A stretch of DNA of 64,000 nucleotides from Halalkalibacillus sediminis. GTDB taxonomy: Bacteria; Bacillota; Bacilli; Bacillales; Alkalibacillaceae. The stretch's first letter is position 1. The number at the start of each line of letters is the position of its first letter. A program made the translations under genes and the position numbers. The notes under the pieces were generated by a model. It was not told the origin of the DNA, did no database searches, and was given only the letters and a program-made list of their open reading frames with translations. The DNA is taken from positions 194,074 to 258,073 of the forward strand of contig NZ_PJNH01000004.1 of the NCBI RefSeq assembly GCF_002844535.1, in the 5' to 3' direction. Below are positions 1 through 64,000 of the stretch, one piece after another.

Positions 1-222
1 AATAGGCACTCTACCATTCACTTCAGCTACAACGAATTTAAACAACTGCAATTTTTCATCATGGGTAAGTGTTGGGGATTCTCCTGTAGTCCCCGCAACT
101 ACCAATCCATCAGACCCGTTAGAGATCAGATGATTAACTAGTCTTCTTGTTGCCTCGAAATCAATTTCACCATTTTGATCAAATGGTGTCACCATTGCTG
201 TTAATACACGACCGAAATTCAT
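1..222 (-). CDS. dapA: 4-hydroxy-tetrahydrodipicolinate synthase, N-terminal part (cut by window edge)
   Basis: DapA condenses pyruvate with aspartate semialdehyde, the first committed step of diaminopimelate/lysine synthesis in the cytoplasm. The 74 visible codons start [14 protein letters not shown] and contain [12 protein letters not shown] near residues 45-56, the conserved GTTGE loop that orients the pyruvate-Schiff-base pocket. The start ATG (222-220) follows an AAAGGTG ribosome binding site. The remaining three quarters of the gene lie outside the window. An L-box and an intrinsic terminator directly upstream independently support a lysine-pathway role. N-acetylneuraminate lyase is the main alternative in this fold, but the residues closely match Bacillus DapA. 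Confidence 0.93.
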
Positions 223-273
223 AAAATTCCACACACCTTTATTAATTTGATTTACCCTTGGGTGTGGAGGACC

Positions 274-310
274 AAAAAAAGCAACAACGAAAGGGCCCGT
301 TGTTGCTTTT
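274..310 (-). terminator. Intrinsic terminator of the lysine riboswitch
   Basis: Read on the minus strand, AAAAGCAACAACG pairs perfectly with CGTTGTTGCTTTT around a short GC-rich loop and runs into a run of seven U. It lies between the L-box aptamer and the dapA ribosome binding site, where a transcription-attenuating riboswitch places its terminator. Confidence 0.9.
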
Positions 311-329
311 AGAACTTTTTATATCGTCC

Positions 330-512
330 TAAACCAGATAGCCCTCCATATAGTTTCCTATATGACAGCCCTGCATTTATTCAATGTCAGAACCAGCTTC
401 AAGAGATGAGTCTCTATTCACTTCGGCGAATTCCCCTTTCTTTATGCTTACCCGGATCTCATTACTCCTACACATAAATACTAATGGTTTCCGCACCTCT
501 ACCCTTACTTTA
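330..512 (-). promoter_or_regulatory. Lysine riboswitch (L-box) upstream of dapA
   Basis: On the minus strand the conserved L-box blocks occur in order: AGAGGTGCGGAA (near 500-489), AGTA, GAAAGGGGAATTCGCCGAAGTG (near 440-419; the GCCGAAGTG part is diagnostic) and GGAGGGCTATCTGG (near 346-333). These form the five-way lysine aptamer. High lysine would stabilise the aptamer and let the adjacent terminator form, switching dapA off. In B. subtilis the equivalent element controls lysC; here it sits on dapA. Confidence 0.9.
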
Positions 513-808
513 AAGTTACTTTAAAATAAGAAAGTATTAAATTGTTAAATATACTGTATCAAACATAAATATGAATTACAAGAGTAAAATTGCTTGGTTA
601 ATTCTATAGAATGAATACCAGCATTTATTCTAAACATAAGGAATGGTAGAATTAAATAAAATGAAAAAATTAACAATTATAGATGTAGATGAAGTATTCC
701 TACGGTAATCGCGATTTTAAAAATCAATGGAATATTAATTTTTCATTTATACTAGATTATTTAGAAATTATGATTGAATTCAATAATGATAAAGTAAGGA
801 TTGATAAA
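513..808. other. AT-rich intergenic region without a convincing gene
   Basis: The stretch between the L-box and the next gene is AT-rich. It must hold the dapA promoter on the minus strand, but I cannot pick one hexamer pair with confidence. A 15-codon open frame (ATG at 661) has no good ribosome binding site or recognisable product. Confidence 0.5.
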
Positions 809-1000
809 ATGACGAGACATAAAGAAGGACCTGAAAAACCTTTTAATGATGTTATGGAACATATGCGAAACGTTGAGGGGTACCCAATCAGTAAAGGGGG
901 GAAACTTCCCTTACCTATTAAAGTTTTAGGTATTATTTTATTCGGGACATTTATCTTGATGATGGTTGGTGGATTTGTTGTGAACATTATCTTTAACTGA
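809..1000 (+). CDS. Small single-pass membrane protein, unknown function
   Basis: This 63-residue protein has a charged N-terminal half (MTRHKEGPEKPF) and one hydrophobic helix at about residues 38-60, so it is probably a membrane-anchored cytoplasmic peptide. The frame is open further upstream to 689, but the internal ATG at 809 is chosen because AAGGA lies nine bases before it and the upstream part has no ribosome binding site. The Pro-Ile motif before the helix resembles other short Bacillaceae membrane proteins, but I do not recognise the family. It appears monocistronic. Confidence 0.6.
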   Translation: MTRHKEGPEKPFNDVMEHMRNVEGYPISKGGKLPLPIKVLGIILFGTFILMMVGGFVVNIIFN

Positions 1001-1111
1001 TTGGATATTTAAAGATATTTGTCACCGTACAGAGCCAGTGTTTTAGGTGTGATTTCTTCCATCGGTGAAACATATTGAGCAGTGGTCTTATTAGGTAGGA
1101 GTGGAGCACGA

Positions 1112-1474
1112 ATGAAGGGGAAATTTGCACGCTTAGTTATTCTTGCTTTTGTATTAATTCAATTTGTGGGTTGTAGTGACAGATTAGATAGCCAATTGGA
1201 GAATCGATCGGATAAATATAATGATGTAAGGAATATTGCTTGGGAATTTGTTAAGGAAAATGGATGGAATGAGCAAGCGAAAGGTGATTGGAAAGACGCA
1301 AAGGTTATAAAAATTGTTGCAGATGATCAATACGAACTTTTAGATGACTCATATGAAGGAGAAGAAGTGTTATCCGTCATTTCTGAAGAGGATGGTAATT
1401 ATGTAACAGGCACCCCTACTATTCTGATTGATTCTACTAAAAATGAAGTTATAGGTTACATTGCGACTGAATAA
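1112..1474 (+). CDS. Putative lipoprotein, unknown function
   Basis: A 120-residue secreted protein. Residues 1-20 form a lipoprotein signal with positively charged start, hydrophobic core and lipobox FVGC, so Cys20 should be diacylated and the protein anchored outside the membrane. The remainder is acidic and contains GTPTILID and EVIGYIATE, which look like beta-strands of a small PepSY- or cystatin-like domain, but I do not recognise it. The frame opens at 1082; the ATG at 1112 is preferred because AGGAGTGGAG precedes it at proper distance. Confidence 0.75.
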   Translation: MKGKFARLVILAFVLIQFVGCSDRLDSQLENRSDKYNDVRNIAWEFVKENGWNEQAKGDWKDAKVIKIVADDQYELLDDSYEGEEVLSVISEEDGNYVTGTPTILIDSTKNEVIGYIATE

Positions 1475-1494
1475 GAGTATTTTAGATAAAGTAT

Positions 1495-1593
1495 TTGTTC
1501 ATAGCTGTGGCCAACTTCATGATTGCGGGAATATTGTTCGGACTTTTTAGTTGGATGAGCAGCGAGAGAATGTATAAAGAAAGTCGAAGTTAG
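1495..1593 (+). CDS. Possible 32-residue membrane peptide
   Basis: An open frame between two lipoprotein genes encodes a hydrophobic helix (FIAVANFMIAGILFGLFSW) followed by a charged tail, a plausible small membrane protein. No ATG with a ribosome binding site is present; TTG at 1495 or GTG at 1504 would be needed. It could be a true small gene or a remnant. It ends just before the ribosome binding site of the next gene. Confidence 0.3.
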   Translation: MFIAVANFMIAGILFGLFSWMSSERMYKESRS

Positions 1594-1607
1594 AGGAGAA
1601 GGTCTAA

Positions 1608-1964
1608 GTGAAACTTTCAATCATATTTTTTACAATCTTAACTCTTTTCGGGGCTTGCTCAGAAATCACAGATGAAGAGTTGGATCCAGAAGAGGCGGAT
1701 GTGGAAGAAGGTTATATCGTTGATAAAGATGAGTCTCGGATTCTAGTAGTAGGTGATATTACTAGAGAAGAAGCTACAAAAATGGATGAACAGAAATTGA
1801 TGAGTAGATCAGAGTCATCAATACAACCTCCAGCTGTATGGTTTGGGGTGAATAATCCTGGTGATTATGAGCTCGGGCAGTTAGTTAGAGTGGAGTTCGA
1901 GGGTATGGATGCTAGTTACCCTGGGCAGGCAGGAGCCGAAAAAATTCAAATTGTTGGAGAATAA
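1608..1964 (+). CDS. DUF3221 lipoprotein (YobA-like)
   Basis: A 118-residue lipoprotein read from GTG 1608, preceded by GAGGAGAAGG. The signal peptide ends in the lipobox FGAC at residues 14-17. The mature part shows the DUF3221 pattern: EEGYIVDKDESRILVVGDIT, then a Trp-containing strand (AVWFGV), YELGQLVRVEFEG and SYPGQAGAEKI. The family, which includes B. subtilis YobA, is predicted to be an extracytoplasmic small beta-barrel of unknown function. A decayed copy follows immediately, so this is the functional member of a tandem duplication. Confidence 0.85.
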   Translation: MKLSIIFFTILTLFGACSEITDEELDPEEADVEEGYIVDKDESRILVVGDITREEATKMDEQKLMSRSESSIQPPAVWFGVNNPGDYELGQLVRVEFEGMDASYPGQAGAEKIQIVGE

Positions 1965-1994
1965 TTTTTATAAAATTTAGAGGGGTGGATTAGA

Positions 1995-2350
1995 ATAAAA
2001 CTCTCAATCATATTTTTTACAATTTTAACCCTCTTCGGGGCTTGCTCAGAAATCACAGATGAAGAATTGAATCCTGCAGAGGCCAATGTTGAAGAAGGTT
2101 ATATTGTTGATAAAGATAAGTCTCGGATTCTAGTAGTAGGTGATATTACTAGAGAAGAAGCAATAGAATGAATGAACAAAAATTGATGAGTAGATCAGAG
2201 GCATCATTACAACTGCCAGCAGTATGGTTCGCGGTGAATAACCCCGGAGATTATGAGTTGGGACAGCTAGTAAGAGTCAGTTTCAATTATATGAATGATA
2301 GCTATCCTGGCTAGGCAGAAGCAGATAAAATTCAGATTGTTGAAGAGTAA
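1995..2350 (+). pseudogene. Decayed tandem copy of the DUF3221 lipoprotein gene
   Basis: The stretch aligns end to end with the gene at 1608-1964. Three lesions are visible. The GTG start is ATA here (1995), although a weak GGGGTGG precedes it. A one-base deletion in the segment equivalent to codons 62-66 of the intact copy shifts the frame and gives TGA near 2168. Near the end, the CAG of the SYPGQ motif has become TAG. The lipobox region is nearly identical to the intact copy, so the duplication is fairly recent. A functional short product is unlikely. Confidence 0.88.
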
Positions 2351-2368
2351 CTAAATTAGGAGGTTTTT

Positions 2369-2521
2369 ATGGATATTTGGGTAATGATTTTGATGTTTTT
2401 AACCGTATTTGGAATTGGTGGCATTTATCAAGAGTTAGTAAAAATGAACAAGAACAAAGCGGACGAGATGGAAGAGTTGAAGGAAATAAGAGAGGAATTA
2501 AAGAAATCGAAAGAACAGTAA
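2369..2521 (+). CDS. Small membrane protein with coiled-coil tail
   Basis: A 50-residue protein with a perfect AGGAGG five bases before its ATG. Residues 3-20 are a hydrophobic helix (IWVMILMFLTVFGIGGIY); residues 28-50 are very rich in Lys and Glu with heptad spacing (ADEMEELKEIREELKK), so a single-pass anchor with a short cytoplasmic coiled coil. The longer 60-residue frame overlapping it has no ribosome binding site. The next gene's frame is already open before this stop codon, suggesting coupling. Family unknown. Confidence 0.7.
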   Translation: MDIWVMILMFLTVFGIGGIYQELVKMNKNKADEMEELKEIREELKKSKEQ

Positions 2522-2582
2522 TCAACTATATAGCCGTACTCATTTTAATTATGTTTTAGCTGGGTTATTAGTTGCTTTCTTA

Positions 2583-2921
2583 TTGATCAGAGTCTTTCAT
2601 TTAACTTCCGAACCTGTTTCGGTCCAATTGTTTGCTATGTTTTTAGCGTATACTTCTTGTGTTTATTTTGGTGCAGCCTTAAGCGATCAACGAAAAGAAT
2701 TAATAACTATTGAAATTATATTTTCATTCATCATCTTTACGATAGCATGCCTCGGCTTAATATATTCACCATTCTGGTTAGTAGTAGGGTATGCATTACA
2801 CGGGGGATGGGATATCTTGCACCATCTTGAAGGGATTAAAATGAGGGTAGTCGTTTGGTTCCCGCCAGTATGTGCGGTAGTTGACTTTATTGTTGCTGCT
2901 TTCATATATACGAACTATTAG
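2583..2921 (+). CDS. DUF6010-type membrane protein, start unclear
   Basis: This multipass membrane protein carries the motif HGGWDILHH followed by WFPPVCAVVDF, which matches DUF6010. The only usual start codon in frame is TTG 2583, which has no ribosome binding site and would cut the first transmembrane helix: the frame is open upstream and encodes a hydrophobic NYVLAGLLVAFLLIRVF. Inserting one T after the ATG at 2551 would join that ATG to the frame and restore the helix. Either translation starts at an unusual codon coupled to the preceding gene, or the 5' end carries a one-base deletion. The downstream gene follows directly. Confidence 0.6.
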   Translation: MIRVFHLTSEPVSVQLFAMFLAYTSCVYFGAALSDQRKELITIEIIFSFIIFTIACLGLIYSPFWLVVGYALHGGWDILHHLEGIKMRVVVWFPPVCAVVDFIVAAFIYTNY

Positions 2922-2932
2922 GAGTGAGAGAA

Positions 2933-3409
2933 ATGGGTTCAAAAGTTTACCCTGGTCGATATACGGTGGAAGGTGAAAAGAGTATCACAGTATTTATCAT
3001 AGGAATGCGCATAAATAAATGGTGGGCGATACATAAATGGTTTCCAGTGTTTTTGGCCATGCCTCGAATGATTAGAGAGTTATATACAAATGATGATTTA
3101 GGATTTCTATCTTTAGAGAGCTTCTATGGGTTTAGAACAACACTAATGGTTCAATATTGGAGATCAGAAGAGCAATTGTTAAACTACGCCAAGGCACCAA
3201 CTCATTTGAAGGCTTGGAAAGATTTCAACAGAAAGACTAAAGGAAATGACTCGGTAGGCATCTATCATGAGACATACAATGTTATCGGTGGAAACTATGA
3301 GACAATCTATGCGAACATGCCTCAATACGGGCTAGGGAAAGTCTTCAATCATGTTCCAATTACTCCTTCAACGAATTCAGCAGCTAAACGTTTGAAAGTT
3401 AAATCGTGA
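2933..3409 (+). CDS. DUF4188 monooxygenase-like protein
   Basis: A 158-residue soluble protein. TVFIIGMRINKWWAIHKW near the N-terminus, FYGFRTTLMVQYWRS in the middle and the C-terminal NVIGGNYETIYANMP block are typical of the DUF4188 family, which has an antibiotic-biosynthesis-monooxygenase-like (dimeric alpha/beta barrel) fold. Substrate is unknown. The ATG at 2933 is selected over GTG 2924 because the GTG lies inside the AGGAG ribosome binding site. It follows the DUF6010 gene by 11 bases and is probably co-transcribed. Confidence 0.8.
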   Translation: MGSKVYPGRYTVEGEKSITVFIIGMRINKWWAIHKWFPVFLAMPRMIRELYTNDDLGFLSLESFYGFRTTLMVQYWRSEEQLLNYAKAPTHLKAWKDFNRKTKGNDSVGIYHETYNVIGGNYETIYANMPQYGLGKVFNHVPITPSTNSAAKRLKVKS

Positions 3410-3535
3410 ATAGAAGATTAAGAGAGCTAACACTAAGAGGTTTTTGATTAAAGCAGAATCCTTGCACTGAAAAGCTATCTTTTCTACGATATTCTTGTTG
3501 TTAAAAAAAATAGAGATGCAACAGGAGGACTTATT

Positions 3536-4093
3536 GTGAGTAGAAAATTGAAAGTGGTAGGAATCAGTGGAAGTTTACGTGAAGATTCCTTTAATAGAAA
3601 ATTATTAGAGTTGGCTGCGTCAAAGCTTCCAGAAGAAGTGGAATATGAGTATGCAGACTACTCGGACGTACCTTTATTTAACCAAGACACCGAAAATCCA
3701 ATGCCGAAGTCGGTTATGGATTTTAAAGCGACGGTGGATTCTGCAGATATCTTATTGTTCAGTACACCCCAGTACAACGGGTCCATTCCTGGAGTTTTGA
3801 AAAATGGTATTGATTGGTTGACTCGACCGTACGGGGAAAACTCATTGAGTGGCAAGGTTGCTGGTGTAATTGGAGCGACTCCAGGAGGAACTGGAACAAT
3901 CAATGCTCAGGACCATCTCCGAGAAATCTTGAGCTTCATCAACGTGCTAGTTCCGCCACACCCTAGAGTGTTTGTTAGCGAAGTTCATAATAAAGTGGAC
4001 GAACAAGGCGACTTACAACTCGGGGATCAGATTGAGACCTCATTAATCAACCAACTTGAAAAACTCGTCGAGCTAACGAAAAGCGCTGTATAA
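3536..4093 (+). CDS. NAD(P)H-dependent FMN reductase / azoreductase family
   Basis: This cytoplasmic flavoprotein of 185 residues belongs to the NADPH-dependent FMN reductase family (flavodoxin fold, usually about 180 residues). The FMN phosphate loop SGSLREDSFNRKL is at residues 11-23, and TPQYNGSIPGVLKNGIDW at 77-94 contacts the isoalloxazine ring. Members reduce flavins, quinones, azo dyes or chromate; the true substrate cannot be read from sequence. GTG 3536 follows AGGAGG by eight bases. It is monocistronic, ending at a strong terminator. Confidence 0.88.
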   Translation: MSRKLKVVGISGSLREDSFNRKLLELAASKLPEEVEYEYADYSDVPLFNQDTENPMPKSVMDFKATVDSADILLFSTPQYNGSIPGVLKNGIDWLTRPYGENSLSGKVAGVIGATPGGTGTINAQDHLREILSFINVLVPPHPRVFVSEVHNKVDEQGDLQLGDQIETSLINQLEKLVELTKSAV

Positions 4094-4097
4094 ATTG

Positions 4098-4126
4098 ATC
4101 GCTCCCATGCTTGGGGGCGATTTTTT
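4098..4126 (+). terminator. Terminator of the FMN reductase gene
   Basis: ATCGCTCCCA and TGGGGGCGAT pair around a short loop and are followed by six T. It begins five bases after the stop codon. Confidence 0.9.
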
Positions 4127-4127
4127 C

Positions 4128-4223
4128 ATACTTTAAGAAAGTTTAACTTTGTTTAAGGATTAAAGTATGTGAAAAACAAAGGCTTTCGCCATTAGGACTT
4201 GGCGATAAGCCAAGTTTTTCTCA
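4128..4223 (+). repeat. 96-nt structured repeat, copy 1
   Basis: This unit is 92 of 96 bases identical to 4489-4584; the last 58 bases are identical. It folds as two hairpins: ATACTTTAA pairs with TTAAAGTAT, and GTGAAAAAC plus GGCTTTCGCC pair with GGCGATAAGCC plus GTTTTTCTCA. It lies directly after the FMN reductase terminator and before the ileS leader. No open frame. Confidence 0.85.
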
Positions 4224-4289
4224 TCATTTTTTTGAGTTCTTATAGGATAAAAATAGTTTTTCCTGTTATAATGAAAACGTGAGATTTTG

Positions 4290-4675
4290 ACACGAACTTA
4301 TGAACATTGTAATATATTTGAAAGCAAATACAATTATTCGTTGAAGAGAAGAGTAGACTGTTATGTAGTCTTCAGAGAGTCACCGCAATGCTGGAAGGTG
4401 ATGGCTGCTTATGGTTGAAGATCATCTCGGAGAAGTTTGGCTGAAGTTTTCAGTAAGCTGGACCGGTTAGGAGCCGTTATCTTTTTTTATACTTTAAGAT
4501 TGTTTAACTTTGTTAAAGGGTTAAAGTATGTGAAAAACAAAGGCTTTCGCCATTAGGACTTGGCGATAAGCCAAGTTTTTCTCACAAGTGCTATAGGTTG
4601 AAACCTATAGAATTTGGGTGGTACCGCGGAAATTCATCCGTCCCTATTTATATATTTAGGGACGGTTTTTTTATG
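4290..4675 (+). promoter_or_regulatory. T-box leader of ileS (isoleucine-responsive)
   Basis: Stem I elements run from the AGAGAGTCACCGCAATGCTGG region (4374-4394) to the specifier loop GAAGATCATCTCGG, where ATC (4421-4423, repeated at 4424) is an isoleucine codon. CCGGTTAGGAGCCGTTATC follows. The T-box proper, TTTGGGTGGTACCGCGG (4613-4629), binds the uncharged tRNA acceptor end. The terminator CCGTCCCTA/TAGGGACGG with T7 spans 4639-4673. Uncharged tRNA-Ile should favour the antiterminator and switch ileS on. Unusually, a 96-nt repeat is inserted between the stem I region and the antiterminator. Confidence 0.93.
4489..4584 (+). repeat. 96-nt structured repeat, copy 2, inside the ileS T-box leader
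   Basis: Second copy of the two-hairpin unit at 4128-4223, in the same orientation and 361 bases downstream. Here the first hairpin is more perfect (ATACTTTAA/TTAAAGTAT with inner TTTAAC/GTTAAA). It sits in the linker between CGTTATC (end of the conserved 5' T-box part) and the antiterminator helix, and seven T precede it. The second hairpin is followed by GTTTTTC and could itself pause or end transcription. Confidence 0.85.
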
Positions 4676-4698
4676 GAAAAAATAAATGAGGTGAGAGT

Positions 4699-7600
4699 AT
4701 GCAACGTGTAAATACGAAAGAAGCGGCATTTGACCGCGAGAATCGTGTGAAAGATTATTGGAATCAAGAGAATGTGTTTCATCGATCGATGGATGAGCGC
4801 GAGGGAGCAGAAACTTTCGTCTTTTATGAAGGGCCTCCGACCGCGAATGGTTTGCCTCACGCTGGGCACGTATTGGGTCGAGTGATTAAGGACTTTGTGG
4901 CTCGCTATAAAACGATGCAAGGCTATCAGGTATTAAGAAAAGGTGGCTGGGATACACACGGCCTGCCGGTAGAACTAGAAGTGGAGAAACAGCTTGGGAT
5001 CTCCGGTAAACAGGAAATCGAAGAATACGGTGTAGAAAAGTTTATTGAAGAATGTAAAAAAAGTGTTTTCAACTATGAGCGTCAGTGGCGTGAGTTTACG
5101 GAGTCGATCGGTTATTGGTTGGATATGGATGACCCATATGTAACCCTCCAAAATCGTTATATCGAAAGTGTCTGGTATATTTTGAGCGACCTTCATAAGC
5201 GTGACTTACTTTCAAAAGGGCATCGAGTCACTCCTTATTGCCCGAGCTGTCAGACGACATTGAGCTCTCATGAAGTGGCGCAAGGTTACGAAGATGTCAA
5301 AGACCTATCTGCAACTGCGAAGTTCAAGGTAGTGGATTCAGAGAATGAATTCTTCCTTGGATGGACGACGACGCCTTGGACGTTACCTGCGAACGTGGCT
5401 TTAGCGGTTCATCCCGAATTGACCTATGCGAAAGTGAAACAAGGGAAAGAAGTCTATATTTTAGCTGAAAAGCTAGTAGAGAAACATTTCGATGAAGATT
5501 ATGAAATTCTTTCGACTCATAAGGGAAGCGAATTCAAGGGCGTTTCTTATGTGGCTCCATTCCCTTTCATCAAGCCAGAACGTGGCCATTTCGTCGTTGA
5601 AGCGGACTTCGTCAATGCTGAAAGTGGTACTGGGGTCGTGCACGCTGCTCCTGCGTATGGTGAAGATGACTATGAATTGGTGCAAGAACACGATTTGTCA
5701 TTCTTCAATGTTGTTGACGGTCAAGGGCGCTACACATCTGATATCCCGCCATTTGAAGGGAAATTCGTCAAAGATTGTGACGTCGATATCGTGAAATACT
5801 TGGCTAGCGAAGGGCTTCTTTTCCATAAAGAAAAGTATGAACACAGCTATCCTCATTGCTGGCGTTGTGATTCACCGCTACTTTATTACGCAATCGAAAG
5901 TTGGTTCATCAAAACAACTCAATTGAAAGATCAATTTTTGAAAAATAATCAGGACGTAGAATGGTATCCGGATCATATTAAAGACGGTCGATTCGGTAAT
6001 TTCTTAGAAAATATGGTGGACTGGAATATCGGACGAAACCGTTTCTGGGGAACACCTCTCCCGATCTGGATTTGTGATTCTTGCGATCATCAATATGCTC
6101 CTAACAGTCAGGCTGATCTTCAAGAAAAAGCAATCGGCGACATTGGAGATGTCGAGTTGCATAAACCTTATGTAGACCGTGTTCAGCTAAAATGTGAAAA
6201 GTGTGAAGGCACGATGAACCGTGTTCCAGAAGTTATCGATGTATGGTTCGACAGTGGTTCGATGCCTTTCGCTCAGCAGCACTATCCTTTTGAAAATAAA
6301 GAGGAGTTCGATAAGCAGTTTCCGGCTGATGTCATCTGTGAAGGGATTGACCAGACACGTGGTTGGTTCTATAGCTTGATGGCGGTATCGACTTTATTTA
6401 CAGGAAAAGCACCTTACAAACGCGTATTGTCTACGGGCTTCATTCTAGATGAAAACGGACGCAAAATGTCTAAGAGTAAAGGGAATGCGCTCGATCCTAT
6501 GGACTTAGTGAACCAGTTCGGTGCAGATGCTTTCCGCTGGGCACTTCTAGCGGACAGTGCACCTTGGAACAATAAGCGCTTTTCTGAGCGAGTGGTTGTC
6601 GAAGCTAAATCGAAAGTGATCGATACGTTAGTGAATATGCACGGCTTTTATGCGCTGTATGCTGATATCGATGGCTACGAGATCAGTTCTAAGGACAGTG
6701 GGGAAAAGACGTTACTTGACCGCTGGGTATTAACACGCATGAATAGTGTCATTGAGACGGTTGAAAAGGCTTTAGATGATTATGATTTCACAAAAGCAGC
6801 AAAAGCTCTTGAAGATTATGTGGATGAGGTCAGCAATTGGTATATCCGTCGTTCACGTGATCGTTTCTGGGAAAGTGGCATGACAGATTCGAAAAAAGCT
6901 GCTTACCATACACTTCATAGTGTCTTGGTCAATCTAAGTAGATTGCTTGCGCCATTCATCCCATTTGTTGCAGAAGATATCCATGTTAATTTGACTGGCC
7001 AAAGTGTGCACCTGGCTGACTTCCCAGCTGTGAGAGAAGAAGATGTCGACGCGCAGCTTGAAGAAGATATGGATGCAGTACTTCAAGTAGTAGAGCTTGC
7101 TAGAAGTGTGCGAAATGCTGAGGCGATCAAGACGAAGCAACCATTATCCGAACTAGTCGTTATTCCGGTCAATCCTGATCGAGGAAAGGCCTTGGAAAAA
7201 TATCAATCAATCATCCAGGACGAGTTGAACGTGAAATCAGTCGTGGTGAAACATTCATCAGAGGATTTGGTCAAATACCAGGTGAAGTTGAATTTCCGTG
7301 AAGCTGGGCCGGTGTTAGGTAAAAACGTCGGTAAGGTGAAAAAGTATTTGGAGAACCTATCTGATGAAGAAGCGAATTCGATTGTCGAACAAGAAAAAGC
7401 AGTCGTTCTAACGGATGATGGAGAGGTTGAAGTACCACTGAATCTGTTGAATGTTGAACGTGTAGCAGATGCTGGGTTGTCGATGGAATCCAACCAGAAC
7501 TTCCACGTAGTATTGGATACGACGATCACGGAAGAACTTCGTTTAGAAGGATTGGCTCGAGAAATCGTACGTGTCGTCCAAGATGAACGAAAAGCACAAG

Positions 7601-7785
7601 ATCTCCCGATTGATAAACGAATTGATATCACCTTATCTGGGGATGAAGATTTGAAACAGGCGGTCGAGAAAAATGAAAACTTGATTCGCGAAAACTTACT
7701 AGTAAATGAACTTGTAGTGGATGAGGTAGCAGAAATGAAAGCATTCACTGTAGGGGATTATGAGTTGAAATTGTTATTTAAATAA
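4699..7785 (+). CDS. ileS: Isoleucyl-tRNA synthetase, type 2 (eukaryote-like)
   Basis: This class I enzyme charges tRNA-Ile. Its 1028 residues exceed the 920 or so of the usual Bacillus IleS, and the N-terminal blocks ([17 protein letters not shown] at 45-61, then [12 protein letters not shown]) are of the type-2 group shared with eukaryotes and mupirocin-resistant enzymes. The HIGH motif reads HAGH (54-57) and the second signature KMSKS is at 589-593. Cys pairs CPSC, CWRC and CDSC suggest zinc sites. The editing CP1 domain lies between, with [13 protein letters not shown] as its Thr-rich motif. ATG 4699 follows GAGGTGAG. Expression is controlled by the T-box; a terminator follows. Type-2 enzymes are known to tolerate mupirocin; this is inference here. 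Confidence 0.95.
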
Positions 7786-7802
7786 AATATTAATATTTTA
7801 TA

Positions 7803-7834
7803 GCCACTGACTTAGACGTCAGTGGTTTTTTTTA
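7803..7834 (+). terminator. Terminator of ileS
   Basis: GCCACTGAC and GTCAGTGGT form a strong stem with loop TTAGAC, followed by eight T. Confidence 0.92.
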
Positions 7835-8004
7835 TCCAATATGATACAAAAGACCAGGTTTAGAATTGTAAAAATAAAGGAAATGCCGTTAATACCTTTT
7901 GTAAAAAATGTATCTTAAATTTACTTGATTGAGGTCAAGTTGAGTTTCATACATTTAACTCAAAGTTTATATCATCACGAATCACATGCTTGAGGAGGAA
8001 TTTA

Positions 8005-8871
8005 ATGAAGTATGCAGGTATAGGTTTAGTTATATTTACCGCTATATGTTGGGGGATTACCGGAGGAATTGCAGATATATTAATGAGCAAAGGCTGGGAC
8101 CCCATTGTAATTTCATTTTACCGAGGGGCTGTAGGTCTTTTATCATTTTTCATATGGTTCCTCGTACGCTATAGACAAAGTTGGGTTAACTCTACTCATT
8201 TATACTGGTGGTCCATCTTGGCAGGTGTCGGCGTGGCAGGGAATTTCACTTTTTATTTTTTAAGTATCGAAGCTTCAAGCGTACCTGTGGCTGCCACTCT
8301 AATGTACACTGCGCCTGTGATTGTCCTTTTAGCCTCCTTTGCGCTAGGAATAGAACGCAATACTTGGTTTAAATGGGGGTGCATAGCAGGTGTCCTTCTG
8401 GGAATCGTTCTGCTTACAGGTGCCTACAACCTGGAATCTATTTCTGTTAGCTTTTTAGGGGTGGCTACAGGTATTGGTGCTGGTCTTTCCTACGCTATAT
8501 TCATTTTCGGTTTTAAAAAGGCGTCTTATAAAGGACAACCACAGCCATCGTTACTCATCGCCTTTACAACATTCTGTCTGATCCTTTTTATTTTTTCAGA
8601 CAAAGGTCAGACGGCCTCTGTCTTAACTTCGAGTGATATTGGTTGGTTTATTCTATTAGGAATTATAGGGTCCGGATTATCATTTATTCTATATTTTTAT
8701 GGTATTCGTCGAACTGCACCTTCCACTGCTTCGATGGTTGCTATGGTAGAACCGGTCACAGCTTCATTATTTGGCTTATTGCTTTTAGGAGATCAATTGG
8801 GTATAGTTCAACTTCTGGGAATGGCACTCATCTTAGTTACTGTTACAGTGCTTAGTGTGAAACAGGCCTAA
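8005..8871 (+). CDS. EamA (drug/metabolite) transporter
   Basis: A 288-residue inner-membrane protein with ten predicted helices arranged as two EamA repeats (about 5-140 and 150-285), typical of the DMT superfamily that exports or imports amino acids and metabolites. Motifs include ICWGITGGIAD in helix 1 and the PVAATLMYTAPV and STASMVAMVEPV helix-4 and helix-9 signatures. ATG 8005 is chosen over TTG 7990 because GAGGAGG lies between them. Upstream, TTGAGTT/AACTCAA (7941-7964) forms a small hairpin of unknown role. A paralog lies at 12533-13432 on the other strand. Confidence 0.88.
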   Translation: MKYAGIGLVIFTAICWGITGGIADILMSKGWDPIVISFYRGAVGLLSFFIWFLVRYRQSWVNSTHLYWWSILAGVGVAGNFTFYFLSIEASSVPVAATLMYTAPVIVLLASFALGIERNTWFKWGCIAGVLLGIVLLTGAYNLESISVSFLGVATGIGAGLSYAIFIFGFKKASYKGQPQPSLLIAFTTFCLILFIFSDKGQTASVLTSSDIGWFILLGIIGSGLSFILYFYGIRRTAPSTASMVAMVEPVTASLFGLLLLGDQLGIVQLLGMALILVTVTVLSVKQA

Positions 8872-8942
8872 GTGAATAAGTGCCTATCACTCAAACTAAG
8901 ATTTCACCAGTGAAGGTCCACATTTCATATAAATAATCCACA

Positions 8943-8980
8943 CAAAAAAGCCGCAATCGATTAAGATTGCGGCTTAGTTT
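8943..8980. terminator. Bidirectional terminator between convergent genes
   Basis: AGCCGCAATC pairs with GATTGCGGCT, flanked by A-rich sequence on the left and T-rich on the right. It can end both the EamA gene and the alcohol dehydrogenase gene. Confidence 0.88.
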
Positions 8981-8987
8981 ATTTATT

Positions 8988-10121
8988 CTATGGCTTCAAT
9001 ACCACTTTAATATTTCCGTCTTCTTTTTTATCAAAGATATCGTAACCTTTGGCGGCTTCATCTAGAGAATAACGGTGGGTAATGATATCAGTCGGATCGA
9101 ATTCATTGTTTTCGACCATTTCATATAGTTTTGGCATCAGGTGAATGACGGGTGCTTGTCCCATTTTCATGGATACGTTTCGGCTGAAGAAGTCCCCGAT
9201 TGGGAATCCGTTTGCCTCTGTACCATAAACACCGGTCAGTTGCACTGTCCCGAATTTACGGACTGCTTGAGATGCTGTCTTGATTGGGCTGATCGTGCCG
9301 AATTGATTGTCATGTTCTGAACCGAACTTTTCATCCGGAGGAACGGTACCATCCATACCGACACAGTCGATAACGACGTCAGCTCCACCTTTCGTCTCTT
9401 CATGAAGAAGGGAGCCGATATCTTTTTCTTCTTTAAAGTTGAATGTATCAACCCCATTCGTCTTCTTACCGTGTTCTAGTCGGTGGTCGACTTGATCGAC
9501 TGCTATGACTCTTTCAGCGCCTTTCATCTTGGCAAATTTCTGAGCCATCAGTCCGATGGGGCCACTTCCTAGTACAATGACTTTGTCTCCCTTTTTCACA
9601 CCGCTATGTTCAACACTCCAGTAAGCGGTTGGAATTACGTCTGATAAAAATAGGACGCTTTCATCATCTAGTTCACTGGTGTCAGGAACCTTGAAAGATG
9701 TAAAGTCTGCATATGGTACACGTAAATACTCTGCTTGTCCACCTGGGTAGTTACCGAACATTTCGGTGAACCCGAAAAGTCCGCCCATTTCAGCGTGAGG
9801 GTTTGATTCGTCACACTGGCTTTCCATTTGGTTTTTACAGAAGAAGCATTCACCACAACCGACGTTGAATGGGATGACTACACGGTCTCCCTTTTTAAGA
9901 GATTTCACGTCCGGTCCGACTTCTTCAACGATTCCCATTGGTTCATGACCAACTACATAATCTTGTTCTGGCTCGATGCCACCTTTATATAAATGTAAGT
10001 CTGAACCGCATATTCCACTTGCGGTGATTCGCACAATCATATCACTATTCTCTTGGATGGAAGGAGTCTCAACTTCTTTCGTAACCATCTGGTCTTTTCC
10101 TTGAAACGTTACTGCTTTCAT
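8988..10121 (-). CDS. Zinc-dependent alcohol dehydrogenase, formaldehyde dehydrogenase-like subgroup
   Basis: A 377-residue medium-chain dehydrogenase. Catalytic-zinc ligands are Cys38 (ASGICGSD) and His59-Glu60 (VVGHEP); the structural zinc is held by Cys89, 92, 95 and 103. The NAD-binding Rossmann motif LGSGPIG is near 184-190. The DCVGMDG segment and overall spacing resemble the glutathione-independent formaldehyde dehydrogenase/threonine dehydrogenase-like branch (B. subtilis AdhB/YycR), so an aldehyde-alcohol interconversion is likely but the substrate is open. ATG 10121 follows AAGAAAGGGTG; the GTG further upstream lies in the ribosome binding site. The MFS gene lies 70 bases upstream on the same strand. 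Confidence 0.87.
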   Translation of the reverse strand: MKAVTFQGKDQMVTKEVETPSIQENSDMIVRITASGICGSDLHLYKGGIEPEQDYVVGHEPMGIVEEVGPDVKSLKKGDRVVIPFNVGCGECFFCKNQMESQCDESNPHAEMGGLFGFTEMFGNYPGGQAEYLRVPYADFTSFKVPDTSELDDESVLFLSDVIPTAYWSVEHSGVKKGDKVIVLGSGPIGLMAQKFAKMKGAERVIAVDQVDHRLEHGKKTNGVDTFNFKEEKDIGSLLHEETKGGADVVIDCVGMDGTVPPDEKFGSEHDNQFGTISPIKTASQAVRKFGTVQLTGVYGTEANGFPIGDFFSRNVSMKMGQAPVIHLMPKLYEMVENNEFDPTDIITHRYSLDEAAKGYDIFDKKEDGNIKVVLKP

Positions 10122-10190
10122 TGTTAAAAACACCCTTTCTTATGAGGTAGTTTTTAACAATTGCCGATTTTAAGAGTGCCTAAACATTCT

Positions 10191-11348
10191 CTAAACTCGT
10201 TTTCCGAACGGTAAAATATGATACACCAACAATAAAATCGTTCCAACAGTTGCGATCACACCCATGAAAAAGTAGAGGGTTTCGCCGCCATATACATCGA
10301 TTAATGCTCCTCCAAGTAGGGAGCCAATGATGCCTGAAACACCGAAGAATACGGAATAATATAGCAGATGTCCGGTTGATTGAAGTAGTTTTGGTATCAA
10401 TCTAGTGACATAATCAAGTGAAGCTAGGTAGAGTACGCCGAATGTAAGGCCGTGGGTTACTTGTAAGGCTATGACTACCCACGGGTCATCTGTAGCTGCG
10501 TAGGCAAACCACCTGAAGCTATACAAGATTCCAGCAATAATAACGAATATCAACGTTTTATATTTTCGGAACCAGTAGGCTGCTGTCGCAAAGACGATTG
10601 CTTCACTTGCGACCCCGATAAACCATGCCGTACCAACGATTCCTTCACTACCTCCGAGCTGTACAATATAAACGCCTATAAAACTATCATTTGCGCGGTG
10701 GGAGATCGTCAAAAACATCATGAAAAATAGAAAAATGATATAGGGCTTATTTTTTAATAAAACTTTTATATCGCTAAATTTGGTCGGTTCCTTTGCTGCT
10801 TCGACATCAGTCAACTTGAGAGTTACAAGTAAAGCCATTAGCCCAAAGGCGAGATAAGGCCAAATCATAAATTGGATACCGAACACTTCCAATACTTGAC
10901 CAATAACGAGTGCAGAAAATGCAAAACCGATCGATCCCCAAGTTCGGATACTCCCGAAAGATACCCTTAAATCATCTGCTCGCCGTTGAGCTAAACTATC
11001 AGCTAATGCACCAACTGGCATAGAGAAGAAAAATAGGAAGAATCCGATGATCAAGATCCAAAGCAAACTATCCATATTGAAGAAAATGATGCTGGATAGG
11101 AGAAGTCCGATGATCAAAATCAGCAGGATCTTCTTAACTGTTTTAAATTTATCACTCATGTAGCCCCAAAAAGGTTGGGAGATAATTGCAGCAAAAGGTC
11201 CAATTGCTAATACCCAACCAACCTCTGAGCCATCCAGCCCTTTATAGTTCATTAAATATAAAGGTAGAAAGCTTATAATGATCGTGTTCGTCGCATGGAA
11301 AGCGAATATTAAAGATTTTAGAGGTGTTAATGATTGTGGTTTTGACAT
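10191..11348 (-). CDS. MFS permease (MFS_1_like / nucleoside-sugar permease type)
   Basis: This 385-residue membrane protein has 12 predicted helices and the major facilitator signature GYMSDKFKT after helix 2. SFGSIRTWGSIGFA and the helix-rich C-terminal half (YYSVFFGVSGIIGSLLGG) match the MFS_1_like group, related to B. subtilis YwbF and to LacY-type proton symporters. The substrate is probably a sugar or nucleoside, but this is inference. It could be co-transcribed with the downstream alcohol dehydrogenase. Its own terminator is not evident. Confidence 0.82.
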   Translation of the reverse strand: MSKPQSLTPLKSLIFAFHATNTIIISFLPLYLMNYKGLDGSEVGWVLAIGPFAAIISQPFWGYMSDKFKTVKKILLILIIGLLLSSIIFFNMDSLLWILIIGFFLFFFSMPVGALADSLAQRRADDLRVSFGSIRTWGSIGFAFSALVIGQVLEVFGIQFMIWPYLAFGLMALLVTLKLTDVEAAKEPTKFSDIKVLLKNKPYIIFLFFMMFLTISHRANDSFIGVYIVQLGGSEGIVGTAWFIGVASEAIVFATAAYWFRKYKTLIFVIIAGILYSFRWFAYAATDDPWVVIALQVTHGLTFGVLYLASLDYVTRLIPKLLQSTGHLLYYSVFFGVSGIIGSLLGGALIDVYGGETLYFFMGVIATVGTILLLVYHILPFGKRV

Positions 11349-11450
11349 TATGTACTCTCCATTTTCTATGAAAGTGAATAAAACATAAAAGCGAGCAGGC
11401 CTCGAGTCACCCCCTCACTATTACAAATTACATTTATTTTCTACTATCTA

Positions 11451-12434
11451 CTAATATACCTTATCTCCGTTGAAAATTGAATTTTTTACTACGACATAAT
11501 CGACATGGCGGATTGCGTCAATTTTTGAACCGCCTGCATAAGAAATAGCTGACTGAAGATCTTGCTCCATTTCGGTTAACGTATCTTGAAGGGCACCTTT
11601 GTGCTCAACGAACATTTTCTTACCTTCGACGTTTTTCTTTTCACCTTTTTGGAACTCTGAAGCCGAACCGAAATATTCTTTATAGAGCTTGCCGTCTCGT
11701 TCAACAGTTTCTCCTGGTGATTCTTCATGACCTGCAAAAAGTGATCCGATCATGACCATCGTTGCACCGAAACGTACAGATTTTGCAACATCTCCGTGAG
11801 TACGGATGCCACCGTCTGCAATAATTGGTTTACTTGCAGCTTTCGCACATAGACGAACTGCTGCAAGCTGCCAACCACCTGTACCGAAACCAGTTTTAAT
11901 CTTTGTGATGCAAACTTTTCCTGGACCAATCCCAACTTTGGTTGCATCTGCACCAGCGTTTTCTAATTCGCGAACAGCCTCTGGAGTTCCTACGTTTCCA
12001 GCAATCACAAACGTTTCAGGTAAGTGAGACTTGATATGTTTGATCATGTTGATGACTGCATCTGAGTGTCCATGAGCGATATCGATTGTAATATAATCAG
12101 GGCTCAATTTTTCGCTAGCTAATTGTTCAACGAATGCGTATTCTTCATCTTTGACGCCGACACTGATCGATGAGATCAATTGACGGGATTTCATATCTTT
12201 TATAAAAGAAATTCTCGTTTCAGGTTGAAACCGGTGCATAATATAAAAGTAGCCGTTTTCCGCCAAGTAGGTTGCGATTTTTTCATCAATAATTGTCTGC
12301 ATGTTTGCAGGAACGACAGGTAATTTGAATGAATGACCACCTAATGTCACTGAAGTATCGCACTCAGAACGACTGCTTACCACACATTTAGCCGGAATTA
12401 ATTGAATATCTTCGTAATCAAACACATTTTCCAT
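11451..12434 (-). CDS. guaC: GMP reductase
   Basis: GuaC deaminates GMP to IMP with NADPH, returning guanine nucleotides to the shared purine pool. The 327-residue TIM-barrel has the IMPDH/GMPR signature [16 protein letters not shown] with catalytic Cys175, preceded by VIAGNVGT (phosphate/base binding) and followed by [12 protein letters not shown]. No CBS domains are present, which separates it from IMP dehydrogenase. Its size and C-terminus match the short Bacillus type. ATG 12434 follows GGGGAG. A promoter overlapped by a pair of PurR boxes lies directly upstream. Confidence 0.94.
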
Positions 12435-12452
12435 GATTATCTCCCCTAAAAA

Positions 12453-12486
12453 CGAATGTTTTTAATTAATTATTTATAATTGTTCG
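12453..12486. promoter_or_regulatory. Candidate PurR operator (paired PurBoxes) of guaC
   Basis: Minus-strand ACGAAC (complement of 12482-12487) and plus-strand ACGAAT (12452-12457) form two divergent CGAA cores facing each other. Exactly 26 bases separate CGAA (12453-12456) from TTCG (12483-12486), the same spacing I recall for the paired boxes of the B. subtilis pur operon. The pair covers the expected transcription start of guaC. Confidence 0.7.
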
Positions 12487-12495
12487 TCCAATGTT

Positions 12496-12524
12496 AATTT
12501 ACATGAATTCCAGGGAGATGTCAA
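12496..12524 (-). promoter_or_regulatory. Sigma-A promoter of guaC
   Basis: Minus strand: a perfect -35 TTGACA (12524-12519), 17-base spacer, and -10 TAAATT (12501-12496). The start point would fall near 12489, at the edge of the first PurBox, so repressor binding would block it. Confidence 0.65.
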
Positions 12525-12532
12525 AATTCTTT

Positions 12533-13432
12533 TTATTCATTTTTAATCGAGTAATAACTCATGGCGGTGACTGTGATTAAGATGATCACCATTCCAATTA
12601 ACTCAACAAAATTTAGTACCTGTCCAAGTATGAAAATGCCTACAATTCCTGCCGTAACTGGTTCGACCATGGCAATGACCGAAGCGGTACCTGGGTTCAC
12701 ATTAGATAGCCCAGTATTATAAAACAATAGTGACATGCTGGCACTAATTCCAAGGAAAAGAAACCACTGAACATCTTCGAAGGAAGTGAGTAGTTGCGCG
12801 TAGTCACTTTTATCCGCAAATAGAGTAAGTAAGGTGGCCTCTGTGATGGAAGAGACGATTACTACTGTTATCAGACTTCCGTTTTGCAAACCATTTTTGT
12901 AACCAAAAATAAATAAGGCATACATAATACCTGCCATCAAACCGAAAAATATCCCTAATACATTCAGCTCAGCCAAATCCATCTTATATACTCCGGTCAA
13001 TAGAACAATCCCGGACAATACAACGATAGATAGAGTAGCCTTTGATTTAGTGACTTTCTCTGTTCCAAATATGATCGCGATCAAAAATACGAATATGGGG
13101 GCTGAATACATCAGAGTAGCCGCCACAGGAACATTTATTTCAGAGATACTTAAGAAATAAAAACCCATGTTTCCAGCCATCCCGGCACCTCCGACAACAG
13201 CCCAAAATATAAGGTTTTTATTTAGTGTAAGTCGGTGTTTGTTGTGTGTTGCATACCAGATAAATAATATCATTAGGGCTACAGTTGCTCGAAAAGCTGC
13301 GATCAAGATCGGGTCCCAATCTTGATTCATTAAAAAGCCAGCTATACCAGCGCCACCACCCCACATTAATGCGGCAAGGGTGACGAATATTAACCCATAA
13401 TAATTCGAAAAATCCATTTTAGTAATTTTCAT
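12533..13432 (-). CDS. EamA (drug/metabolite) transporter
   Basis: A 299-residue protein with ten predicted helices and two EamA halves. ALMWGGGAGIAGFLM in helix 1 and INVPVAATLMYSAPIF in helix 4 are close to the corresponding parts of the transporter at 8005, so the two are paralogs of the same subfamily. Substrate unknown. ATG 13432 is chosen because AAGGAG precedes it by seven bases; the frame upstream overlaps divergent sequence. It is transcribed toward guaC's promoter region. Confidence 0.87.
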   Translation of the reverse strand: MKITKMDFSNYYGLIFVTLAALMWGGGAGIAGFLMNQDWDPILIAAFRATVALMILFIWYATHNKHRLTLNKNLIFWAVVGGAGMAGNMGFYFLSISEINVPVAATLMYSAPIFVFLIAIIFGTEKVTKSKATLSIVVLSGIVLLTGVYKMDLAELNVLGIFFGLMAGIMYALFIFGYKNGLQNGSLITVVIVSSITEATLLTLFADKSDYAQLLTSFEDVQWFLFLGISASMSLLFYNTGLSNVNPGTASVIAMVEPVTAGIVGIFILGQVLNFVELIGMVIILITVTAMSYYSIKNE

Positions 13433-13586
13433 GAGGCAACTCCTTACCCCTGATGAGGGAAAGCTTGTAAGGACTACACTACCCGGGCTTTTGAAAATTA
13501 AAACAGATAAAGAAATTACGAAAGTTTCCAATGAAAATAAGCGGGTAATAAATATTGATACTAGGCGACTAGAAGGAGTGACTTCT

Positions 13587-14051
13587 TTGAGAGAAATAAG
13601 AGATCAATACGTTGATCAAAAAAAATACTGGAAACGAAATATTTTGTCGGGTGTATTGTTCGGTTTTGGACTGGCAGCCTTTGTTGATGAGACGGTATTC
13701 CATCAATTGCTTCGTTGGCATCATTTTTATGATTTATCTACGACGGATATCGGTTTGATTTCAGATGGTCTGTTCCATGCTTTCAGTTGGTTCGCTACCA
13801 TCGGAGGACTATTTCTATTAGCAGATATTCGCAGACGTGAATCCTATAGTGGTAAACGTTGGTGGGGAGGAATGTTAGTGGGTGCTGGTAGCTTTCAGTT
13901 ATATGATGGAATCATCCAGCACAAATTGATGCGGATCCATCAAATACGCTATGTAGATAATCTGATTGTCTACGATATCGTTTGGAATGTCCTCGCTGTG
14001 ATGATGATTATTGCTGGGGCAATCCTTCTTAAATTTGCGAAAAAATATTAA
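13587..14051 (+). CDS. DUF2243 membrane protein
   Basis: A 154-residue protein with four predicted helices. GFGLAAFVDETVFHQLLRWHH, SDGLFHAFSW and LYDGIIQHKLMRIHQIR are the conserved DUF2243 blocks, rich in histidines that might bind metal or heme. TTG 13587 is taken as start because AAGGAG lies eight bases before it; the frame is open for another 52 codons upstream but overlaps the divergent EamA start and has no better signal. It is 12 bases from the CtaG-like gene, and the two families are often neighbours, so a role in oxidase assembly is plausible. Confidence 0.8.
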   Translation: MREIRDQYVDQKKYWKRNILSGVLFGFGLAAFVDETVFHQLLRWHHFYDLSTTDIGLISDGLFHAFSWFATIGGLFLLADIRRRESYSGKRWWGGMLVGAGSFQLYDGIIQHKLMRIHQIRYVDNLIVYDIVWNVLAVMMIIAGAILLKFAKKY

Positions 14052-14063
14052 GGGAATGATGAT

Positions 14064-14834
14064 ATGGAACATTTCAATTCCATAGGAACCTTATCTGAAA
14101 TTTTGTTGGCAATTCCATTTGTGGTGGTCGCAGCTGTATATTTTGGCTCGCTTAAACTCTCGAAATACCGAGAGAGGCAGTGGCCATTTTATAGGTCGGT
14201 TTTAATGATGGTTGGCCTGCTCAGTGCTTTGTTAGCAGTGGTTGGGCCCATTCCTCAACAGGCACATATGGATTTTGAAATGCATATGCTCGGGCATTTA
14301 CTCTTAGGAATGCTTGCGCCATTGATGATTGTACTTTCAGCACCAATGATACTTATCTTAAGGGCACTTTCTGTTAAAAAAGCAAAAAAGGTGACCCGTT
14401 TATTGAATTCAGCTCCGGCACACTTTTTCACGGACCCATTAGTTGCAACTCTACTTAACGTGGGTGGACTATGGGTTCTGTATACTACAAATCTATACGC
14501 GATGATGCATGACTCTATTCTTTTATATCTATTTGTGCATCTGCATGTATTTTTGGCGGGTTATCTATTTACTATTTCGATGATTTATATTGACCCAATG
14601 CCCCATAGAAGAAGTTATTTCTATCGTTCAGTCGTTCTTATTCTTGCTTTGGCAGGCCACGGAATTCTATCTAAGTACATTTACACGAATCCTCCGATTG
14701 GAGTAGGTGTACAGGAAGCGAGAAGCGGGGGAATGTTAATGTATTACGGTGGTGATGCGATTGATATCTTCATTATAATCATTTTATGTTATCAATGGTA
14801 CAAATCTACCGCCCCAAGAAGGCAAATAGCATAA
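14064..14834 (+). CDS. Caa3-type cytochrome oxidase assembly protein, CtaG family
   Basis: A 256-residue integral membrane protein with about seven helices. The family marks are histidine-rich: DFEMHMLGHLLLGMLAPLM, FVHLHVFLAGYLF and ILALAGHGILSKY. The caa3_CtaG family helps form the copper centre of caa3 oxidase in Bacillus. Here no oxidase subunits are nearby; the partner is the DUF2243 gene just upstream. Such solitary CtaG-like proteins may handle copper for another enzyme. ATG 14064 follows AGGGAATGAT. Confidence 0.85.
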   Translation: MEHFNSIGTLSEILLAIPFVVVAAVYFGSLKLSKYRERQWPFYRSVLMMVGLLSALLAVVGPIPQQAHMDFEMHMLGHLLLGMLAPLMIVLSAPMILILRALSVKKAKKVTRLLNSAPAHFFTDPLVATLLNVGGLWVLYTTNLYAMMHDSILLYLFVHLHVFLAGYLFTISMIYIDPMPHRRSYFYRSVVLILALAGHGILSKYIYTNPPIGVGVQEARSGGMLMYYGGDAIDIFIIIILCYQWYKSTAPRRQIA

Positions 14835-14929
14835 ATATTTGTGGGAATGAATAGCAGGAAAATTACAGAAAATGTAGAAGTTTGTAAAAAGACAGGTGAT
14901 GGTTTGATAAGTAAAGAGAGGTGATCTTA

Positions 14930-15505
14930 TTGATTGGTCTAGCACTTCCTAATTTTAAAATTCAAAACGGTGTCACATCGAATTTACTTATTAATATTGG
15001 AATTTCAGACTTTCATCAATCGTTGGAGTATGTAAAAAAACTGCCTTATGGGAGAAATACAATAAGGTCAGATTTCCGACTCGTTATAGAGGAGATGAAG
15101 GGCACCTGTAGCACAAAGCATGCGCTATTAGCTGAAGTATGCAAAGAGAGTGGTATGGATTCTATTAAACTCATGACAGGTATATATGAAATGGATGAGG
15201 AAAACACTCCAGGTGTGGGTGAGGTGTTGCGAAAGTACAAGTTGGACTACATACCAGAAGCACATTGTTATCTTAAATATAATGGTAAGAGATATGATTT
15301 CACCATGCCTGTTTCAAGTGGAGAAAAGAACATGAGAATCGTTAGTGAATGTGAGATCGGACCAGCTCAAATAGGTGAATACAAAATTAATTACCATCGA
15401 TCGTATATTGCGAACTGGGTTCATGACCAGCAACTTACTTCCCGATTTGACTTAAATAGATTATGGGCGATCAGAGAAGAGTGTATAAAGAATTTATCAA
15501 AGTAA
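14930..15505 (+). CDS. Transglutaminase-like (papain-fold) protein
   Basis: A 191-residue cytoplasmic protein carrying a candidate Cys-His-Asp triad: Cys60 in KGTCSTKHALLA, His112 in EAHCYLKYNG and Asp123 in RYDFTMP. The GTCSxKHA block is typical of bacterial transglutaminase-like proteins, which are mostly peptidases or acyl transferases rather than crosslinkers. TTG 14930 is chosen because AGAGAGGTGAT lies just upstream; GTG 14921 falls inside that site. It is the first gene of a seven-gene operon, 17 bases before the next. Substrate unknown. Confidence 0.72.
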   Translation: MIGLALPNFKIQNGVTSNLLINIGISDFHQSLEYVKKLPYGRNTIRSDFRLVIEEMKGTCSTKHALLAEVCKESGMDSIKLMTGIYEMDEENTPGVGEVLRKYKLDYIPEAHCYLKYNGKRYDFTMPVSSGEKNMRIVSECEIGPAQIGEYKINYHRSYIANWVHDQQLTSRFDLNRLWAIREECIKNLSK

Positions 15506-15522
15506 GTGTCTAAGGAGAAGAA

Positions 15523-16053
15523 ATGTATAACTCAATCGACTACTTAACAAATGGTTCTAGTAAACAAAAGCGATCGTTTGATGTAATAAATGAATTGAAA
15601 ATAATGAGTGCACTCTCAGAGTTTGACCCTGTGCTATGTGGCACCATTCCCTTGAATATAGATATTAAAGATTCCGATCTCGATATTATTATGGAGGTCC
15701 ATGATTTTGATCTATTCGGGAAGATGGTCTTGAACCTATATAGTGATTATCAAGATTTCCGTATAAAGCGAATAATGATTCGTGAATTGCTCGTCATTAA
15801 AGCTAATTTTAAATATAGAGAATTTGAGTTCGAATTATTCGGTCAGCCTAAACCGGTAAAAAAACAAAATGCATACTTACATATGATTATAGAAGATTTT
15901 TTGTTGAAAGAACGGCCTAGATTGAAAGAAGAGATCATTCAATTGAAAGAGAGTGGATTTTCAACCGAAGCTGCATTTTGCGAAGTTCTCGGCTTAAGCG
16001 GAGATCCGTATGAACAATTGATTGTCTATGGTGAGGAAAGAGGAATCATTTAG
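15523..16053 (+). CDS. DUF4269 protein, nucleotidyltransferase-like
   Basis: The 176-residue protein contains GTIPLNIDIKDSDLDII (40-56). The Gly-Thr followed by Asp52 and Asp54 resembles the metal-binding core of the polymerase-beta/MNT nucleotidyltransferase fold, as expected for DUF4269. A third acidic residue may be in REFEFELFG. Such folds adenylylate small molecules, including antibiotics, but the family has no assigned activity. ATG 15523 follows AAGGAGAAG. Second gene of the operon. Confidence 0.78.
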   Translation: MYNSIDYLTNGSSKQKRSFDVINELKIMSALSEFDPVLCGTIPLNIDIKDSDLDIIMEVHDFDLFGKMVLNLYSDYQDFRIKRIMIRELLVIKANFKYREFEFELFGQPKPVKKQNAYLHMIIEDFLLKERPRLKEEIIQLKESGFSTEAAFCEVLGLSGDPYEQLIVYGEERGII

Positions 16054-16069
16054 TAGAGGGGAATCAAAG

Positions 16070-16495
16070 ATGAAAAAATGGGAAGGTTCTTCAGGAGTTT
16101 GCGTTAATGAGAATAATGAAATTCTTATGGTATTACAAGGCAAGCCAGAGGAAACAAAGATGTGGTCCGTACCGTCTGGTGGAAAAGAAGAGGGCGAATC
16201 TTTTGAAGAGTGTTGTATTAGAGAAATAGAAGAAGAAACAGGTTATCATGTGAGGGTTGTCGATCGAGTAAAGGTTAAGGATATGAAATCGCCCCGAGCA
16301 GATATTGACGTGGAAGTTCACTATTTTCAAGTCGAAATAGTGGGTGGGGAGGAAAAGATTCAAGATCCTGATGAGTTGATCTACGAGATTGATTGGAAAT
16401 CAGTTGAAGAAATTCGTGAATTAGATTTAGGTTTTCCGGAAGACAGAGAGTTTTTGATTCATTGCATTCAGTCGGCGAAATATGGAGGAATTTAG
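16070..16495 (+). CDS. Nudix hydrolase
   Basis: A 141-residue pyrophosphohydrolase. The complete Nudix box, G-x5-E-x7-REUxEExGU, spans residues 37-59 (from GGKEEGE to EETGY) and carries the Mg-binding glutamates. Preferred substrates are nucleoside diphosphates linked to another group; nothing here fixes which. ATG 16070, after GAGGGGAATC, is favoured over the earlier frame start at 16022, which overlaps the upstream gene. The stop is two bases before the next start, so the genes are translationally close. Confidence 0.86.
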   Translation: MKKWEGSSGVCVNENNEILMVLQGKPEETKMWSVPSGGKEEGESFEECCIREIEEETGYHVRVVDRVKVKDMKSPRADIDVEVHYFQVEIVGGEEKIQDPDELIYEIDWKSVEEIRELDLGFPEDREFLIHCIQSAKYGGI

Positions 16496-16497
16496 AG

Positions 16498-17436
16498 ATG
16501 AAAGCTAGTTCAATTTTAAACCATTTTTATATAAAAACAGACGTTGAACCTGAAAGTATTTACTCTTTTTCACCCGTTTATAAGATTAATCATAATCAAC
16601 GAGAACTAATCTTAAAAACAACCCAACATCCATTGGATCGAGCTGAAAACTTGGTTGATTATACTAATTACTTACATAAAAAAGGCGTGAGTGTGGTTAC
16701 ACCTGTTCATATTGATGCTCCCAACCCTCAAACAATTGGAGAAGACACTTTTGTTGTTTACCCTTTCATTCAGGGAACTACATACTCTGGAACTTTATCT
16801 GAAATATATAAAGCTGGTAAGTTATTAGGACAGATTCACTCTCTGGCCCCCGTAGAGAATGAATATCGTCTACCTGTTTATGATGTGTATGACTTCAACA
16901 GTGAAGAGATAAAAGGGAGTATAGCAAATATTAAGGAGTATTCTGATCAAGAAAGAGTTCCAATAAATATTGATTTGTTGGAAAAGAAATTTCTTCAAGC
17001 TGTTGAAAACCAGGAGCAATTGAAAAACTCAAAACTTCCTTATGTTTCTACACCGCATGACTTTAAAGCGAACAATCTTATTTATACACCCGAACCTTAT
17101 TTAGTAGATCCAGATAACGCAACGTACATCCCAAGGATTTTCGATTTAGCTTTGGCTCTTTTGCTTTTCCACAATGAATTGAATACAGCGCCAAATCGAA
17201 TGTTCACTATAGATGAATGGAAGACATTTTTGAAGGGGTATTGTGAATCGGTAGTCCTTACAGATCTTGAAAAAGAGTGCTGGAAAGCGGCTGTTGAACA
17301 TGTTTTTTTAGATGAGGTAATGTGGTTGATGGCTGAAGTTGAAGAAGATTGGAAGAGGGATGACCAAAAAAGTTTATTCGTGAGTTTGATTGATTTTATC
17401 TTGTCAGAGAACATATATACTTTAATCGAGGAGTGA
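16498..17436 (+). CDS. Aminoglycoside phosphotransferase-family kinase
   Basis: A 312-residue protein-kinase-like enzyme of the APH family. The catalytic loop reads PHDFKANNLIY, with Asp188 as the base and Asn193 as metal ligand, and DPDN (204-207) supplies the second metal aspartate. An N-terminal lysine in ELILKTTQ (about 40) would contact ATP. Family members phosphorylate aminoglycosides, macrolides, choline, homoserine or sugars, so resistance is only one possibility. ATG 16498 follows GGAGGAATT inside the end of the Nudix gene. Confidence 0.82.
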   Translation: MKASSILNHFYIKTDVEPESIYSFSPVYKINHNQRELILKTTQHPLDRAENLVDYTNYLHKKGVSVVTPVHIDAPNPQTIGEDTFVVYPFIQGTTYSGTLSEIYKAGKLLGQIHSLAPVENEYRLPVYDVYDFNSEEIKGSIANIKEYSDQERVPINIDLLEKKFLQAVENQEQLKNSKLPYVSTPHDFKANNLIYTPEPYLVDPDNATYIPRIFDLALALLLFHNELNTAPNRMFTIDEWKTFLKGYCESVVLTDLEKECWKAAVEHVFLDEVMWLMAEVEEDWKRDDQKSLFVSLIDFILSENIYTLIEE

Positions 17437-17440
17437 CTTT

Positions 17441-18448
17441 ATGATCAAATATCCAATACTAAAAAATGACGCTACAATTGGGGTCACAGCCCCTTCATCG
17501 GGTGTGCCTGCTGAGTTGCATCATTTACTTGAAGGCGCGAAAGAGCAAATGGAGAAAAAAGGTTACAGCCTTGAAGTCGGCGAAACTGCTTGGACGCAAA
17601 GTAAATCAAAATCAGCTTCAGCAAAAAAACGTGCGGCAGAACTGATGCACATGATGACTAACAATGAGATTGATGCAGTTATACCTCCGTGGGGTGGTGA
17701 ATTACTAGTCGAAATCTTAGACTATATAGATTTTGACCAGTTGAAGCCGAAGTGGATACTAGGATACTCAGATACTAGTTTGTTGCTGATGGCTATAACT
17801 TTGAAAACAGGGATAGCAACTGCTCATGGAACGAATCTAGTTGATTTAAGAGGTGAGTATTCAGATAAAACCACCGCCAAATGGGAAGATGTTCTTTCAA
17901 CAAGTAAAAGAGAGTCAATCGTTCAGTACTCATCTGAAAAATATCAAAAAGAATGGGATTTTGAGAATCCTACTCCACAAATATTCGACTTAACCGAAAC
18001 GACAGAATGGAAGGCCATTGGTGGAAAAAGTGTTTCTGGCAGACTGCTAGGTGGATGTGTCGATACCGTAAGGCATTTGATTGGAACCCCATTTGGTGAG
18101 GTGAAATCTTTTCAAAAAGAATATCTGAATGAAGAACCCATACTTTGGTATTTCGAAAACTGTGATTTAGCTACTCCAGACCTAAGGAGGTCACTTGTAC
18201 AGATGAAATTGGCAGGTTGGTTCGACCATTGTTCAGGCATAATGTTTGGTCGAAGCGCAGCCAATACTCCTGTTGATGGTTACACTGCTGAGGATATTTA
18301 TGAAGAATTAGCTGAGGAATTACAAATTCCTATCATTTACGATATCGACTGCGGCCATGTTCCACCACAAGTTACTTTGGTGAATGGAGCTTTTGCAGAG
18401 GTTGAAGTGAATGATGGTAAAGGTGTCGTTACTCAATACTTCAATTAA
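17441..18448 (+). CDS. S66-family serine carboxypeptidase (LD-carboxypeptidase / MccF type)
   Basis: A 335-residue cytoplasmic peptidase. The S66 triad is Ser110 in LGYSDTS, Glu239 in WYFENCD and His306 in DCGHVPPQ. The family includes LD-carboxypeptidases, which recycle murein tetrapeptides, and MccF, which cleaves and inactivates microcin-C-like antibiotics. The overall length and the WGGELL block (84-89) fit both; B. subtilis YocD is another relative. The GNAT gene two positions downstream recalls the MccE-MccF pairing, but that is inference. Four bases separate it from the APH gene. Confidence 0.85.
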   Translation: MIKYPILKNDATIGVTAPSSGVPAELHHLLEGAKEQMEKKGYSLEVGETAWTQSKSKSASAKKRAAELMHMMTNNEIDAVIPPWGGELLVEILDYIDFDQLKPKWILGYSDTSLLLMAITLKTGIATAHGTNLVDLRGEYSDKTTAKWEDVLSTSKRESIVQYSSEKYQKEWDFENPTPQIFDLTETTEWKAIGGKSVSGRLLGGCVDTVRHLIGTPFGEVKSFQKEYLNEEPILWYFENCDLATPDLRRSLVQMKLAGWFDHCSGIMFGRSAANTPVDGYTAEDIYEELAEELQIPIIYDIDCGHVPPQVTLVNGAFAEVEVNDGKGVVTQYFN

Positions 18449-18469
18449 TTTGGAAGGGAAAACGAGGCT

Positions 18470-19042
18470 ATGCCACAACAACCATTTGTAATATCAATCG
18501 CATCTGTTTCGGGTGGAGGAAAAACGACGATAACTGAATATCTTCAAGAAAAGCTTTCTTCCTCCTGTGCACTTTATTTTGATGATTATAGTTTTGAAGG
18601 TGAGCCTGAGAACATATTGGTCTGGGTTAATAGCGGGGCTGATTATAATCAATGGGACCTTTCTCCCCTGGTGGAAGATGTAGAGAAATTTAAGGGTGGG
18701 GGAAGATTTGAGTATATCATTCTCGACTATCCATTCGCATATATGAATAATCAAATGAGAGAATTAATAGATTTTGCAATTTATATTGATACACCATTAG
18801 ATATAGCAATGGCAAGACGAATTAACAGAGACTTTCATTCCTCGAATTCTGATGATATTATATCTGACTTATCTTTTTATCTTGAAAAGGGTCGGGAAGC
18901 TTATTTAGAAATGGAAAAAATCAAATCAAGTTCTGATTATATTATCGATGGAAGTCTATCAACTTTTGCAATATCAGAAGAAGTATTGGAAGAAATAAAT
19001 GCACATAAAAGGAGGAGATCAAAACATGCAAAAAACCAATAA
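18470..19042 (+). CDS. P-loop kinase, uridine kinase-like
   Basis: A 190-residue nucleotide-binding protein with Walker A ASVSGGGKTT at 11-20, an acidic strand YFDDYSF near 36-42 and YIILDYPFAY around 82-91 as Walker B. DTPLDIAMARRINRDF is the lid-type arginine segment seen in uridine kinase and related small-molecule kinases. The phosphate acceptor is unknown. Its last 17 bases overlap the next gene, so translation is coupled. Confidence 0.78.
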   Translation: MPQQPFVISIASVSGGGKTTITEYLQEKLSSSCALYFDDYSFEGEPENILVWVNSGADYNQWDLSPLVEDVEKFKGGGRFEYIILDYPFAYMNNQMRELIDFAIYIDTPLDIAMARRINRDFHSSNSDDIISDLSFYLEKGREAYLEMEKIKSSSDYIIDGSLSTFAISEEVLEEINAHKRRRSKHAKNQ

Positions 19043-19529
19043 TTATACGATTCGTTTAGCAACTAAGGAGGAAGTACCTCAAGTAATCTCCTTATTGAAA
19101 GACGTAGCGGCATCTTTGAACAAGAATGGAATAGAGCAATGGGGCTTCTTGCTTCAAGGAGGAGATGATGCTGAAATAGAACAAGCGATTAAAAATCAAG
19201 ATACTTATGTGTTATTAGATGAGGATCGAATGATCGGGACGTTCACGATATATAACCAACCTGAGGAATGGGACTTACATATATGGAGGGATAAAGCGCA
19301 CGATTCGAGTTATTTACATCGATTAGCAGTGGCGCCTAGTTATCAAGGAAACGATTTAGGTGGAATTATGTTGGATTGGATAGATGACAATCATATGGGG
19401 TTCAGTAATACTCTTCGATTAGACTGTGTAGCTAATAACGATCGATTAAAAGATTATTACTTGCAACAGGGTTACCAGCTGATCGGTACATATGATGACC
19501 ACTACATGTTGGAAAAGAAGATGAATTAG
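19026..19529 (+). CDS. GNAT N-acetyltransferase
   Basis: This 167-residue enzyme should transfer an acetyl group from acetyl-CoA to an amine. The LHRLAVAPSYQGNDLGGIML segment is motif A, with the Q/RxxGxG-type pyrophosphate loop slightly altered (QGNDLG). LDCVANNDRLKDYYLQQGY is motif B, and the Tyr and Gly in it are usual. The acceptor is not predictable. ATG 19026 follows AAAGGAGGAGATC within the preceding gene. It closes the seven-gene operon, followed by a terminator. Confidence 0.84.
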   Translation: MQKTNNYTIRLATKEEVPQVISLLKDVAASLNKNGIEQWGFLLQGGDDAEIEQAIKNQDTYVLLDEDRMIGTFTIYNQPEEWDLHIWRDKAHDSSYLHRLAVAPSYQGNDLGGIMLDWIDDNHMGFSNTLRLDCVANNDRLKDYYLQQGYQLIGTYDDHYMLEKKMN

Positions 19530-19547
19530 AATAGCCTGCGACATAGG

Positions 19548-19605
19548 AAAATCCGAACTGTGATTCGAAATTCTAGAACAGAATTAGAATAAGTTCGGAT
19601 TTTTC
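19548..19605 (+). terminator. Terminator of the seven-gene operon
   Basis: AAAATCCGAACT pairs with AGTTCGGATTTTT, with a second stem ATTCTA/TAGAAT inside. It is a long two-part hairpin with T tail and could also serve the convergent sigma-factor gene. Confidence 0.85.
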
Positions 19606-19657
19606 TTATGGAAATATCAAAAAATAATTTTTCTGCATGATTCATTGTATTCCTCTA

Positions 19658-20629
19658 TTAACTTTCCCAATTGATATTTGGGCCTTTCACTGTTTGTACT
19701 GGATCTCCTAATTCCTTACCTGCTTCTAACATCAATTCCTTACAAAAGTAGAATGTTCGGCTATAGGAAACTTTGCCATCGACCACATAGTGATACTGGA
19801 TGTTGTGTATTTTCTGAACTCCATTTTCTTCCATGTATGCGACCATGACTTGCCTACCCCACAAGTTTACTTGTTCAACCACAATGTTAGACGGCAATCC
19901 ATGTGCTAAAGAACCTGATTTTGTTTCTTCCTTGTCGTATTCTTGGAAACCAGGAGTTGCATCGGTGTGGATGGTCTCGTGCATCAAACCTAATAATTCT
20001 TCCACGTTTCCTTCATTCAGTGCATGCACATACGCTTGTAAAATTTTTTCTTCTTCTTTAGAAGGCGGGATAACTTTACGATTATCGCTTTCTTGAAGGT
20101 TCATTTCATTCAATTTCTCTTTTGCCCTCCTGGTTGATGCATACACTGCCCCAGGTGTTGATTGCAAGAAACTTGCGGCTTCTTTTGCGTTGAAAGAAAA
20201 GACTTCAGTGAGCAAAAAGGCAACACGTTGTTTTAGAGGTAGATTTTGAGTGAGGTCTTGAATGGCTCTTTGAGTCTCCAATTGAGAGATGACTTGGTCA
20301 TCTATTCTTATGTTTGTATTTATATCGTGGGGGATAAATGCCTCATCAAATTCGGTCTCAAGTTCCTTGTTGCGTCTTTTTTGATCAATCCACGTATTGG
20401 TGGCAATTCTGAAGACATAGGCTTTCGGTTGAACAGGGTGCCATTGTTGGCTTAGTTTTCCATACGCTTTCAGTAAGGTTTCTTGAAATAAATCTTCCCC
20501 ATCCCATGGTGATCCAGTGATGTATCGACAGTATTTCCATAAATCTGTCTTAAAATCACTTATAAAATCCATGAATTTGCTTTGAGTTTCTCTTGTGTTC
20601 GCAATTAATGAATCCGTACTAATTTCCAA
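19658..20629 (-). CDS. ECF-type RNA polymerase sigma factor with C-terminal SnoaL-like domain
   Basis: A 323-residue protein. Region 2 (about 20-85) contains DLWKYCRYITGSPWDGEDLFQ and the -10-recognising AYVFRIATNTWID. Region 4 (about 115-165) has LPLKQRVAFLLTEVFSFNAKEAA and the helix-turn-helix GAVYASTRRAKEKL. The remaining 140 residues resemble an NTF2/SnoaL fold, as in ECF41/SigJ-type factors, where this tail tunes activity instead of a classical anti-sigma factor. No anti-sigma gene is adjacent. TTG 20629 lies seven bases after AGGAGG; the longer frame starts inside or before that site. Confidence 0.85.
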   Translation of the reverse strand: MEISTDSLIANTRETQSKFMDFISDFKTDLWKYCRYITGSPWDGEDLFQETLLKAYGKLSQQWHPVQPKAYVFRIATNTWIDQKRRNKELETEFDEAFIPHDINTNIRIDDQVISQLETQRAIQDLTQNLPLKQRVAFLLTEVFSFNAKEAASFLQSTPGAVYASTRRAKEKLNEMNLQESDNRKVIPPSKEEEKILQAYVHALNEGNVEELLGLMHETIHTDATPGFQEYDKEETKSGSLAHGLPSNIVVEQVNLWGRQVMVAYMEENGVQKIHNIQYHYVVDGKVSYSRTFYFCKELMLEAGKELGDPVQTVKGPNINWES

Positions 20630-20866
20630 ATGAATGCCTCCTAGTACCAAAAAAGTATCTTTCAAAACATATAACGATAACGATGAACAAAATTATACTT
20701 ATGTATGAAAATTTTTATAATTTTATCAATCATATCATGTTTTTATTTTCTTCACTAAGGCTGTAAAACGCACGAACACAACCTGTATATGCTGTATGGA
20801 GTCCAACCACAATTAAAATTTTTGCATATGATGAATGAAAGAAATGGAATCGGAGGTGTAAAAATA

Positions 20867-21748
20867 TTGGGAATAGAATATTTAAAATGGTCACAAACCC
20901 GTTCAGCTGGGGAAAGAGGTGTCCCTACTGATCCAGTGACCCCATCAGCTGGTAATTGGCCACTTTTTTTTCTTAGAAGAAATAAAGAGGGAGTATTTCT
21001 TGAACCCAGTGGAGAAAAATTAAAGCCATATATAAAGCACCCAAATAAAATCAATTTTGAGGAAGAGTTGAAGGTCGTCCAACGAACACTTGATAATCTT
21101 TCTCCATCGCAAAAAGATATTGCTATTTATTATGGCACAGGAGTTCCAACGAAACAGTGGACACCAATTGCGGACCGTTTGATCGACACTTATGATGTTA
21201 CTCCGACACTTGCCGCAAGAATCTTGGCTAATCTTCATGGGGCTATCAATGATACTATGGTGGTCGTCTGGTATTTGAAATATAAATGGGATGTAGCAAG
21301 GCCTAACCAATATGATCAGACACTCGAGACAATAATCTGCACACCAAATTTCCCGACCTATCCATCTGGGCATGCAGCAATGTCGGGTTGTGCTGAGGTC
21401 GTTTTGAGTTATTATTTCCCTCGAGAAGCGAATAAACTTAGAGAGATTTCTGAGACCGATGCTGTCAGTCGTTTATATGCTGGGGTTCATTTTCCATCTG
21501 ATAATGATGAAGGACTCTCTTTCGGCAGATATATTGGGGAAGTAATTGTGGAATATTTGAAAAATCAAGATCGTCAAGCCCATAGAAGTGATCAACGGAA
21601 GACTAGCTATCGAAATGCAGATATTTTTCCTGTTAATTTTGAGCAGTTCATTCCGTTCGATTTTCCGGATAAATGTAATACGCTAGTTAGAAGTAGTAGG
21701 TATGAAGATGACTTAGATGAAATATTGTCGCATTTAGACTTAGATTAA
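20867..21748 (+). CDS. Vanadium-dependent haloperoxidase / PAP2-family protein
   Basis: A 293-residue protein with all three vanadate/phosphate-binding motifs: K-x6-RP (Lys138 to Arg145-Pro146), PSGH (166-169) and SR-x5-H-x3-D (Ser201-Arg202, His208, Asp212). Lysine and histidine spacing fits the vanadium haloperoxidase arm of the PAP2 superfamily. No signal peptide or membrane helix is seen, so a cytoplasmic oxidase or acid-phosphatase-like activity is possible. TTG 20867 follows GGAGGTG; the open frame begins earlier at 20789 without a ribosome binding site. Divergent from the sigma-factor gene, which might share regulation. Confidence 0.8.
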   Translation: MGIEYLKWSQTRSAGERGVPTDPVTPSAGNWPLFFLRRNKEGVFLEPSGEKLKPYIKHPNKINFEEELKVVQRTLDNLSPSQKDIAIYYGTGVPTKQWTPIADRLIDTYDVTPTLAARILANLHGAINDTMVVVWYLKYKWDVARPNQYDQTLETIICTPNFPTYPSGHAAMSGCAEVVLSYYFPREANKLREISETDAVSRLYAGVHFPSDNDEGLSFGRYIGEVIVEYLKNQDRQAHRSDQRKTSYRNADIFPVNFEQFIPFDFPDKCNTLVRSSRYEDDLDEILSHLDLD

Positions 21749-21953
21749 ACAGTTCTTACTGGAGGCAGGTAGATTTATTGCTACCCCCTTTGCACTTTTA
21801 TCTGGCTACAGGCTTTAAAATCATCAATATAAAATAGTTACACCAAAGGTTGATGCACACCAATATAGTCGATTGATCTTTCAGTAAGCGGAATATTTAT
21901 CCTACAGTGTGAAAATTTCTGTGTAAAAAGCCCTCCCGTTTTATTGATGGAAT

Positions 21954-21962
21954 CATAATGTA
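21954..21962 (+). promoter_or_regulatory. Possible sporulation-type -10 element upstream of the YjcZ gene
   Basis: CATAATGTA matches the CATANNNTA -10 of sigma-E/sigma-K promoters 30 bases before the ATG. No convincing -35 is visible at the usual distance, so support is partial. Confidence 0.35.
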
Positions 21963-21991
21963 AATTAATGAGAGAAAGGGTGGTGAGTAAT

Positions 21992-22084
21992 ATGGGTTAT
22001 GGTCAAGGTTACGGCAATGACTTCGTGTTGATTATAGTATTGTTTATTCTACTAGTTATTGTTGGTGCAGCTTTCTTCTACTAA
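21992..22084 (+). CDS. YjcZ-family sporulation protein
   Basis: A 30-residue peptide missed by normal length cut-offs. It starts MGYGQGYGNDFVLIIVLF and ends with a single hydrophobic helix and aromatic tail, the exact layout of YjcZ-family small spore proteins (Gly/Tyr-rich head followed by the FVLIIVLFILLVIVGA-type helix). AAAGGGTGGTGAG precedes the ATG. These proteins are made late in sporulation and are found in the spore coat or membrane. It is monocistronic with its own terminator. Confidence 0.88.
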   Translation: MGYGQGYGNDFVLIIVLFILLVIVGAAFFY

Positions 22085-22101
22085 GTTTAGAATTATAGGA
22101 T

Positions 22102-22128
22102 AAAGCCGGAGCTTTTGCTTCGGTTTTT
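22102..22128 (+). terminator. Terminator of the YjcZ gene
   Basis: AAAGCCGGAGC and GCTTCGGTTTTT form a stem with a four-T loop and T-rich tail. Confidence 0.85.
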
Positions 22129-22329
22129 CTTTTATTATGCAAATTACAGGAGGAAAACTTCTCGTGAAGGTGAATATCGTATTTAGTAAAGTGTTCTAAA
22201 AGGAGAGGAAAGATGATCCAATTTAAAAAGATTAACTGCTAATTTCGGTAATTTTGTGAAAAAGGTGACTTATTATTCTGTTTCTGGGGTATATAATCTT
22301 TGAAGATAAAAAAACTTGGAGGACGGATG

Positions 22330-22761
22330 ATGGACACACAAGGATTTCTATATACCGCAAGGATGTCCAATTCATTGGCGAAAGAGGTCCCCGAGGAATA
22401 CTGGGACAAACAGTTGATTGATGAAGTGGGCACATTAAGGGAATTATTCAAGCATATCATTCGAGTCAGAGATGTATATACGGACGGCCTAAGAGCCGGC
22501 TTTATTGAATTTCCAGGTCAAATGCCATCCGATGAAGAGAACATTGTAGACGAACTCGAGAGAAGTATGATTGACTTATTCAATGAATTGGCAAAAGAAA
22601 GAGTTGATAAGATTCAAATGAATGGACAGAGCTTGACGTTGATGGAGACTTTGACAACTGCTGTTCATCATGAAGGGATCCACCAAGGGCAATATTATGT
22701 GGCCCTGAGGCATGCAGGAATAGATCGACCGAAACAATGGGAGACAGACTGGGGGATGTAG
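22330..22761 (+). CDS. DinB-family protein
   Basis: A 143-residue four-helix-bundle protein. The three expected metal-ligand histidines are in LFKHIIRVRD, VHHEGIH (first of the pair) and EGIHQGQYY. DinB/YfiT proteins are thiol-dependent or metal-dependent transferases and hydrolases; specific function is unknown. GGAGGA is three bases before ATG 22327 and six before ATG 22330, so the latter is preferred. Two other DinB-type proteins are in this window (30230, 32156). Confidence 0.82.
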   Translation: MDTQGFLYTARMSNSLAKEVPEEYWDKQLIDEVGTLRELFKHIIRVRDVYTDGLRAGFIEFPGQMPSDEENIVDELERSMIDLFNELAKERVDKIQMNGQSLTLMETLTTAVHHEGIHQGQYYVALRHAGIDRPKQWETDWGM

Positions 22762-22831
22762 CCATACATCCTCTTTTTTTTTGATCATTTTTACAATGGA
22801 TTAAGTTGATATCCCTTACAATATACATACC

Positions 22832-23380
22832 TCATGCCTGATCCCATATCCGTTCAACAGTGGTTTCACCATTTTCAGCCGTCAACAAATAGACGTCTGG
22901 GTTCGTCAAGCCTCTCCAACGATCGAAGCCTTCATCGCGAGAATAGTGATTGATTAATAATGGAATAATCCCACCATGTGACACAATGACTGTATTTTCT
23001 GAGTCACCTTCAAGGATTTCTTCAATTACCGCTACGGCACGAGTCGAAGCTTCCCGGGTGGACTCACCGCCTTCGAATTTCAAATCCACGTCATCAAATG
23101 TATCTTTTAATTTTTCTTTCCAATCAGGCATATGGGTAGTACTCAACATTCTCTCTGCTAGACGGGGATCAATATCGATTGGGAGGTTTCGAGCATCGCT
23201 CAATGGTTTAATAGTTCCGACTGCACGAATAAAAGGGCTTGAGACAAAGCGGTCAATTTTCCGCTCAGAGAAAAAGTTCACGAGTGCTTCTGATTGTTGT
23301 TTACCTAACTCAGTAAGTTCAGCTTCTGGAGCTTGTCCTTCAGCTTTGCTGTGTCTGACAATATAGATATGTTTTGGCAT
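22832..23380 (-). CDS. Histidine phosphatase family protein
   Basis: The 182-residue protein has the catalytic VRHSKAEG (an RHG variant with Ser, near residues 8-15), PFIRAVGTI with the phosphate-binding arginine, and the second histidine in VIVSHGG near 136. The fold is shared by phosphoglycerate mutases and broad phosphatases; the small size suggests a phosphatase. ATG 23380 is preceded by AGAGGTGATT. Substrate cannot be assigned. Confidence 0.86.
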   Translation of the reverse strand: MPKHIYIVRHSKAEGQAPEAELTELGKQQSEALVNFFSERKIDRFVSSPFIRAVGTIKPLSDARNLPIDIDPRLAERMLSTTHMPDWKEKLKDTFDDVDLKFEGGESTREASTRAVAVIEEILEGDSENTVIVSHGGIIPLLINHYSRDEGFDRWRGLTNPDVYLLTAENGETTVERIWDQA

Positions 23381-23470
23381 GGAATCACCTCTGTTATATG
23401 GTTTTTTCATTATAACATTGAGGTCAGGAAGGGGAGTAGTAATGGAGCATGGAATTCTGTGGAGAAACTA

Positions 23471-23761
23471 TCATTGCATTCTTCTAACTCTTCTTCGTAT
23501 AGATGAAATGTCACGTTCATTCTCTTGGGATTTCTCTTCTATAAAAATAAAGCGATCTTCTAAACGGTCAAATCTGTCATAAGTTTCTTCTTGGAATTCT
23601 AGCATTTTACTCTTGAATTCCAGCATATCAGCTTTAAATTCATACATCTCTGCTTTAAACTCATACATTTCATTCTTGAACTCCCGAAACTCTTCTTGAG
23701 ATCTATTGAAATCATGAGATAGCTCATTGACTGCTTGTAAAATCTGTTGTTGGATGTCCAT
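23471..23761 (-). CDS. Coiled-coil protein with perfect heptad repeats
   Basis: A 96-residue highly charged protein. Its middle (about 25-60) repeats a seven-residue unit five times: EFKNEMY, EFKAEMY, EFKADML, EFKSKML, EFQEETY. Aromatic and hydrophobic residues at heptad positions predict a long parallel coiled coil. Ending is Arg-rich. Ribosome binding site GAGGAGG precedes ATG 23761. Similar short Bacillus proteins are of unknown function. No membrane segment or signal. Confidence 0.75.
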   Translation of the reverse strand: MDIQQQILQAVNELSHDFNRSQEEFREFKNEMYEFKAEMYEFKADMLEFKSKMLEFQEETYDRFDRLEDRFIFIEEKSQENERDISSIRRRVRRMQ

Positions 23762-23875
23762 TGAATATCCTCCTCTCTAGCTTGTGTAAATTGATTTTAC
23801 CATGCGGTTTTCAGGAAATAAAGTAGAATCATAGACGATTATGACCGAAGCTAGGCCGCTCTAAGAAATAAATCT

Positions 23876-24406
23876 TTACCCTGAAAAAGCTTCAGGATAT
23901 TGGACTACTCCAGTAACGTCTGCTAGTGATTTTTCTTCAAGTTCGAGGGCCATGAAAGCATCATCTGGCACATCGAAAGGGGCTTTAATTCCCCATAGTG
24001 ATGCATTTCTAAAGCCCAATTTTTTATAGTATTCAGGGTGACCTAAAACAATGACAGATTTAAAGTTGAGTATCCTAGCCTGATTCAACGTTTCCATAAT
24101 CAATTCTTTGCCTATTCCTTTTCCTTGATAATCTGGGAGAACAGAGACTGGAGCTAGCGCTAGTGATTCAATAGATTTGCTTTCAGAGTTTATCCTTATC
24201 CTCGACAACATTATATGCCCAACTAATTGATTATCGTCCTCAGCAACAAGTGATAGCTGGGGAACAAAAGCTTCTGACTTTCTAAGACGGGCGACTAGGT
24301 TATGCTCATCATGGTCAGTAAATTCTGCGTTTTTAAAAGCAGCCTCAACAACTTTTTCAGTAGCTTGGTAATCGTTAGGTGTTTCTTGTCTGATTGTTAT
24401 ATTCAT
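23876..24406 (-). CDS. GNAT N-acetyltransferase (YhbS-like)
   Basis: A 176-residue acetyltransferase whose motif A is LALAPVSVLPDYQGKGIGKELI, with the canonical QGKGIG pyrophosphate loop. SVIVLGHPEYYKKLGF is the motif-B segment characteristic of the YhbS group (COG3153). Substrate unknown. AAGGGGGG precedes the ATG. The acetamidase-family gene stops about 16 bases from its end on the same strand and lies upstream, so both may form one transcript. Confidence 0.85.
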   Translation of the reverse strand: MNITIRQETPNDYQATEKVVEAAFKNAEFTDHDEHNLVARLRKSEAFVPQLSLVAEDDNQLVGHIMLSRIRINSESKSIESLALAPVSVLPDYQGKGIGKELIMETLNQARILNFKSVIVLGHPEYYKKLGFRNASLWGIKAPFDVPDDAFMALELEEKSLADVTGVVQYPEAFSG

Positions 24407-24421
24407 ATTAAAATCCCCCCC

Positions 24422-25357
24422 TTATCGAATCACACCATGAGGCAGAATTGCATGTACGCCTTTCACGCCATTTACAACCTGCGTGATTCGTAGATCCACT
24501 GCAGCACTGGCGAGTGCAGTTGCTTCCGTCTTTTCTACATTAAATAGTTGTTCCATCCACTTGACCATTTCATCAAGTGCAACTGCTGTCGCTTCATTCA
24601 AATCTTCATGGAATCCGAATGTAATCCATCCACTTGGAGTCCAGGCTCTAGGTGTTGTAAGGTGCATATTTTCGTGGACCTTTAACGTGATATCAACATG
24701 ATCCATCGGTGCTTCAATGGCCGTCCCGGACACTTCACCATCACCTTGTGCAGCGTGCCCGTCACCAATAGAAAATAAGGCTTTATCCACTTCTATTGGT
24801 AAAAAGAGGCTGCTTCCTCTTGTGAGTTCTTTGCAGTCAATATTTCCCCCACAGTTTCTAGGTGGCGGGGTGGGGTGGACACCTGGTTCTGCTGGAGCAT
24901 TTCCCATTAATCCCATGAAAGGTTGAAGCCCTACCTGAAATGTTCGGTCACCAATTTTGGTTGATCCAGTCATCGTTTCAGGGTTCAATTCCCAGTCAAG
25001 TTGTACTTTTTCCTGATCAATTAACCCTAGTTTATCATTTTGCCAGCTTTCAAATCCGCCTGACCAGTTCGTGCCATACCATCCTGGAGTGAGGTCATTC
25101 AAACGCACTTCAAGTACCATACCTTTTTTAGCTTGTTTGATGGCGATTGGTCCTATAATCGGATGGGCTCTCTTTTCCTCTTGTTCTCTAGAGTCAAAAA
25201 AGGTCCGATTTTCTTGATTGGATTTAGAATACCCCCATTGGATATCAGGGGTAGTTAACTGCACAGTATCTCCAGAATCTATAGTCAAAATCGGTTTGTA
25301 TTCATTACTGAAACTCCCATGTAGATTCAGAGAGTAGAGTTCAAGTTTATGTATCAT
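24422..25357 (-). CDS. Acetamidase/formamidase family protein
   Basis: A 311-residue protein of the FmdA/AmdA family, which hydrolyses formamide, acetamide or related short amides to ammonia. Recognisable blocks are GPIAIKQAKKGMVLEV (substrate barrel), NCGGNIDCKEL, LFSIGDGHAAQGDGEVSG (probable metal/active-site loop) and the C-terminal RITQVVNGVKGVHAILPH. The length is typical of the Bacillus branch (about 300). ATG 25357 follows AGGAGG. The GNAT gene downstream may share its transcript. Confidence 0.88.
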   Translation of the reverse strand: MIHKLELYSLNLHGSFSNEYKPILTIDSGDTVQLTTPDIQWGYSKSNQENRTFFDSREQEEKRAHPIIGPIAIKQAKKGMVLEVRLNDLTPGWYGTNWSGGFESWQNDKLGLIDQEKVQLDWELNPETMTGSTKIGDRTFQVGLQPFMGLMGNAPAEPGVHPTPPPRNCGGNIDCKELTRGSSLFLPIEVDKALFSIGDGHAAQGDGEVSGTAIEAPMDHVDITLKVHENMHLTTPRAWTPSGWITFGFHEDLNEATAVALDEMVKWMEQLFNVEKTEATALASAAVDLRITQVVNGVKGVHAILPHGVIR

Positions 25358-25503
25358 ATTTTTCCTCCTTGGGTGCTAGCGTGTTTAGTAAATATTAATA
25401 TGAATAGGGTTGATATTCAATCCAGGTCACTTGAATTGTGCTCTTCAATCGAGTGTGGCAATATATAAAGAATAATCTGCAAATTTTCTAATGGAGGATA
25501 TAT

Positions 25504-26580
25504 ATGTTCAAAGAAAATTTTCTAACGCAACTCCAATCTCTAGCAAGAATCCAGGGTACACCTGGTCAGGAGATGAAGGTAGTAGAAGAACTAGTAGACC
25601 TTTTCAAACCAGTAGCAGACCACGTAGAAGTCGATCAAATGGGAAATTTATATGCCTATTTAGAAGGAAATCAACCCGGTCCTACGATGATGGTTTCTGC
25701 CCATTCTGATGAGATAGGATGTATGGTAAAAGATATTGATGATAATGGGTTTATACACATCGATCGTACTGGTGGAGTACTTGAATCGTTGTTGGTCGGA
25801 CGAAAAGTGAATGTGAATGGAAATTTTGGTGTCGTGGGAGTTAAAGCGGGACATTTACAGACTCCGGAAGAGAGGAAAGGACAACCTTCGATCAGTCAGT
25901 TGTATGTGGATGTAGGTGCCAAGTCGAAGGCTGAAGTGATCGAGATGGGTATTCAAATTGGTGATCCCATTACGTATATCAGTGAAATTGAACAATTCGC
26001 AAACAAAGACCTGATCTGTGGTAAGGCGATTGACAACCGTAGTTGTTGTGTTCTTTTGGTTGAATTAATGAAGTCTCTAGAAAACCGGAACTTTGCTGGA
26101 ACATTGGTAGGTGTAGTAACTGTACAAGAGGAAGTAGGGTTACGAGGTGCCAAGGTTGCAACCTATAAATTAAACCCTGATTTCGCGTTTGTGATAGATA
26201 CAATTCCGTGCGCGGATACACCAGATAGCATCGGAACAGGTTTGCCAGTTGGAATCGGAGGAGGACCAGTCATACCTGCTTTGGCAGGAAGTTCTGTACG
26301 GGGAAACATCATGGCTCCTCAGATGAAAAAATTAATTATTGAACATGCTGAGAAAGAAGACATTCCTTATCAACTTGCAGTGTTGCCAGGCGCAAGCTCA
26401 GATGTTTCAGCCGTACACCTAGAACGTGAAGGAATTCTGGCTGGTGCCATCACTTTTGCTAGAAGATACTCCCACTCACCTGTTGAAGTCGCTGACCTGA
26501 ATGATTTTGAACAAGGATTGAAACTTTTGACTGCCTTGATAGAGAAGAATGACCAGTGGGGTAGTATGGAATTTATTTAA
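25504..26580 (+). CDS. M42-family metalloaminopeptidase
   Basis: A 358-residue cytoplasmic zinc/cobalt peptidase of the glutamyl aminopeptidase/endoglucanase M family. Metal ligands are in MVSAHSDEIG (first His and nearby Asp), KAIDNRSC (Asp), VQEEVGLRG (catalytic Glu pair), FVIDTIP (Asp) and the final TFARRYSHSPVE (His). B. subtilis YsdC and YtoP are relatives. It should trim N-terminal residues from peptides as a large oligomer. AGGAG precedes the ATG by seven bases. The oxidoreductase gene follows after 12 bases. Confidence 0.9.
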   Translation: MFKENFLTQLQSLARIQGTPGQEMKVVEELVDLFKPVADHVEVDQMGNLYAYLEGNQPGPTMMVSAHSDEIGCMVKDIDDNGFIHIDRTGGVLESLLVGRKVNVNGNFGVVGVKAGHLQTPEERKGQPSISQLYVDVGAKSKAEVIEMGIQIGDPITYISEIEQFANKDLICGKAIDNRSCCVLLVELMKSLENRNFAGTLVGVVTVQEEVGLRGAKVATYKLNPDFAFVIDTIPCADTPDSIGTGLPVGIGGGPVIPALAGSSVRGNIMAPQMKKLIIEHAEKEDIPYQLAVLPGASSDVSAVHLEREGILAGAITFARRYSHSPVEVADLNDFEQGLKLLTALIEKNDQWGSMEFI

Positions 26581-26592
26581 GGAGGAAATGAA

Positions 26593-27624
26593 ATGAGTAC
26601 ATTAAATGTTGGCGTTATTGGTGGGGGATTCGGTTTAAAGGTACAAGCTCCGATGATTAATCTTCACCCTTCAATGAAAGTGACAGCTGTTAGCACGGTG
26701 AATAGACATGAATTACCTGATGATTTGAAAAATGAAGACGTAAAACCGAATCACTATACGGATTGGAAAGAGATGTTGGACACAGAGGATTTGGATTTAG
26801 TTTTTATCAGTTCGATGCCTGTCCTTCACTTCGAAATGGCAAAGTATGCACTTGAGAAAGGATTCAATGTCGTTTGTGAGAAACCTTTCACAGTAGACAG
26901 TTCTGAATCTGAACAATTAGTGGAATTGGCCGATAGGAGTGGCCAAAAGTTTCTGTTGGATTTCGAGTGGCGATATATGCGAGCACGTCAAAAAGCTAAA
27001 GAACTCTTGAATGAAGGTCGAATAGGAAACTTGCTTCACTTTGAATACCACATGTCGATGGCCCAATATCAGCGCTTGGCAACTGCGAAACGTGGTTGGC
27101 TTAGCCAGAAATCTAAAGCCGGCGGGATGTTAGGGGCATTAGGTTCACATTTGATTGACGGAATGAGATGGTTGACTAATAGCGAAGTGAAAGATATAGC
27201 GGGGCTGCTTCCAACACATGTTCCAGAAGGTGATGGAGAGACACGTGATGCAGATGACGGTTTTCTTATACACGGTGTGCTAGAAAATGGATCTACTTTT
27301 TCAATTCAATTTTTATCTGGAATCAATCATGGCTTCGGTTCAATGATGAAGATCTTTGGTACTGAGGGTACGATCGTCCTTGAAAAAGATGAGGAATTGA
27401 GATTTGGGGAAGCAAATGAACCGCTCGAAACTGTGCAATATGAAAGTGTAGGAGACGTACCTAGTGAATTATCGGACGTCGCTAAACGCTATTACGAAGC
27501 ACTCTACCCTTATCTCGAAAAAGTTTATGAATACATTGCTGAAGACAAATTGGATAGCGATCTACCTACGATTCATGACGGGCACGAGAATCAAAAGGTA
27601 TTGGATCGAATAAGAAAACAATAA
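26593..27624 (+). CDS. Gfo/Idh/MocA-family oxidoreductase
   Basis: A 343-residue NAD(P)-dependent dehydrogenase. The N-terminal Rossmann fold has VGVIGGGFG at 6-14 and the family signature CEKPFT near 98-103 with the catalytic lysine. The C-terminal half forms the substrate beta-sheet with LGSHLIDGMRW, where His is probably catalytic. Substrates are usually sugars or inositols; none is suggested by context. It is in an operon with the M42 peptidase and ends at a terminator. Confidence 0.87.
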   Translation: MSTLNVGVIGGGFGLKVQAPMINLHPSMKVTAVSTVNRHELPDDLKNEDVKPNHYTDWKEMLDTEDLDLVFISSMPVLHFEMAKYALEKGFNVVCEKPFTVDSSESEQLVELADRSGQKFLLDFEWRYMRARQKAKELLNEGRIGNLLHFEYHMSMAQYQRLATAKRGWLSQKSKAGGMLGALGSHLIDGMRWLTNSEVKDIAGLLPTHVPEGDGETRDADDGFLIHGVLENGSTFSIQFLSGINHGFGSMMKIFGTEGTIVLEKDEELRFGEANEPLETVQYESVGDVPSELSDVAKRYYEALYPYLEKVYEYIAEDKLDSDLPTIHDGHENQKVLDRIRKQ

Positions 27625-27632
27625 TCAGTTGG

Positions 27633-27659
27633 AGCGCACAAGAATTTGTGCGCTTTTTA
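27633..27659 (+). terminator. Terminator of the M42 peptidase-oxidoreductase operon
   Basis: AGCGCACAA pairs with TTGTGCGCT, followed by five T. Confidence 0.9.
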
Positions 27660-27726
27660 TTTACTGAATAGTAGGTTCAGTTTGTATTTCTCCTCTTTAC
27701 TTAATATAAGGTGATTAATCCAAAAC

Positions 27727-28161
27727 CTATTTCGTCTCCACAACCACAGTTCCAAAAAGATTATTGTTTATATAAGCATCTAGCTCCCAAATTCCTTCAC
27801 TTGGTACAGACATTGAACTTGGAGTATGCGCGTCAGCAGTATTATGTGCGCCACCTAATACTATGTCGTCAATAATGACTTCTTCTTCACCAGTGTCTTG
27901 GTTTGTACCGACTACTTTCAGAGAATCCCCTTCAGATACATCCCCCCAAAAATGCCACATATATTTATTTCCTTCTCCTGGAATGAAGGGGGGACCCTGC
28001 TCATCATAAATGAAACCGAGTTTTCCTTCTTCACCAATCATCTCATAACTTCCAGCTTTGAAGGTAGAGCTGGGGTCCTTTGTGTTGCTAGACTCATTCG
28101 TACAACCGAACAGAGCAATAGTAGAAAAAATTAGAAACAATAGTACTAAAATCTTTTTCAT
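27727..28161 (-). CDS. DUF4871-type lipoprotein
   Basis: A 144-residue lipoprotein with signal peptide and lipobox LFGC at residues 17-20. FKAGSYEMIGEEGKLGF, PFIPGEGNKYMWHFWGD and a C-terminal WELDAYINNNLFGTVVV suggest an Ig-like beta-sandwich matching DUF4871, a family of exported Bacillus proteins without assigned role. A good ribosome binding site (AGGAGG) precedes the ATG. It is convergent with the preceding operon. Confidence 0.75.
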   Translation of the reverse strand: MKKILVLLFLIFSTIALFGCTNESSNTKDPSSTFKAGSYEMIGEEGKLGFIYDEQGPPFIPGEGNKYMWHFWGDVSEGDSLKVVGTNQDTGEEEVIIDDIVLGGAHNTADAHTPSSMSVPSEGIWELDAYINNNLFGTVVVETK

Positions 28162-28320
28162 ATTAAACCTCCTAATTCTACTATTTATTTTATGGATTAT
28201 TTGTATAAAGTATAAATGAAAAAAGGAAAAAATTGAACATTTTTCCTTTTTTAAAGAGGGAAAACGAAATTTCTCTAGAAGTAAATAGTTGTTAAGTATA
28301 TCTGGAGAGTGTGTTTTTAA

Positions 28321-28794
28321 ATGAGAAAAACTTTACCTTACGTAGTAGTGTCGTTACTGGTGATTACAAGTATTCTTACAGTCTATTATTACGACAAAAA
28401 TCAAAAGGCAGAGAGTGAAATCATTTTTAAAGAAATGTTGATATTCAGAAATCATGTCACTGGAACCGTACGTGCGGTTAATGCTCAAGATGAAAACATG
28501 ATGAAGGACACTGCTCATAGAATCATTGCGTTTGAAACTTTTCATTCGAAAAGGATTGAATTTGAACATAGTGAGCTTGCATTGAATAATTTTGAATCAG
28601 CCGTTCGAATGTTGGCAACGGTGGAACCCCAACAATATCCAGAGGTATATGAAGTTTTGGATGATATTCATGATGTTGTTATTAATTATCTACGGAAAGA
28701 TATGAAAGAAAAAGATATCATTCATTCTTCTGAGAACGTTGAGCCTTATATTGAAACGTTTGTGAACCAGGTTGAACAATTAAGTAAGAAGTAA
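28321..28794 (+). CDS. Membrane-anchored protein of unknown function
   Basis: A 157-residue protein with one N-terminal helix at 7-24 (YVVVSLLVITSILTVYYY) that would act as uncleaved anchor, leaving an alpha-helical outer domain. The domain has regularly spaced hydrophobic residues and two histidine-containing stretches (AHRIIAFETFHSKR, LDDIHDVVINYL). I do not recognise the family. GGAGAG is 14 bases before the ATG, a weak site. Nudix gene follows 31 bases later. Confidence 0.65.
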   Translation: MRKTLPYVVVSLLVITSILTVYYYDKNQKAESEIIFKEMLIFRNHVTGTVRAVNAQDENMMKDTAHRIIAFETFHSKRIEFEHSELALNNFESAVRMLATVEPQQYPEVYEVLDDIHDVVINYLRKDMKEKDIIHSSENVEPYIETFVNQVEQLSKK

Positions 28795-28825
28795 CAAATT
28801 ACATATTCTTAAGGAGGAAAAGGTT

Positions 28826-29308
28826 ATGGCTATGCCAACACATATTGTTGCAGCTGCGGGAGTTGTTGAAGACGGAGAGGGAAATATTCTATTAGTGAAT
28901 ACATACAACGGAGGATGGGTATTCCCAGGAGGCCAAGTTGAGATCGGAGAAAATTTGATGGATGCAGTGGTAAGGGAGATTAAAGAAGAAAGCGGAATCG
29001 ATGCAGAGGTAGTAAGTTTGATCGGACTCTACTCAAATACTGGTACACATAAATGGTATGACGGTGTAACGGAAGTACCGACCAAACTGATGTCAGACTA
29101 TGTATGCAAGTTGATTGGTGGTTCATTGACCACCTCAGAGGAGACCTCTGACAGTCGATGGGTTCCAAAGGATCAAGTTCTTGATTTTATAAAGACACCC
29201 GCGATTCGATATCGGTATAAAAAGTACTTGGAATTCAATGGTGACATTAATTATTCAGAGTATGTCACTCATCCGGAATTTGAATTGAAAGCTAGTAGAT
29301 CAGTTTAA
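28826..29308 (+). CDS. Nudix hydrolase
   Basis: A 160-residue pyrophosphohydrolase with full Nudix box from GGQVEIGENL to EESGID (about 36-58) holding the REIKEE metal ligands. GGWVFPGGQ before it is the typical loop of the MutT/ADP-ribose branch. Preferred substrate unknown. AAGGAGG is close to the ATG. It appears co-directional with the VOC and SnoaL-like genes but a 150-base gap separates them. Confidence 0.85.
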   Translation: MAMPTHIVAAAGVVEDGEGNILLVNTYNGGWVFPGGQVEIGENLMDAVVREIKEESGIDAEVVSLIGLYSNTGTHKWYDGVTEVPTKLMSDYVCKLIGGSLTTSEETSDSRWVPKDQVLDFIKTPAIRYRYKKYLEFNGDINYSEYVTHPEFELKASRSV

Positions 29309-29461
29309 TAAATTTTGCTCAGGGCGAGCCTGAAAGTACAGGCAATAAAACAGTAATTGAAATGAAAGAAAAGTTAAAAAAATGTACCTTTAATGTTTAG
29401 AAAGAATCAAAAGTGGTAAACAAAAGTAAATTTCAATATTTTGAAAGTTTGAGGTGATTAA

Positions 29462-29812
29462 ATGAAAACTAATCTTATGCATGTCCGTATCAACGTATCT
29501 GATTTGAAGAGGTCCGAGAAGTGGTACACGGATATCTTGGGATTCAAGGTTGATACAGAGTGGCCCCCTGAGAGACCAGAGTATATTCGTTTCGAGTCCG
29601 AAGGTGGAGCGGTGTTTGCTATTATGGAGGCGGATGATTGCCGTGCATTACGTGGACGAATTGATTTTTATGTCGACGACGTTGATGCACTATGGAAAAA
29701 GTTAAGAGGAAAAGCTCATGTGGCAGAGGATCTCCATACTACATCTTACGACACAAGAAAGTTCACCATTCAAGATCCAGATGGTAATAAATTGAGCTTT
29801 GTTCAAGGTTAA
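29462..29812 (+). CDS. VOC-family protein (glyoxalase/bleomycin-resistance fold)
   Basis: A 116-residue single VOC domain made of two beta-alpha-beta-beta-beta halves. His7 in MHVRINVSDL, together with Glu and the C-terminal KFTIQDPDGNKLSFVQ, form the usual metal pocket. FVDTEWPPERPEYIRFESEGG-like spacing suggests a lyase or binding protein; the substrate cannot be told. The next gene starts 20 bases on, so the two may form an operon. Confidence 0.83.
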   Translation: MKTNLMHVRINVSDLKRSEKWYTDILGFKVDTEWPPERPEYIRFESEGGAVFAIMEADDCRALRGRIDFYVDDVDALWKKLRGKAHVAEDLHTTSYDTRKFTIQDPDGNKLSFVQG

Positions 29813-29832
29813 TTAGAGAAGGAGAAAAAATA

Positions 29833-30210
29833 TTGGTTGAAGCAGAGACTATAATGGAACAATATTTTCAAGCTTGGAATACAAGCTTAATCAGTAAAAA
29901 TGGAGATGGAATTAGAAATTTCATGTCCAGAGATTTTGTAGGGTATTGGGCTCACTCAAAGACTAAGCAGCCCGACCCTTATTTTTTTGATTACGATCTT
30001 GAAGCTGTTTTGAAACAGATGGATGATGCTGAAAAAAGCTTTGAGACTACCTCGGTGGCTAAAAGAGATGGTGATCAGCAGATGACTATTCTCGGTAGAG
30101 AAACTAATATGATTGCTGGAAAACCTTATCGAGCACAATGCATGTTTGTCTGGAAAAATGAACATGGCAAATGGAAGCTGTTGAGGGAGTATATTGAATT
30201 AGAAGGGTAG
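29833..30210 (+). CDS. SnoaL/NTF2-like protein (DUF4440-type)
   Basis: A 125-residue small alpha+beta-cone protein. The helical start (AETIMEQYFQAWNTSL) and strands ending in QCMFVWKNEHGKWKLLREYIEL are typical of NTF2-like, DUF4440 or polyketide-cyclase-like proteins that bind small ligands. TTG 29833 is chosen from GAGAAGGAG ten bases before it. Function unknown. Confidence 0.7.
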   Translation: MVEAETIMEQYFQAWNTSLISKNGDGIRNFMSRDFVGYWAHSKTKQPDPYFFDYDLEAVLKQMDDAEKSFETTSVAKRDGDQQMTILGRETNMIAGKPYRAQCMFVWKNEHGKWKLLREYIELEG

Positions 30211-30229
30211 ATTTATTGGGGGAATAAAT

Positions 30230-30682
30230 ATGAATAACCAATTAGTTGCTAAAGTTATCCACGGGGCGCATGCTCATGTGGATCCATTAGCAGTTTTTGA
30301 AGGACTTACTTGTGAACAATTACAAAAATACGAATCAGACCATTCATTTTCGGTATGGCAATTACTTAATCATATGAATTATTGGCAATTGTTCGTGGTA
30401 GAGATGCTGGAGGGAGAGAACCCAAATCCCCCTGAAAGAGATGAAGATTCTTGGATTTCTAGTGAATTCCCGGACGGAGCAGAAGAATTAAGTCAAATAG
30501 TCGATGACTTTAAAAATGGTATAAAAAAACTTATTGAAGAAGCCGAAAAACCGATGGAAGAAATTATCCCTCATACTGATGGCACCTCAAGAGAAGAGAT
30601 ATTGATGGATATCGCTTTACACAATAGTTATCATGCGGGACAGGTTGTACATATTCGAAAAAGGCATAAGGACTGGAATTAG
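30230..30682 (+). CDS. DinB-family protein
   Basis: A 150-residue four-helix-bundle protein with the three DinB histidines in LLNHMNYW, DIALHNSYH and the last of that motif (SYHAGQVVHIRK). The family includes bacillithiol S-transferase-like members; no specific function can be assigned. It begins 19 bases after the SnoaL-like gene and may be co-transcribed. ATG 30230 follows GGGGGAATA. Confidence 0.82.
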   Translation: MNNQLVAKVIHGAHAHVDPLAVFEGLTCEQLQKYESDHSFSVWQLLNHMNYWQLFVVEMLEGENPNPPERDEDSWISSEFPDGAEELSQIVDDFKNGIKKLIEEAEKPMEEIIPHTDGTSREEILMDIALHNSYHAGQVVHIRKRHKDWN

Positions 30683-30698
30683 GTGAAGAAGTCTCCAC

Positions 30699-31217
30699 CT
30701 AATTATCCAATATCCATTCGACTGCTTCTTTTAAATTCCTGAAATTTTTATATGCTAATGTTGATCGGCCCACCACCATCAAGCTTTTAAGACCTGCAGA
30801 AAGCCCGGCTTTTATGTCGGGCTCTCGGTCTCCAATCATGTAACTTTGTTCGATATCAATGTCATACTTTTTGACAAGATCTTTAATCATACCTGCTTCA
30901 GGCTTCCTGCAGTCACATCCCTCATCAGGTCGATGCGTACATGCTTTGACCTCAGTGATCATCGCTCCTTTTTCCTCGAGAGCACTTACCATGTAGTCAT
31001 GAATTTCTTCCAAGGTACGCTCAGACATGTACTTGAGCCCTACTCCGCCTTGGTTAGTTACTACAAAAACCTCGTAACCATGGTCATTCAGTTTTTTGAT
31101 TGATTCTGCAACTCCATCTAGAAAATAAAATTGCTCAGGTTGATTAACAAACTTCACCCGTTTTGTTTTAACTTCATTTATAACTCCATCTCGATCTAGA
31201 AATACAGCCTTATGCAT
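30699..31217 (-). CDS. HAD-IIIA phosphatase, GmhB-like
   Basis: A 172-residue phosphatase. Motif I FLDRDGVIN has nucleophile Asp8 and acid/base Asp10; motif II is VVTNQGG; the zinc loop CTHRPDEGCDCRKP (near 93-106) is typical of heptose bisphosphate and histidinol phosphate phosphatases; motif IV is MIGDREPDI. In a Gram-positive without LPS it probably acts in glycero-manno-heptose or other sugar phosphate metabolism, or has a broad role. ATG 31217. Confidence 0.86.
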   Translation of the reverse strand: MHKAVFLDRDGVINEVKTKRVKFVNQPEQFYFLDGVAESIKKLNDHGYEVFVVTNQGGVGLKYMSERTLEEIHDYMVSALEEKGAMITEVKACTHRPDEGCDCRKPEAGMIKDLVKKYDIDIEQSYMIGDREPDIKAGLSAGLKSLMVVGRSTLAYKNFRNLKEAVEWILDN

Positions 31218-31277
31218 AATTAAGATTCCTTCTTTATTTTTTTCTATCAGTATTTCCTATGGAATTTTTTTAAGTCA

Positions 31278-32087
31278 TTAAGTGTTGAATTGTATTCCAA
31301 GTCGCACTAGATCCTGTACAGAACCATCTTGGGCACTTCTAGTATAGACTTGTAGTTCACCTCTTTGGGTAGACGGTGCTCTGTCGAATGTCAGGTTTGT
31401 TCTAAAACGTCCATAGGTTGGTGCACCATATTCTGCTGTTGTGAAAGTTTCTTCAATAATTTCATTCTGATTAAAATCAAGAAGGCGGTACAAAACATTT
31501 GCTTCAAATGCACGAGCATAACCCTCTAATATAGAACCATCGGAAACAGAACTTCCTGGGAGTGGCTGTGTCACAATAATATTTCGTGATGAGGGGAGAG
31601 GGATAATCATTTGTGTTCCAGGATAAATAAGATCTGGTGAAATGGCTGGACGATTGGCATTGGCTCGTAGGATTTCTTCAATAGAAGCCCCAGTTCTAGT
31701 TGAGATTCCACTTAATGTATCGCCTGACTCGATTTCATAAATATAGGCTGGTAGTAAGAGTTGTTGATTAGGGAATATATAGTTTGGATTCTGTATGGAG
31801 TAGTTTGTTCCAATTAGCAGGTCAGGATGCGCTGAAAAGCGGAAGGCAATCGATCCAACAGTGTCGCCATTTTGAACGACGTATAATGTGTTTGAAAGGT
31901 TAGAAATAATCTTAGGAACAATCAAAACCTGCCCAGGGAATATGAGATAGGGATCAGTGAAGGGTGGATAAATTCCATTCGCTTCAACTATAGCTTCAAC
32001 ATCACTTTCGTAGCGATTGGCTATCTGGTATAAGGTGTCACCACCCTGGACAGTGTGAAGAATATGGGTTCCAGGTGGAATCGGCAT
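31278..32087 (-). CDS. Spore-type protein: three LysM domains plus Gmad2 domain
   Basis: A 269-residue protein without signal peptide. Three LysM motifs (about 9-57, 68-112, 115-165) show the QGGDTLYQIANRY, QNGDTVGSIAFRF and ESGDTLSGISTRT openings and bind peptidoglycan or chitin-like glycans. Residues 170-268 form a Gmad2 domain, an Ig-like fold known from spore germination proteins. This pairing suggests a spore-surface or cortex-associated role. ATG 32087 is chosen because AAGGAGTG precedes it; the frame extends upstream into the DinB gene. Confidence 0.83.
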   Translation of the reverse strand: MPIPPGTHILHTVQGGDTLYQIANRYESDVEAIVEANGIYPPFTDPYLIFPGQVLIVPKIISNLSNTLYVVQNGDTVGSIAFRFSAHPDLLIGTNYSIQNPNYIFPNQQLLLPAYIYEIESGDTLSGISTRTGASIEEILRANANRPAISPDLIYPGTQMIIPLPSSRNIIVTQPLPGSSVSDGSILEGYARAFEANVLYRLLDFNQNEIIEETFTTAEYGAPTYGRFRTNLTFDRAPSTQRGELQVYTRSAQDGSVQDLVRLGIQFNT

Positions 32088-32155
32088 GATGAAATCACTC
32101 CTTTTTTGTACATCATTGATTAATATGACGAGTGCTGGAGTGATATGCATATTTG

Positions 32156-32674
32156 TCATCTTTCCCTTAATCTTCTTTTGAGTAATCTAATTTGGCCACG
32201 GTGGTTGATTTCATCTTCCATGACATGAAACCATAAATAATAGTTGTTATAAGCAATGCCGTTATGCCAAGTATTTTCTTTATACAACCATTCATCATCA
32301 AGTTTTTTAAAGGTTGAAAGTGTAGTTTTTCTTACGTTCTCTAGAGTTTTGATGTATTCTTCAACTTGTTGACTTTTAATTTTGTGTCTAGCTGTTTCTC
32401 CTAGTTCTAATGCAGTTTTCCAATCTTTTAGCTCCGCTTCTGTTAAATCTCTTCGTTCAAAAGAAATCACCTGATGAACAGCTTCTATAGCTGCAATATG
32501 TTTAAGAATAGCTCCGATTGTGTTTCCGTTGTCATGAATCAGTCTGTCGAGCTCTTCCAATCTAAGATCTTTGATCTCTGAGAGTGTTACTTCCCTTGTG
32601 TGAGTGAGCATGGAAATTAGTTCGCCTATCTTCTCACTATAGTTTTCCACGGGTTTTATTCTATAATTAATCAT
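32156..32674 (-). CDS. DinB-family protein (DUF664-type)
   Basis: A 172-residue helical protein. LKHIAAIEAVHQ carries the first metal histidine and MEDEINHRGQIRLLKRRL the last, as in DinB/DUF664. AGGAGG lies upstream of the ATG. The spore LysM gene begins 70 bases downstream on the same strand. Biochemical role unknown. Confidence 0.8.
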   Translation of the reverse strand: MINYRIKPVENYSEKIGELISMLTHTREVTLSEIKDLRLEELDRLIHDNGNTIGAILKHIAAIEAVHQVISFERRDLTEAELKDWKTALELGETARHKIKSQQVEEYIKTLENVRKTTLSTFKKLDDEWLYKENTWHNGIAYNNYYLWFHVMEDEINHRGQIRLLKRRLRER

Positions 32675-32780
32675 GAAATCCCTCCTGAGGCTAGACTATC
32701 AGCTATAAGAAATAATATAAGACTGATATTTTTCTGGGAAACTTGGTATAATGAAATTGAGCAACAAAATAAATTACATA

Positions 32781-32826
32781 AAAAAACGTTGGAGAGCCAT
32801 TTCAAATGACTTTCCAACGTTTTTTA
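32781..32826 (-). terminator. Terminator of the glutamate symporter-family gene
   Basis: AAAAACGTTGGA pairs with TTCCAACGTTTTT, with an inner CATTT/AAATG stem. T-rich on both outer sides, so it works in either direction. Confidence 0.9.
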
Positions 32827-32837
32827 TTTCTTCATTG

Positions 32838-34241
32838 TTATTCCTTCTTTTTCCCGAAGTAAAGTAAACCTACTAATAGTCCAATGATGAGCATGACTGT
32901 TGCAAACCCAAGGAATGGAAGTGGTCCATATTCGTATATGAGTGGTACGGATAATGCGGTCACTAGTCCACCACCCAGGAATGGCTCGAACACTAGCTGT
33001 TTGTAACCGAAACCTTCGAATGCTGGGGATTCTGTTTCAGGGTCCGCCACTCTCATCAATAATAGACCAGTAGCTGTAATACCCATTGATTGACCGAAAT
33101 CACCGATTGCACGTTCTAACCAGTAAGTGGGGATCATCCTTGGTGCTAGAACGAAGAAACCAAGGACGTTCCAAGCAATACCTGCACCAGCTAATAATAA
33201 GAACGGCACGAGATAATCACCGATGACGTCTAATGAAACGGTTGCGATTGCAGCTAAGATTAATACATCGAGTGAAAAACCTTGGATACGGCTGATCATA
33301 CGTCGATCTATCACTTCTGTGTTATCGATTTTCGTGAAGAACAGCTGTACCAATATACCACCGATCATTGCTAGTGGGAATAGAGGTACATAGGTCATCA
33401 AGTCTGAACCGATGATCGTTGCTTCTGCAAATATGAATAACTCTAGTAAAACATAACCGACAAGAATGGCGGCACTTATAATAGCAATGTGGAGCGACAG
33501 TGGCTCGATCGACTCTGGACGAACGGTCATTTTTGCAGCTGGTTCACGGTTTTCGAATTCAACAATACCAGCTCTCTTAATTTTAGACTGTTCTTTGACG
33601 TCCTTGATGATTTCTGTTTTATTTTTCTTAACGCCCCAGTTGATAAAGGCGATACCAATAAGTACACCGGAAAGTATACCAACTGTAGCTAGTCCAATGG
33701 CCAAGTCATAAGCTTCAGCAAAATCCATTTCTTCAAATGTACCTTGAAGACCTGCTGCTGTACCATGACCACCTTCAAAACCAACTTCAATCAGTGCACC
33801 AGCCATCGGCGGCATTCCGAAAAATGGCCCGAGTACAAATAAAGCTAACAATATACCAACAACGTATTGTCCCCAACCTAGACTCCAACCGAAAGCTAAT
33901 TGAGGACCACCAATATGCCAAATCTTTTTGAGCCCAGGCAAAATGGTTCCTAAAAATAGTGTTGCAAAGACAACGTTAATCAATAGGCCGGGTAAAGCCG
34001 CCCAGACCTCTGTCATTTCTTGAGTCATCACACCGTTTGACCAAAATGAATCTTCACCGGTGATGGGCGTCATTATTTTTCCTAATACCTGCGGACCTAA
34101 TAGTAGTGCTAAGAAACCCGCAATAACTGAGGAAGGTAAGAACAAAGCTTGTAACCATTTGACTCTTACTCTAATCCATTTACCAATTAATAAAAATAAT
34201 CCTAAATATAATAGAGCGAAACCTATCTGATCGGGTGTCAT
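32838..34241 (-). CDS. GltS/ESS-type sodium:glutamate symporter family protein
   Basis: A 467-residue membrane protein with about 12 helices arranged as two inverted halves. VGFEGGHGTAAGLQGTFEE (mid-first half) is the re-entrant glutamate-symporter signature, and AIGDFGQSMGITATGLLLMR is its counterpart in the second half. A long charged loop joins the halves. ESS family members carry glutamate with sodium, which would suit a halotolerant organism. B. subtilis lacks a close copy. ATG 34241 follows AGGAGGGG. Confidence 0.85.
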   Translation of the reverse strand: MTPDQIGFALLYLGLFLLIGKWIRVRVKWLQALFLPSSVIAGFLALLLGPQVLGKIMTPITGEDSFWSNGVMTQEMTEVWAALPGLLINVVFATLFLGTILPGLKKIWHIGGPQLAFGWSLGWGQYVVGILLALFVLGPFFGMPPMAGALIEVGFEGGHGTAAGLQGTFEEMDFAEAYDLAIGLATVGILSGVLIGIAFINWGVKKNKTEIIKDVKEQSKIKRAGIVEFENREPAAKMTVRPESIEPLSLHIAIISAAILVGYVLLELFIFAEATIIGSDLMTYVPLFPLAMIGGILVQLFFTKIDNTEVIDRRMISRIQGFSLDVLILAAIATVSLDVIGDYLVPFLLLAGAGIAWNVLGFFVLAPRMIPTYWLERAIGDFGQSMGITATGLLLMRVADPETESPAFEGFGYKQLVFEPFLGGGLVTALSVPLIYEYGPLPFLGFATVMLIIGLLVGLLYFGKKKE

Positions 34242-34445
34242 GATACCCCTCCTGCACAAAATGATTTTATAACATTTTGTTCCACCAAATAACTGTAATT
34301 AAACTCGGTGAGGGGATAACGTGACAAAAGTCTTGATGGGATCTTATGGAAAAATATCTACCACCATGACTTTTTCAACGCCTTCATTTCCACTTATTAC
34401 AAATTGGTCTATCATTATATGTAGAAAGAAAAAACGATTATTTTG

Positions 34446-34476
34446 TTGACTCTGACGTTACGTCATACCTTACTGT
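34446..34476 (+). promoter_or_regulatory. MerR-type promoter with palindromic operator
   Basis: TTGACT (34446-34451) is followed after 19 bases by TACTGT (34471-34476). The long spacer holds the near-palindrome TGACGTTACGTCA (34453-34465), the layout by which MerR-family activators twist an overlong promoter. It should allow self-activation of the downstream regulator when its ligand is bound. The -10 match is only three of six. Confidence 0.6.
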
Positions 34477-34497
34477 ATAAATGGAAGGGGTGAGAAT

Positions 34498-35229
34498 ATG
34501 AAGGTGAATGAAGTTTCCAAAGTCAGTGGTGTCAGTGTGCGCACGCTGCATCATTATGATGAGATAGGCTTACTGAAGCCAGAAAAATCCGCGGGCTCTG
34601 GCTATCGAAACTATTCGGATCAAGATCTATCTACCCTTCAGCAAATTTTGTTTTTTCGAGAGCTTGATTTCCCATTGAAAAAAATCAAGGAGATTATCAA
34701 TCGTCCGGACTATGATCAATTGGAAGCACTCGAAATGCATCGTGAACTATTGAGGAAGAAACGTGAGAAACTGGACGCGATGTTAGAAACGATCAATGAA
34801 ACGATTGAAAAAGAAAAAGGAGGTGTAACGATGTCGAATGATGAGAAGTTCAAAGGATTCGATTTCAGTCATAACCCTTATGAACATGAGGCGAGAAAAC
34901 GTTGGGGCGATGAAGCGGTTGATGAAGCGAGAAAGAACGCGATGAAAATGTCTAAAGAGCATCAAGAAGAAATGAATGAGATATACAGGAAGTTAGCGGC
35001 TATCCGGCATGAAAATCCTAAGTCAGAACAGGCACAAGCCGCTATAAGAAAATGGTACGATTATTTGAATGCCCATTTTACGACTTATTCACCTGACGCT
35101 TTTCAAGGTTTAGGTATGATGTATGTCCAGGATGAAAGGTTTACAAAGAATATCGATCAGTTTGGGGATGGGCTCGCAGTCTTCATGAGTGAAGCAATGT
35201 ATGAATATGGGGAACAATTGAAAAAATAA
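34498..35229 (+). CDS. MerR-family regulator with TipAS antibiotic-recognition domain (Mta-like)
   Basis: A 243-residue activator. Residues 1-70 are the MerR winged helix (KVSGVSVRTLHHYDEIGLL); about 75-105 is a dimerisation coiled coil; 120-243 is a TipAS domain (GFDFSHNPYEHEARKRWGDE, then WYDYLNAHF) that binds thiopeptide or other drugs. B. subtilis Mta, an activator of multidrug exporters, has the same layout. No exporter is adjacent; the likely target is its own promoter plus distant genes. Confidence 0.88.
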   Translation: MKVNEVSKVSGVSVRTLHHYDEIGLLKPEKSAGSGYRNYSDQDLSTLQQILFFRELDFPLKKIKEIINRPDYDQLEALEMHRELLRKKREKLDAMLETINETIEKEKGGVTMSNDEKFKGFDFSHNPYEHEARKRWGDEAVDEARKNAMKMSKEHQEEMNEIYRKLAAIRHENPKSEQAQAAIRKWYDYLNAHFTTYSPDAFQGLGMMYVQDERFTKNIDQFGDGLAVFMSEAMYEYGEQLKK

Positions 35230-35231
35230 TC

Positions 35232-35279
35232 AAAGCCAGACTTTGTGAGAAATTCCATCTTCACAGGGTCTGGCTTTTA
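35232..35279. terminator. Bidirectional terminator after the MerR gene
   Basis: AAAGCCAGAC pairs with GTCTGGCTTTT, with T-rich ends both ways. It separates the regulator from the convergent ATC hydrolase-family gene. Confidence 0.85.
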
Positions 35280-35280
35280 A

Positions 35281-35979
35281 TTACTCATCTAATTTAAATC
35301 TGAAGTGGCAATTGCCTTCTCTCAATACATATTGATCATGCTCGACTTCAAAATCTGGATTGTATCCTTTAGCGACGGATGGGTCGATCATCTGACAATA
35401 AAGAATTCCGTATTCATGCATGTTATCATCGGCCCACTGCTGACCAAAAGGACAGACAGTGAAGTTCTGTTCGATCTCACTCGGGTGGAATTCAGTATCA
35501 AATGTGAAAAGTTCGCTACGTGGCATGTCGTAGTTACTTAGATAGTTTTCAATGGTATTCGGAAGATCATTTGTGCGTGCACGTTGAGCTATTCCTTTGC
35601 CTCGCTCTTCTCCAAAAGTACGTACACCTTCTCGAATGACATCGTTACTTTCTTCCCCGAAGTAGTCGACGACTGCTTTTGTTACTTGGGCAAATAGTTT
35701 TGCCATTAAAGCATAGATGGTTATATCTTTCTCGTATTTGCTTTCAGTATTGTGATTACGGGGGAGGTATTCAAAAAGAGTGTGATTTTCCCCATCTACC
35801 GTTGCTTGTTTTGCTATTTTTTCAGCATCATAGTAACCGAAATTTTCAACACCTTGTCTAACTTTTTCGCGACCTTTTTCTCCATAGTTTTGAACAATAT
35901 TTCGTTCTACATGAGTAAAAAGTTTAGCGGTAATAGCGTTCATAGACATCGGTGGAATGTGAACTTTTGAATGGCTCAT
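35281..35979 (-). CDS. L-2-amino-thiazoline-4-carboxylate hydrolase family protein
   Basis: A 232-residue protein ending in the ATC hydrolase domain (about 80-230). Motifs are IREGVRTFGEERG, VCPFGQQWADDNM and YCQMIDPSVAKGYNP, with Cys residues in VCPF and the terminal GNCHF. Known members open the thiazoline ring in cysteine formation; others are uncharacterised. The N-terminal 80 residues resemble a partial repeat of the same helical motif (VRQGVENFGYYDAEK). GAGGAG precedes the ATG. Probably one transcript with no close partner. Confidence 0.8.
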   Translation of the reverse strand: MSHSKVHIPPMSMNAITAKLFTHVERNIVQNYGEKGREKVRQGVENFGYYDAEKIAKQATVDGENHTLFEYLPRNHNTESKYEKDITIYALMAKLFAQVTKAVVDYFGEESNDVIREGVRTFGEERGKGIAQRARTNDLPNTIENYLSNYDMPRSELFTFDTEFHPSEIEQNFTVCPFGQQWADDNMHEYGILYCQMIDPSVAKGYNPDFEVEHDQYVLREGNCHFRFKLDE

Positions 35980-36001
35980 AATGCATTCTCCTCTCTGATT
36001 A

Positions 36002-36403
36002 TTATGCTGAGATTATTTTGGCTGAGAATTTTCGTTGTCTAGGTCCATCAAATTCACAGAAATATAACCCCTGCCACGTACCAAGAACTAAACGGCCACT
36101 TTCGATAATAAGAGTTTGAGCATGTCCGACTGTACTCGTTTTCATATGAGCAGCTGTATTCCCTTCAGCGTGCTTGTCTTTTGGATCATCCCATGGATAA
36201 ATTTCTCGGAATCTGCGGAGCATATCCGTTTTTACATCTGGGTCAGCGTTCTCGTTGACCGTTAAGCCGGCAGTGGTGTGCATAGAGGATATCACGATGA
36301 TTGCATCGTTAACATTCTGTTCTTTAATCCAATTTTCCACGTCAGCTGTTACATCTATCATTTGATCATGATGGTCGGTTTTAACATTGAAAGTTTTGAA
36401 CAT
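36002..36403 (-). CDS. YjbQ-family protein (UPF0047)
   Basis: A 133-residue protein of the YjbQ family. [19 protein letters not shown] and the C-terminal [18 protein letters not shown] with [16 protein letters not shown] are the conserved histidine-rich blocks. Members can replace thiamine phosphate synthase when overproduced, but their normal role is unsettled. ATG 36403 follows AAAGGTG; the earlier GTG lies in that site. Confidence 0.9.
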
Positions 36404-36483
36404 TGGCATCACCTTTTTAAATGAAATTAGTATGATTTCATTTTACAAGATTTCAGTGAAGATATCGAAAATTACAGGTTATG

Positions 36484-37065
36484 CTACTTACTCAATTGTT
36501 CATTTTCATAAAAATCTTCTTTCAAAATAGCGTGCGTTTTCAAGTCCTGATGTTCACCCTTAACAAGCATTTCTTTGCGGTGGGTACCTTCATAGACCAT
36601 GCCTGCCTTTATCATAACTCTTTCTGAAGCGATGTTATCTTTAAAAGATTTGGCCTGGATACGGACTAAATCCATATTCTCAAATCCGAATGTGATCAAT
36701 CTTTTGACTGCCTCCGTCATAAATCCTTTTCCCCAGTATTCACGTGAGAGTACATATCCTATTTCTGCTGAGTTATGGTTCGGTTTCCACCAAACAAAAT
36801 CGACAGTCCCGATCAATTTTCCGTTTTGTTTGTATTCAATAGCCCATGGAGCTATCTGATTTTTTTCATATTGATGTAGAGCGAAATCAATAAAAGCTTT
36901 CGAGTCGCTTAATGTCTTATGAGTTTCCCAAGTAACAAACTTTGTGACTTCTGGATCTGACCCGTATTTGAAAAGATCCTCTAAATCATTTGAGGTGATT
37001 TTTCTAAGGCGCAGTCGTTCTGTCTCGAGAGTAGGTAAATCTTTATAAATATCTTCAATTTGCAT
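36484..37065 (-). CDS. GNAT N-acetyltransferase, RimJ/RimL type
   Basis: A 193-residue enzyme with LETERLRLRKITSNDLEDLF at the start and motif A IGYVLSREYWGKGFMTEAV, containing the Q/R-x-x-G-x-G/A loop of RimJ/RimL-like acetyltransferases. VRIQAKSFKDNIASERVMIKAG is motif B. Members acetylate ribosomal proteins, amino acids or antibiotics; the target is unknown. ATG 37065 follows GGAGGG. Confidence 0.87.
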   Translation of the reverse strand: MQIEDIYKDLPTLETERLRLRKITSNDLEDLFKYGSDPEVTKFVTWETHKTLSDSKAFIDFALHQYEKNQIAPWAIEYKQNGKLIGTVDFVWWKPNHNSAEIGYVLSREYWGKGFMTEAVKRLITFGFENMDLVRIQAKSFKDNIASERVMIKAGMVYEGTHRKEMLVKGEHQDLKTHAILKEDFYENEQLSK

Positions 37066-37223
37066 GATAGCCCTCCGTTCAGTACACATTTTTTACATTA
37101 TATCTAAATATTACGGAAAGGCAATATAGTTATGGCTTTTACAATTAAAAAGAAAAATGGAAATATTATGGTATCATATAGTTAGAAGAGTTTTATTATG
37201 TAAAAAATTCTTAGGGGGATTAG

Positions 37224-37625
37224 ATGAAGAAGTTAATGCTGTGTGGGTTGTTGTTTTTGTTGTCTATCATGCTTCTGGCGGGATGTGCTTTCAGTGAAGA
37301 ACATGTCTTTGAAGGGGAAAGCGATAACTGGGAGGGTGACCTAACTGTATCTAAAAGTGGTGGTGTGACCACGGAAGATTTTGTGTTGACTTATAAAGGA
37401 GATTTAGAAGAGTTAGCTGATATAGGTCGACTTCAATACTCTTTTGAATACTTAGGTGCCAGTACAGGGTATACTTTAAATTTCGACGGTGAAGGTCCTA
37501 GTGAAAAAGAGTTTACTAATTCAGCTTCAGGTGCCGAGGAAATTTCTATTAGCGAAGAAGAAGTTGTCGAGGTTTCCGTGGAATGGGGCGAACATGAAGA
37601 GCAGATGGTACTTAGGAGCGAATAA
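37224..37625 (+). CDS. Lipoprotein of unknown function
   Basis: A 133-residue lipoprotein: signal peptide with lipobox LAGC at 18-21, then an acidic beta-rich domain (NWEGDLTVSK, DFVLTYKG, QYSFEYLG, VEVSVEWGEHEEQMVL). The pattern suggests an Ig-like sandwich. I do not recognise a family. GGGGG precedes the ATG. Its stop is two bases from that of the convergent membrane protein gene. Confidence 0.75.
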   Translation: MKKLMLCGLLFLLSIMLLAGCAFSEEHVFEGESDNWEGDLTVSKSGGVTTEDFVLTYKGDLEELADIGRLQYSFEYLGASTGYTLNFDGEGPSEKEFTNSASGAEEISISEEEVVEVSVEWGEHEEQMVLRSE

Positions 37626-37627
37626 TC

Positions 37628-38449
37628 TTACTGATTATTCGCTTCTTCTTTTTTAAATTCACTACTATATTTTTTGAATAATAGATAGGTAACCTCTGCT
37701 AAAATGATGACTATGGTGGCTATCAGAAAGAAGGATAACCAATAATTACTCCAAGAGTTTACATACACGCTGCAACAGTCGAACCCTCGAAAGGTGTGGG
37801 GGAGTGGTGGATCGATGTTAGGGTATCGGAGTTCAGCGAAATGGAACGGAAAACCAGTCTCCATTGGGAAAGCACTACGAAGTTCCTCCTGAGTATGAAT
37901 ACTTTTTCCGAAAACTCCTGTAGCTAAAACGATCACCTTTGAAAAGATGATGCAGCTCGTAATCAGGATGAATTGGTGCTTATGAGTCGGTTTTACAACT
38001 TTTCTTGTTAATCCGAAGCCTATTAAAATCAAAATTGGCGGAAAGATCGAATTCATGAAAATCCCAAGCGGAGAGCCGATTTGTAGTGATAGAAAATCGT
38101 TTGTCATTTGGAAGATTCCAATCATCGATCCAACTCCAGGGGAATTGTATATCAGGTAGGTAACGCTGAAAAATAAGTTTTCTGTCAACTGGACAAGAAA
38201 TTGCAGAGTGAATCCAATTAAAAAAATGACCCCCGTAGATAATAATATATCTTTAAACCGATATTTTTTTAGTAAAAGATAGCTTGCTAGTATGTAACCT
38301 GCTATGTTTACGACTAATAGGATGATAGATAACCATAACAGGCTTGAAGATGTATGGTTTCTGAGTGTAGATAATACTAACGGTGCTGAGATGATGACCA
38401 TCAATATATGTACCGGAAAAGCCGAGAATAATCTTATAAATAAATTCAT
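37628..38449 (-). CDS. Multipass membrane protein, unknown function
   Basis: A 273-residue protein with seven or so hydrophobic helices. Between helices, about residues 180-225, is a larger outside loop (ELRSAFPMETGFPFHFAELRYPN) with Cys-Cys in GFDCCSVY. The charged C-terminal tail is cytoplasmic. I do not recognise a family. The start ATG 38449 has AAGGTGG about eight bases upstream. Monocistronic, convergent with the lipoprotein gene. Confidence 0.65.
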   Translation of the reverse strand: MNLFIRLFSAFPVHILMVIISAPLVLSTLRNHTSSSLLWLSIILLVVNIAGYILASYLLLKKYRFKDILLSTGVIFLIGFTLQFLVQLTENLFFSVTYLIYNSPGVGSMIGIFQMTNDFLSLQIGSPLGIFMNSIFPPILILIGFGLTRKVVKPTHKHQFILITSCIIFSKVIVLATGVFGKSIHTQEELRSAFPMETGFPFHFAELRYPNIDPPLPHTFRGFDCCSVYVNSWSNYWLSFFLIATIVIILAEVTYLLFKKYSSEFKKEEANNQ

Positions 38450-38619
38450 CTAAATCCACCTTTTTCTGTTTATGTAAATAATATCGAACTGTTTTTGTCG
38501 ATTTTAAGGGTTTTCGTATGACGGATTGAATGTTGAAAAAGGCAATCCCATGATTTTCATGATATCATTTCTTTTAAATACTATGAATGTTAGAAATTAT
38601 ATTTGAAAAGGTGATATGG

Positions 38620-40086
38620 ATGAATAAGAGGTTACGAGGATTGGCGGATGATTTTTTAGTTGAAGCATCGATTGATGGTTTACAGGAGATGATGGCGAGC
38701 GGTGAACTAACTTCTCGTGATCTGGTCATTATGTTCCTGGACCGAATAGCAAGATTCGATCAAGATGGTCCTAAAATCAATTCGATTTTAGAAGTTAATC
38801 CGGATGCATTACATATTGCAGAGGCGATGGATACCGAACGGGCAGAACTGGATGTGCGTGGTCCACTTCACGGGATTCCTATCGTGCTTAAAGATAATAT
38901 CGACACGGGAGACAAGACTCACACGACTGCAGGTTCTTTAGCGTTGAAAGATCATGTTGCTGGTAATGATGCCTTTGTTGCTGAACAGTTGCGAGAGGCT
39001 GGCGCTGTCATTTTGGGTAAAGCGAATCTGACAGAATGGGCGAACTTTATGACTGAAGGCATGCCAAATGGTTACAGCTCACTCGGGGGCCAAGTGTTGA
39101 ACCCATACGGGCCAGGTAATCTTGATACTGGAGGATCTAGTGCAGGCCCAGGGGCGGCTGTAGCAGCAAACTTTTCTGTGGTTTCAGTTGGAACTGAAAC
39201 TTCAGGTTCAATTTTGAGCCCAGCAAGCCAACATTCACTGGTCGGAATAAAACCGACCGTTGGAACGATCAGTCGAAGTGGTATCATTCCAATCTCGCAT
39301 ACTCAAGATACTGCAGGACCTATGGCGAGAACAGTTCGCGATGCTGTCTATATGTATCAAGCGATGGTGGGCGTAGACGATCGCGATGAAGCTACACAAG
39401 TCCCAGGGAGCTACTTTGAAAAAGATTTTACTAGCAATTTGAAGCTGGAGGGCTTGAACGGTAAACGTATAGGGATTGCTCGTGAAGCTTACTTTGATGC
39501 GATAGAACCTGACAAACGGGAGATAATGGATGAAGCTGTTCACGTTTTGGAAGTTCATGGCGCGACTGTCATTGATGTAACGATTCCTACAACAGGTCGT
39601 GACTGGGGATTAGGAGTTATGATTCATGAATTCAAAAATAGTTTGAATGCTTACCTGAAGACAATCTCAAGAGACGTTCCTGTACGCACGTTTGATGATA
39701 TTATTGATTTTCATAACAAGCATCCTGAAGAAACTTTGAAGTATGGCCAAAAGTGGTTTGAAGAAGCGGCTAAAACTTCAGGTCAGTTGACAGAACCAGC
39801 TTACTTGAAAGAGCTACTCGAAGACCAATTCTATTCGAAGGAAGAAGGAATAGATGCAACTTTGCAGGAGTACGACTTAGACGCGATTGTCTTTCCTAAT
39901 AATATCGGGGCAGCTATTCCGGCAAAGGCAGGTTATCCATCGATTACTGTGCCAGCTGGGTATACTGAAAAAAATGAACCGGTGGGTATTACGTTCAGTG
40001 GAACGGCGTTATCTGAGCCGACGTTGATTGAATTGGCTTATGGATATGAACAGGCGACTGGAGTTCGACGTCCTCCAGAGTTATAA
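38620..40086 (+). CDS. Amidase signature-family protein
   Basis: A 488-residue hydrolase. The Ser-cisSer-Lys triad is visible: Lys in [10 protein letters not shown] (near 89), the cis-Ser in [11 protein letters not shown] and the nucleophile Ser in [10 protein letters not shown] (near 179). The [12 protein letters not shown] and [23 protein letters not shown] blocks are characteristic of the amidase branch rather than GatA, and gatB/gatC are absent. Substrate is probably an amide or peptide-like compound. ATG 38620 follows AAAAGGTGAT. Confidence 0.9.
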
Positions 40087-40103
40087 TTTAGTTTTCAAAC
40101 AAG

Positions 40104-40143
40104 AACCCAGCTCAATATTCTAATTATTGCGCTGGGATTTTTA
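40104..40143 (+). terminator. Terminator of the amidase gene
   Basis: CCCAGC pairs with GCTGGG, followed by ATTTTT. It overlaps the last codons of the convergent SLAP gene. Confidence 0.6.
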
Positions 40144-40513
40144 GTTTGTAATCCTGTTCATTATCAAGTGTAGATGCCTTCCAATTGCCTTTTGGAAAAA
40201 TGAAAGTCCATGGCATGCTGGTTTCAGGCGGAATCTCGAGTTGAGGTATTGTGAAGGTGTGTTCGGCAATGATTCCATCTGAATTATCAAGAGTGATAGG
40301 AGTATCTTTGAAAGTCAAAGTAGTATCTGACTGATTATGTACAAGCACAGTGAAGAGGAGTTCTTCACGATGATTCTCAGCATACCAAAAACTGGTCGTG
40401 TCTATCTTTTCTAATTCGGAAAAATCTATCTGTGGAAAGGCTAGTTCGAACTTATTTCGATCGGGTTGGGAAAGGTTTTGCTCCCAACTTTTTTCATACT
40501 TTAATTTTTGCAT
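40124..40513 (-). CDS. SLAP-domain protein
   Basis: A 129-residue protein matching the SLAP domain of Bacillaceae. KFELAFPQIDFSELEKIDT, WYAENHREELLFTVLVHN and the HTFTIPQLEIPPETSMPWTF block (starting near residue 85) are strongly conserved in that family. In some proteins the domain is linked to S-layer assembly and accessory secretion; free copies like this lack an assigned role. No signal peptide. ATG 40513 follows AGAGGTG. Confidence 0.8.
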   Translation of the reverse strand: MQKLKYEKSWEQNLSQPDRNKFELAFPQIDFSELEKIDTTSFWYAENHREELLFTVLVHNQSDTTLTFKDTPITLDNSDGIIAEHTFTIPQLEIPPETSMPWTFIFPKGNWKASTLDNEQDYKLKIPAQ

Positions 40514-40610
40514 GTAAAACACCTCTTCTAATCATCGTAAGTGATTTTTGCTCATTCGGCAATTATGAGATAATAGACATTATATTAGACGAATTGGGTG
40601 GTGAAGATTG

Positions 40611-41726
40611 ATGAAATATATCGTAATTGGAGGAGGCATTCTTGGAGCTTCCACGACTTACCATTTGGCTAAATTAGGCGCAGATGTCACTTTAATTGAT
40701 CGTAAAGATCTTGGACAAGCAACAGATGCTGCGGCTGGGATTGTGTGTCCTTGGCTGTCTCAACGACGCAACAAGGCTTGGTATCAGTTAGTGAAGAATG
40801 GTGCAAGGTATTACCCGGAGTTGGTCAGAGAGCTTGAAGATAACGGTCAAACTGAAACAGGCTATAAGAAAGTAGGCGCTCTTAGTTTACATACTGATCA
40901 AGAGAAATTGGAGAAGATGGTCGAGAGGGCGAAGAAGAGAAGAGATGATGCTCCTGAAATTGGCGATATTGAACTGCTGTCCAATGAAGAAGCGAGAGAA
41001 AAGTTTCCCCCATTGGATGAGAAATACGGCGCTGTATATGTAAGTGGGGGCGCACGTGTTGATGGACGTGCAATCCGTGACGCGATGATTCGAGCCGCTG
41101 AAGAGAGTGGAGCCCGTGTTGTTCAAGGAAGTGCAGAAATCTTAGTTGAAAGAAATAAAGTGACCGGTGCCAAGGTGGAGAATGAAGTGTTCGAGACAGA
41201 CAGTGTTATTGATACTTCCGGAGCTTGGGCAAAACAGTTACTCGACCCACTGGGAATACAGTTTGATGTTTCATTACAAAGAGCTCAAATTGTCCACTTA
41301 GAGATGCCCAACCAAGAGGTGAATGATTGGCCTGTAGTAATGCCACCGAACAATGGATACTTGTTATCCCTCAGTAATAACCGGATTGTAGCTGGAGCGA
41401 CGAGGACCGATGAAGCTGGATTTGATTATCGTGTAACAGCATCAGGGATAAATGAAGCATTGAATAGAGCACTGGATGTTGCACCAGGATTGAATGAGAG
41501 TACTTTTGTAGAAACACGAATCGGCTTTCGTCCCTATACTCCAGGTTTTTTGCCGGTCATTGGTCCCGTGCCACATTTTGATGGGTTATTTGTTGCTAAT
41601 GGATTAGGTGCCTCAGGATTGACCAGTGGTCCATACTTAGGATCTGTTATGGCGGATTTGGTAACAGGTCGGGAAGTGAAGCTTGATATAAGTGCATATG
41701 ATGTATCGTTGGCGTTAAAGCGCTAA
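40611..41726 (+). CDS. FAD-dependent amino acid oxidase-like oxidoreductase (DAO family)
   Basis: A 371-residue flavoenzyme. GGGILGASTTYHLAKLG near residues 7-23 is the FAD-binding dinucleotide fold, followed by DRKDLGQATDAAAG. The C-terminal IGFRPYTPGFLPVIGPVP and GLGASGLTSGPYLG close the FAD and substrate pocket. D-amino acid, glycine or sarcosine oxidation is expected, substrate open. TTG 40608 is also possible, but ATG 40611 is better. Ends at a strong terminator. Confidence 0.87.
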   Translation: MKYIVIGGGILGASTTYHLAKLGADVTLIDRKDLGQATDAAAGIVCPWLSQRRNKAWYQLVKNGARYYPELVRELEDNGQTETGYKKVGALSLHTDQEKLEKMVERAKKRRDDAPEIGDIELLSNEEAREKFPPLDEKYGAVYVSGGARVDGRAIRDAMIRAAEESGARVVQGSAEILVERNKVTGAKVENEVFETDSVIDTSGAWAKQLLDPLGIQFDVSLQRAQIVHLEMPNQEVNDWPVVMPPNNGYLLSLSNNRIVAGATRTDEAGFDYRVTASGINEALNRALDVAPGLNESTFVETRIGFRPYTPGFLPVIGPVPHFDGLFVANGLGASGLTSGPYLGSVMADLVTGREVKLDISAYDVSLALKR

Positions 41727-41741
41727 TTTTTCAGAAAAAAG

Positions 41742-41770
41742 AAAGGAACGCTGAAGAGCGTTCCTTTTAT
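41742..41770. terminator. Bidirectional terminator
   Basis: AAAGGAACGCT pairs with AGCGTTCCTTTT between the convergent DAO and CAP-LysM genes. Confidence 0.9.
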
Positions 41771-42567
41771 CTTACATATAGTCCTTGTCCCACATGAAGT
41801 GAGCCCAAAGTTTCATCCTGAGGGTTCAATACTTGAAGTTCCCATATTTTCATACCGTGTTTTCTTGCGATATTCCAGGCAGTGTCACCGGGCTGGACCT
41901 CATATTGATTGCCACTTACACGAATTTTTTGACCGATTGTTAAATTGCCCAAGTTATTGATTTTTGGATTAAGAATTTTCATTTGTTCTAAACTAATCCA
42001 GTTATTAATCGCAATCTCCCAGGCTGTATCTCCACTTTTAACTGTGTAATATTGCCATCCGGACCTCTTCGGACTTGGGTCATAGCTATCATTTTTTGGA
42101 GCTGGATCTTTTGCGGTATAATCTGCTTTAGAATAAACAAACATTTGAACCCAGTGTCCCTCATAATAACCAACGCCAATTCGGTTGAAATTAGAATTTA
42201 AAATATTTCTCCTGTGACCTGTACTATTCATCCAATCTTGAACTACCGAAGAAGCTGTAGGCTGCCCTTTCGCTATGTTTTCACCTGCTCTACGATAACT
42301 TATTCCATACTGTTTCATCATATCAAAAGGTGAACCATAAGTAGGGGACGTATGGGAAAAATAATTATTATTGTTCATATCCCTAGCTTTTTCTTCAGCA
42401 ACCTTCGACAGTTCTGAACTATAAGAAAGAGGTTGTAATCCACGCTCTTGCCTCTCAGCATTTGTTAGCTCTACCACTTTGTCCTCAGGTGATTGCGCCG
42501 ACACTGCAAGATCAGGAAGGAGAGTGAACAATAAAACTGATGTTAGTAATAAAGATAATATTCTCAT
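41767..42567 (-). CDS. Secreted CAP-domain protein with two LysM domains
   Basis: A 266-residue exported protein. A signal peptide ends near VSAQ (22-25). Residues 30-150 form a CAP/SCP domain (TNAERQERGLQPL, NNYFSHTSPTYGSPFDM, AGENIAKGQ, GHRRNILNSNFNRIGVG). Two LysM motifs follow (about 170-218 and 222-266, each with SGDTAWEIA or PGDTAWNIA), anchoring it to peptidoglycan. Histidines in the CAP part may bind metal. Role is unknown, but B. subtilis YkwD is a CAP relative. A second CAP protein is at 50267. Confidence 0.85.
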   Translation of the reverse strand: MRILSLLLTSVLLFTLLPDLAVSAQSPEDKVVELTNAERQERGLQPLSYSSELSKVAEEKARDMNNNNYFSHTSPTYGSPFDMMKQYGISYRRAGENIAKGQPTASSVVQDWMNSTGHRRNILNSNFNRIGVGYYEGHWVQMFVYSKADYTAKDPAPKNDSYDPSPKRSGWQYYTVKSGDTAWEIAINNWISLEQMKILNPKINNLGNLTIGQKIRVSGNQYEVQPGDTAWNIARKHGMKIWELQVLNPQDETLGSLHVGQGLYVR

Positions 42568-42678
42568 TTAGACACTCCTTTTACTGATATTATTATCATT
42601 ATTTATACATCTAATCTGGCAATAATTGAGAAGGTATTTTAATGAAGAATAAAACCATAAAAAGAATTTAAGAATATA

Positions 42679-42708
42679 AAAAAGCTCACTCTTAAGAGTG
42701 AGCTTTCA
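42679..42708 (-). terminator. Terminator of the following minus-strand gene
   Basis: AAAGCTCACTC pairs with GAGTGAGCTTT. On the minus strand it is followed by T-rich sequence, right after the stop codon of the gene at 42709-43353. Confidence 0.88.
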
Positions 42709-43353
42709 TTAATTGACCTCAAGGTTTTCGGTATCCAAAATTAGACTGTCCGAGTTTGCAAATGAAAGACTGAGCTCTGTTTCAGACACCCACTCCATAT
42801 TTTCAAAACTCCCAGAGCTAAAGATATCATCCTCACCTCGATACAGTTGATCAAAGCTGATTAAATCAGCGTCATCACTAAATTTTAAAATTTGGATATC
42901 ATATAAACTTTCTTCTGAGGAACGGACTTGGAAAGCTAAATTTTTGTTATCAGGAGACCAACTTAAATTGTCGACTATTTGTCCTCCAATAACGTTACCA
43001 ATCAGTTGAACCTCTTCATCTTTCAAGTAGTACAACCCAGCTCGCTGATCTACCGGAGAAGGGCCAGTTGTGAAAAAGATAATTGCTTCTTCAGTTGGAT
43101 ATGGTTCTGCAACAGAGAATTTAACTGAATTTCGATCGATTTGTCCTCCAGGTAAGTCACTAAGAGATAGATAAGTTTTATTTTCACCATTATTATAAAT
43201 AGAACTTCCACCATCAGCTATTTCAATTTCAGCTTCTTCAAGTTCTTTTTCGTAATTCTTACCACCAAAAATTCCTGTCAAGAATAATACAACGATAACA
43301 AATGAGGTTAGCCCCACTAATGTGATAAGAACTCTAGTCGTTCGTTTTTTCAA
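42709..43353 (-). CDS. Membrane-anchored protein with TolB-like repeats
   Basis: A 214-residue protein with an uncleaved N-terminal helix (10-28). The outside part is predicted beta-rich and includes NLSWSPDNKNLAFQVRS, which resembles a WD40-like/PD40 beta-propeller blade of TolB-type proteins, and a similar WVSETELSLSFAN. Only two or so blades fit, so it is not a full propeller. No family recognised. ATG 43353 has GGAAGGATG upstream. Confidence 0.65.
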   Translation of the reverse strand: MKKRTTRVLITLVGLTSFVIVVLFLTGIFGGKNYEKELEEAEIEIADGGSSIYNNGENKTYLSLSDLPGGQIDRNSVKFSVAEPYPTEEAIIFFTTGPSPVDQRAGLYYLKDEEVQLIGNVIGGQIVDNLSWSPDNKNLAFQVRSSEESLYDIQILKFSDDADLISFDQLYRGEDDIFSSGSFENMEWVSETELSLSFANSDSLILDTENLEVN

Positions 43354-43445
43354 AGAACTTCATCCTTCCGCTTGTATGTACAATTTCGCACTGAATCTAT
43401 CCTAACATTTAAAATCATTACTTTCATGAAAAAACTCAACACAAT

Positions 43446-43486
43446 AACTCTCGGCCACATTTACATGTAAACCGAGAGCTTTGCGT
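43446..43486 (-). terminator. Probable terminator of katE
   Basis: AAAGCTCTCGG pairs with CCGAGAGTT (minus strand) around an AT-rich loop. The T tail is short (TTATTGTG), so strength is modest. Confidence 0.55.
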
Positions 43487-43491
43487 TGGCT

Positions 43492-45534
43492 TTATATGAT
43501 GATATCTCTTGTCCAATGTCTGTGTTGAGAAATTGCTTCGACAAATTCATTTGCGAAAGAGTCCGGATCACTTCCAGCAACCACTCCTGGACTCTGATCG
43601 AGATTGTTATCTTTCAACCAGTTCACTCCTTGGTGTGTCGCGCCGATTGGTTTGAAGTGTTGGAAGGCTTCTTGTACGAAGTATTTTGCGTCATGTTTAA
43701 ATGATTTGCTGACGTCTTCGCCCCCAACCACATACAGAGCATCGAAGAGTACTGATTCGCTTGTTAAGAAGGTGTGGTCGACATTCAACTCAGACCCGTC
43801 ATCACCCTTCAGCTTACCTTGTTTGTCACTGATGACTTCGACAATCGTTCCGGCATTACGAAGAGAATCAAGTACTTTTGCAACTTCGCTACCGTTGAAG
43901 TTGTCAGCGATAATTAAGCCAACCGTTCTTGTTTCAGCAGAAAAGACGGTATTTTCCTGACTTAAAGCTGGAGAAGATTTCGTTACACTTGATCCAGCAT
44001 TTGCAGGTACCTCTGCACCTATAGCATCTGCAACGGTAGTTGCTAAATCCTCACTTACATTAGCGAACATATCGACGACTTGTTGTTTAACGGATTGACT
44101 GCCAACCTTACCAAGTTCAAAGCTGAACGCTGCTTTGATATGGTCTTTCTCGGGCTCACTCATGCTGTTCCAGAACAGTGTGGCTTGAGAGAAGTGGTCC
44201 TTGAAACTCTCACTTCTGGCACGGACTTTGTGGCCTTCTACTTTTTCTTGGTAGTGTTCATAGCCACCTTCTTCAACTGAAGCTGGTTCAGGAGTATTAG
44301 ATGCCAATGAGTTTTTATGGTAACTCACTTGCCCTCTATTGATCGTCTGACGTCCATAGCCATCACGTTGGTTGTTATGGAAGGGGCAGACTGGACGGTT
44401 GATCGGAAGCTCGTGGAAGTTCGGCCCACCGAGACGGATCAACTGGGTATCAGTATATGAGAATAAACGTCCTTGCAACAATGGATCATTTGAAAAATCG
44501 ATCCCTGGAACGACATGTCCTGGATGGAAAGCAACCTGTTCCGTTTCAGCGAATACATTGTCCACATTACGGTTCAAGGTCATTTTTCCGACTAATTTTA
44601 CTGGAATGTCTTCTTCCGGCCATAATTTTGTCGGGTCAAGAATATCGAAATCAAATTTATGCTCGTCCTCTTCTGGAATGACTTGAATTCCTAATTCATA
44701 CTCAGGATATTCACCATTTTCTATGGACTCCCAAAGGTCTCCACGGTGGAAATCTGCATCTTTACCGGACAATTTTTGTGCTTCATCCCATACGACTGAA
44801 TGGGTTCCTAACTTAGGTTTCCAGTGGAATTTAACAAAGTGGGATTTCCCCTCTTTGTTCACCAATCTGAATGTGTGCACACCGAAACCTTCCATCATGC
44901 GAAAGCTGCGTGGGATCGCACGGTCCGACATCGCCCACATCACCATGTGAGCTGACTCTTGGTTATTCGCAACAAAATCCCAAAATGTATCATGTGCAGA
45001 CGCTGCTTGTGGCATTTCATTATGTGGTTCTGGCTTTAAAGCATGTACTAAGTCAGGGAACTTGATGGCATCTTGGATGAAAAAGACGGGGATATTGTTA
45101 CCGACTAAATCATAGTTACCTTCATCTGTATAAAATTTTGTTGCAAAACCTCGCGCATCACGGACTGTCTCAGAGGAGCCTTTTGAACCTGCGACAGTTG
45201 AGAAACGTACGAACACAGGTGTCTTTTTAGATGGATCAGTCAGGAAATCTGCTTTCGTATATTCTTCGAGGGATTCGTACACCTGAAATTCTCCATGAGC
45301 AGCGAACCCTCGCGCGTGAACTATTCTTTCGGGAATTCTTTCGTGATCAAAATGAGTCATTTTTTCTCGGAAATGAAAGTCTTCCAATAGAGTTGGACCA
45401 CGATCACCGGCTTTTAAAGAAAATTCATCTTCAGAAACCTTCAGACCTTGATTGGTCGTTAACTTCTTGCCTTGATCATCAGCTCGAAATTGCTCAAGCT
45501 GTTCATCTTTCTTACCTTTGTTTTGATCACTCAT
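43492..45534 (-). CDS. katE: Large-subunit (clade 2) catalase
   Basis: KatE converts hydrogen peroxide to water and oxygen in the cytoplasm. The 680 residues include the heme catalase core (about 40-480) and a C-terminal DJ-1/PfpI-like domain (about 535-670; GLIIADNFNGSEV), which defines the large HPII-type catalases. Active-site His73 is in IVHARGFA and the heme ligand Tyr360 is in LFSYTDTQ; Asn residues in LVGNNIP match the catalytic Asn. B. subtilis KatE is the near relative. Start ATG 45534 follows AAGGAGG. A sigma-B promoter lies 40 bases upstream, so it is a general stress gene. Confidence 0.93.
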   Translation of the reverse strand: MSDQNKGKKDEQLEQFRADDQGKKLTTNQGLKVSEDEFSLKAGDRGPTLLEDFHFREKMTHFDHERIPERIVHARGFAAHGEFQVYESLEEYTKADFLTDPSKKTPVFVRFSTVAGSKGSSETVRDARGFATKFYTDEGNYDLVGNNIPVFFIQDAIKFPDLVHALKPEPHNEMPQAASAHDTFWDFVANNQESAHMVMWAMSDRAIPRSFRMMEGFGVHTFRLVNKEGKSHFVKFHWKPKLGTHSVVWDEAQKLSGKDADFHRGDLWESIENGEYPEYELGIQVIPEEDEHKFDFDILDPTKLWPEEDIPVKLVGKMTLNRNVDNVFAETEQVAFHPGHVVPGIDFSNDPLLQGRLFSYTDTQLIRLGGPNFHELPINRPVCPFHNNQRDGYGRQTINRGQVSYHKNSLASNTPEPASVEEGGYEHYQEKVEGHKVRARSESFKDHFSQATLFWNSMSEPEKDHIKAAFSFELGKVGSQSVKQQVVDMFANVSEDLATTVADAIGAEVPANAGSSVTKSSPALSQENTVFSAETRTVGLIIADNFNGSEVAKVLDSLRNAGTIVEVISDKQGKLKGDDGSELNVDHTFLTSESVLFDALYVVGGEDVSKSFKHDAKYFVQEAFQHFKPIGATHQGVNWLKDNNLDQSPGVVAGSDPDSFANEFVEAISQHRHWTRDIII

Positions 45535-45570
45535 ATTGATCCTCCTTTTAATTTGAAGATTATAGTCAAA

Positions 45571-45596
45571 TTACCCGATGCAACACATGGTTAAAC
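45571..45596 (-). promoter_or_regulatory. Sigma-B promoter of katE
   Basis: Minus strand: -35 GTTTAA (45596-45591), 14-base spacer, and -10 GGGTAA (45576-45571). Both hexamers match the general-stress consensus. The start point would be near 45563, 29 bases from the ATG. Confidence 0.85.
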
Positions 45597-45631
45597 TGGA
45601 TTAGAAGCCATTTATTGTATGATTCAACAAC

Positions 45632-45690
45632 ATTCATGACATTTGTCATATTAAATCACTGACGTTCATGACTTCTTAAAATCATGAATT
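45632..45690 (+). promoter_or_regulatory. Candidate DesR binding sites upstream of des
   Basis: Two dyads share TTCATGAC: TTCATGACATTTGTCAT (45633-45649) and TTCATGACTTCTTAAAATCATGAA (45665-45688). Their left halves are 32 bases apart, about three helical turns, as expected for cooperative binding of a phosphorylated response regulator. They lie 50-110 bases before the des start. Binding by DesR is inferred from the neighbouring desKR. Confidence 0.55.
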
Positions 45691-45741
45691 TTTTTTATGA
45701 TTAGAAGACAAGATAAAAAGAGTACTAATTAGGAGGCTATT

Positions 45742-46785
45742 ATGAGAAATAAAAAGCTAGCTGAACTAAAGAAAAGCGTCAAACCCTTTGAGGATCCTGA
45801 CACAAGAGCAAGTGTTAAACAAATATTAAATACAATCCCACCATTTATATTATTGTGGGTACTCGCATATCAAAGTCTTAGTATTTCTGTTTGGCTTACA
45901 ATGGCTTTCGCCGTTGTGGCAGCAGGTTTCGTCGTTCGCACATTCATCATTTTTCATGATTGCTGCCATGGATCATTTTTCAAAAACAGAAAATGGAACC
46001 ATGCATTAGGCACGATAACTGGTATTTTAACGATGTTCCCTTATGAAAAATGGAAGCGTGAGCATTCGATTCATCACGCAACTAGTAGTAATTTGGACAA
46101 GCGTGGGACAGGCGATGTATGGATCATGACGGTTGATGAATATGTTAATGCGTCTTGGAAAGAGCGGTTACAGTATCGTTTCTATCGTAATCCAATTGTG
46201 ATGTTCGGATTAGGACCGATTTTCTTATTTTTCATTACAAACCGACTAAATCGAAAAGATGCTAAGAAGAAAGAGCGCATTAATACACATGTGACTACTG
46301 TTTCAATCATAGCGTTATCAGCCGTACTGATATGGGCAATTGGAATAGAAGCATTCTTGTTAGTTCAATTACCGATTTTATTAGTATCAGGTTCATTAGG
46401 CATTTGGTTATTCTATGTCCAGCACCAATTCGAGGATTCTTATTTTGAAGATGAAGAGTATTGGGACTATGTAAAAGCAGCCATTGACGGAAGTTCTTAT
46501 TACAAATTGCCACGTGTATTGCAGTGGATTACAGGTAATATTGGTTACCATCATGTGCACCATTTAAGCCCGAAGGTACCGAATTACAATTTGGAAAAAG
46601 TTCATGAAAATACTCCGCCGTTACAAAAAGCTACCACCATTACTGTGAAGTCTAGCTTGGAATCGATTAAGTTCAGATTATATGATGAGAGCAAGAAGAG
46701 ATTTGTAAGCTTTCGACAAGTCAAACCTCTATTGAAAAAATCACGTGAAAAAATCGAGTTTGAGAATCGTAAGAAAGCCTATTAA
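45742..46785 (+). CDS. des: Acyl-lipid fatty acid desaturase
   Basis: Des is a membrane di-iron enzyme that inserts a cis double bond into membrane lipid acyl chains, restoring fluidity in the cold. The three histidine boxes are HDCCH (72-76), HSIHH (108-112) and HHVHH (269-273). Four or more helices flank them. The 347 residues match the 352 or so of B. subtilis Des (delta-5). AGGAGG precedes ATG. It is followed by desK and desR, and candidate DesR sites precede it. Confidence 0.92.
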   Translation: MRNKKLAELKKSVKPFEDPDTRASVKQILNTIPPFILLWVLAYQSLSISVWLTMAFAVVAAGFVVRTFIIFHDCCHGSFFKNRKWNHALGTITGILTMFPYEKWKREHSIHHATSSNLDKRGTGDVWIMTVDEYVNASWKERLQYRFYRNPIVMFGLGPIFLFFITNRLNRKDAKKKERINTHVTTVSIIALSAVLIWAIGIEAFLLVQLPILLVSGSLGIWLFYVQHQFEDSYFEDEEYWDYVKAAIDGSSYYKLPRVLQWITGNIGYHHVHHLSPKVPNYNLEKVHENTPPLQKATTITVKSSLESIKFRLYDESKKRFVSFRQVKPLLKKSREKIEFENRKKAY

Positions 46786-46795
46786 AATGAATATA

Positions 46796-46830
46796 GCTGT
46801 CCATCTTATGATGGGCAGTTTTTCTTTTTA
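46796..46830 (+). terminator. Terminator between des and desK
   Basis: CTGTCCATC pairs with GATGGGCAG, followed by TTTTTCTTTTT. desK and desR therefore probably have their own promoter and some readthrough. Confidence 0.85.
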
Positions 46831-46867
46831 GAATGTTATAATAAATTTAATATATGGAGTTTAAGAA

Positions 46868-48016
46868 ATGAGAGATACAATGCGTAATTGGTATAATATT
46901 TTTCCTAAAAATTTAAGTTTGAGTATATATGTTTGGATTATTTTTAGTTTACTACCTTTTTATTTTATTTTCCGTTCGACTTCCATGTGGGAAATGTTGA
47001 TTGGAATTGTTCTGATTGTTATGTTTTTCACTTCCTATCGTTTATCTTTCCTTAAGATCGGCGGGGCGCTCTATGTTTGGGTAGGAATTATGATGGCCAT
47101 CAGCATAGGTTTGACGATCTTTTATGGTTATATTTATTTTTCATTGTTTCTTGCATTCTTTATAGGTAACGTTCAACCTCGTGCTGGTTTTTTTACTTTG
47201 TATGTTGTTCATCTAGTGACGACTATTATTGCTGCTTATATCAGCTTTTTTACGCAACAAATGTTGTTTTTTAATCAGCTTCCGTTTTTTGTTATAACAG
47301 TACTAGGAGTCATTTTGTTGCCTTTCAATATGTACAATCGTATTAAGCAAGAAAAATTGGAGACTCAATTAGATGATGCCAATAAAAAGATTTCCCAATT
47401 AATAGTTTTTGAAGAACGCCAGCGGATTGCCCGAGATTTACATGATACTTTAGGCCAAAAGTTATCACTAATTGGGTTGAAGAGTGATCTTGCGGGTAGG
47501 TTAAGCGAGGTTGATGTAGCCGGTACTAAAAATGAACTAGCAGATATCAACCAAACAGCACGAACCGCATTAAAAGAAGTTCGAGATATGGTATCAAATA
47601 TGCGCGGAGCTAAATTAGAGGATGAATTGAATCGTATTGAACAAATTTTAAAAGCCGCAGAAATCGATTTTCAGTTTATAGGTGATAGTCAACTTAGTCA
47701 CTCACCGTTATTGGTGGAAGATGTGCTGTGTATGTGTTTGAAGGAATCGATCAATAATGTGGTTCGCCATAGTCAGGCTACCCAATGCTCCATAACTGTC
47801 GGGGAAACTACGGACAAGGTGCGAGCCAAAATCAAGGATGATGGTGTAGGTATGAGCAACGACGATGATTCGATTTCTGGTAATGGTCTTCGTGGGATGC
47901 GTGAGAGGTTAGAATTCGTGAATGGGAAGATTCAGATGAATGGAACTGATGGAACGTCCATTGAGATTGAAATTCCTAATGTCATTCAACAGCTGAAACA
48001 GGAGGAAAGAGTATGA
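46868..48016 (+). CDS. desK: Membrane fluidity sensor histidine kinase
   Basis: DesK senses membrane thickness when cooled and phosphorylates DesR. The 382 residues contain about five N-terminal helices (to residue 155), a linker helix, then the dimerisation/phosphoacceptor segment ERQRIARDLHDTLGQKLS with His192, and an ATPase domain with N-box NNVVRHSQA, DDGVGMS and GNGLRGMRERLE. The LuxR-linked NarL-type kinase family fits. GGAG precedes ATG. Its stop overlaps the desR start by four bases. Confidence 0.9.
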   Translation: MRDTMRNWYNIFPKNLSLSIYVWIIFSLLPFYFIFRSTSMWEMLIGIVLIVMFFTSYRLSFLKIGGALYVWVGIMMAISIGLTIFYGYIYFSLFLAFFIGNVQPRAGFFTLYVVHLVTTIIAAYISFFTQQMLFFNQLPFFVITVLGVILLPFNMYNRIKQEKLETQLDDANKKISQLIVFEERQRIARDLHDTLGQKLSLIGLKSDLAGRLSEVDVAGTKNELADINQTARTALKEVRDMVSNMRGAKLEDELNRIEQILKAAEIDFQFIGDSQLSHSPLLVEDVLCMCLKESINNVVRHSQATQCSITVGETTDKVRAKIKDDGVGMSNDDDSISGNGLRGMRERLEFVNGKIQMNGTDGTSIEIEIPNVIQQLKQEERV

Positions 48017-48612
48017 TTCGAATAGTATTGGCAGAGGATCAAGGGATGTTGTTAGGGGCTCTTGGTTCGTTACTTAATCTAGAAGAAGATTTAGAGGTTG
48101 TCGGTAAGGCTAGAAATGGGCAAGAGGCGGTGGATTTGGTCCATGAGCTTGACCCTGATATCTGTATTATGGATATAGAGATGCCAGTTATGACAGGCCT
48201 AGATGCTGCTGAAGAGTTGATTGATGCACGTTGTAAGGTAATCATCTTGACGACATTTGCTCGTTCAGGATATTTCGAGCGCGCGAGAAAAGCACAGGTG
48301 AGTGGATATCTGTTGAAGGATGGACCGAGTGAAGATCTTGCGAATTCCATTCGGACGATTATGGATGGAAGAAAAATATATGCTCCAGAACTTGTTGACC
48401 TGGCTTTTGAAGAAGAAAATCCGTTGACTGATCGGGAAAAAGAAGTCATTGAATTGATTGCTGATGGTAAGACAACTGATGAAATAGCTCAAGAGCTATA
48501 TTTGACAAATGGGACAGTGAGAAACTATGTGTCAATTATTCTTGATAAATTAGATGTGAAGAATCGCATTGAAGCTATTTCTAAATTCAAAGAAAGAGGT
48601 TGGTTCAAGTGA
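48013..48612 (+). CDS. desR: Response regulator DesR
   Basis: A 199-residue NarL/FixJ regulator. The receiver domain has the acidic pair AEDQ at 7-10 and phosphoacceptor Asp54 (CIMDIEMPVMTG); the C-terminal LuxR-type helix-turn-helix is LTDREKEVIELIADGKTTDE followed by TVRNYVSIILDKL. Its partner DesK ends within its start. When phosphorylated it should activate des, probably through the dyads at 45632-45690. Confidence 0.9.
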   Translation: MIRIVLAEDQGMLLGALGSLLNLEEDLEVVGKARNGQEAVDLVHELDPDICIMDIEMPVMTGLDAAEELIDARCKVIILTTFARSGYFERARKAQVSGYLLKDGPSEDLANSIRTIMDGRKIYAPELVDLAFEEENPLTDREKEVIELIADGKTTDEIAQELYLTNGTVRNYVSIILDKLDVKNRIEAISKFKERGWFK

Positions 48613-48619
48613 AATTCTA

Positions 48620-48811
48620 TTAAAAGCCAACCTTGGTCAATAGATTAACTAAAAGAGGGGTAGTACCTATACCTACTCCGAATAAAACCATGCCTGAGGA
48701 CTTCCCTTTGGTTTCTTTGAATATAATCAATGCTACTAAAAAAGAAAAAACGAATCCAAGTATTAGTGCAGCTACGGGATTCGTCGGTGTAATTAGATTA
48801 TACCAAGTAAT
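48620..48811 (-). CDS. Small two-helix membrane protein, non-standard start
   Basis: A hydrophobic protein of about 64 residues with two helices (NPVAALILGFVFSFLVALIIF-like and SGMVLFGVGIGTTPLLVNLL). AAAGGAG at 48829-48823 is an excellent ribosome binding site, but the codons after it are TTA, TTA, TCT, ATT, ACT; ATT at 48811 is the only plausible initiator. The alternative TTG 48889 lies within the HxlR gene and lacks a site. It follows the HxlR gene on the same strand. Function unknown. Confidence 0.45.
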   Translation of the reverse strand: MTWYNLITPTNPVAALILGFVFSFLVALIIFKETKGKSSGMVLFGVGIGTTPLLVNLLTKVGF

Positions 48812-48842
48812 AGATAATAAATCTCCTTTGTTAGGAAGTTTT

Positions 48843-49166
48843 TTATGAAAGTGTTTTTGATTTATTTGTGTGATTTTCGCCCCATTCAACCATTTGATTG
48901 AGTAATGGTTGTAATTCTTCGCCGTACTCTGTGAGAGAATATTCCACTTTTGGTGGAACCTCAGGGTACGCTTCCCGATATATTAATCCATCATTCTCTA
49001 ATTCTTTTAGTTGTTTAATAAGCGTTTGATGCTTGATTAACGGGATACTTTTCTTGATCTCCCCGAAACGAAGTGTTCCAGCAGAAAGTTTAATTAATAT
49101 TACAGCTTTCCATTTACCACATACAACGTTCAAGGTGGTTTTCATACATTCTAAGTCTCTATCCAT
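48843..49166 (-). CDS. HxlR-family transcriptional regulator
   Basis: A 107-residue winged-helix regulator. CMKTTLNVVCGKWKAVILIKL, RFGEIKKSIPLIKHQTLIKQL and LIYREAYPEVPPKVEYSLTEYG are the HxlR/YodB block. Cys8 and Cys17 could sense thiol stress as in YodB or HypR. ATG 49166 follows AAGGGGTG. Its target could be the small membrane gene just downstream or the divergent STAS gene. Confidence 0.87.
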   Translation of the reverse strand: MDRDLECMKTTLNVVCGKWKAVILIKLSAGTLRFGEIKKSIPLIKHQTLIKQLKELENDGLIYREAYPEVPPKVEYSLTEYGEELQPLLNQMVEWGENHTNKSKTLS

Positions 49167-49279
49167 AAACTGCACCCCTTCTTGAAGTATATCTAAATAT
49201 ACTACTTTAAATGATATGAATTTAAATTACAATTAAAAGCATAGAAAGATTATATCACATTTTATTGAGAAGGGGGTAG

Positions 49280-50107
49280 ATGAAAATAAACTTAACTATA
49301 GTTGGTAAAACTATCACTAAAAATCGAAGTTCGATCACAGATAAAATTTTATACTCCTTAGATTCTCAACCTAAGAAATTATTTTATGAGGCATCAAATG
49401 ACCGTAGTTTGATGGAAGGATTGATTCACACAATTGGTGGACGTCTCGAATATGGAGATCGCTATTATTCTTTCTCTCGAATTCAAGATATTGGGCGCGA
49501 GGCAGGAAGTGAAAGCTTACATAATGAAGAAATGCTTCATCTGACTTTCACAATCATTACCTATGTAAGTGAGCATATTTGGAATATGCTTGAAACAAGT
49601 GAGGTCAAAGAATTACTCACAAAGGAAGACATCATGTATGTTCATAAGGAAATTGAAACAACCATTCTCCAATTAATGATAGGTTATGTAAATAGCTTCA
49701 TTAAGTTATACAAGAAGGCTTCCGAAGAGGCTGATAATGAAGTAAACGAATTATCCGTTCCAATCATTAAAATCGATGACCATATTGGAGTTTGTCCTGT
49801 AATAGGAAAGCTTAGTAGCAATCGAGCAGCAGTATTAATGGATCAAACGTTAAGGAAAGCTGCAATAGAAGAGTATGAGTATTTGATTCTTGATTTGTCT
49901 GGCTTAGTAGTCGTGGATAATTTAGTAGCTAAATATCTCTTCGACACTGTTTACTCTATGGAGTTAATTGGAATTAAAGTCATCTTTACGGGTGTACGTG
50001 CTCAATTAGCGATGGCTTCAGTAAATTTAGAGTTTGATTTAGCCAAGCAGAAAACATACTCAAATGTGAAACAAGCCTTAAAATCGTTAAATACCACCCA
50101 GAAATAG
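49280..50107 (+). CDS. RsbR-like stressosome protein with STAS domain
   Basis: A 275-residue protein with an N-terminal helical (globin-like or unknown) sensor of about 150 residues and a C-terminal STAS domain (160-270). IGVCPVIGKLSSNRAAVLMD and LILDLSGLVVVDN follow the RsbR pattern. In RsbRA the second motif carries a phosphorylated Thr (DLTG); here residue 207 is Ser. Such paralogs assemble with RsbS and release RsbT to activate sigma-B. No rsbS/rsbT is adjacent. ATG 49280 follows AGGGGG. Confidence 0.78.
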   Translation: MKINLTIVGKTITKNRSSITDKILYSLDSQPKKLFYEASNDRSLMEGLIHTIGGRLEYGDRYYSFSRIQDIGREAGSESLHNEEMLHLTFTIITYVSEHIWNMLETSEVKELLTKEDIMYVHKEIETTILQLMIGYVNSFIKLYKKASEEADNEVNELSVPIIKIDDHIGVCPVIGKLSSNRAAVLMDQTLRKAAIEEYEYLILDLSGLVVVDNLVAKYLFDTVYSMELIGIKVIFTGVRAQLAMASVNLEFDLAKQKTYSNVKQALKSLNTTQK

Positions 50108-50127
50108 AATCATGGGAATAATTAACA

Positions 50128-50168
50128 TAAAGCTGTATCCCTTGGCAAATAAGGGGTACAGCTTTTTG
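50128..50168 (+). terminator. Terminator of the STAS gene
   Basis: AAAGCTGTATCCCTT pairs with AAGGGGTACAGCTTTTT. Confidence 0.9.
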
Positions 50169-50266
50169 TATATGTTGGAAGAATTTGGACTAGTATAATC
50201 TATTGAACTACTTAATTGTCTTAATGATAATAAGAGTCGGGGTCAAAAAACTTAGGAGGGATCATC

Positions 50267-51118
50267 TTGAAGAAACTTCGTACAAGTATCATGGCCTTAG
50301 TCGCTGTCCTGTTATCTTTAACTCTTATTACAGGTCAAGTACATGCGGGCCAGCAATCTAATGGGGAAGATTACCAACAACGAGTTGTTGTAAAATATAA
50401 TTTCCAGTGGAGCAATAGTGATTTACAAAACATTCAATTGAAAGGCTTTGAAGATTTAGAGAAAAAGCTACAGCAATTTGACTTTGGACAATTCAACTTG
50501 AATGACTTTGATTCAAACTTTAATTGGCAACAACTTGAGGAACGTAAGCAAGAAGAGCCTCAGGTAGACGAACCAGCACCTCAAGAACAAGAGCAGCAAG
50601 AACAACCTGCAGATCAAGAGCCTACTGAGGAACAGGCTCCTGAAGAACCTGTAGAACAAGAAGAAGCTAGTCAACCGGAAGAGTCAGCAGCTGAAGAAAA
50701 CCAACAACAAGTGGAAGAACCTGCTGCTAGTGACGTGCATGCTTATGAACAACAAGTAGCTGAGTTAGTAAACCAAGAGAGACAAAAGCACGGTTTGCAA
50801 CCTGTAGAGCTTTCAAGTGAATTAAGTAATGTTGCACGTGATAAATCACAAGACATGGCTACAAATAATTACTTTAGCCATCAGTCACCGACTTATGGTT
50901 CACCATTTGATATGATGCAAGCTTACGGTATTGATTACCGCACAGCCGGTGAAAATATCGCGAAGGGTCAACGCTCACCAGAGCAGGTCATGAATGGATG
51001 GATGAATAGTGAAGGGCACCGTGCAAATATATTAAATGAAAACTTCACACACATTGGTGTAGGGTATGTGGAATCAAATGGTTCAACGTATTGGACACAA
51101 ATGTTCATTGGAAAATAA
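50267..51118 (+). CDS. Secreted CAP-domain protein with acidic linker (YkwD-like)
   Basis: A 283-residue exported protein with signal peptide to about VHAG (25-28), an acidic Gln/Glu/Pro-rich linker (about 90-150) and a C-terminal CAP domain (160-283) with VNQERQKHGLQPVEL, NNYFSHQSPTYGSPFDMM, AGENIAKGQ and GHRANILNENFTHIGVGY. The domain resembles B. subtilis YkwD and the protein at 41767. TTG 50267 follows AGGAGG by eight bases. Likely cell-wall associated; role unknown. Confidence 0.85.
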   Translation: MKKLRTSIMALVAVLLSLTLITGQVHAGQQSNGEDYQQRVVVKYNFQWSNSDLQNIQLKGFEDLEKKLQQFDFGQFNLNDFDSNFNWQQLEERKQEEPQVDEPAPQEQEQQEQPADQEPTEEQAPEEPVEQEEASQPEESAAEENQQQVEEPAASDVHAYEQQVAELVNQERQKHGLQPVELSSELSNVARDKSQDMATNNYFSHQSPTYGSPFDMMQAYGIDYRTAGENIAKGQRSPEQVMNGWMNSEGHRANILNENFTHIGVGYVESNGSTYWTQMFIGK

Positions 51119-51140
51119 AGTAGGATGAAGCTATATATGG

Positions 51141-51172
51141 AACAACCCCAGCGCCTTTGCTGGGGTTGTTTT
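51141..51172 (+). terminator. Terminator of the CAP gene
   Basis: AACAACCCCAGC pairs with GCTGGGGTTGTT and runs into TTTTAATATT. Confidence 0.9.
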
Positions 51173-51187
51173 AATATTTATACTGTT

Positions 51188-51410
51188 GGCTCTGTTAAAG
51201 TTTGTTGTTGATTCTGACGAATCGCTTAGAGGCGGAAGCTTTCCTGGGGGCCCGGCTTCAACTTCCCAAAACTCCCTTCAGGGAGTTTTGCGTGATTTTC
51301 AGCTCGTGCTGGTCCCCTAGGAGTCACCGCCTCACACGAGTCGTCAAAATCAACTAAGATCTTTTCATTGAGCCAGTCCAAGATTCTCAACACTGAACTT
51401 TAACAGAGCC
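51188..51410 (+). repeat. MITE-like element, copy 1 (223 bp)
   Basis: The ends are inverted repeats GGCTCTGTTAAAGTT (51188-51202) and AACTTTAACAGAGCC (51396-51410); the pairing extends two bases further on each side (TT, AA). Inside, blocks such as GGCGGAAGCTTTCCTGGGGG and GCGTGATTTTCAGCTCGTGC match copy 2 on the opposite strand. There is no open frame or transposase. No clear target duplication flanks it. Confidence 0.8.
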
Positions 51411-51513
51411 AAACTATTTATCTAAAGAAGCACTAATTATAAACAGGGTGGAACTGGTGAGTTTGAACTCTAATAAAAAACTGCGGTCACCATACTTTTC
51501 AGTAAGTGAAAGT

Positions 51514-52095
51514 TTATTGTTGGAAATCAGACAAATGGTCAATCTGATTGTAGTTTTGGATGGTCCATTCTGAGCGGTTATGTTGAATGTTACTTAAGCA
51601 TGCATTGACTAATCTGGTTTTGCCTGTACCTATTTCCCCTTTAGAAACAATAGAGAGAATCATGTTTATAACTGCGCCGTGAGCAACTAATAATATCTTT
51701 TTGCTAGGGTACTTCTCACTCAGTTGATCAATACCTTGCATGATTCTAAACTGAAAATCTTCGGTCGGCTCCTTATTTTCGAATTCACGGTTTGGGTATT
51801 TTCCCTTGATATCTTCGAAAAACATCCCTTCTCCTATTCCAAATGATCTTTCTTTCAATTCATCCAACTCTAATAGAGGTAGTTGGAGGTCTTCGTTGAT
51901 GATTTCAGCTGTTCTTTTTGCACGAGAAAGGGGGCTGGTAACAATTAAGTCCCAATCGGAATCCCTTAGTAATCGACGAACTTCATTAGCCTGTTGGATT
52001 CCTGTGTCGTTCAATGGTATATCTGTCGCACCTTGCAACCTTTTTTGCTTATTCCAATCTGTTTCACCATGTCTTATTAAGCAGATTGAAGTCAT
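51514..52095 (-). CDS. Histidine phosphatase family protein (phosphoglycerate mutase-like)
   Basis: A 193-residue phosphatase with ICLIRHGETDWN near residue 4 (catalytic His), TSPLSRAKRTAEII (phosphate arginine), the catalytic Glu in LKERSFGIGEG and the second His in LLVAHGAV. Members include PhoE/CobC-like phosphatases; the substrate is unknown. ATG 52095 follows AAAGGGTGG. It stands alone, minus strand, within the segment bounded by the inverted MITE copies. Confidence 0.87.
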   Translation of the reverse strand: MTSICLIRHGETDWNKQKRLQGATDIPLNDTGIQQANEVRRLLRDSDWDLIVTSPLSRAKRTAEIINEDLQLPLLELDELKERSFGIGEGMFFEDIKGKYPNREFENKEPTEDFQFRIMQGIDQLSEKYPSKKILLVAHGAVINMILSIVSKGEIGTGKTRLVNACLSNIQHNRSEWTIQNYNQIDHLSDFQQ

Positions 52096-52270
52096 TTGGA
52101 CCACCCTTTCCATTATAAGCTGTCTATTTCCCGGGAAATATGTCTTAGATTATAGCAGATTTAACGACCTGCTTCTATTAAATTATAAACGGAAGGCAAG
52201 TATTGTAATATTTTCTGTTTATAGAAAGGTTGATGTGAAATCCCCCCTGATTACTTTGGGGTAAATATGA

Positions 52271-52297
52271 ACGCTGAATCGACCTGGGCATATAATG
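52271..52297 (+). promoter_or_regulatory. Candidate sigma-K promoter of the coat-like gene
   Basis: AC (52271-52272) is followed after 16 bases by CATATAATG (52289-52297), close to the AC-N16/17-CATANNNTA pattern of sigma-K. The last base differs. The start codon is 40 bases downstream. Confidence 0.4.
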
Positions 52298-52337
52298 GTT
52301 GTGTAAACATCTAATTGAGATGAAGTGAGGGATATTT

Positions 52338-52883
52338 TTGCATAATGATGACCATTTAAATGACGAGTATATGTATTCCCAGTCATATGATCAGTACTCT
52401 CCAGAGCGTCAAAATGGCCAGGGGTTTCCGTTTAATTTATTGGGGAATTTGTTTGGCTACGGGCAAGGCTACGGGCAAAATTACGGGCAAGGTCGTCCAC
52501 CTTTTGGCTCGCCTTTCGGACCTGGTCAACAAGGGCCTCCATTCGGCCAACCAGGATTTCCACCAGGGCAGGGAGGGCCTCCAGGAAGACCGCCATTTGG
52601 ACCACCAGGGCAAGGGGGGCCACCTGGTCAAGGAGGTCCTCCGGGAGCACCGCCTTCCTTTACACCGCAACAACCTCAAGTCAGTGTTCAGGCTGTTGAT
52701 CCAGGAGCGATCCGTCGCTGTATGTTCAGGTATACGTACATCTGGTTGAATAACCGTCGGAGTTTCTGGTTTTATCCTACATTTTTAGGGAGAAACTCGA
52801 TCGCGGGATATCGCTGGACTGGGTTTAATTGGGTATATTTTGGAATAGATTTGAATAGAATTTCTTCATTCCAGTGTTTTTAG
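52338..52883 (+). CDS. Gly/Pro-rich coat-like surface protein
   Basis: A 181-residue protein. Residues 28-105 are low-complexity: short YGQG units then many PPG, GQGG and PFG units. A conserved-looking C-terminal 60 residues (RCMFRYTYIWLNNRRSFWFY and AGYRWTGFNWVYFGIDLNR) is aromatic and seems to be the folded domain known in several Bacillus spore or surface proteins, where it is often wrongly called a transporter. TTG 52338 is chosen from GTGAGGG. Proposed spore role rests on composition and promoter only. Confidence 0.6.
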   Translation: MHNDDHLNDEYMYSQSYDQYSPERQNGQGFPFNLLGNLFGYGQGYGQNYGQGRPPFGSPFGPGQQGPPFGQPGFPPGQGGPPGRPPFGPPGQGGPPGQGGPPGAPPSFTPQQPQVSVQAVDPGAIRRCMFRYTYIWLNNRRSFWFYPTFLGRNSIAGYRWTGFNWVYFGIDLNRISSFQCF

Positions 52884-52892
52884 AAATAGACT

Positions 52893-52927
52893 AAACACCT
52901 ACCTCAATTGGTAGGTGTTTGTTTTTT
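52893..52927 (+). terminator. Terminator of the coat-like gene
   Basis: AAACACCTACC pairs with GGTAGGTGTTT and is followed by TTTTTTCC. Confidence 0.88.
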
Positions 52928-53271
52928 CCCAAACCGGGGGAGGTTCAGGGGAAAATTTATTCGAGATCAGTAATTGCCTTGATAATAAATTGTGGTTGAT
53001 CGTCTATTATTTGATGATCAGATGTTGTAGGAGATTGTTTTGATTTAACCTCATTCCACATAAGTCTTATTCTTAGGATAGCTATAGTTGAAAACTACAC
53101 CAACGGTTTGAGGTATGAAATGCTATAGGTCTGAAGACGTAAAAAGTCCCACGCCGCTTCTTGATGAGCTTCCGTGGGACTTTGATTTTTAAATTTATGT
53201 GTAACTGGGGGAGGTACACAAGTTTTGTATTAGATGGATGAGCGCTTTTGGGTCATCCATTATCTTATTTC
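52928..53271. other. Gene-free interval with two hairpins
   Basis: No open frame is convincing. AAAGTCCCACG/CGTGGGACTTT (53143-53183) is a strong hairpin with T-rich tails both ways. ATGGATGA/TCATCCAT (53234-53260) is a weaker hairpin just after the minus-strand YflT gene. Together they may end that gene; a short RNA between 52930 and 53190 cannot be excluded. Confidence 0.5.
53141..53190. terminator. Strong bidirectional hairpin terminator
   Basis: AAAGTCCCACG pairs with CGTGGGACTTT; tail GATTTTT on the plus strand and TTTTTACG on the minus strand. It is not directly attached to any gene. Confidence 0.75.
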
Positions 53272-53619
53272 TTACGCTAAATAACTTTCTATATTGTCAT
53301 TGCCTGTAACAATCAATAATACTTTACCTTCGTCCATATCTTCTTCATAGTTTTCAGACTCAGCTTCTGAGAAACCAATCTCTTGAAGCTTAGATCTTAG
53401 TTCGTCACCTTTTTTCGCAAACATATTACCTACCGCATTTTTTAAGTCTTGTTCAGAGAATCCGATAGTGTTTGCACCTGCATTATTTGCGATTCTTTTC
53501 GTACGATCATCGTCATGTGATAAAACATAAACATCGTCGCGTCTTACACCGTTTTCACTTAATTTTTTAATGTCTTCCACTAACTTTTCGTCGTTTGTGT
53601 ATTCACGGATAAATGGCAT
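53272..53619 (-). CDS. General stress protein, YflT family
   Basis: A 115-residue protein with GVRRDDVYVLSHDDDRTKRIANNAGANTIG-like N-terminal half, in which DVYVLSHD is the family hallmark, and the acidic C-terminal VLLIVTG. YflT (heat-induced stress protein) members belong to the sigma-B regulon in B. subtilis. Here, a perfect sigma-B promoter precedes the gene. ATG 53619 lies six bases after AGAGGTGA; the GTG in that site is rejected as start. Biochemical role unknown. Confidence 0.85.
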   Translation of the reverse strand: MPFIREYTNDEKLVEDIKKLSENGVRRDDVYVLSHDDDRTKRIANNAGANTIGFSEQDLKNAVGNMFAKKGDELRSKLQEIGFSEAESENYEEDMDEGKVLLIVTGNDNIESYLA

Positions 53620-53661
53620 ATAATTCACCTCTCCTTTGATTGTGTGATTACATTATGGTGT

Positions 53662-53686
53662 TTACCCCTTATTACTTTGGCTAAAC
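53662..53686 (-). promoter_or_regulatory. Sigma-B promoter of the YflT gene
   Basis: Minus strand: -35 GTTTAG (53686-53681), 13-base spacer, -10 GGGTAA (53667-53662). Close match to the general stress consensus. Confidence 0.85.
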
Positions 53687-53717
53687 GTATTGGTGAATTT
53701 GACATAGAATTGTAATG

Positions 53718-55289
53718 TTAATAGCCTGATTCATCCGAAGTTAAGTTGTCCAACGCTTTGTAGTCATGTGTTTTAAGCGGTTTTTCCGCAGGCCCTTCAA
53801 ATACTTCACCCTTATAAGTGAATCTTGATCCATGACAAGGGCAATCCCACGTTCTTTCCGCTTCATTCCAATTTACTTCGCAACCTGCGTGTGTGCATGT
53901 GGTATCTACTATGAAGACTTCTCCATTGGTATCTTTGTACGCGCCTTTTCTTTGACCATCTATTTCTACATGGATTCCTTGATCAGGTTCCAAGCCGGAA
54001 ATATGATCTCTCGGGTGATCCAATTTACCTTTTATGAACTCAGTAGCCATGGACCCTGCTTCCATAGCAAACTCTCTCACACGCGGATGATCCTTCCACC
54101 GAGCTGGAGTAAATAGTCCTTCGTATGGATTTACATCCCCAGTAATCGTATTCTTCATTACTTTTGCAGCCACCAGACTGTTGGTCATTCCCCATTTTCT
54201 GAAGCCTGTCGCTACTAAGACATCATTCGTATTAGATGTTAAAGGTCCGATATAAGGGAGCTTATCAACGGTCACTAGGTCTTGGGTAGACCACCTAAAG
54301 AGAATTTCTTCGATTCCGAACACTTCTTTCCCGAATTTTTCTAATAGTTTATAGCGTTTCATTGTTTCTGTTTCTTTGCCAGCCTTATGACTCTCGCCGC
54401 CGATCAACAAAATGTCTTCTCCGTTATATTTAGTTAACCTGACGGAACGTGTGGCCGAGTCGATACCAAGATGCATGCCATCAATTTTATTTAGTTTGGA
54501 TTTTGCCGCAATAACATAAGAGCGTTCAGCATGCATTTTTGCCGAATATAAACCTATTCCTTCATAAAAAGGGAAGTGGGAGGCAATAATTACTTTTGCT
54601 GCAGTAATCCGTTGCTTGTTTCTAGTATGAACAATGGGGCGAGGGCTATCTGTATCAATCTTAACTGCAGTAGTATCTTCAAAAATTTTAACACCCTGAT
54701 CGGAGATTTCTCGGATCAGATGGTTCAAATATTTCAAGGGATGGAACTGCGCCTGATTCTCCATAATGAGTGCGTTCTCTACAGATAAATTGAAAGGTAG
54801 CTCATTCACTAACTGTCCTTTGATATTCAATTTTTCATAAGCTTGAGATTCTTCTACGATCTTATCTGCATTTTCACCCGTATCCGAAAAAATATAAGCG
54901 TCTTTCTTTTCTAAATCGCAATCAATATTCATTTCCTTGATCAAACGTTCATAGGTACTCATCGCATCTGATTGAGCTTCATAATATAATCTAGCTTCTT
55001 TCTCACTAAAACTATTTATTAAGTCATTATAGATGAGGCCATGCTGGGCAGTGAGTTTAGCAGTTGTATGACCAGTTGTTCCACTGCAGAGCTTTCCAGA
55101 GTCGATCAATGCTATAGATAAATTCTCTTGAGAAAGCAAATAAGCAGTATTGATTCCTGTAATACCACCTCCGACTATTACAACATCAACATTCAAATCT
55201 TCTTCTAATGAAGAGAATGTTGGGGTACTTTCTTTTGCTAGCCAAAGGGATTTAGATTCATTGGGTAACAGAGATGATGTATTTTTCAT
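53718..55289 (-). CDS. FAD-dependent oxidoreductase with C-terminal Rieske domain (YhfW-like)
   Basis: A 523-residue cytoplasmic protein. The N-terminal DAO-type flavin domain has VVIVGGGITGINTAYLL near 36-52 and GTTGHTTAKLTAQHG. Residues 430-515 form a Rieske [2Fe-2S] domain with ligands in CTHAGCEVN and CPCHGSRF. This fusion is known from B. subtilis YhfW, function unassigned; electron passage between FAD and the cluster is expected. AGGAGG precedes the ATG. It lies upstream of the YflT gene on the same strand, but that gene has its own promoter, despite the minus-strand order. Confidence 0.88.
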   Translation of the reverse strand: MKNTSSLLPNESKSLWLAKESTPTFSSLEEDLNVDVVIVGGGITGINTAYLLSQENLSIALIDSGKLCSGTTGHTTAKLTAQHGLIYNDLINSFSEKEARLYYEAQSDAMSTYERLIKEMNIDCDLEKKDAYIFSDTGENADKIVEESQAYEKLNIKGQLVNELPFNLSVENALIMENQAQFHPLKYLNHLIREISDQGVKIFEDTTAVKIDTDSPRPIVHTRNKQRITAAKVIIASHFPFYEGIGLYSAKMHAERSYVIAAKSKLNKIDGMHLGIDSATRSVRLTKYNGEDILLIGGESHKAGKETETMKRYKLLEKFGKEVFGIEEILFRWSTQDLVTVDKLPYIGPLTSNTNDVLVATGFRKWGMTNSLVAAKVMKNTITGDVNPYEGLFTPARWKDHPRVREFAMEAGSMATEFIKGKLDHPRDHISGLEPDQGIHVEIDGQRKGAYKDTNGEVFIVDTTCTHAGCEVNWNEAERTWDCPCHGSRFTYKGEVFEGPAEKPLKTHDYKALDNLTSDESGY

Positions 55290-55536
55290 AAAAAATCCTC
55301 CTCAAATCAACATTAATTATCATTTTTTACTTATTGAACTCGTTTTATTCGTGTCGAAGATTGTCTAAATATTTTAATGCATTAAAGTTATAGTATAAGG
55401 CTGATTATCAGAAAATTTTGTAGTATAATTATATATACTATGTTTATAATTTTTAGTCGTTTAGACCTATATTATTGAAAAGATCGAGCAGGAAGATATA
55501 TAGAGAAGGAATCTTTTAAAAAAGGAGTCAATTGTT

Positions 55537-57198
55537 ATGTGTGAAAAAGAATTATTGAAAAGTGTATTCATGCATGGAATTGAAGATATGGTTTTTGTAA
55601 TGAGGGTAGAAGGAAGCGATACATTCGTCTATGACTTCTTGAATAATTCTGCTAAAGAGAAGACCCATTTTACCGACGATGTGATCGGTAAAGATATGAG
55701 GGATGTAATCCAAGGCTCATCCTTACCTTTTTTATTAGAAAAATATGCATTTGTCGTTGCAAATAAACATACGGTAACTTTTGAAGATTCCTTTCACTCT
55801 CCAAAGTCTAAAGATTATGTAAACGAGACTCGTTTAAACCCATTATTCAATGAAAATGGCGAATGTACTCATGTAGTCGCTGTTACGAGGGATATTACAG
55901 AATTAAAAGAGGCGGAGAAGGCAAGGAACGAATCTAAGAGAATATTAGAGCACAGTAAGCAGCGTTATAAATCTCTATTTGAAAATAATACTGATTCCAT
56001 ATTCTCGGTTGATAAGCAAGGAATCCTACAAGAAGTCAACCTTGCTTTTGAAAAGTTATCAGGATATACCAAAGAAGAACTGATTGGCAGGTCGACCTTT
56101 GATATTCTTCATGAATCATTGCAGCGTAAATCTTTAAGAAACTTCTTAAGAACACTAAAAGGTGAGCCCCAGTCTTTTGAAGCTTCGATTAGCAATAAAA
56201 AAGGTGCTCGCTTCGATCTAATGGTAATAACTACTCCGATTATTATAAAAGGGGAGATTGTCGGTATCTATGTTGTTGTCAAAAATATTAGCGAACAACG
56301 TCATGCGCAAAGGATTTTGAAAGAGAGCGAGGAGCGTTTCCGATTAATCGCAGAGAGTTCACATGACTTGATTACTTTATTGGATCATGATGGAAATATC
56401 ATTTATGCTTCTCCTTCCTATAGACAAGTTGTAGGTTTTTCGCCTGAACAATACATAGGGCACTCACTGTTATACAATGTTCACTCTGAAGATCACAAGA
56501 ATATTATGGATGGTTTTATCACGTCCATCAATGAAAGTTCATTGATTTCTCTGGAGTATCGAGCAAAGCATTCATCTAAAGGGTGGAATTGGTTTGAAAT
56601 GAATGGACGCCCGATCTTCGATGAGGAAGGTGGATTTTTGCATATGGTGGTAGTGTCTCGTGACGTTACACATCGTAAGCAATATGAAGATAAGTTGAAG
56701 TTATTCGCATATCACGATCCATTGACGGATTTACCTAATCGCAGATTGTTTCAGACACATTTGACAGATGCCATGAATGATTATCATCAGAATGGTCATA
56801 AATTCGCTATTTTAATGCTGGACCTTGATAACTTCAAAGCCATCAATGATCATAAAGGGCATGACTTTGGAGATGATGTGATCCGTGAATTTTCTCACCG
56901 GATTAAAAAATGTCTCAGAGGAAATGACACTGTAGCAAGATTAGGTGGGGATGAATTTATCGCGATTGTCCATCATATCGAAAGTAAACAGGACGTAATT
57001 GAAATAGTGGAGCGAATGCGTGAACAACTCAACCATACTTGGGAAGTTCGTGGAGAAGAGGTTGAACTGACAACCAGCGTAGGAATCACTATGCCAAACA
57101 CAGAGGACATCACTCCAGAGGCCTTGATGAAGCAAGTAGATGATGCCTTGTACCGGGCAAAAGGTGCTGGGAAGAATACGTATCAAGTGAGTAAATAA
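55537..57198 (+). CDS. PAS-domain diguanylate cyclase
   Basis: A 553-residue signalling protein with three PAS domains (about 5-125, 135-255, 265-385, each ending in a DIT or DVT motif) and a C-terminal GGDEF domain (390-550). The active site is RLGGDEF, and RGND five residues before it is an intact I-site for product inhibition, so it should make cyclic di-GMP. No membrane helix is visible, so it is a cytoplasmic sensor; no cofactor can be assigned. GGAGTC precedes the ATG. Confidence 0.87.
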   Translation: MCEKELLKSVFMHGIEDMVFVMRVEGSDTFVYDFLNNSAKEKTHFTDDVIGKDMRDVIQGSSLPFLLEKYAFVVANKHTVTFEDSFHSPKSKDYVNETRLNPLFNENGECTHVVAVTRDITELKEAEKARNESKRILEHSKQRYKSLFENNTDSIFSVDKQGILQEVNLAFEKLSGYTKEELIGRSTFDILHESLQRKSLRNFLRTLKGEPQSFEASISNKKGARFDLMVITTPIIIKGEIVGIYVVVKNISEQRHAQRILKESEERFRLIAESSHDLITLLDHDGNIIYASPSYRQVVGFSPEQYIGHSLLYNVHSEDHKNIMDGFITSINESSLISLEYRAKHSSKGWNWFEMNGRPIFDEEGGFLHMVVVSRDVTHRKQYEDKLKLFAYHDPLTDLPNRRLFQTHLTDAMNDYHQNGHKFAILMLDLDNFKAINDHKGHDFGDDVIREFSHRIKKCLRGNDTVARLGGDEFIAIVHHIESKQDVIEIVERMREQLNHTWEVRGEEVELTTSVGITMPNTEDITPEALMKQVDDALYRAKGAGKNTYQVSK

Positions 57199-57386
57199 CA
57201 ATAGAGGCAAAGAGTTTGTAATAATTGAAATATACAATTAATTTTTCTGTAACTGTACTGTGGGGGAATTTATGATATATTCAAGATGAATCAAATCATT
57301 GGTTCACAACAAGCAAAGATTACACTCTTTAACTTAGCCCCCCCTACTATGTTGAAGAGGTCATATGAGTTGTAAACAAATGTAAG
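57199..57386. other. Intergenic stretch with possible 29-codon frame
   Basis: Between the GGDEF gene and its likely terminator an ATG at 57286 opens 29 codons ending at 57375. The ribosome binding site GGGGGAA lies 20 bases before it, too far, and the peptide is not recognised. Treated as untranslated. Confidence 0.4.
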
Positions 57387-57425
57387 ATGATTCACCACTC
57401 AGAGAGAGTGGTGAATCTTTTTTTT
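57387..57425 (+). terminator. Terminator after the diguanylate cyclase gene
   Basis: GATTCACCACTC pairs with GAGTGGTGAATC, followed by eight T. Confidence 0.92.
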
Positions 57426-57429
57426 GATC

Positions 57430-57711
57430 GGCTCTGTTAAAGCTCATTGTTGTTGAAATGGATCAATTAAGATAGTTGCTAGTTGATTCTGACGAATTGC
57501 GTGAGGCGGTGACTCCTAGTCGGCTACAAACGGCCACGTCCTGTGGCCAGCGCCGACACTAGACCGTCCAGGTCTTCGGGGGATTTGATTGCACGAGCTG
57601 AAAATCACGCAAAACTCGCGTATGGGAGTATTGGGAAGTTGAAGCCGTGCCCCCAGGAAAGCTTCCGCCTCACGCAATTCGTCAGAATCAACAACAAACT
57701 TTAACAGCGCC
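57430..57711 (-). repeat. MITE-like element, copy 2 (282 bp, inverted to copy 1)
   Basis: Terminal inverted repeats are GGCTCTGTTAAAGCT (57430-57444) and AACTTTAACAGCGCC (57697-57711). Inside is a perfect 28-base inverted repeat at 57482-57509 and 57665-57692. An extra block of about 60 bases with GGCCAC/GTGGCC is absent from copy 1. Flanks TTTTGATC and TTTTGATT are a nearly perfect eight-base target duplication. No transposase is present. Confidence 0.82.
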
Positions 57712-57914
57712 TTTTGATTAGACGTAAACGCTTGTACAATTATGGAGAGCCTTAGATTTTCTTTTAATGTAATGATTGCGCTACTTTCTCACCGAAAATT
57801 AAAGAAAATGGCCTTAACACATCACATATTTACATATATTAGTGGTTATTGCGCCACTTCGTCGACTATTTCCTTTATAATATAATTAGCTTTAAGTAGA
57901 GAGAAGGATTATCT

Positions 57915-58529
57915 TTGAAAATATCTATACAGTTATTCATGTTCACCCTAGGTTTATTCATATTCAGTTATGGAATTGCTCTTGCTATTACTGTCCAGCA
58001 TCTAGGCATCCACCCTTGGGATGTGTTGAGTATAGCATTGTTTGATTTATTTGGATTATCTATTGGTACTTGGGCGGTAATTGTAGGTCTTGTGCTTGTG
58101 TGTATATCCTTGATTATTGACCGTAAATACATAAATTATGGAACCTTTTTGAATGCACTACTAGTCGGACCATTTGTTGATATGTACTTATGGATCGGAT
58201 GGTTTCCCACAAGTAATGAGACCTTTTTTGAGGTTATAATTCTATTAGTCGCGATTGTTACGATGGGATTCGGTGGAGGAATGTACGCCGCTGCTAGAAT
58301 CGGGGTCGGCCCTCGAGATGGATTCATGCTTTCATTATCTGATCAGTTCGGCATGTCTATAAGTAGAGTAAGGATAGTAGTTGAAACCAGTGTGCTTGTG
58401 TTGGCGTTTTTACTTGGTGGCCCGGTCTTCATTTTTACTTTCATTTATACTTTTATTCAAAGTCCGGTCTTCCAATTCTCCTATCATTATCACTCTAAAA
58501 GATTGGATCAGTTGCTTGGTCGAATATAG
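57915..58529 (+). CDS. YczE-family membrane protein
   Basis: A 204-residue protein with five hydrophobic helices. FSYGIALAITVQHLGIHPWD, GFGGGMYAAARIGVGPRDG and the end of helix 5 are the typical YczE/YyaS blocks. In B. subtilis yczE lies next to the surfactin operon; the molecular role is unclear. TTG 57915 follows AGAGAAGGA by eight bases. Terminator follows. Confidence 0.86.
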   Translation: MKISIQLFMFTLGLFIFSYGIALAITVQHLGIHPWDVLSIALFDLFGLSIGTWAVIVGLVLVCISLIIDRKYINYGTFLNALLVGPFVDMYLWIGWFPTSNETFFEVIILLVAIVTMGFGGGMYAAARIGVGPRDGFMLSLSDQFGMSISRVRIVVETSVLVLAFLLGGPVFIFTFIYTFIQSPVFQFSYHYHSKRLDQLLGRI

Positions 58530-58530
58530 A

Positions 58531-58566
58531 AAAATGCCATGTGCTCCTCAGCGCATGGCATTTTCA
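58531..58566. terminator. Bidirectional terminator
   Basis: AAAATGCCATG pairs with CATGGCATTTT between the convergent YczE and antiporter genes. Confidence 0.9.
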
Positions 58567-60105
58567 TTATCTTTTCTTCTTTTTATCCTCTTTTTTTATC
58601 TTTTTACCCATATCCTCATAGCTATCAACGTTGTCCTTTTTAGCGTTCAATAATTTTTTCACTTCATCAGTGTGCTTTCTAGAAACGAGAATATAGATGA
58701 AATCTCCAGCTTTGATTTCGGTATCCCCATAAGGTGTGACTAAGTCATTATCACGGACGATTGCACTCACGGACGCTTTGTTAGGGAAATCGATTTCGTA
58801 TAATTTTTTCCCGACAACTTCATTCTCACGGTTCGTTTGGAACTGGATCATTTCAGCGTTAGCTTTAGCGACTGAAATGAGCTCGATGGAATGGTGTGGT
58901 GTATCTGTTACCGGCCCCATTAACCCAAGTTTTGTTGCTACATTGGAAATGGTTGAGCCTTGTACAAGCGCTGAGGTCAATACTACGAAAAATATGATAT
59001 TGAAAAACATCTCAGCATTATCCAGCCCAGCAACGATAGGGAATGTGGCTAATACGATTGGAACCGCCCCACGTAAACCGGCCCAAGATAGAAAGACCTT
59101 TTCTTTCACAGTATATTTCATTCCGAGGGTTGATAAAAACACAGCGACAGGCCGTGCAATGAAGATCAATACGAATGAAATGAACAACCCATTAAGAATT
59201 ACAGACCACTGAAAGACTTCATCTGGAAAAGCTAGAAGTCCCAAAATTACGAACATGAGAATTTGCGACATCCAAGCAAACCCTTCATTAAATTGAAAGA
59301 TAGAATAACGGTAAGTGAGTTCAGAATTACCGATTATTAGTGCTGCAACATAAACCGCTAAGAATCCACTTGCATCAATAGAAGCGGCCGCACTATAAGA
59401 AAACAACGCAAACGATACTGCAAATATCGGATATAGACCACTCGATTCTAAATTAATTCGATTGATACTAAATGAAGCAACCTTGCCTAAGATTAATCCG
59501 ATTAAAAGACCAATCCCCATTTGCCAGAAAAAGGATGGTATGAGTATCCATATACTAGCTGAGTCATTTGTGATCAGCTCAATGAAAGTAAGCGTTAAGA
59601 AGACTGCCATCGGATCGTTGGTACCTGATTCGGCTTCCAAAGTAGCCCCCATTTTCGCTTTGATGTTTCTTTCTTTCAAAGCAGCGAATACGGCAGCGGC
59701 ATCGGTCGAACCTACAATTGCACCGAATAGAAAGGCCTCGAGTAGTGTGACATTCAATATAAGGTAAACGGACAAACCGGTTATCAGAGAGGTTAAAAAC
59801 ACCCCGAAGGTTGCTAAAGAGAGAGATGGAAAGGCAACAGGACGCACAGTAGACCATTTCGTCTGCATACCACCTTCAAACAAGATGATGATCAAAGCAA
59901 CAATCCCTATTAACTGAGCAGTTCCGGCATTGTCAAAATAAATGAATCCGAGGTTTTCACTGCCGATGATCAAACCTACTCCAATAAATAAGACAAGGGA
60001 AGGGAGGCCTAAACGACTGGAGAATTTAGCAGCAAGTACGCCACTAATAAGTAGAAATGCGATTAAAAAAATGATTCCGTCGTTCTCGACGACATCGAAA
60101 AACAT
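58567..60105 (-). CDS. CPA1-type potassium(sodium)/proton antiporter with TrkA-C domain
   Basis: A 512-residue membrane protein. Residues 5-385 form about 12 helices with ALIIILFEGGMQT, GAIVGSTDAAAVFAAL and ESGTNDPMAVFL, where the Asp pair of the antiporter core is visible. Residues 405-490 contain a TrkA-C ligand-binding domain ending in KAGDFIYILVSR, as in NhaP2/CvrA-type potassium/proton antiporters. A Lys-rich tail follows. Such proteins regulate cytoplasmic pH or potassium, which suits a halotolerant cell. Ion choice is inference. ATG 60105 has AAAGGGGG upstream. Confidence 0.88.
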   Translation of the reverse strand: MFFDVVENDGIIFLIAFLLISGVLAAKFSSRLGLPSLVLFIGVGLIIGSENLGFIYFDNAGTAQLIGIVALIIILFEGGMQTKWSTVRPVAFPSLSLATFGVFLTSLITGLSVYLILNVTLLEAFLFGAIVGSTDAAAVFAALKERNIKAKMGATLEAESGTNDPMAVFLTLTFIELITNDSASIWILIPSFFWQMGIGLLIGLILGKVASFSINRINLESSGLYPIFAVSFALFSYSAAASIDASGFLAVYVAALIIGNSELTYRYSIFQFNEGFAWMSQILMFVILGLLAFPDEVFQWSVILNGLFISFVLIFIARPVAVFLSTLGMKYTVKEKVFLSWAGLRGAVPIVLATFPIVAGLDNAEMFFNIIFFVVLTSALVQGSTISNVATKLGLMGPVTDTPHHSIELISVAKANAEMIQFQTNRENEVVGKKLYEIDFPNKASVSAIVRDNDLVTPYGDTEIKAGDFIYILVSRKHTDEVKKLLNAKKDNVDSYEDMGKKIKKEDKKKKR

Positions 60106-60252
60106 GAGAGGCCCCCTTTTCTAAATTAATACTTACCCATAATTTTATCATAATAATCTTTTATTATGGTTTAATTTGCTAATAGTTAATATTAACTTTC
60201 ATTTCCATATGATAAAATAATAGTGAAAATATTTTGAAAAAGGAGGGAGATT

Positions 60253-63200
60253 ATGAGTCAGGATGTACCTATTTTAGATTCACAATTCTCCCCGCCGTCA
60301 GTGAAAGAGCAGTTTGTCCAGAGGGCACGATTACATAAAAAACTTCAGCAAATTAAATCTTACCCTGTGACACTTATCCATTCTGGTGCAGGTTATGGCA
60401 AGAGCACAGGACTGAGTTCTTACTTATCACAAGTGAAAGAGCAAGTTTGTTGGTTCTCTATAACTAAATACGATACAGATCTGGTTCCATTCTTGACGAA
60501 GTTGATCTTTTCCGTGAGAAAACATTCTCCTAGTTTCGGCGCTAGGGTATTACAAGAAATCGAAGAGATCGATCATAAAATTCAGGAACACGAGCAATGG
60601 TCACTAATGACGTTGATGATTAATGAGCTTTCAGAGTTTGGGGAGCCTGTGATCATTGTATTGGATGACGCACACCATCTTCTAAGCTCTCAAGTTGCTT
60701 CAAAGTGGATCCAGTTGTTGATAGAACATTTAGTTGAAAATGTGCACTTGGTACTGTCTTCAAGGAGTCGCCCTCAGTGGAAATCGCTCTCTCGTCTTAA
60801 AATAAAAGGTGAGTTGAATGAGGTCACTCAAGAAGATCTTATGTTGAGCCGTGATGAAGTGGCGCACTTGATTCAAGACATCCACGAAATTGATATCGAG
60901 GAGTACGCAATCGATGTGATACATGAAACGACTGAAGGATGGGCGATAGCGTGTGGTATGCTCGTTCAACAGATGGCTTCAGGAGAGGATATGAAGCGGC
61001 TTTTGCAACAAGATGCCGCATCTCTTGATGATTTGTTCCAATATATGGTGATGGAAGTGTTATCGAAACAACCTTTAATCATCCAAAAGTTCCTGGAACA
61101 AACGAGTATTTTAGAAGTTCTTTCAGTAGAGACCTGTGACCGGATTCTCGGTATTCACAGTTCTAAACAAATGCTTGAGGATCTCGCTGGACAGAACTTA
61201 TTTATTCAAAAAGTTGATGAAAATCATTACCGATACCATGCACTTTTTAAAGTGTTCTTAGAAAACCAATTGTACCGAAATGACCAGATGGAATATCAAC
61301 GTTTGAATCGTGAAGCGGCATATTATTTTGAAGAACATAGTGATTTTGAAAAAGCGGTGCAACATCATTTAATGATTCTACAAGAAGGCGATGCTGCTAG
61401 GTTACTTGCTTTGCATGGAAAAGAAATGCTGAGCCAAGGGAAGTTGGAACGACTTTCTGAACAGCTGGAGCAACTTTCCGATGAATCAAAGAATCGGTAT
61501 CCTATGCTCTGGTATTATAGTGGAGAAATTTTGCGTTATCGTTCGAAATATGATCAAGCGGAAAGTGCTTATGACCGTTCAATAGATATTTCTAAAAAAG
61601 GTGAAGATCACTACGTATTAAGTATGGCCTATGAAGGGAAAGCGAGAATATTTTTAGATACGATTCGCCCCGATCAAGCCGAGAAAATTTTACAGCAGGC
61701 AATTGATTACCGCGAAAAGTCCGATGTACCTGATGAAGAGAAAGCACGTCTCTACCATATGCAAGGGGAGAACTTGTTGAATTCCGGTTCAGCTAAACGT
61801 GCAGAAGCTTGGTTAAGTCAGGCTAAGAACTTGAATTTACCTATTGATGATACGAATCTAGAAGCTAGGATCTATTTGCGTACTGGACGTTTAGATCAAG
61901 CGAAACAATTTCTTTTAGAGAAAAAAGAGAAGTTTCCTTCCTATGAGTTGGACCATCTCCCTCAGTCGCATAGAGAAACCGATATTTTGTTATCAATCAT
62001 CGCTTCCTTCATGGGGCAGGCTGAGGAAGGGAAGATTTATGCGGAACAAGGGTTACAACAAGGGATTGATCATGAATCACCATTTGTTGAAGCATGCGGG
62101 TGGATGAGAATGGGTCATGCAGTTCAATTGATCAGCCGCTACGAAAAAGACTTGGCCCTCAAATGTTATGATCATGCACTTGATATTATGGAAAAGTTGA
62201 ATGTATCTAGAGGGAAAGCCGAGCCTTACATGGGGTTATGTATGTTATACGGAATGAACGGCGAGTATGAAAAAGCCTTACACGCAGGTCAAAAAGGATT
62301 ACGTGAAACAGAACAAGTGAAGGATATGTGGCTTTCTGCCGTCATCAGGCTTTGTTTAGCTATTGCCGCATTTAATTGTAAGAGGCACACGATTGCAAAC
62401 CAGTTTCTCGAAGAAGCACGACAACATTTCAAAAGTTGTGAAGACGATTACGGTCTAATGGCTTCTTCCTTTTGGGCCGCTTGTTTAGGTTTTGAGACGG
62501 GTGATGATCGGGTGTTTGCAGAAGAAATTCAAGACTTTTTACTGCGAATGCAAACAGGTTCCTATGAATTTTTTATCAAACAAAGAAGTTATTTTGGTCC
62601 GGTTGATATGCAAAATATCGCTCCGTTATTATTCAAAGCACAATCCAATGAAATCCAAGAAAGCTATGTTACTCGGATGATCCAGGAGTTAGGTTTCGGA
62701 AATTTGGAACGCCACCCTGGGTATACATTGAGAATCGAGACACTGGGTGAATTTAACGTGTTGATTGGAAATGAAGTCGTAAGCGACTCGGATTGGTCTA
62801 GAGCAAAATCAAGAGAATTATTGGAATTATTGGTTACGAAGAGAGATACGGCAATGACAAAAGAAGAGATTTTCGAATGTCTATGGCCAGATCAAAGTGA
62901 GGACAAGGCTGCAAAGAACTTCAAAGTGACGTTGAACGGTCTTTTGAAAGTTCTAGAACCAAAACGTAAAGCACGCGAAGATTCATTTTATATCATAAGA
63001 AGCGGAAGCACGTACCGATTGAATCCTCAATCGGGTTTCGATTTGGATGTAGAGGATTTCAAAGCGTTCATTCTGGCAGGAATAGATGAGAAGGATGCTG
63101 AGAAGTCTCGTGATCTTTTGAAAAAAGGGTTGAATTTATATAAGGGTAACTACTTAACTAATCGGGAATCTTATGAGTGGCTCGTACATGAGCGAGAGCG

Positions 63201-63477
63201 GCTGCAACTATTATTTTTACGTGGTGCGGAGAAATTGGCACAAACCTCCATACGACTTGAAGACTATCATACCTCTATCCACTGGTGCCAAGAAATATTG
63301 ACGTATGATCATACTTGGGAAGAGGCCTACCGGTTGATCATGTATTGCTACTACCAACAAAATAATAGGCCGCAAGCTATTAAATGGTATAAAAAATGTA
63401 AAGAAATATTGGACAAAGAACTCGGTATCGAACCGATGCAACCAACACGTGAAATGTATGAAATAATTACGAGATAG
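60253..63477 (+). CDS. MalT-like signal-transduction ATPase fused to SARP/BTAD domains
   Basis: A 1074-residue transcription activator of the STAND type. Walker A is GAGYGKST (about 45-52) and Walker B VIIVLDDAHH (about 137-146); a winged helix and then TPR-like helical repeats (about 380-760) follow as sensor. Unlike MalT, the C-terminus is not LuxR: residues 835-930 form an OmpR-like winged helix (LGEFNVLIGNEVV, KSRELLELLV, EIFECLWPDQ) and 940-1074 a BTAD domain with YRLIMYCYYQQNNRPQAIKWY. It probably activates the next gene, whose promoter carries phased repeats. ATG 60253 follows AGGAGG. Confidence 0.88.
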   Translation: MSQDVPILDSQFSPPSVKEQFVQRARLHKKLQQIKSYPVTLIHSGAGYGKSTGLSSYLSQVKEQVCWFSITKYDTDLVPFLTKLIFSVRKHSPSFGARVLQEIEEIDHKIQEHEQWSLMTLMINELSEFGEPVIIVLDDAHHLLSSQVASKWIQLLIEHLVENVHLVLSSRSRPQWKSLSRLKIKGELNEVTQEDLMLSRDEVAHLIQDIHEIDIEEYAIDVIHETTEGWAIACGMLVQQMASGEDMKRLLQQDAASLDDLFQYMVMEVLSKQPLIIQKFLEQTSILEVLSVETCDRILGIHSSKQMLEDLAGQNLFIQKVDENHYRYHALFKVFLENQLYRNDQMEYQRLNREAAYYFEEHSDFEKAVQHHLMILQEGDAARLLALHGKEMLSQGKLERLSEQLEQLSDESKNRYPMLWYYSGEILRYRSKYDQAESAYDRSIDISKKGEDHYVLSMAYEGKARIFLDTIRPDQAEKILQQAIDYREKSDVPDEEKARLYHMQGENLLNSGSAKRAEAWLSQAKNLNLPIDDTNLEARIYLRTGRLDQAKQFLLEKKEKFPSYELDHLPQSHRETDILLSIIASFMGQAEEGKIYAEQGLQQGIDHESPFVEACGWMRMGHAVQLISRYEKDLALKCYDHALDIMEKLNVSRGKAEPYMGLCMLYGMNGEYEKALHAGQKGLRETEQVKDMWLSAVIRLCLAIAAFNCKRHTIANQFLEEARQHFKSCEDDYGLMASSFWAACLGFETGDDRVFAEEIQDFLLRMQTGSYEFFIKQRSYFGPVDMQNIAPLLFKAQSNEIQESYVTRMIQELGFGNLERHPGYTLRIETLGEFNVLIGNEVVSDSDWSRAKSRELLELLVTKRDTAMTKEEIFECLWPDQSEDKAAKNFKVTLNGLLKVLEPKRKAREDSFYIIRSGSTYRLNPQSGFDLDVEDFKAFILAGIDEKDAEKSRDLLKKGLNLYKGNYLTNRESYEWLVHERERLQLLFLRGAEKLAQTSIRLEDYHTSIHWCQEILTYDHTWEEAYRLIMYCYYQQNNRPQAIKWYKKCKEILDKELGIEPMQPTREMYEIITR

Positions 63478-63480
63478 TAG

Positions 63481-63509
63481 AGCCTACTCCAGATGGGGTG
63501 GGCTTTTTT
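63481..63509 (+). terminator. Terminator of the SARP-type regulator gene
   Basis: AGCCTACTCC pairs with GGGGTGGGCT, followed by TTTTTTG. Confidence 0.85.
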
Positions 63510-63582
63510 GTGTGCTGAAACGTGGATTTTTGCAATGGTTCTCTAGGTTTAAACGGCAACTATTTTTGATTATTTGATAAGT

Positions 63583-63616
63583 CTGTAACTAGCCTGTAAC
63601 TCATATTATTTATGAT
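63583..63616 (+). promoter_or_regulatory. Promoter with 11-bp-phased direct repeats (candidate SARP operator)
   Basis: CTGTAACT occurs at 63583-63590 and again at 63594-63601, exactly 11 bases apart, on the same face of the helix. Nine bases downstream is TATGAT (63611-63616), a good -10. No normal -35 is present. SARP-type activators bind heptamer repeats with 11-base period close to the -10, so this is the expected site for the upstream regulator. Confidence 0.65.
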
Positions 63617-63667
63617 AAGAACAAGTTGAACGACATATATGAAATTCATATCCAAGGGGGAAAAAGC

Positions 63668-64000
63668 ATGACGAAGTTGAAATGGTTAGGAATGTTGCTG
63701 TTAGCTATTTTATTAGTAGGAGCTCTTGTTGCTTGTAGCGACACGTCAGATGGCGAAGATGCTGAAGAGGTTAGTGCTGAAGGAGAAGAAACTGATAGTG
63801 ATAGTGGAGAGGATACAGAAGGTGAAGAAGCAAGTGGTGAGCCGATTAAAATTGGTGTACTTGCATCTTTATCCGGGGCACTCGAATCTTATGGTATGCA
63901 AACTCAACGTGGTTTCGAGTTAGGTCTTGAATATGCTACTGATGGAACGATGGAAGTGAATGGTCGTCCGATCGAAGTCATGTTCGAAGATACTGAGACT
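63668..64000 (+). CDS. ABC transporter substrate-binding lipoprotein, branched-chain amino acid type (cut by window edge)
   Basis: The first 111 residues are visible. A lipoprotein signal ends at lipobox LVAC (about 20-23); a very acidic Glu/Ser/Asp linker follows (about 24-57), as in halophile lipoproteins. PIKIGVLASLSGALESYGMQ and RGFELGLEYA are the start of a periplasmic-binding-like domain of the LivJ/urea-binding family (Peripla_BP_6). It should deliver an amino acid, amide or urea to an ABC permease encoded beyond the window. AAGGGGG precedes ATG 63668. The regulator gene upstream probably controls it. Confidence 0.87.
   Translation, partial: MTKLKWLGMLLLAILLVGALVACSDTSDGEDAEEVSAEGEETDSDSGEDTEGEEASGEPIKIGVLASLSGALESYGMQTQRGFELGLEYATDGTMEVNGRPIEVMFEDTET

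Follow-up and report, generated by a model that had tools for sequence, protein, structure and literature searches.

A 95-nt two-hairpin repeat of Bacillales, probably a small mobile element, that stands behind terminator-like T-runs

We analyzed a window of 64,000 nucleotides from Halalkalibacillus sediminis (contig NZ_PJNH01000004.1, positions 194,074 to 258,073 of the forward strand). Near its start, an FMN reductase-like gene is followed by a T-box leader and a gene for a second isoleucyl-tRNA synthetase, and two copies of a short repeat lie in this region, one behind the upstream gene and one inside the leader (Table 1). The synthetase scored best against MupA and MupB (1310 and 1305 bits, both below the cut-offs of 1900 of these families) and reached 973 bits with TIGR00392, above the cut-off. 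The other isoleucyl-tRNA synthetase of the genome (C1:376681-377343) shares 36% identity with the window protein. Over 233 residues, the window protein is 93% identical to that of a genome from another family (G026), versus 77% to its closest counterpart within the family (Filobacillus, G002), and acquisition of the window ileS by horizontal transfer is possible judging from these sequences. A lysine riboswitch also lies in the window, at positions 331-509 of the minus strand.

Table 1. Features around the two repeat copies, in window positions.
Feature	Position	Strand	Basis or remark
Upstream FMN reductase-like gene	3536..4093	+	Weak matches, all below cut-off; copy 1 stands behind its terminator
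Intrinsic terminator of the upstream gene, landing site of copy 1 (hairpin 4097-4122, T-run 4121-4126)	4097..4126	+	11 pairs, 6 GC
Element copy 1, 95 nt, T-ACTTTAAG to TTTTTCTCA	4129..4223	+	Repeat match, copy comparison, model R2 (120 bits)
T-box leader (RF00230), lengthened by copy 2	4332..4648	+	Rfam
Terminator-like landing site of copy 2: short hairpin CGGTTAGGAGCCG (4464-4476), TTATC, seven T (4482-4488)	4464..4488	+	Letters, terminator scan
Element copy 2, 95 nt, within the T-box leader	4490..4584	+	Repeat match, copy comparison, model R2 (118.8 bits)
Presumed T-box stem III hairpin, directly after copy 2	4591..4610	+	Inverted repeat, leader fold
T-box terminator hairpin and T-run	4638..4672	+	Inverted repeat, leader fold
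Second isoleucyl-tRNA synthetase, MupA/MupB-like IleRS2 type, 1028 aa	4699..7785	+	Profile matches

A preliminary description of this DNA, made from the letters, had reported two near-identical two-hairpin units at these places, the downstream one inserted into the ileS T-box leader, and our analysis confirmed each of these points. Spaced 361 bases apart, the two are direct repeats of like orientation and match at all but 4 of 96 positions. The raw repeat match is longer (103 nt at 95%; 4121-4223 and 4482-4584) and includes the T-run in front; the limits of the 95-nt unit come from comparing it with further copies and with empty sites, and we assign the T-run to the target and not to the element. 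Copy 2 follows the stem II region, whose end is CCGTTATC (4474-4481), and precedes a hairpin taken to be stem III; it is upstream of the T-box sequence and the antiterminator. Its joints read CCGTTATC-TTTTTTTA on the left and CAAGTGC on the right. The RF00230 match is 317 nt long here, versus 225 and 254 nt in two orthologous leaders, neither of which contains the element: that of G026 runs uninterrupted from CCGTTACC to GAGTGC and stem III, and that of Filobacillus likewise has no element. The site that copy 2 entered resembles a weak terminator, with a 5-pair hairpin, TTATC and seven T. In the predicted fold of the leader, copy 2 forms two separate hairpins. The earlier proposal that it might give the riboswitch a pause, a second terminator or a processing site found no support: a consensus terminator scan did not call its hairpin 2, which is weak evidence either way.

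Across copies, the consensus order is Y-ACTTTAAG, hairpin 1, a short A-rich link, hairpin 2, GTTTTTCT and then CA or AA, with CA as the last two bases in H. sediminis and mostly AA in Salirhabdus (G010), G227 and Metabacillus. The ends, YACTTTAAG on the left and TTTTTCT(C/A)A on the right, are not inverted copies of each other. Both window copies were more stable than all of 200 shuffles (z-scores of −5.36 and −5.45). The loop and arms of hairpin 2 are much conserved across genera, and the arms of hairpin 1 change together in Metabacillus, from ACTTTAA/TTAAAGT to ACTATCA/TGATAGT. The stems covary by two counts. With the structure drawn on one sequence and counted on a MAFFT alignment of 32 sequences, 93.9% of cells paired (90.5% in shuffles) and 20 cells had changed on both sides (6.0 in shuffles), but further pair types showed no excess (17 versus 16.1). 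The second count, on 95 model-aligned rows, overstates covariation because that alignment is fitted to the structure and holds antisense echoes and related rows; it gave 92.6 versus 86.2% pairing, 99 versus 18.3 two-sided changes and 57 versus 35.6 pair types. Additionally, G-U mismatches exceeded A-C mismatches (74 versus 40; nominal p = 0.0019, the rows being related, with eight echoes and the ambiguous first pair left out). Since G-U outnumbers A-C on the strand that reads from terminator to element, folding, whether of RNA or of single-stranded DNA, probably takes place on this strand.

We investigated the distribution of the unit in the genome and in the order. Scoring 40 of 63 first-look candidates in the H. 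sediminis genome gave 40 matches at E values of 1.1e-44 to 3.2e-30, far beyond chance, namely the two window copies and 38 further ones, all full or nearly full, on both strands and 90 to 100% identical to the query. A 41st row (E = 4.4e-4) was an antisense echo of one of these copies; with one more copy found at locus L108, the genome holds at least 41. None of the 40 lay wholly within an open reading frame of 70 aa or more, and 2 of 21 Salirhabdus copies lay inside a 72-aa frame that is probably spurious. The flanks of copies are unrelated (27% ungapped identity), and the H. sediminis copies are up to 99% alike. Mean identity was 0.898 within H. sediminis and 0.932 within Salirhabdus versus 0.857 between the two; the element sequence is genus-specific. 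BLAST found matches in 13 of 40 genomes, H. sediminis included, and an exact 51-nt pattern occurred in 13 stretches of named genomes (Filobacillus milosensis, Salirhabdus euzebyi, Metabacillus halosaccharovorans, M. niabensis, an uncultured Metabacillus, Bacillus sp. J37 and Bacillus sp. SA1-12). Covariance model R1, applied at E values up to 0.001, found the unit in 43 of 136 genera of the order and in 81 of the 397 genomes sampled; ten candidates were scored per genome, so that copy numbers are floors. Phages, plasmids and viral contigs gave no match by blastn with one query each or by the exact pattern. No Rfam family exceeded its gathering threshold (best sub-threshold match, 18.3 bits versus 45), and we found no description of the family in open-access PMC full texts. 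These results bear out the earlier suggestion of a structured, dispersed and probably mobile element without a gene of its own. Neither of the two outcomes named beforehand as refuting it appeared: by Rfam, the element is inside a T-box at none of the 39 other copy loci scanned in this genome, and the unit is neither confined to this place nor devoid of compensatory changes.

To describe landing sites, we scored the 50 nt in front of BLAST-found copies, using a query without any part of the T-run, for a run of at least four T and for a hairpin in front of that run with a free energy of −5 kcal/mol or lower. In Salirhabdus, where 21 of 22 listed places were scored, a T-run preceded all 21 copies and a T-run with hairpin 20. 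The corresponding numbers for H. sediminis were 33 and 23 of 39, so that six copies had no run of four T in front and 16 lacked the combination. The controls were far lower: random flank positions gave 33 and 8 of 400, and downstream flanks read inwards 7 and 2 of 61. Among the 87 sense rows from the model search, which span genera, 76 had a T-run and 61 a hairpin as well; models R1 and R2 hold three T columns and model-found copies lean slightly to T-runs, a bias of which the two BLAST-found sets are free. Column by column, positions −7 to −2 of the target hold T and position −1 usually A or G. Its main conserved feature is the T-run, the hairpins in front having no common sequence. On the right flank, T at +1 (19 of 21 Salirhabdus copies) and A at +3 (29 of 39 H. 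sediminis copies) are biases that we cannot explain. The upstream gene was co-oriented with the element at 33 of 40 H. sediminis and 19 of 21 Salirhabdus loci, and ended 14 to 64 nt before it in 34 of these 52 cases. Some copies stand behind RNA features: directly behind T-box leaders at L070 and L143 and behind the SRP RNA at L048. At L153, the copy is 22 nt beyond a T-box match but points in the opposite direction. At L144, one element follows another without a gap, attached to its right end; this arrangement was seen once. Comparison of these flanks with the control positions thus shows a landing preference for the T-run of intrinsic terminators.

The landing rule changes how the window pair is read. 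The pair itself is real, as first reported; what the preliminary description had overlooked is that its members are separate insertions into sites of one type, with a T-run following a hairpin. We rejected a composite transposon bounded by the two copies, as each has its own terminator-like site and nearly all others stand alone. A T-box module was also rejected, given that one of 41 H. sediminis copies lies within a T-box and that the two orthologous leaders lack the element. That the copy inside the leader was kept for changing ileS regulation would agree with its position and with its predicted independent folding there. However, it is one of at least 41 copies, most of which follow the same landing rule, and the sole T-box copy among the 41 found, and the gene encodes a second synthetase, in front of which an insertion may be tolerable; we consider such a role highly improbable.

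Insertion history could be followed in one genus (g47), in which BLAST found 14 matches in G227, four in G270, five in G095, one in G153 and none in four species; model R1 added one weak match in G126, one of these four. For two G227 copies, the element is also present at the orthologous G270 place, and a third shared pair is older and eroded, from which it follows that insertions differ in age. The flanks of eight other G227 copies were compared with four sister genomes. Six of these eight loci correspond to contiguous empty sites in G270 with, by eye, the same terminator hairpin. Of the remaining two, L169 has about 310 nt of other sequence at the G270 site, including by eye a stretch like the G095 element variant, and L152 gave only one short weak G270 match. 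The clearest case is L179, where the empty site reads ...GCTTTATTTG then TGTATTTAATT and the filled one ...GCTTTAATTG, the element and TGTATTTAATT. At L178, L179, L181 and L182, insertion of YACTTT...CTAA accounts for the filled and empty sequences without any duplication beyond one base; at L178 this requires two or three substitutions where the flanks meet. At L172 and L175, divergence around the joint is too great for a short duplication or deletion to be excluded. Because there are no scars and some sister species lack BLAST matches, the polarity would be gain and not loss.

Several of these observations would also be expected of a functional structured RNA, that is, a regulatory or stabilising 3'-end module selected behind terminators and spread by duplication and gene conversion. 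Both hairpins carry compensatory changes, hairpin 2 is conserved across genera, the G-U excess is what folding of the terminator-to-element strand predicts, and G324 and G305 carry the element behind the same terminator. But single-stranded DNA folding would yield the same G-T excess, the eight species of one genus differ in their BLAST matches, from none to 14, six sites are filled in one species and empty in its sister, and no single neighbor gene occurs at more than 16 of 145 loci. We regard this explanation as distinctly unlikely. The reading that we favor, and consider likely to be right, is that the unit is a small non-autonomous mobile element of 95 nt and two hairpins, with oriented insertion behind T-runs, preferably those of terminators.

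As to how it moves, the comparisons above show insertion in one orientation and without target duplication, usually one or two bases behind the T-run. Its right end, hairpin 2 plus TTTTTCT(C/A)A, has the same layout as the target, and a further element may join behind it. An enzyme acting on one DNA strand could thus recognize a hairpin with a T-run both as the right end and as the target, and the same enzyme would join the target to the left end, as IS200/IS605-type HUH transposases do. Three features, namely hairpin ends that differ, no duplication and a right end resembling the target, make single-strand, HUH-like strand transfer our tentative first choice among possible chemistries. An IS608-like guide role for the A-tract between the hairpins, by pairing with the target T-run, was not supported, as T-runs precede seven of nine copies without the tract. 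Most insertions behind terminators would do little harm, which would let copies accumulate in number. Copy 1 presumably followed this rule, landing behind the terminator of the upstream gene, and copy 2 would have struck a terminator-like position within the T-box leader that precedes the spare ileS gene.

We searched for a mobilizing enzyme among known families. Y1_Tnp had no match in six copy-bearing genomes (G000, i.e., H. sediminis, G002, G005, G113, G191 and G368). In a set of 20 genomes chosen by copy number and not at random, among which drafts may miss genes, it matched in 11 of the 14 copy-bearing genomes picked and in all six copy-poor or copy-free ones. It also matched in 10 of 13 genomes with BLAST matches to the element versus 13 of 27 without. 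By BLAST, none of 24 Y1 loci carries the element, and model R2, run on 20 of them, gave weak matches at one only (L094; E = 0.05 and 0.07). Hairpin ends that are unequal, no duplication and oriented insertion behind a short target are all to be expected if an IS200/IS605 Y1 or RAYT transposase, since lost from some hosts, had moved the element as a REP- or PATE-like unit, and the high frequency of Y1_Tnp among copy-bearing genomes agrees with this. The association is nevertheless weak, considering the copy-poor, copy-free and BLAST-negative genomes that have Y1, the Y1 loci carry no copy by BLAST, and H. sediminis copies are up to 99% alike despite the missing Y1 match; we therefore consider this explanation rather unlikely, though the least so of the alternatives.

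Reverse transcriptases were searched for in the same 20 genomes, among others. Group IIC (bacterial-C) introns are ribozyme retroelements, kilobases in size, with a reverse transcriptase, and an enzyme of this type acting in trans might move the element. RVT_1 had no match in seven copy-bearing genomes (G002, G227, G270, G113, G167, G112 and G191), and the two matches of H. sediminis are DRT9 and UG17 defense reverse transcriptases (L108:1183-2721 and L116:1276-3283, contig C4). We rejected the latter as partners: they are defense enzymes, and the element near one of them (L108) stands, by eye, behind a terminator-like hairpin like others. UG17 is accompanied by an RT-associated SLATT protein, and the second reverse transcriptase locus lies about 9.5 kb beyond the end of the window. 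Bacterial-C introns are described as inserting directly behind rho-independent terminators (PMC8919778), and their landing site and orientation are those of the element, which likewise makes no target duplication. Insertion behind a terminator applies to most copies of the element, not all; a ribozyme core and a reverse transcriptase do not apply, as 95 nt leaves no room for a group II ribozyme, Rfam gave no match above threshold and the element also occurs in genomes without an RVT_1 match. Movement by group IIC-type enzymes is accordingly very unlikely in our judgment.

IS110 matched in 7 of 10 genomes and was not found in G005, G113 and G368; G113, although copy-bearing, had no match to Y1_Tnp, RVT_1 or IS110. 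The search for IS91 Y2 gave no match in any control genome. Clustering of 615 open reading frames beside copies at 145 loci, which include some duplicates of one place, revealed no recognizable transposase among the 20 largest clusters; the largest, by eye an ABC-type transporter family, occurred at the 16 loci noted above. No longer, gene-bearing relative of the element was found. A right-end-only match at L171 was considered as the end of a longer element and dismissed: the next gene is by eye a methionine sulfoxide reductase, and no transposase was seen. Because none of Y1_Tnp, RVT_1 and IS110 is present in all copy-bearing genomes examined, either an enzyme of another kind acts, or different enzymes serve, or hosts lose the enzyme after a burst. 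We tentatively entertain the first in the form of a chromosomal 95-nt element with a terminator-like right end that enters terminators throughout the order and might be moved by a widely conserved, perhaps host-encoded, enzyme reading a hairpin with a T-run, and not by the usual dedicated transposases.

Repeats of this general kind are already known from the Bacillus cereus group and other Bacillus. The nearest known kinds are bcr1-bcr3, REPs and group IIC introns; the Bacillus repeats were compared by description. The bcr1-bcr3 repeats of the B. cereus group belong to a bcr set of 100-400 bp that is described as restricted to that group, and the excerpts at hand, on which this comparison by description rests, do not mention terminator targeting for them. 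Bhal-1 (74 bp, B. halodurans) and Bant-1 (72 bp, B. anthracis) are intergenic stem-loop repeats for which the consulted part of PMC2267715 lists no function; by description, they resemble the element as small intergenic repeats. REP sequences are small hairpin repeats, mostly downstream of coding regions, and thought to be moved by HUH transposases (PMC3733652). With IS200/IS605-derived REP and PATE units, the element shares hairpin ends, a short target and the lack of inverted terminal repeats and of target duplication (four of six empty sites resolve well). In contrast to such palindromic elements, it has no GTAG or CGTC tag, measures 95 nt versus their 20-40, takes a terminator T-run as target and occurs in some genomes without a Y1 gene. 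A MITE of a DDE transposase was rejected, since there are no terminal inverted repeats and none of the four well-resolved empty sites calls for a duplication of more than one base.

Although small interspersed repeats are common, this element offers a tractable case for how gene-less elements move, combining a clear structural target, empty sites in a sister species, order-wide spread and no obvious enzyme. Insertions aimed at terminators may do next to no damage, an argument already made for group IIC introns, and a much smaller element would here have arrived at the same solution. Its copies also place direct repeats and additional hairpins downstream of many genes, and they can enter attenuators such as T-boxes, where terminators belong to control.

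Some copies depart from the common form. At L027, L063 and L075, hairpin 2 has turned into a fuller palindrome (e.g., CTAAGGC...GCCTTAG), as though one arm were a copy of its partner, and at L054 (G005) a copy is split within hairpin 2 by 59 nt of other sequence. A second element lineage, present at L164, L165, L168, L174 and L176 (G095 and G153) and at L238, has a different right half (AAGCGCAACTAGGCC...GGCAAGTTTTCTTTA) with a similar left hairpin and T-run target.
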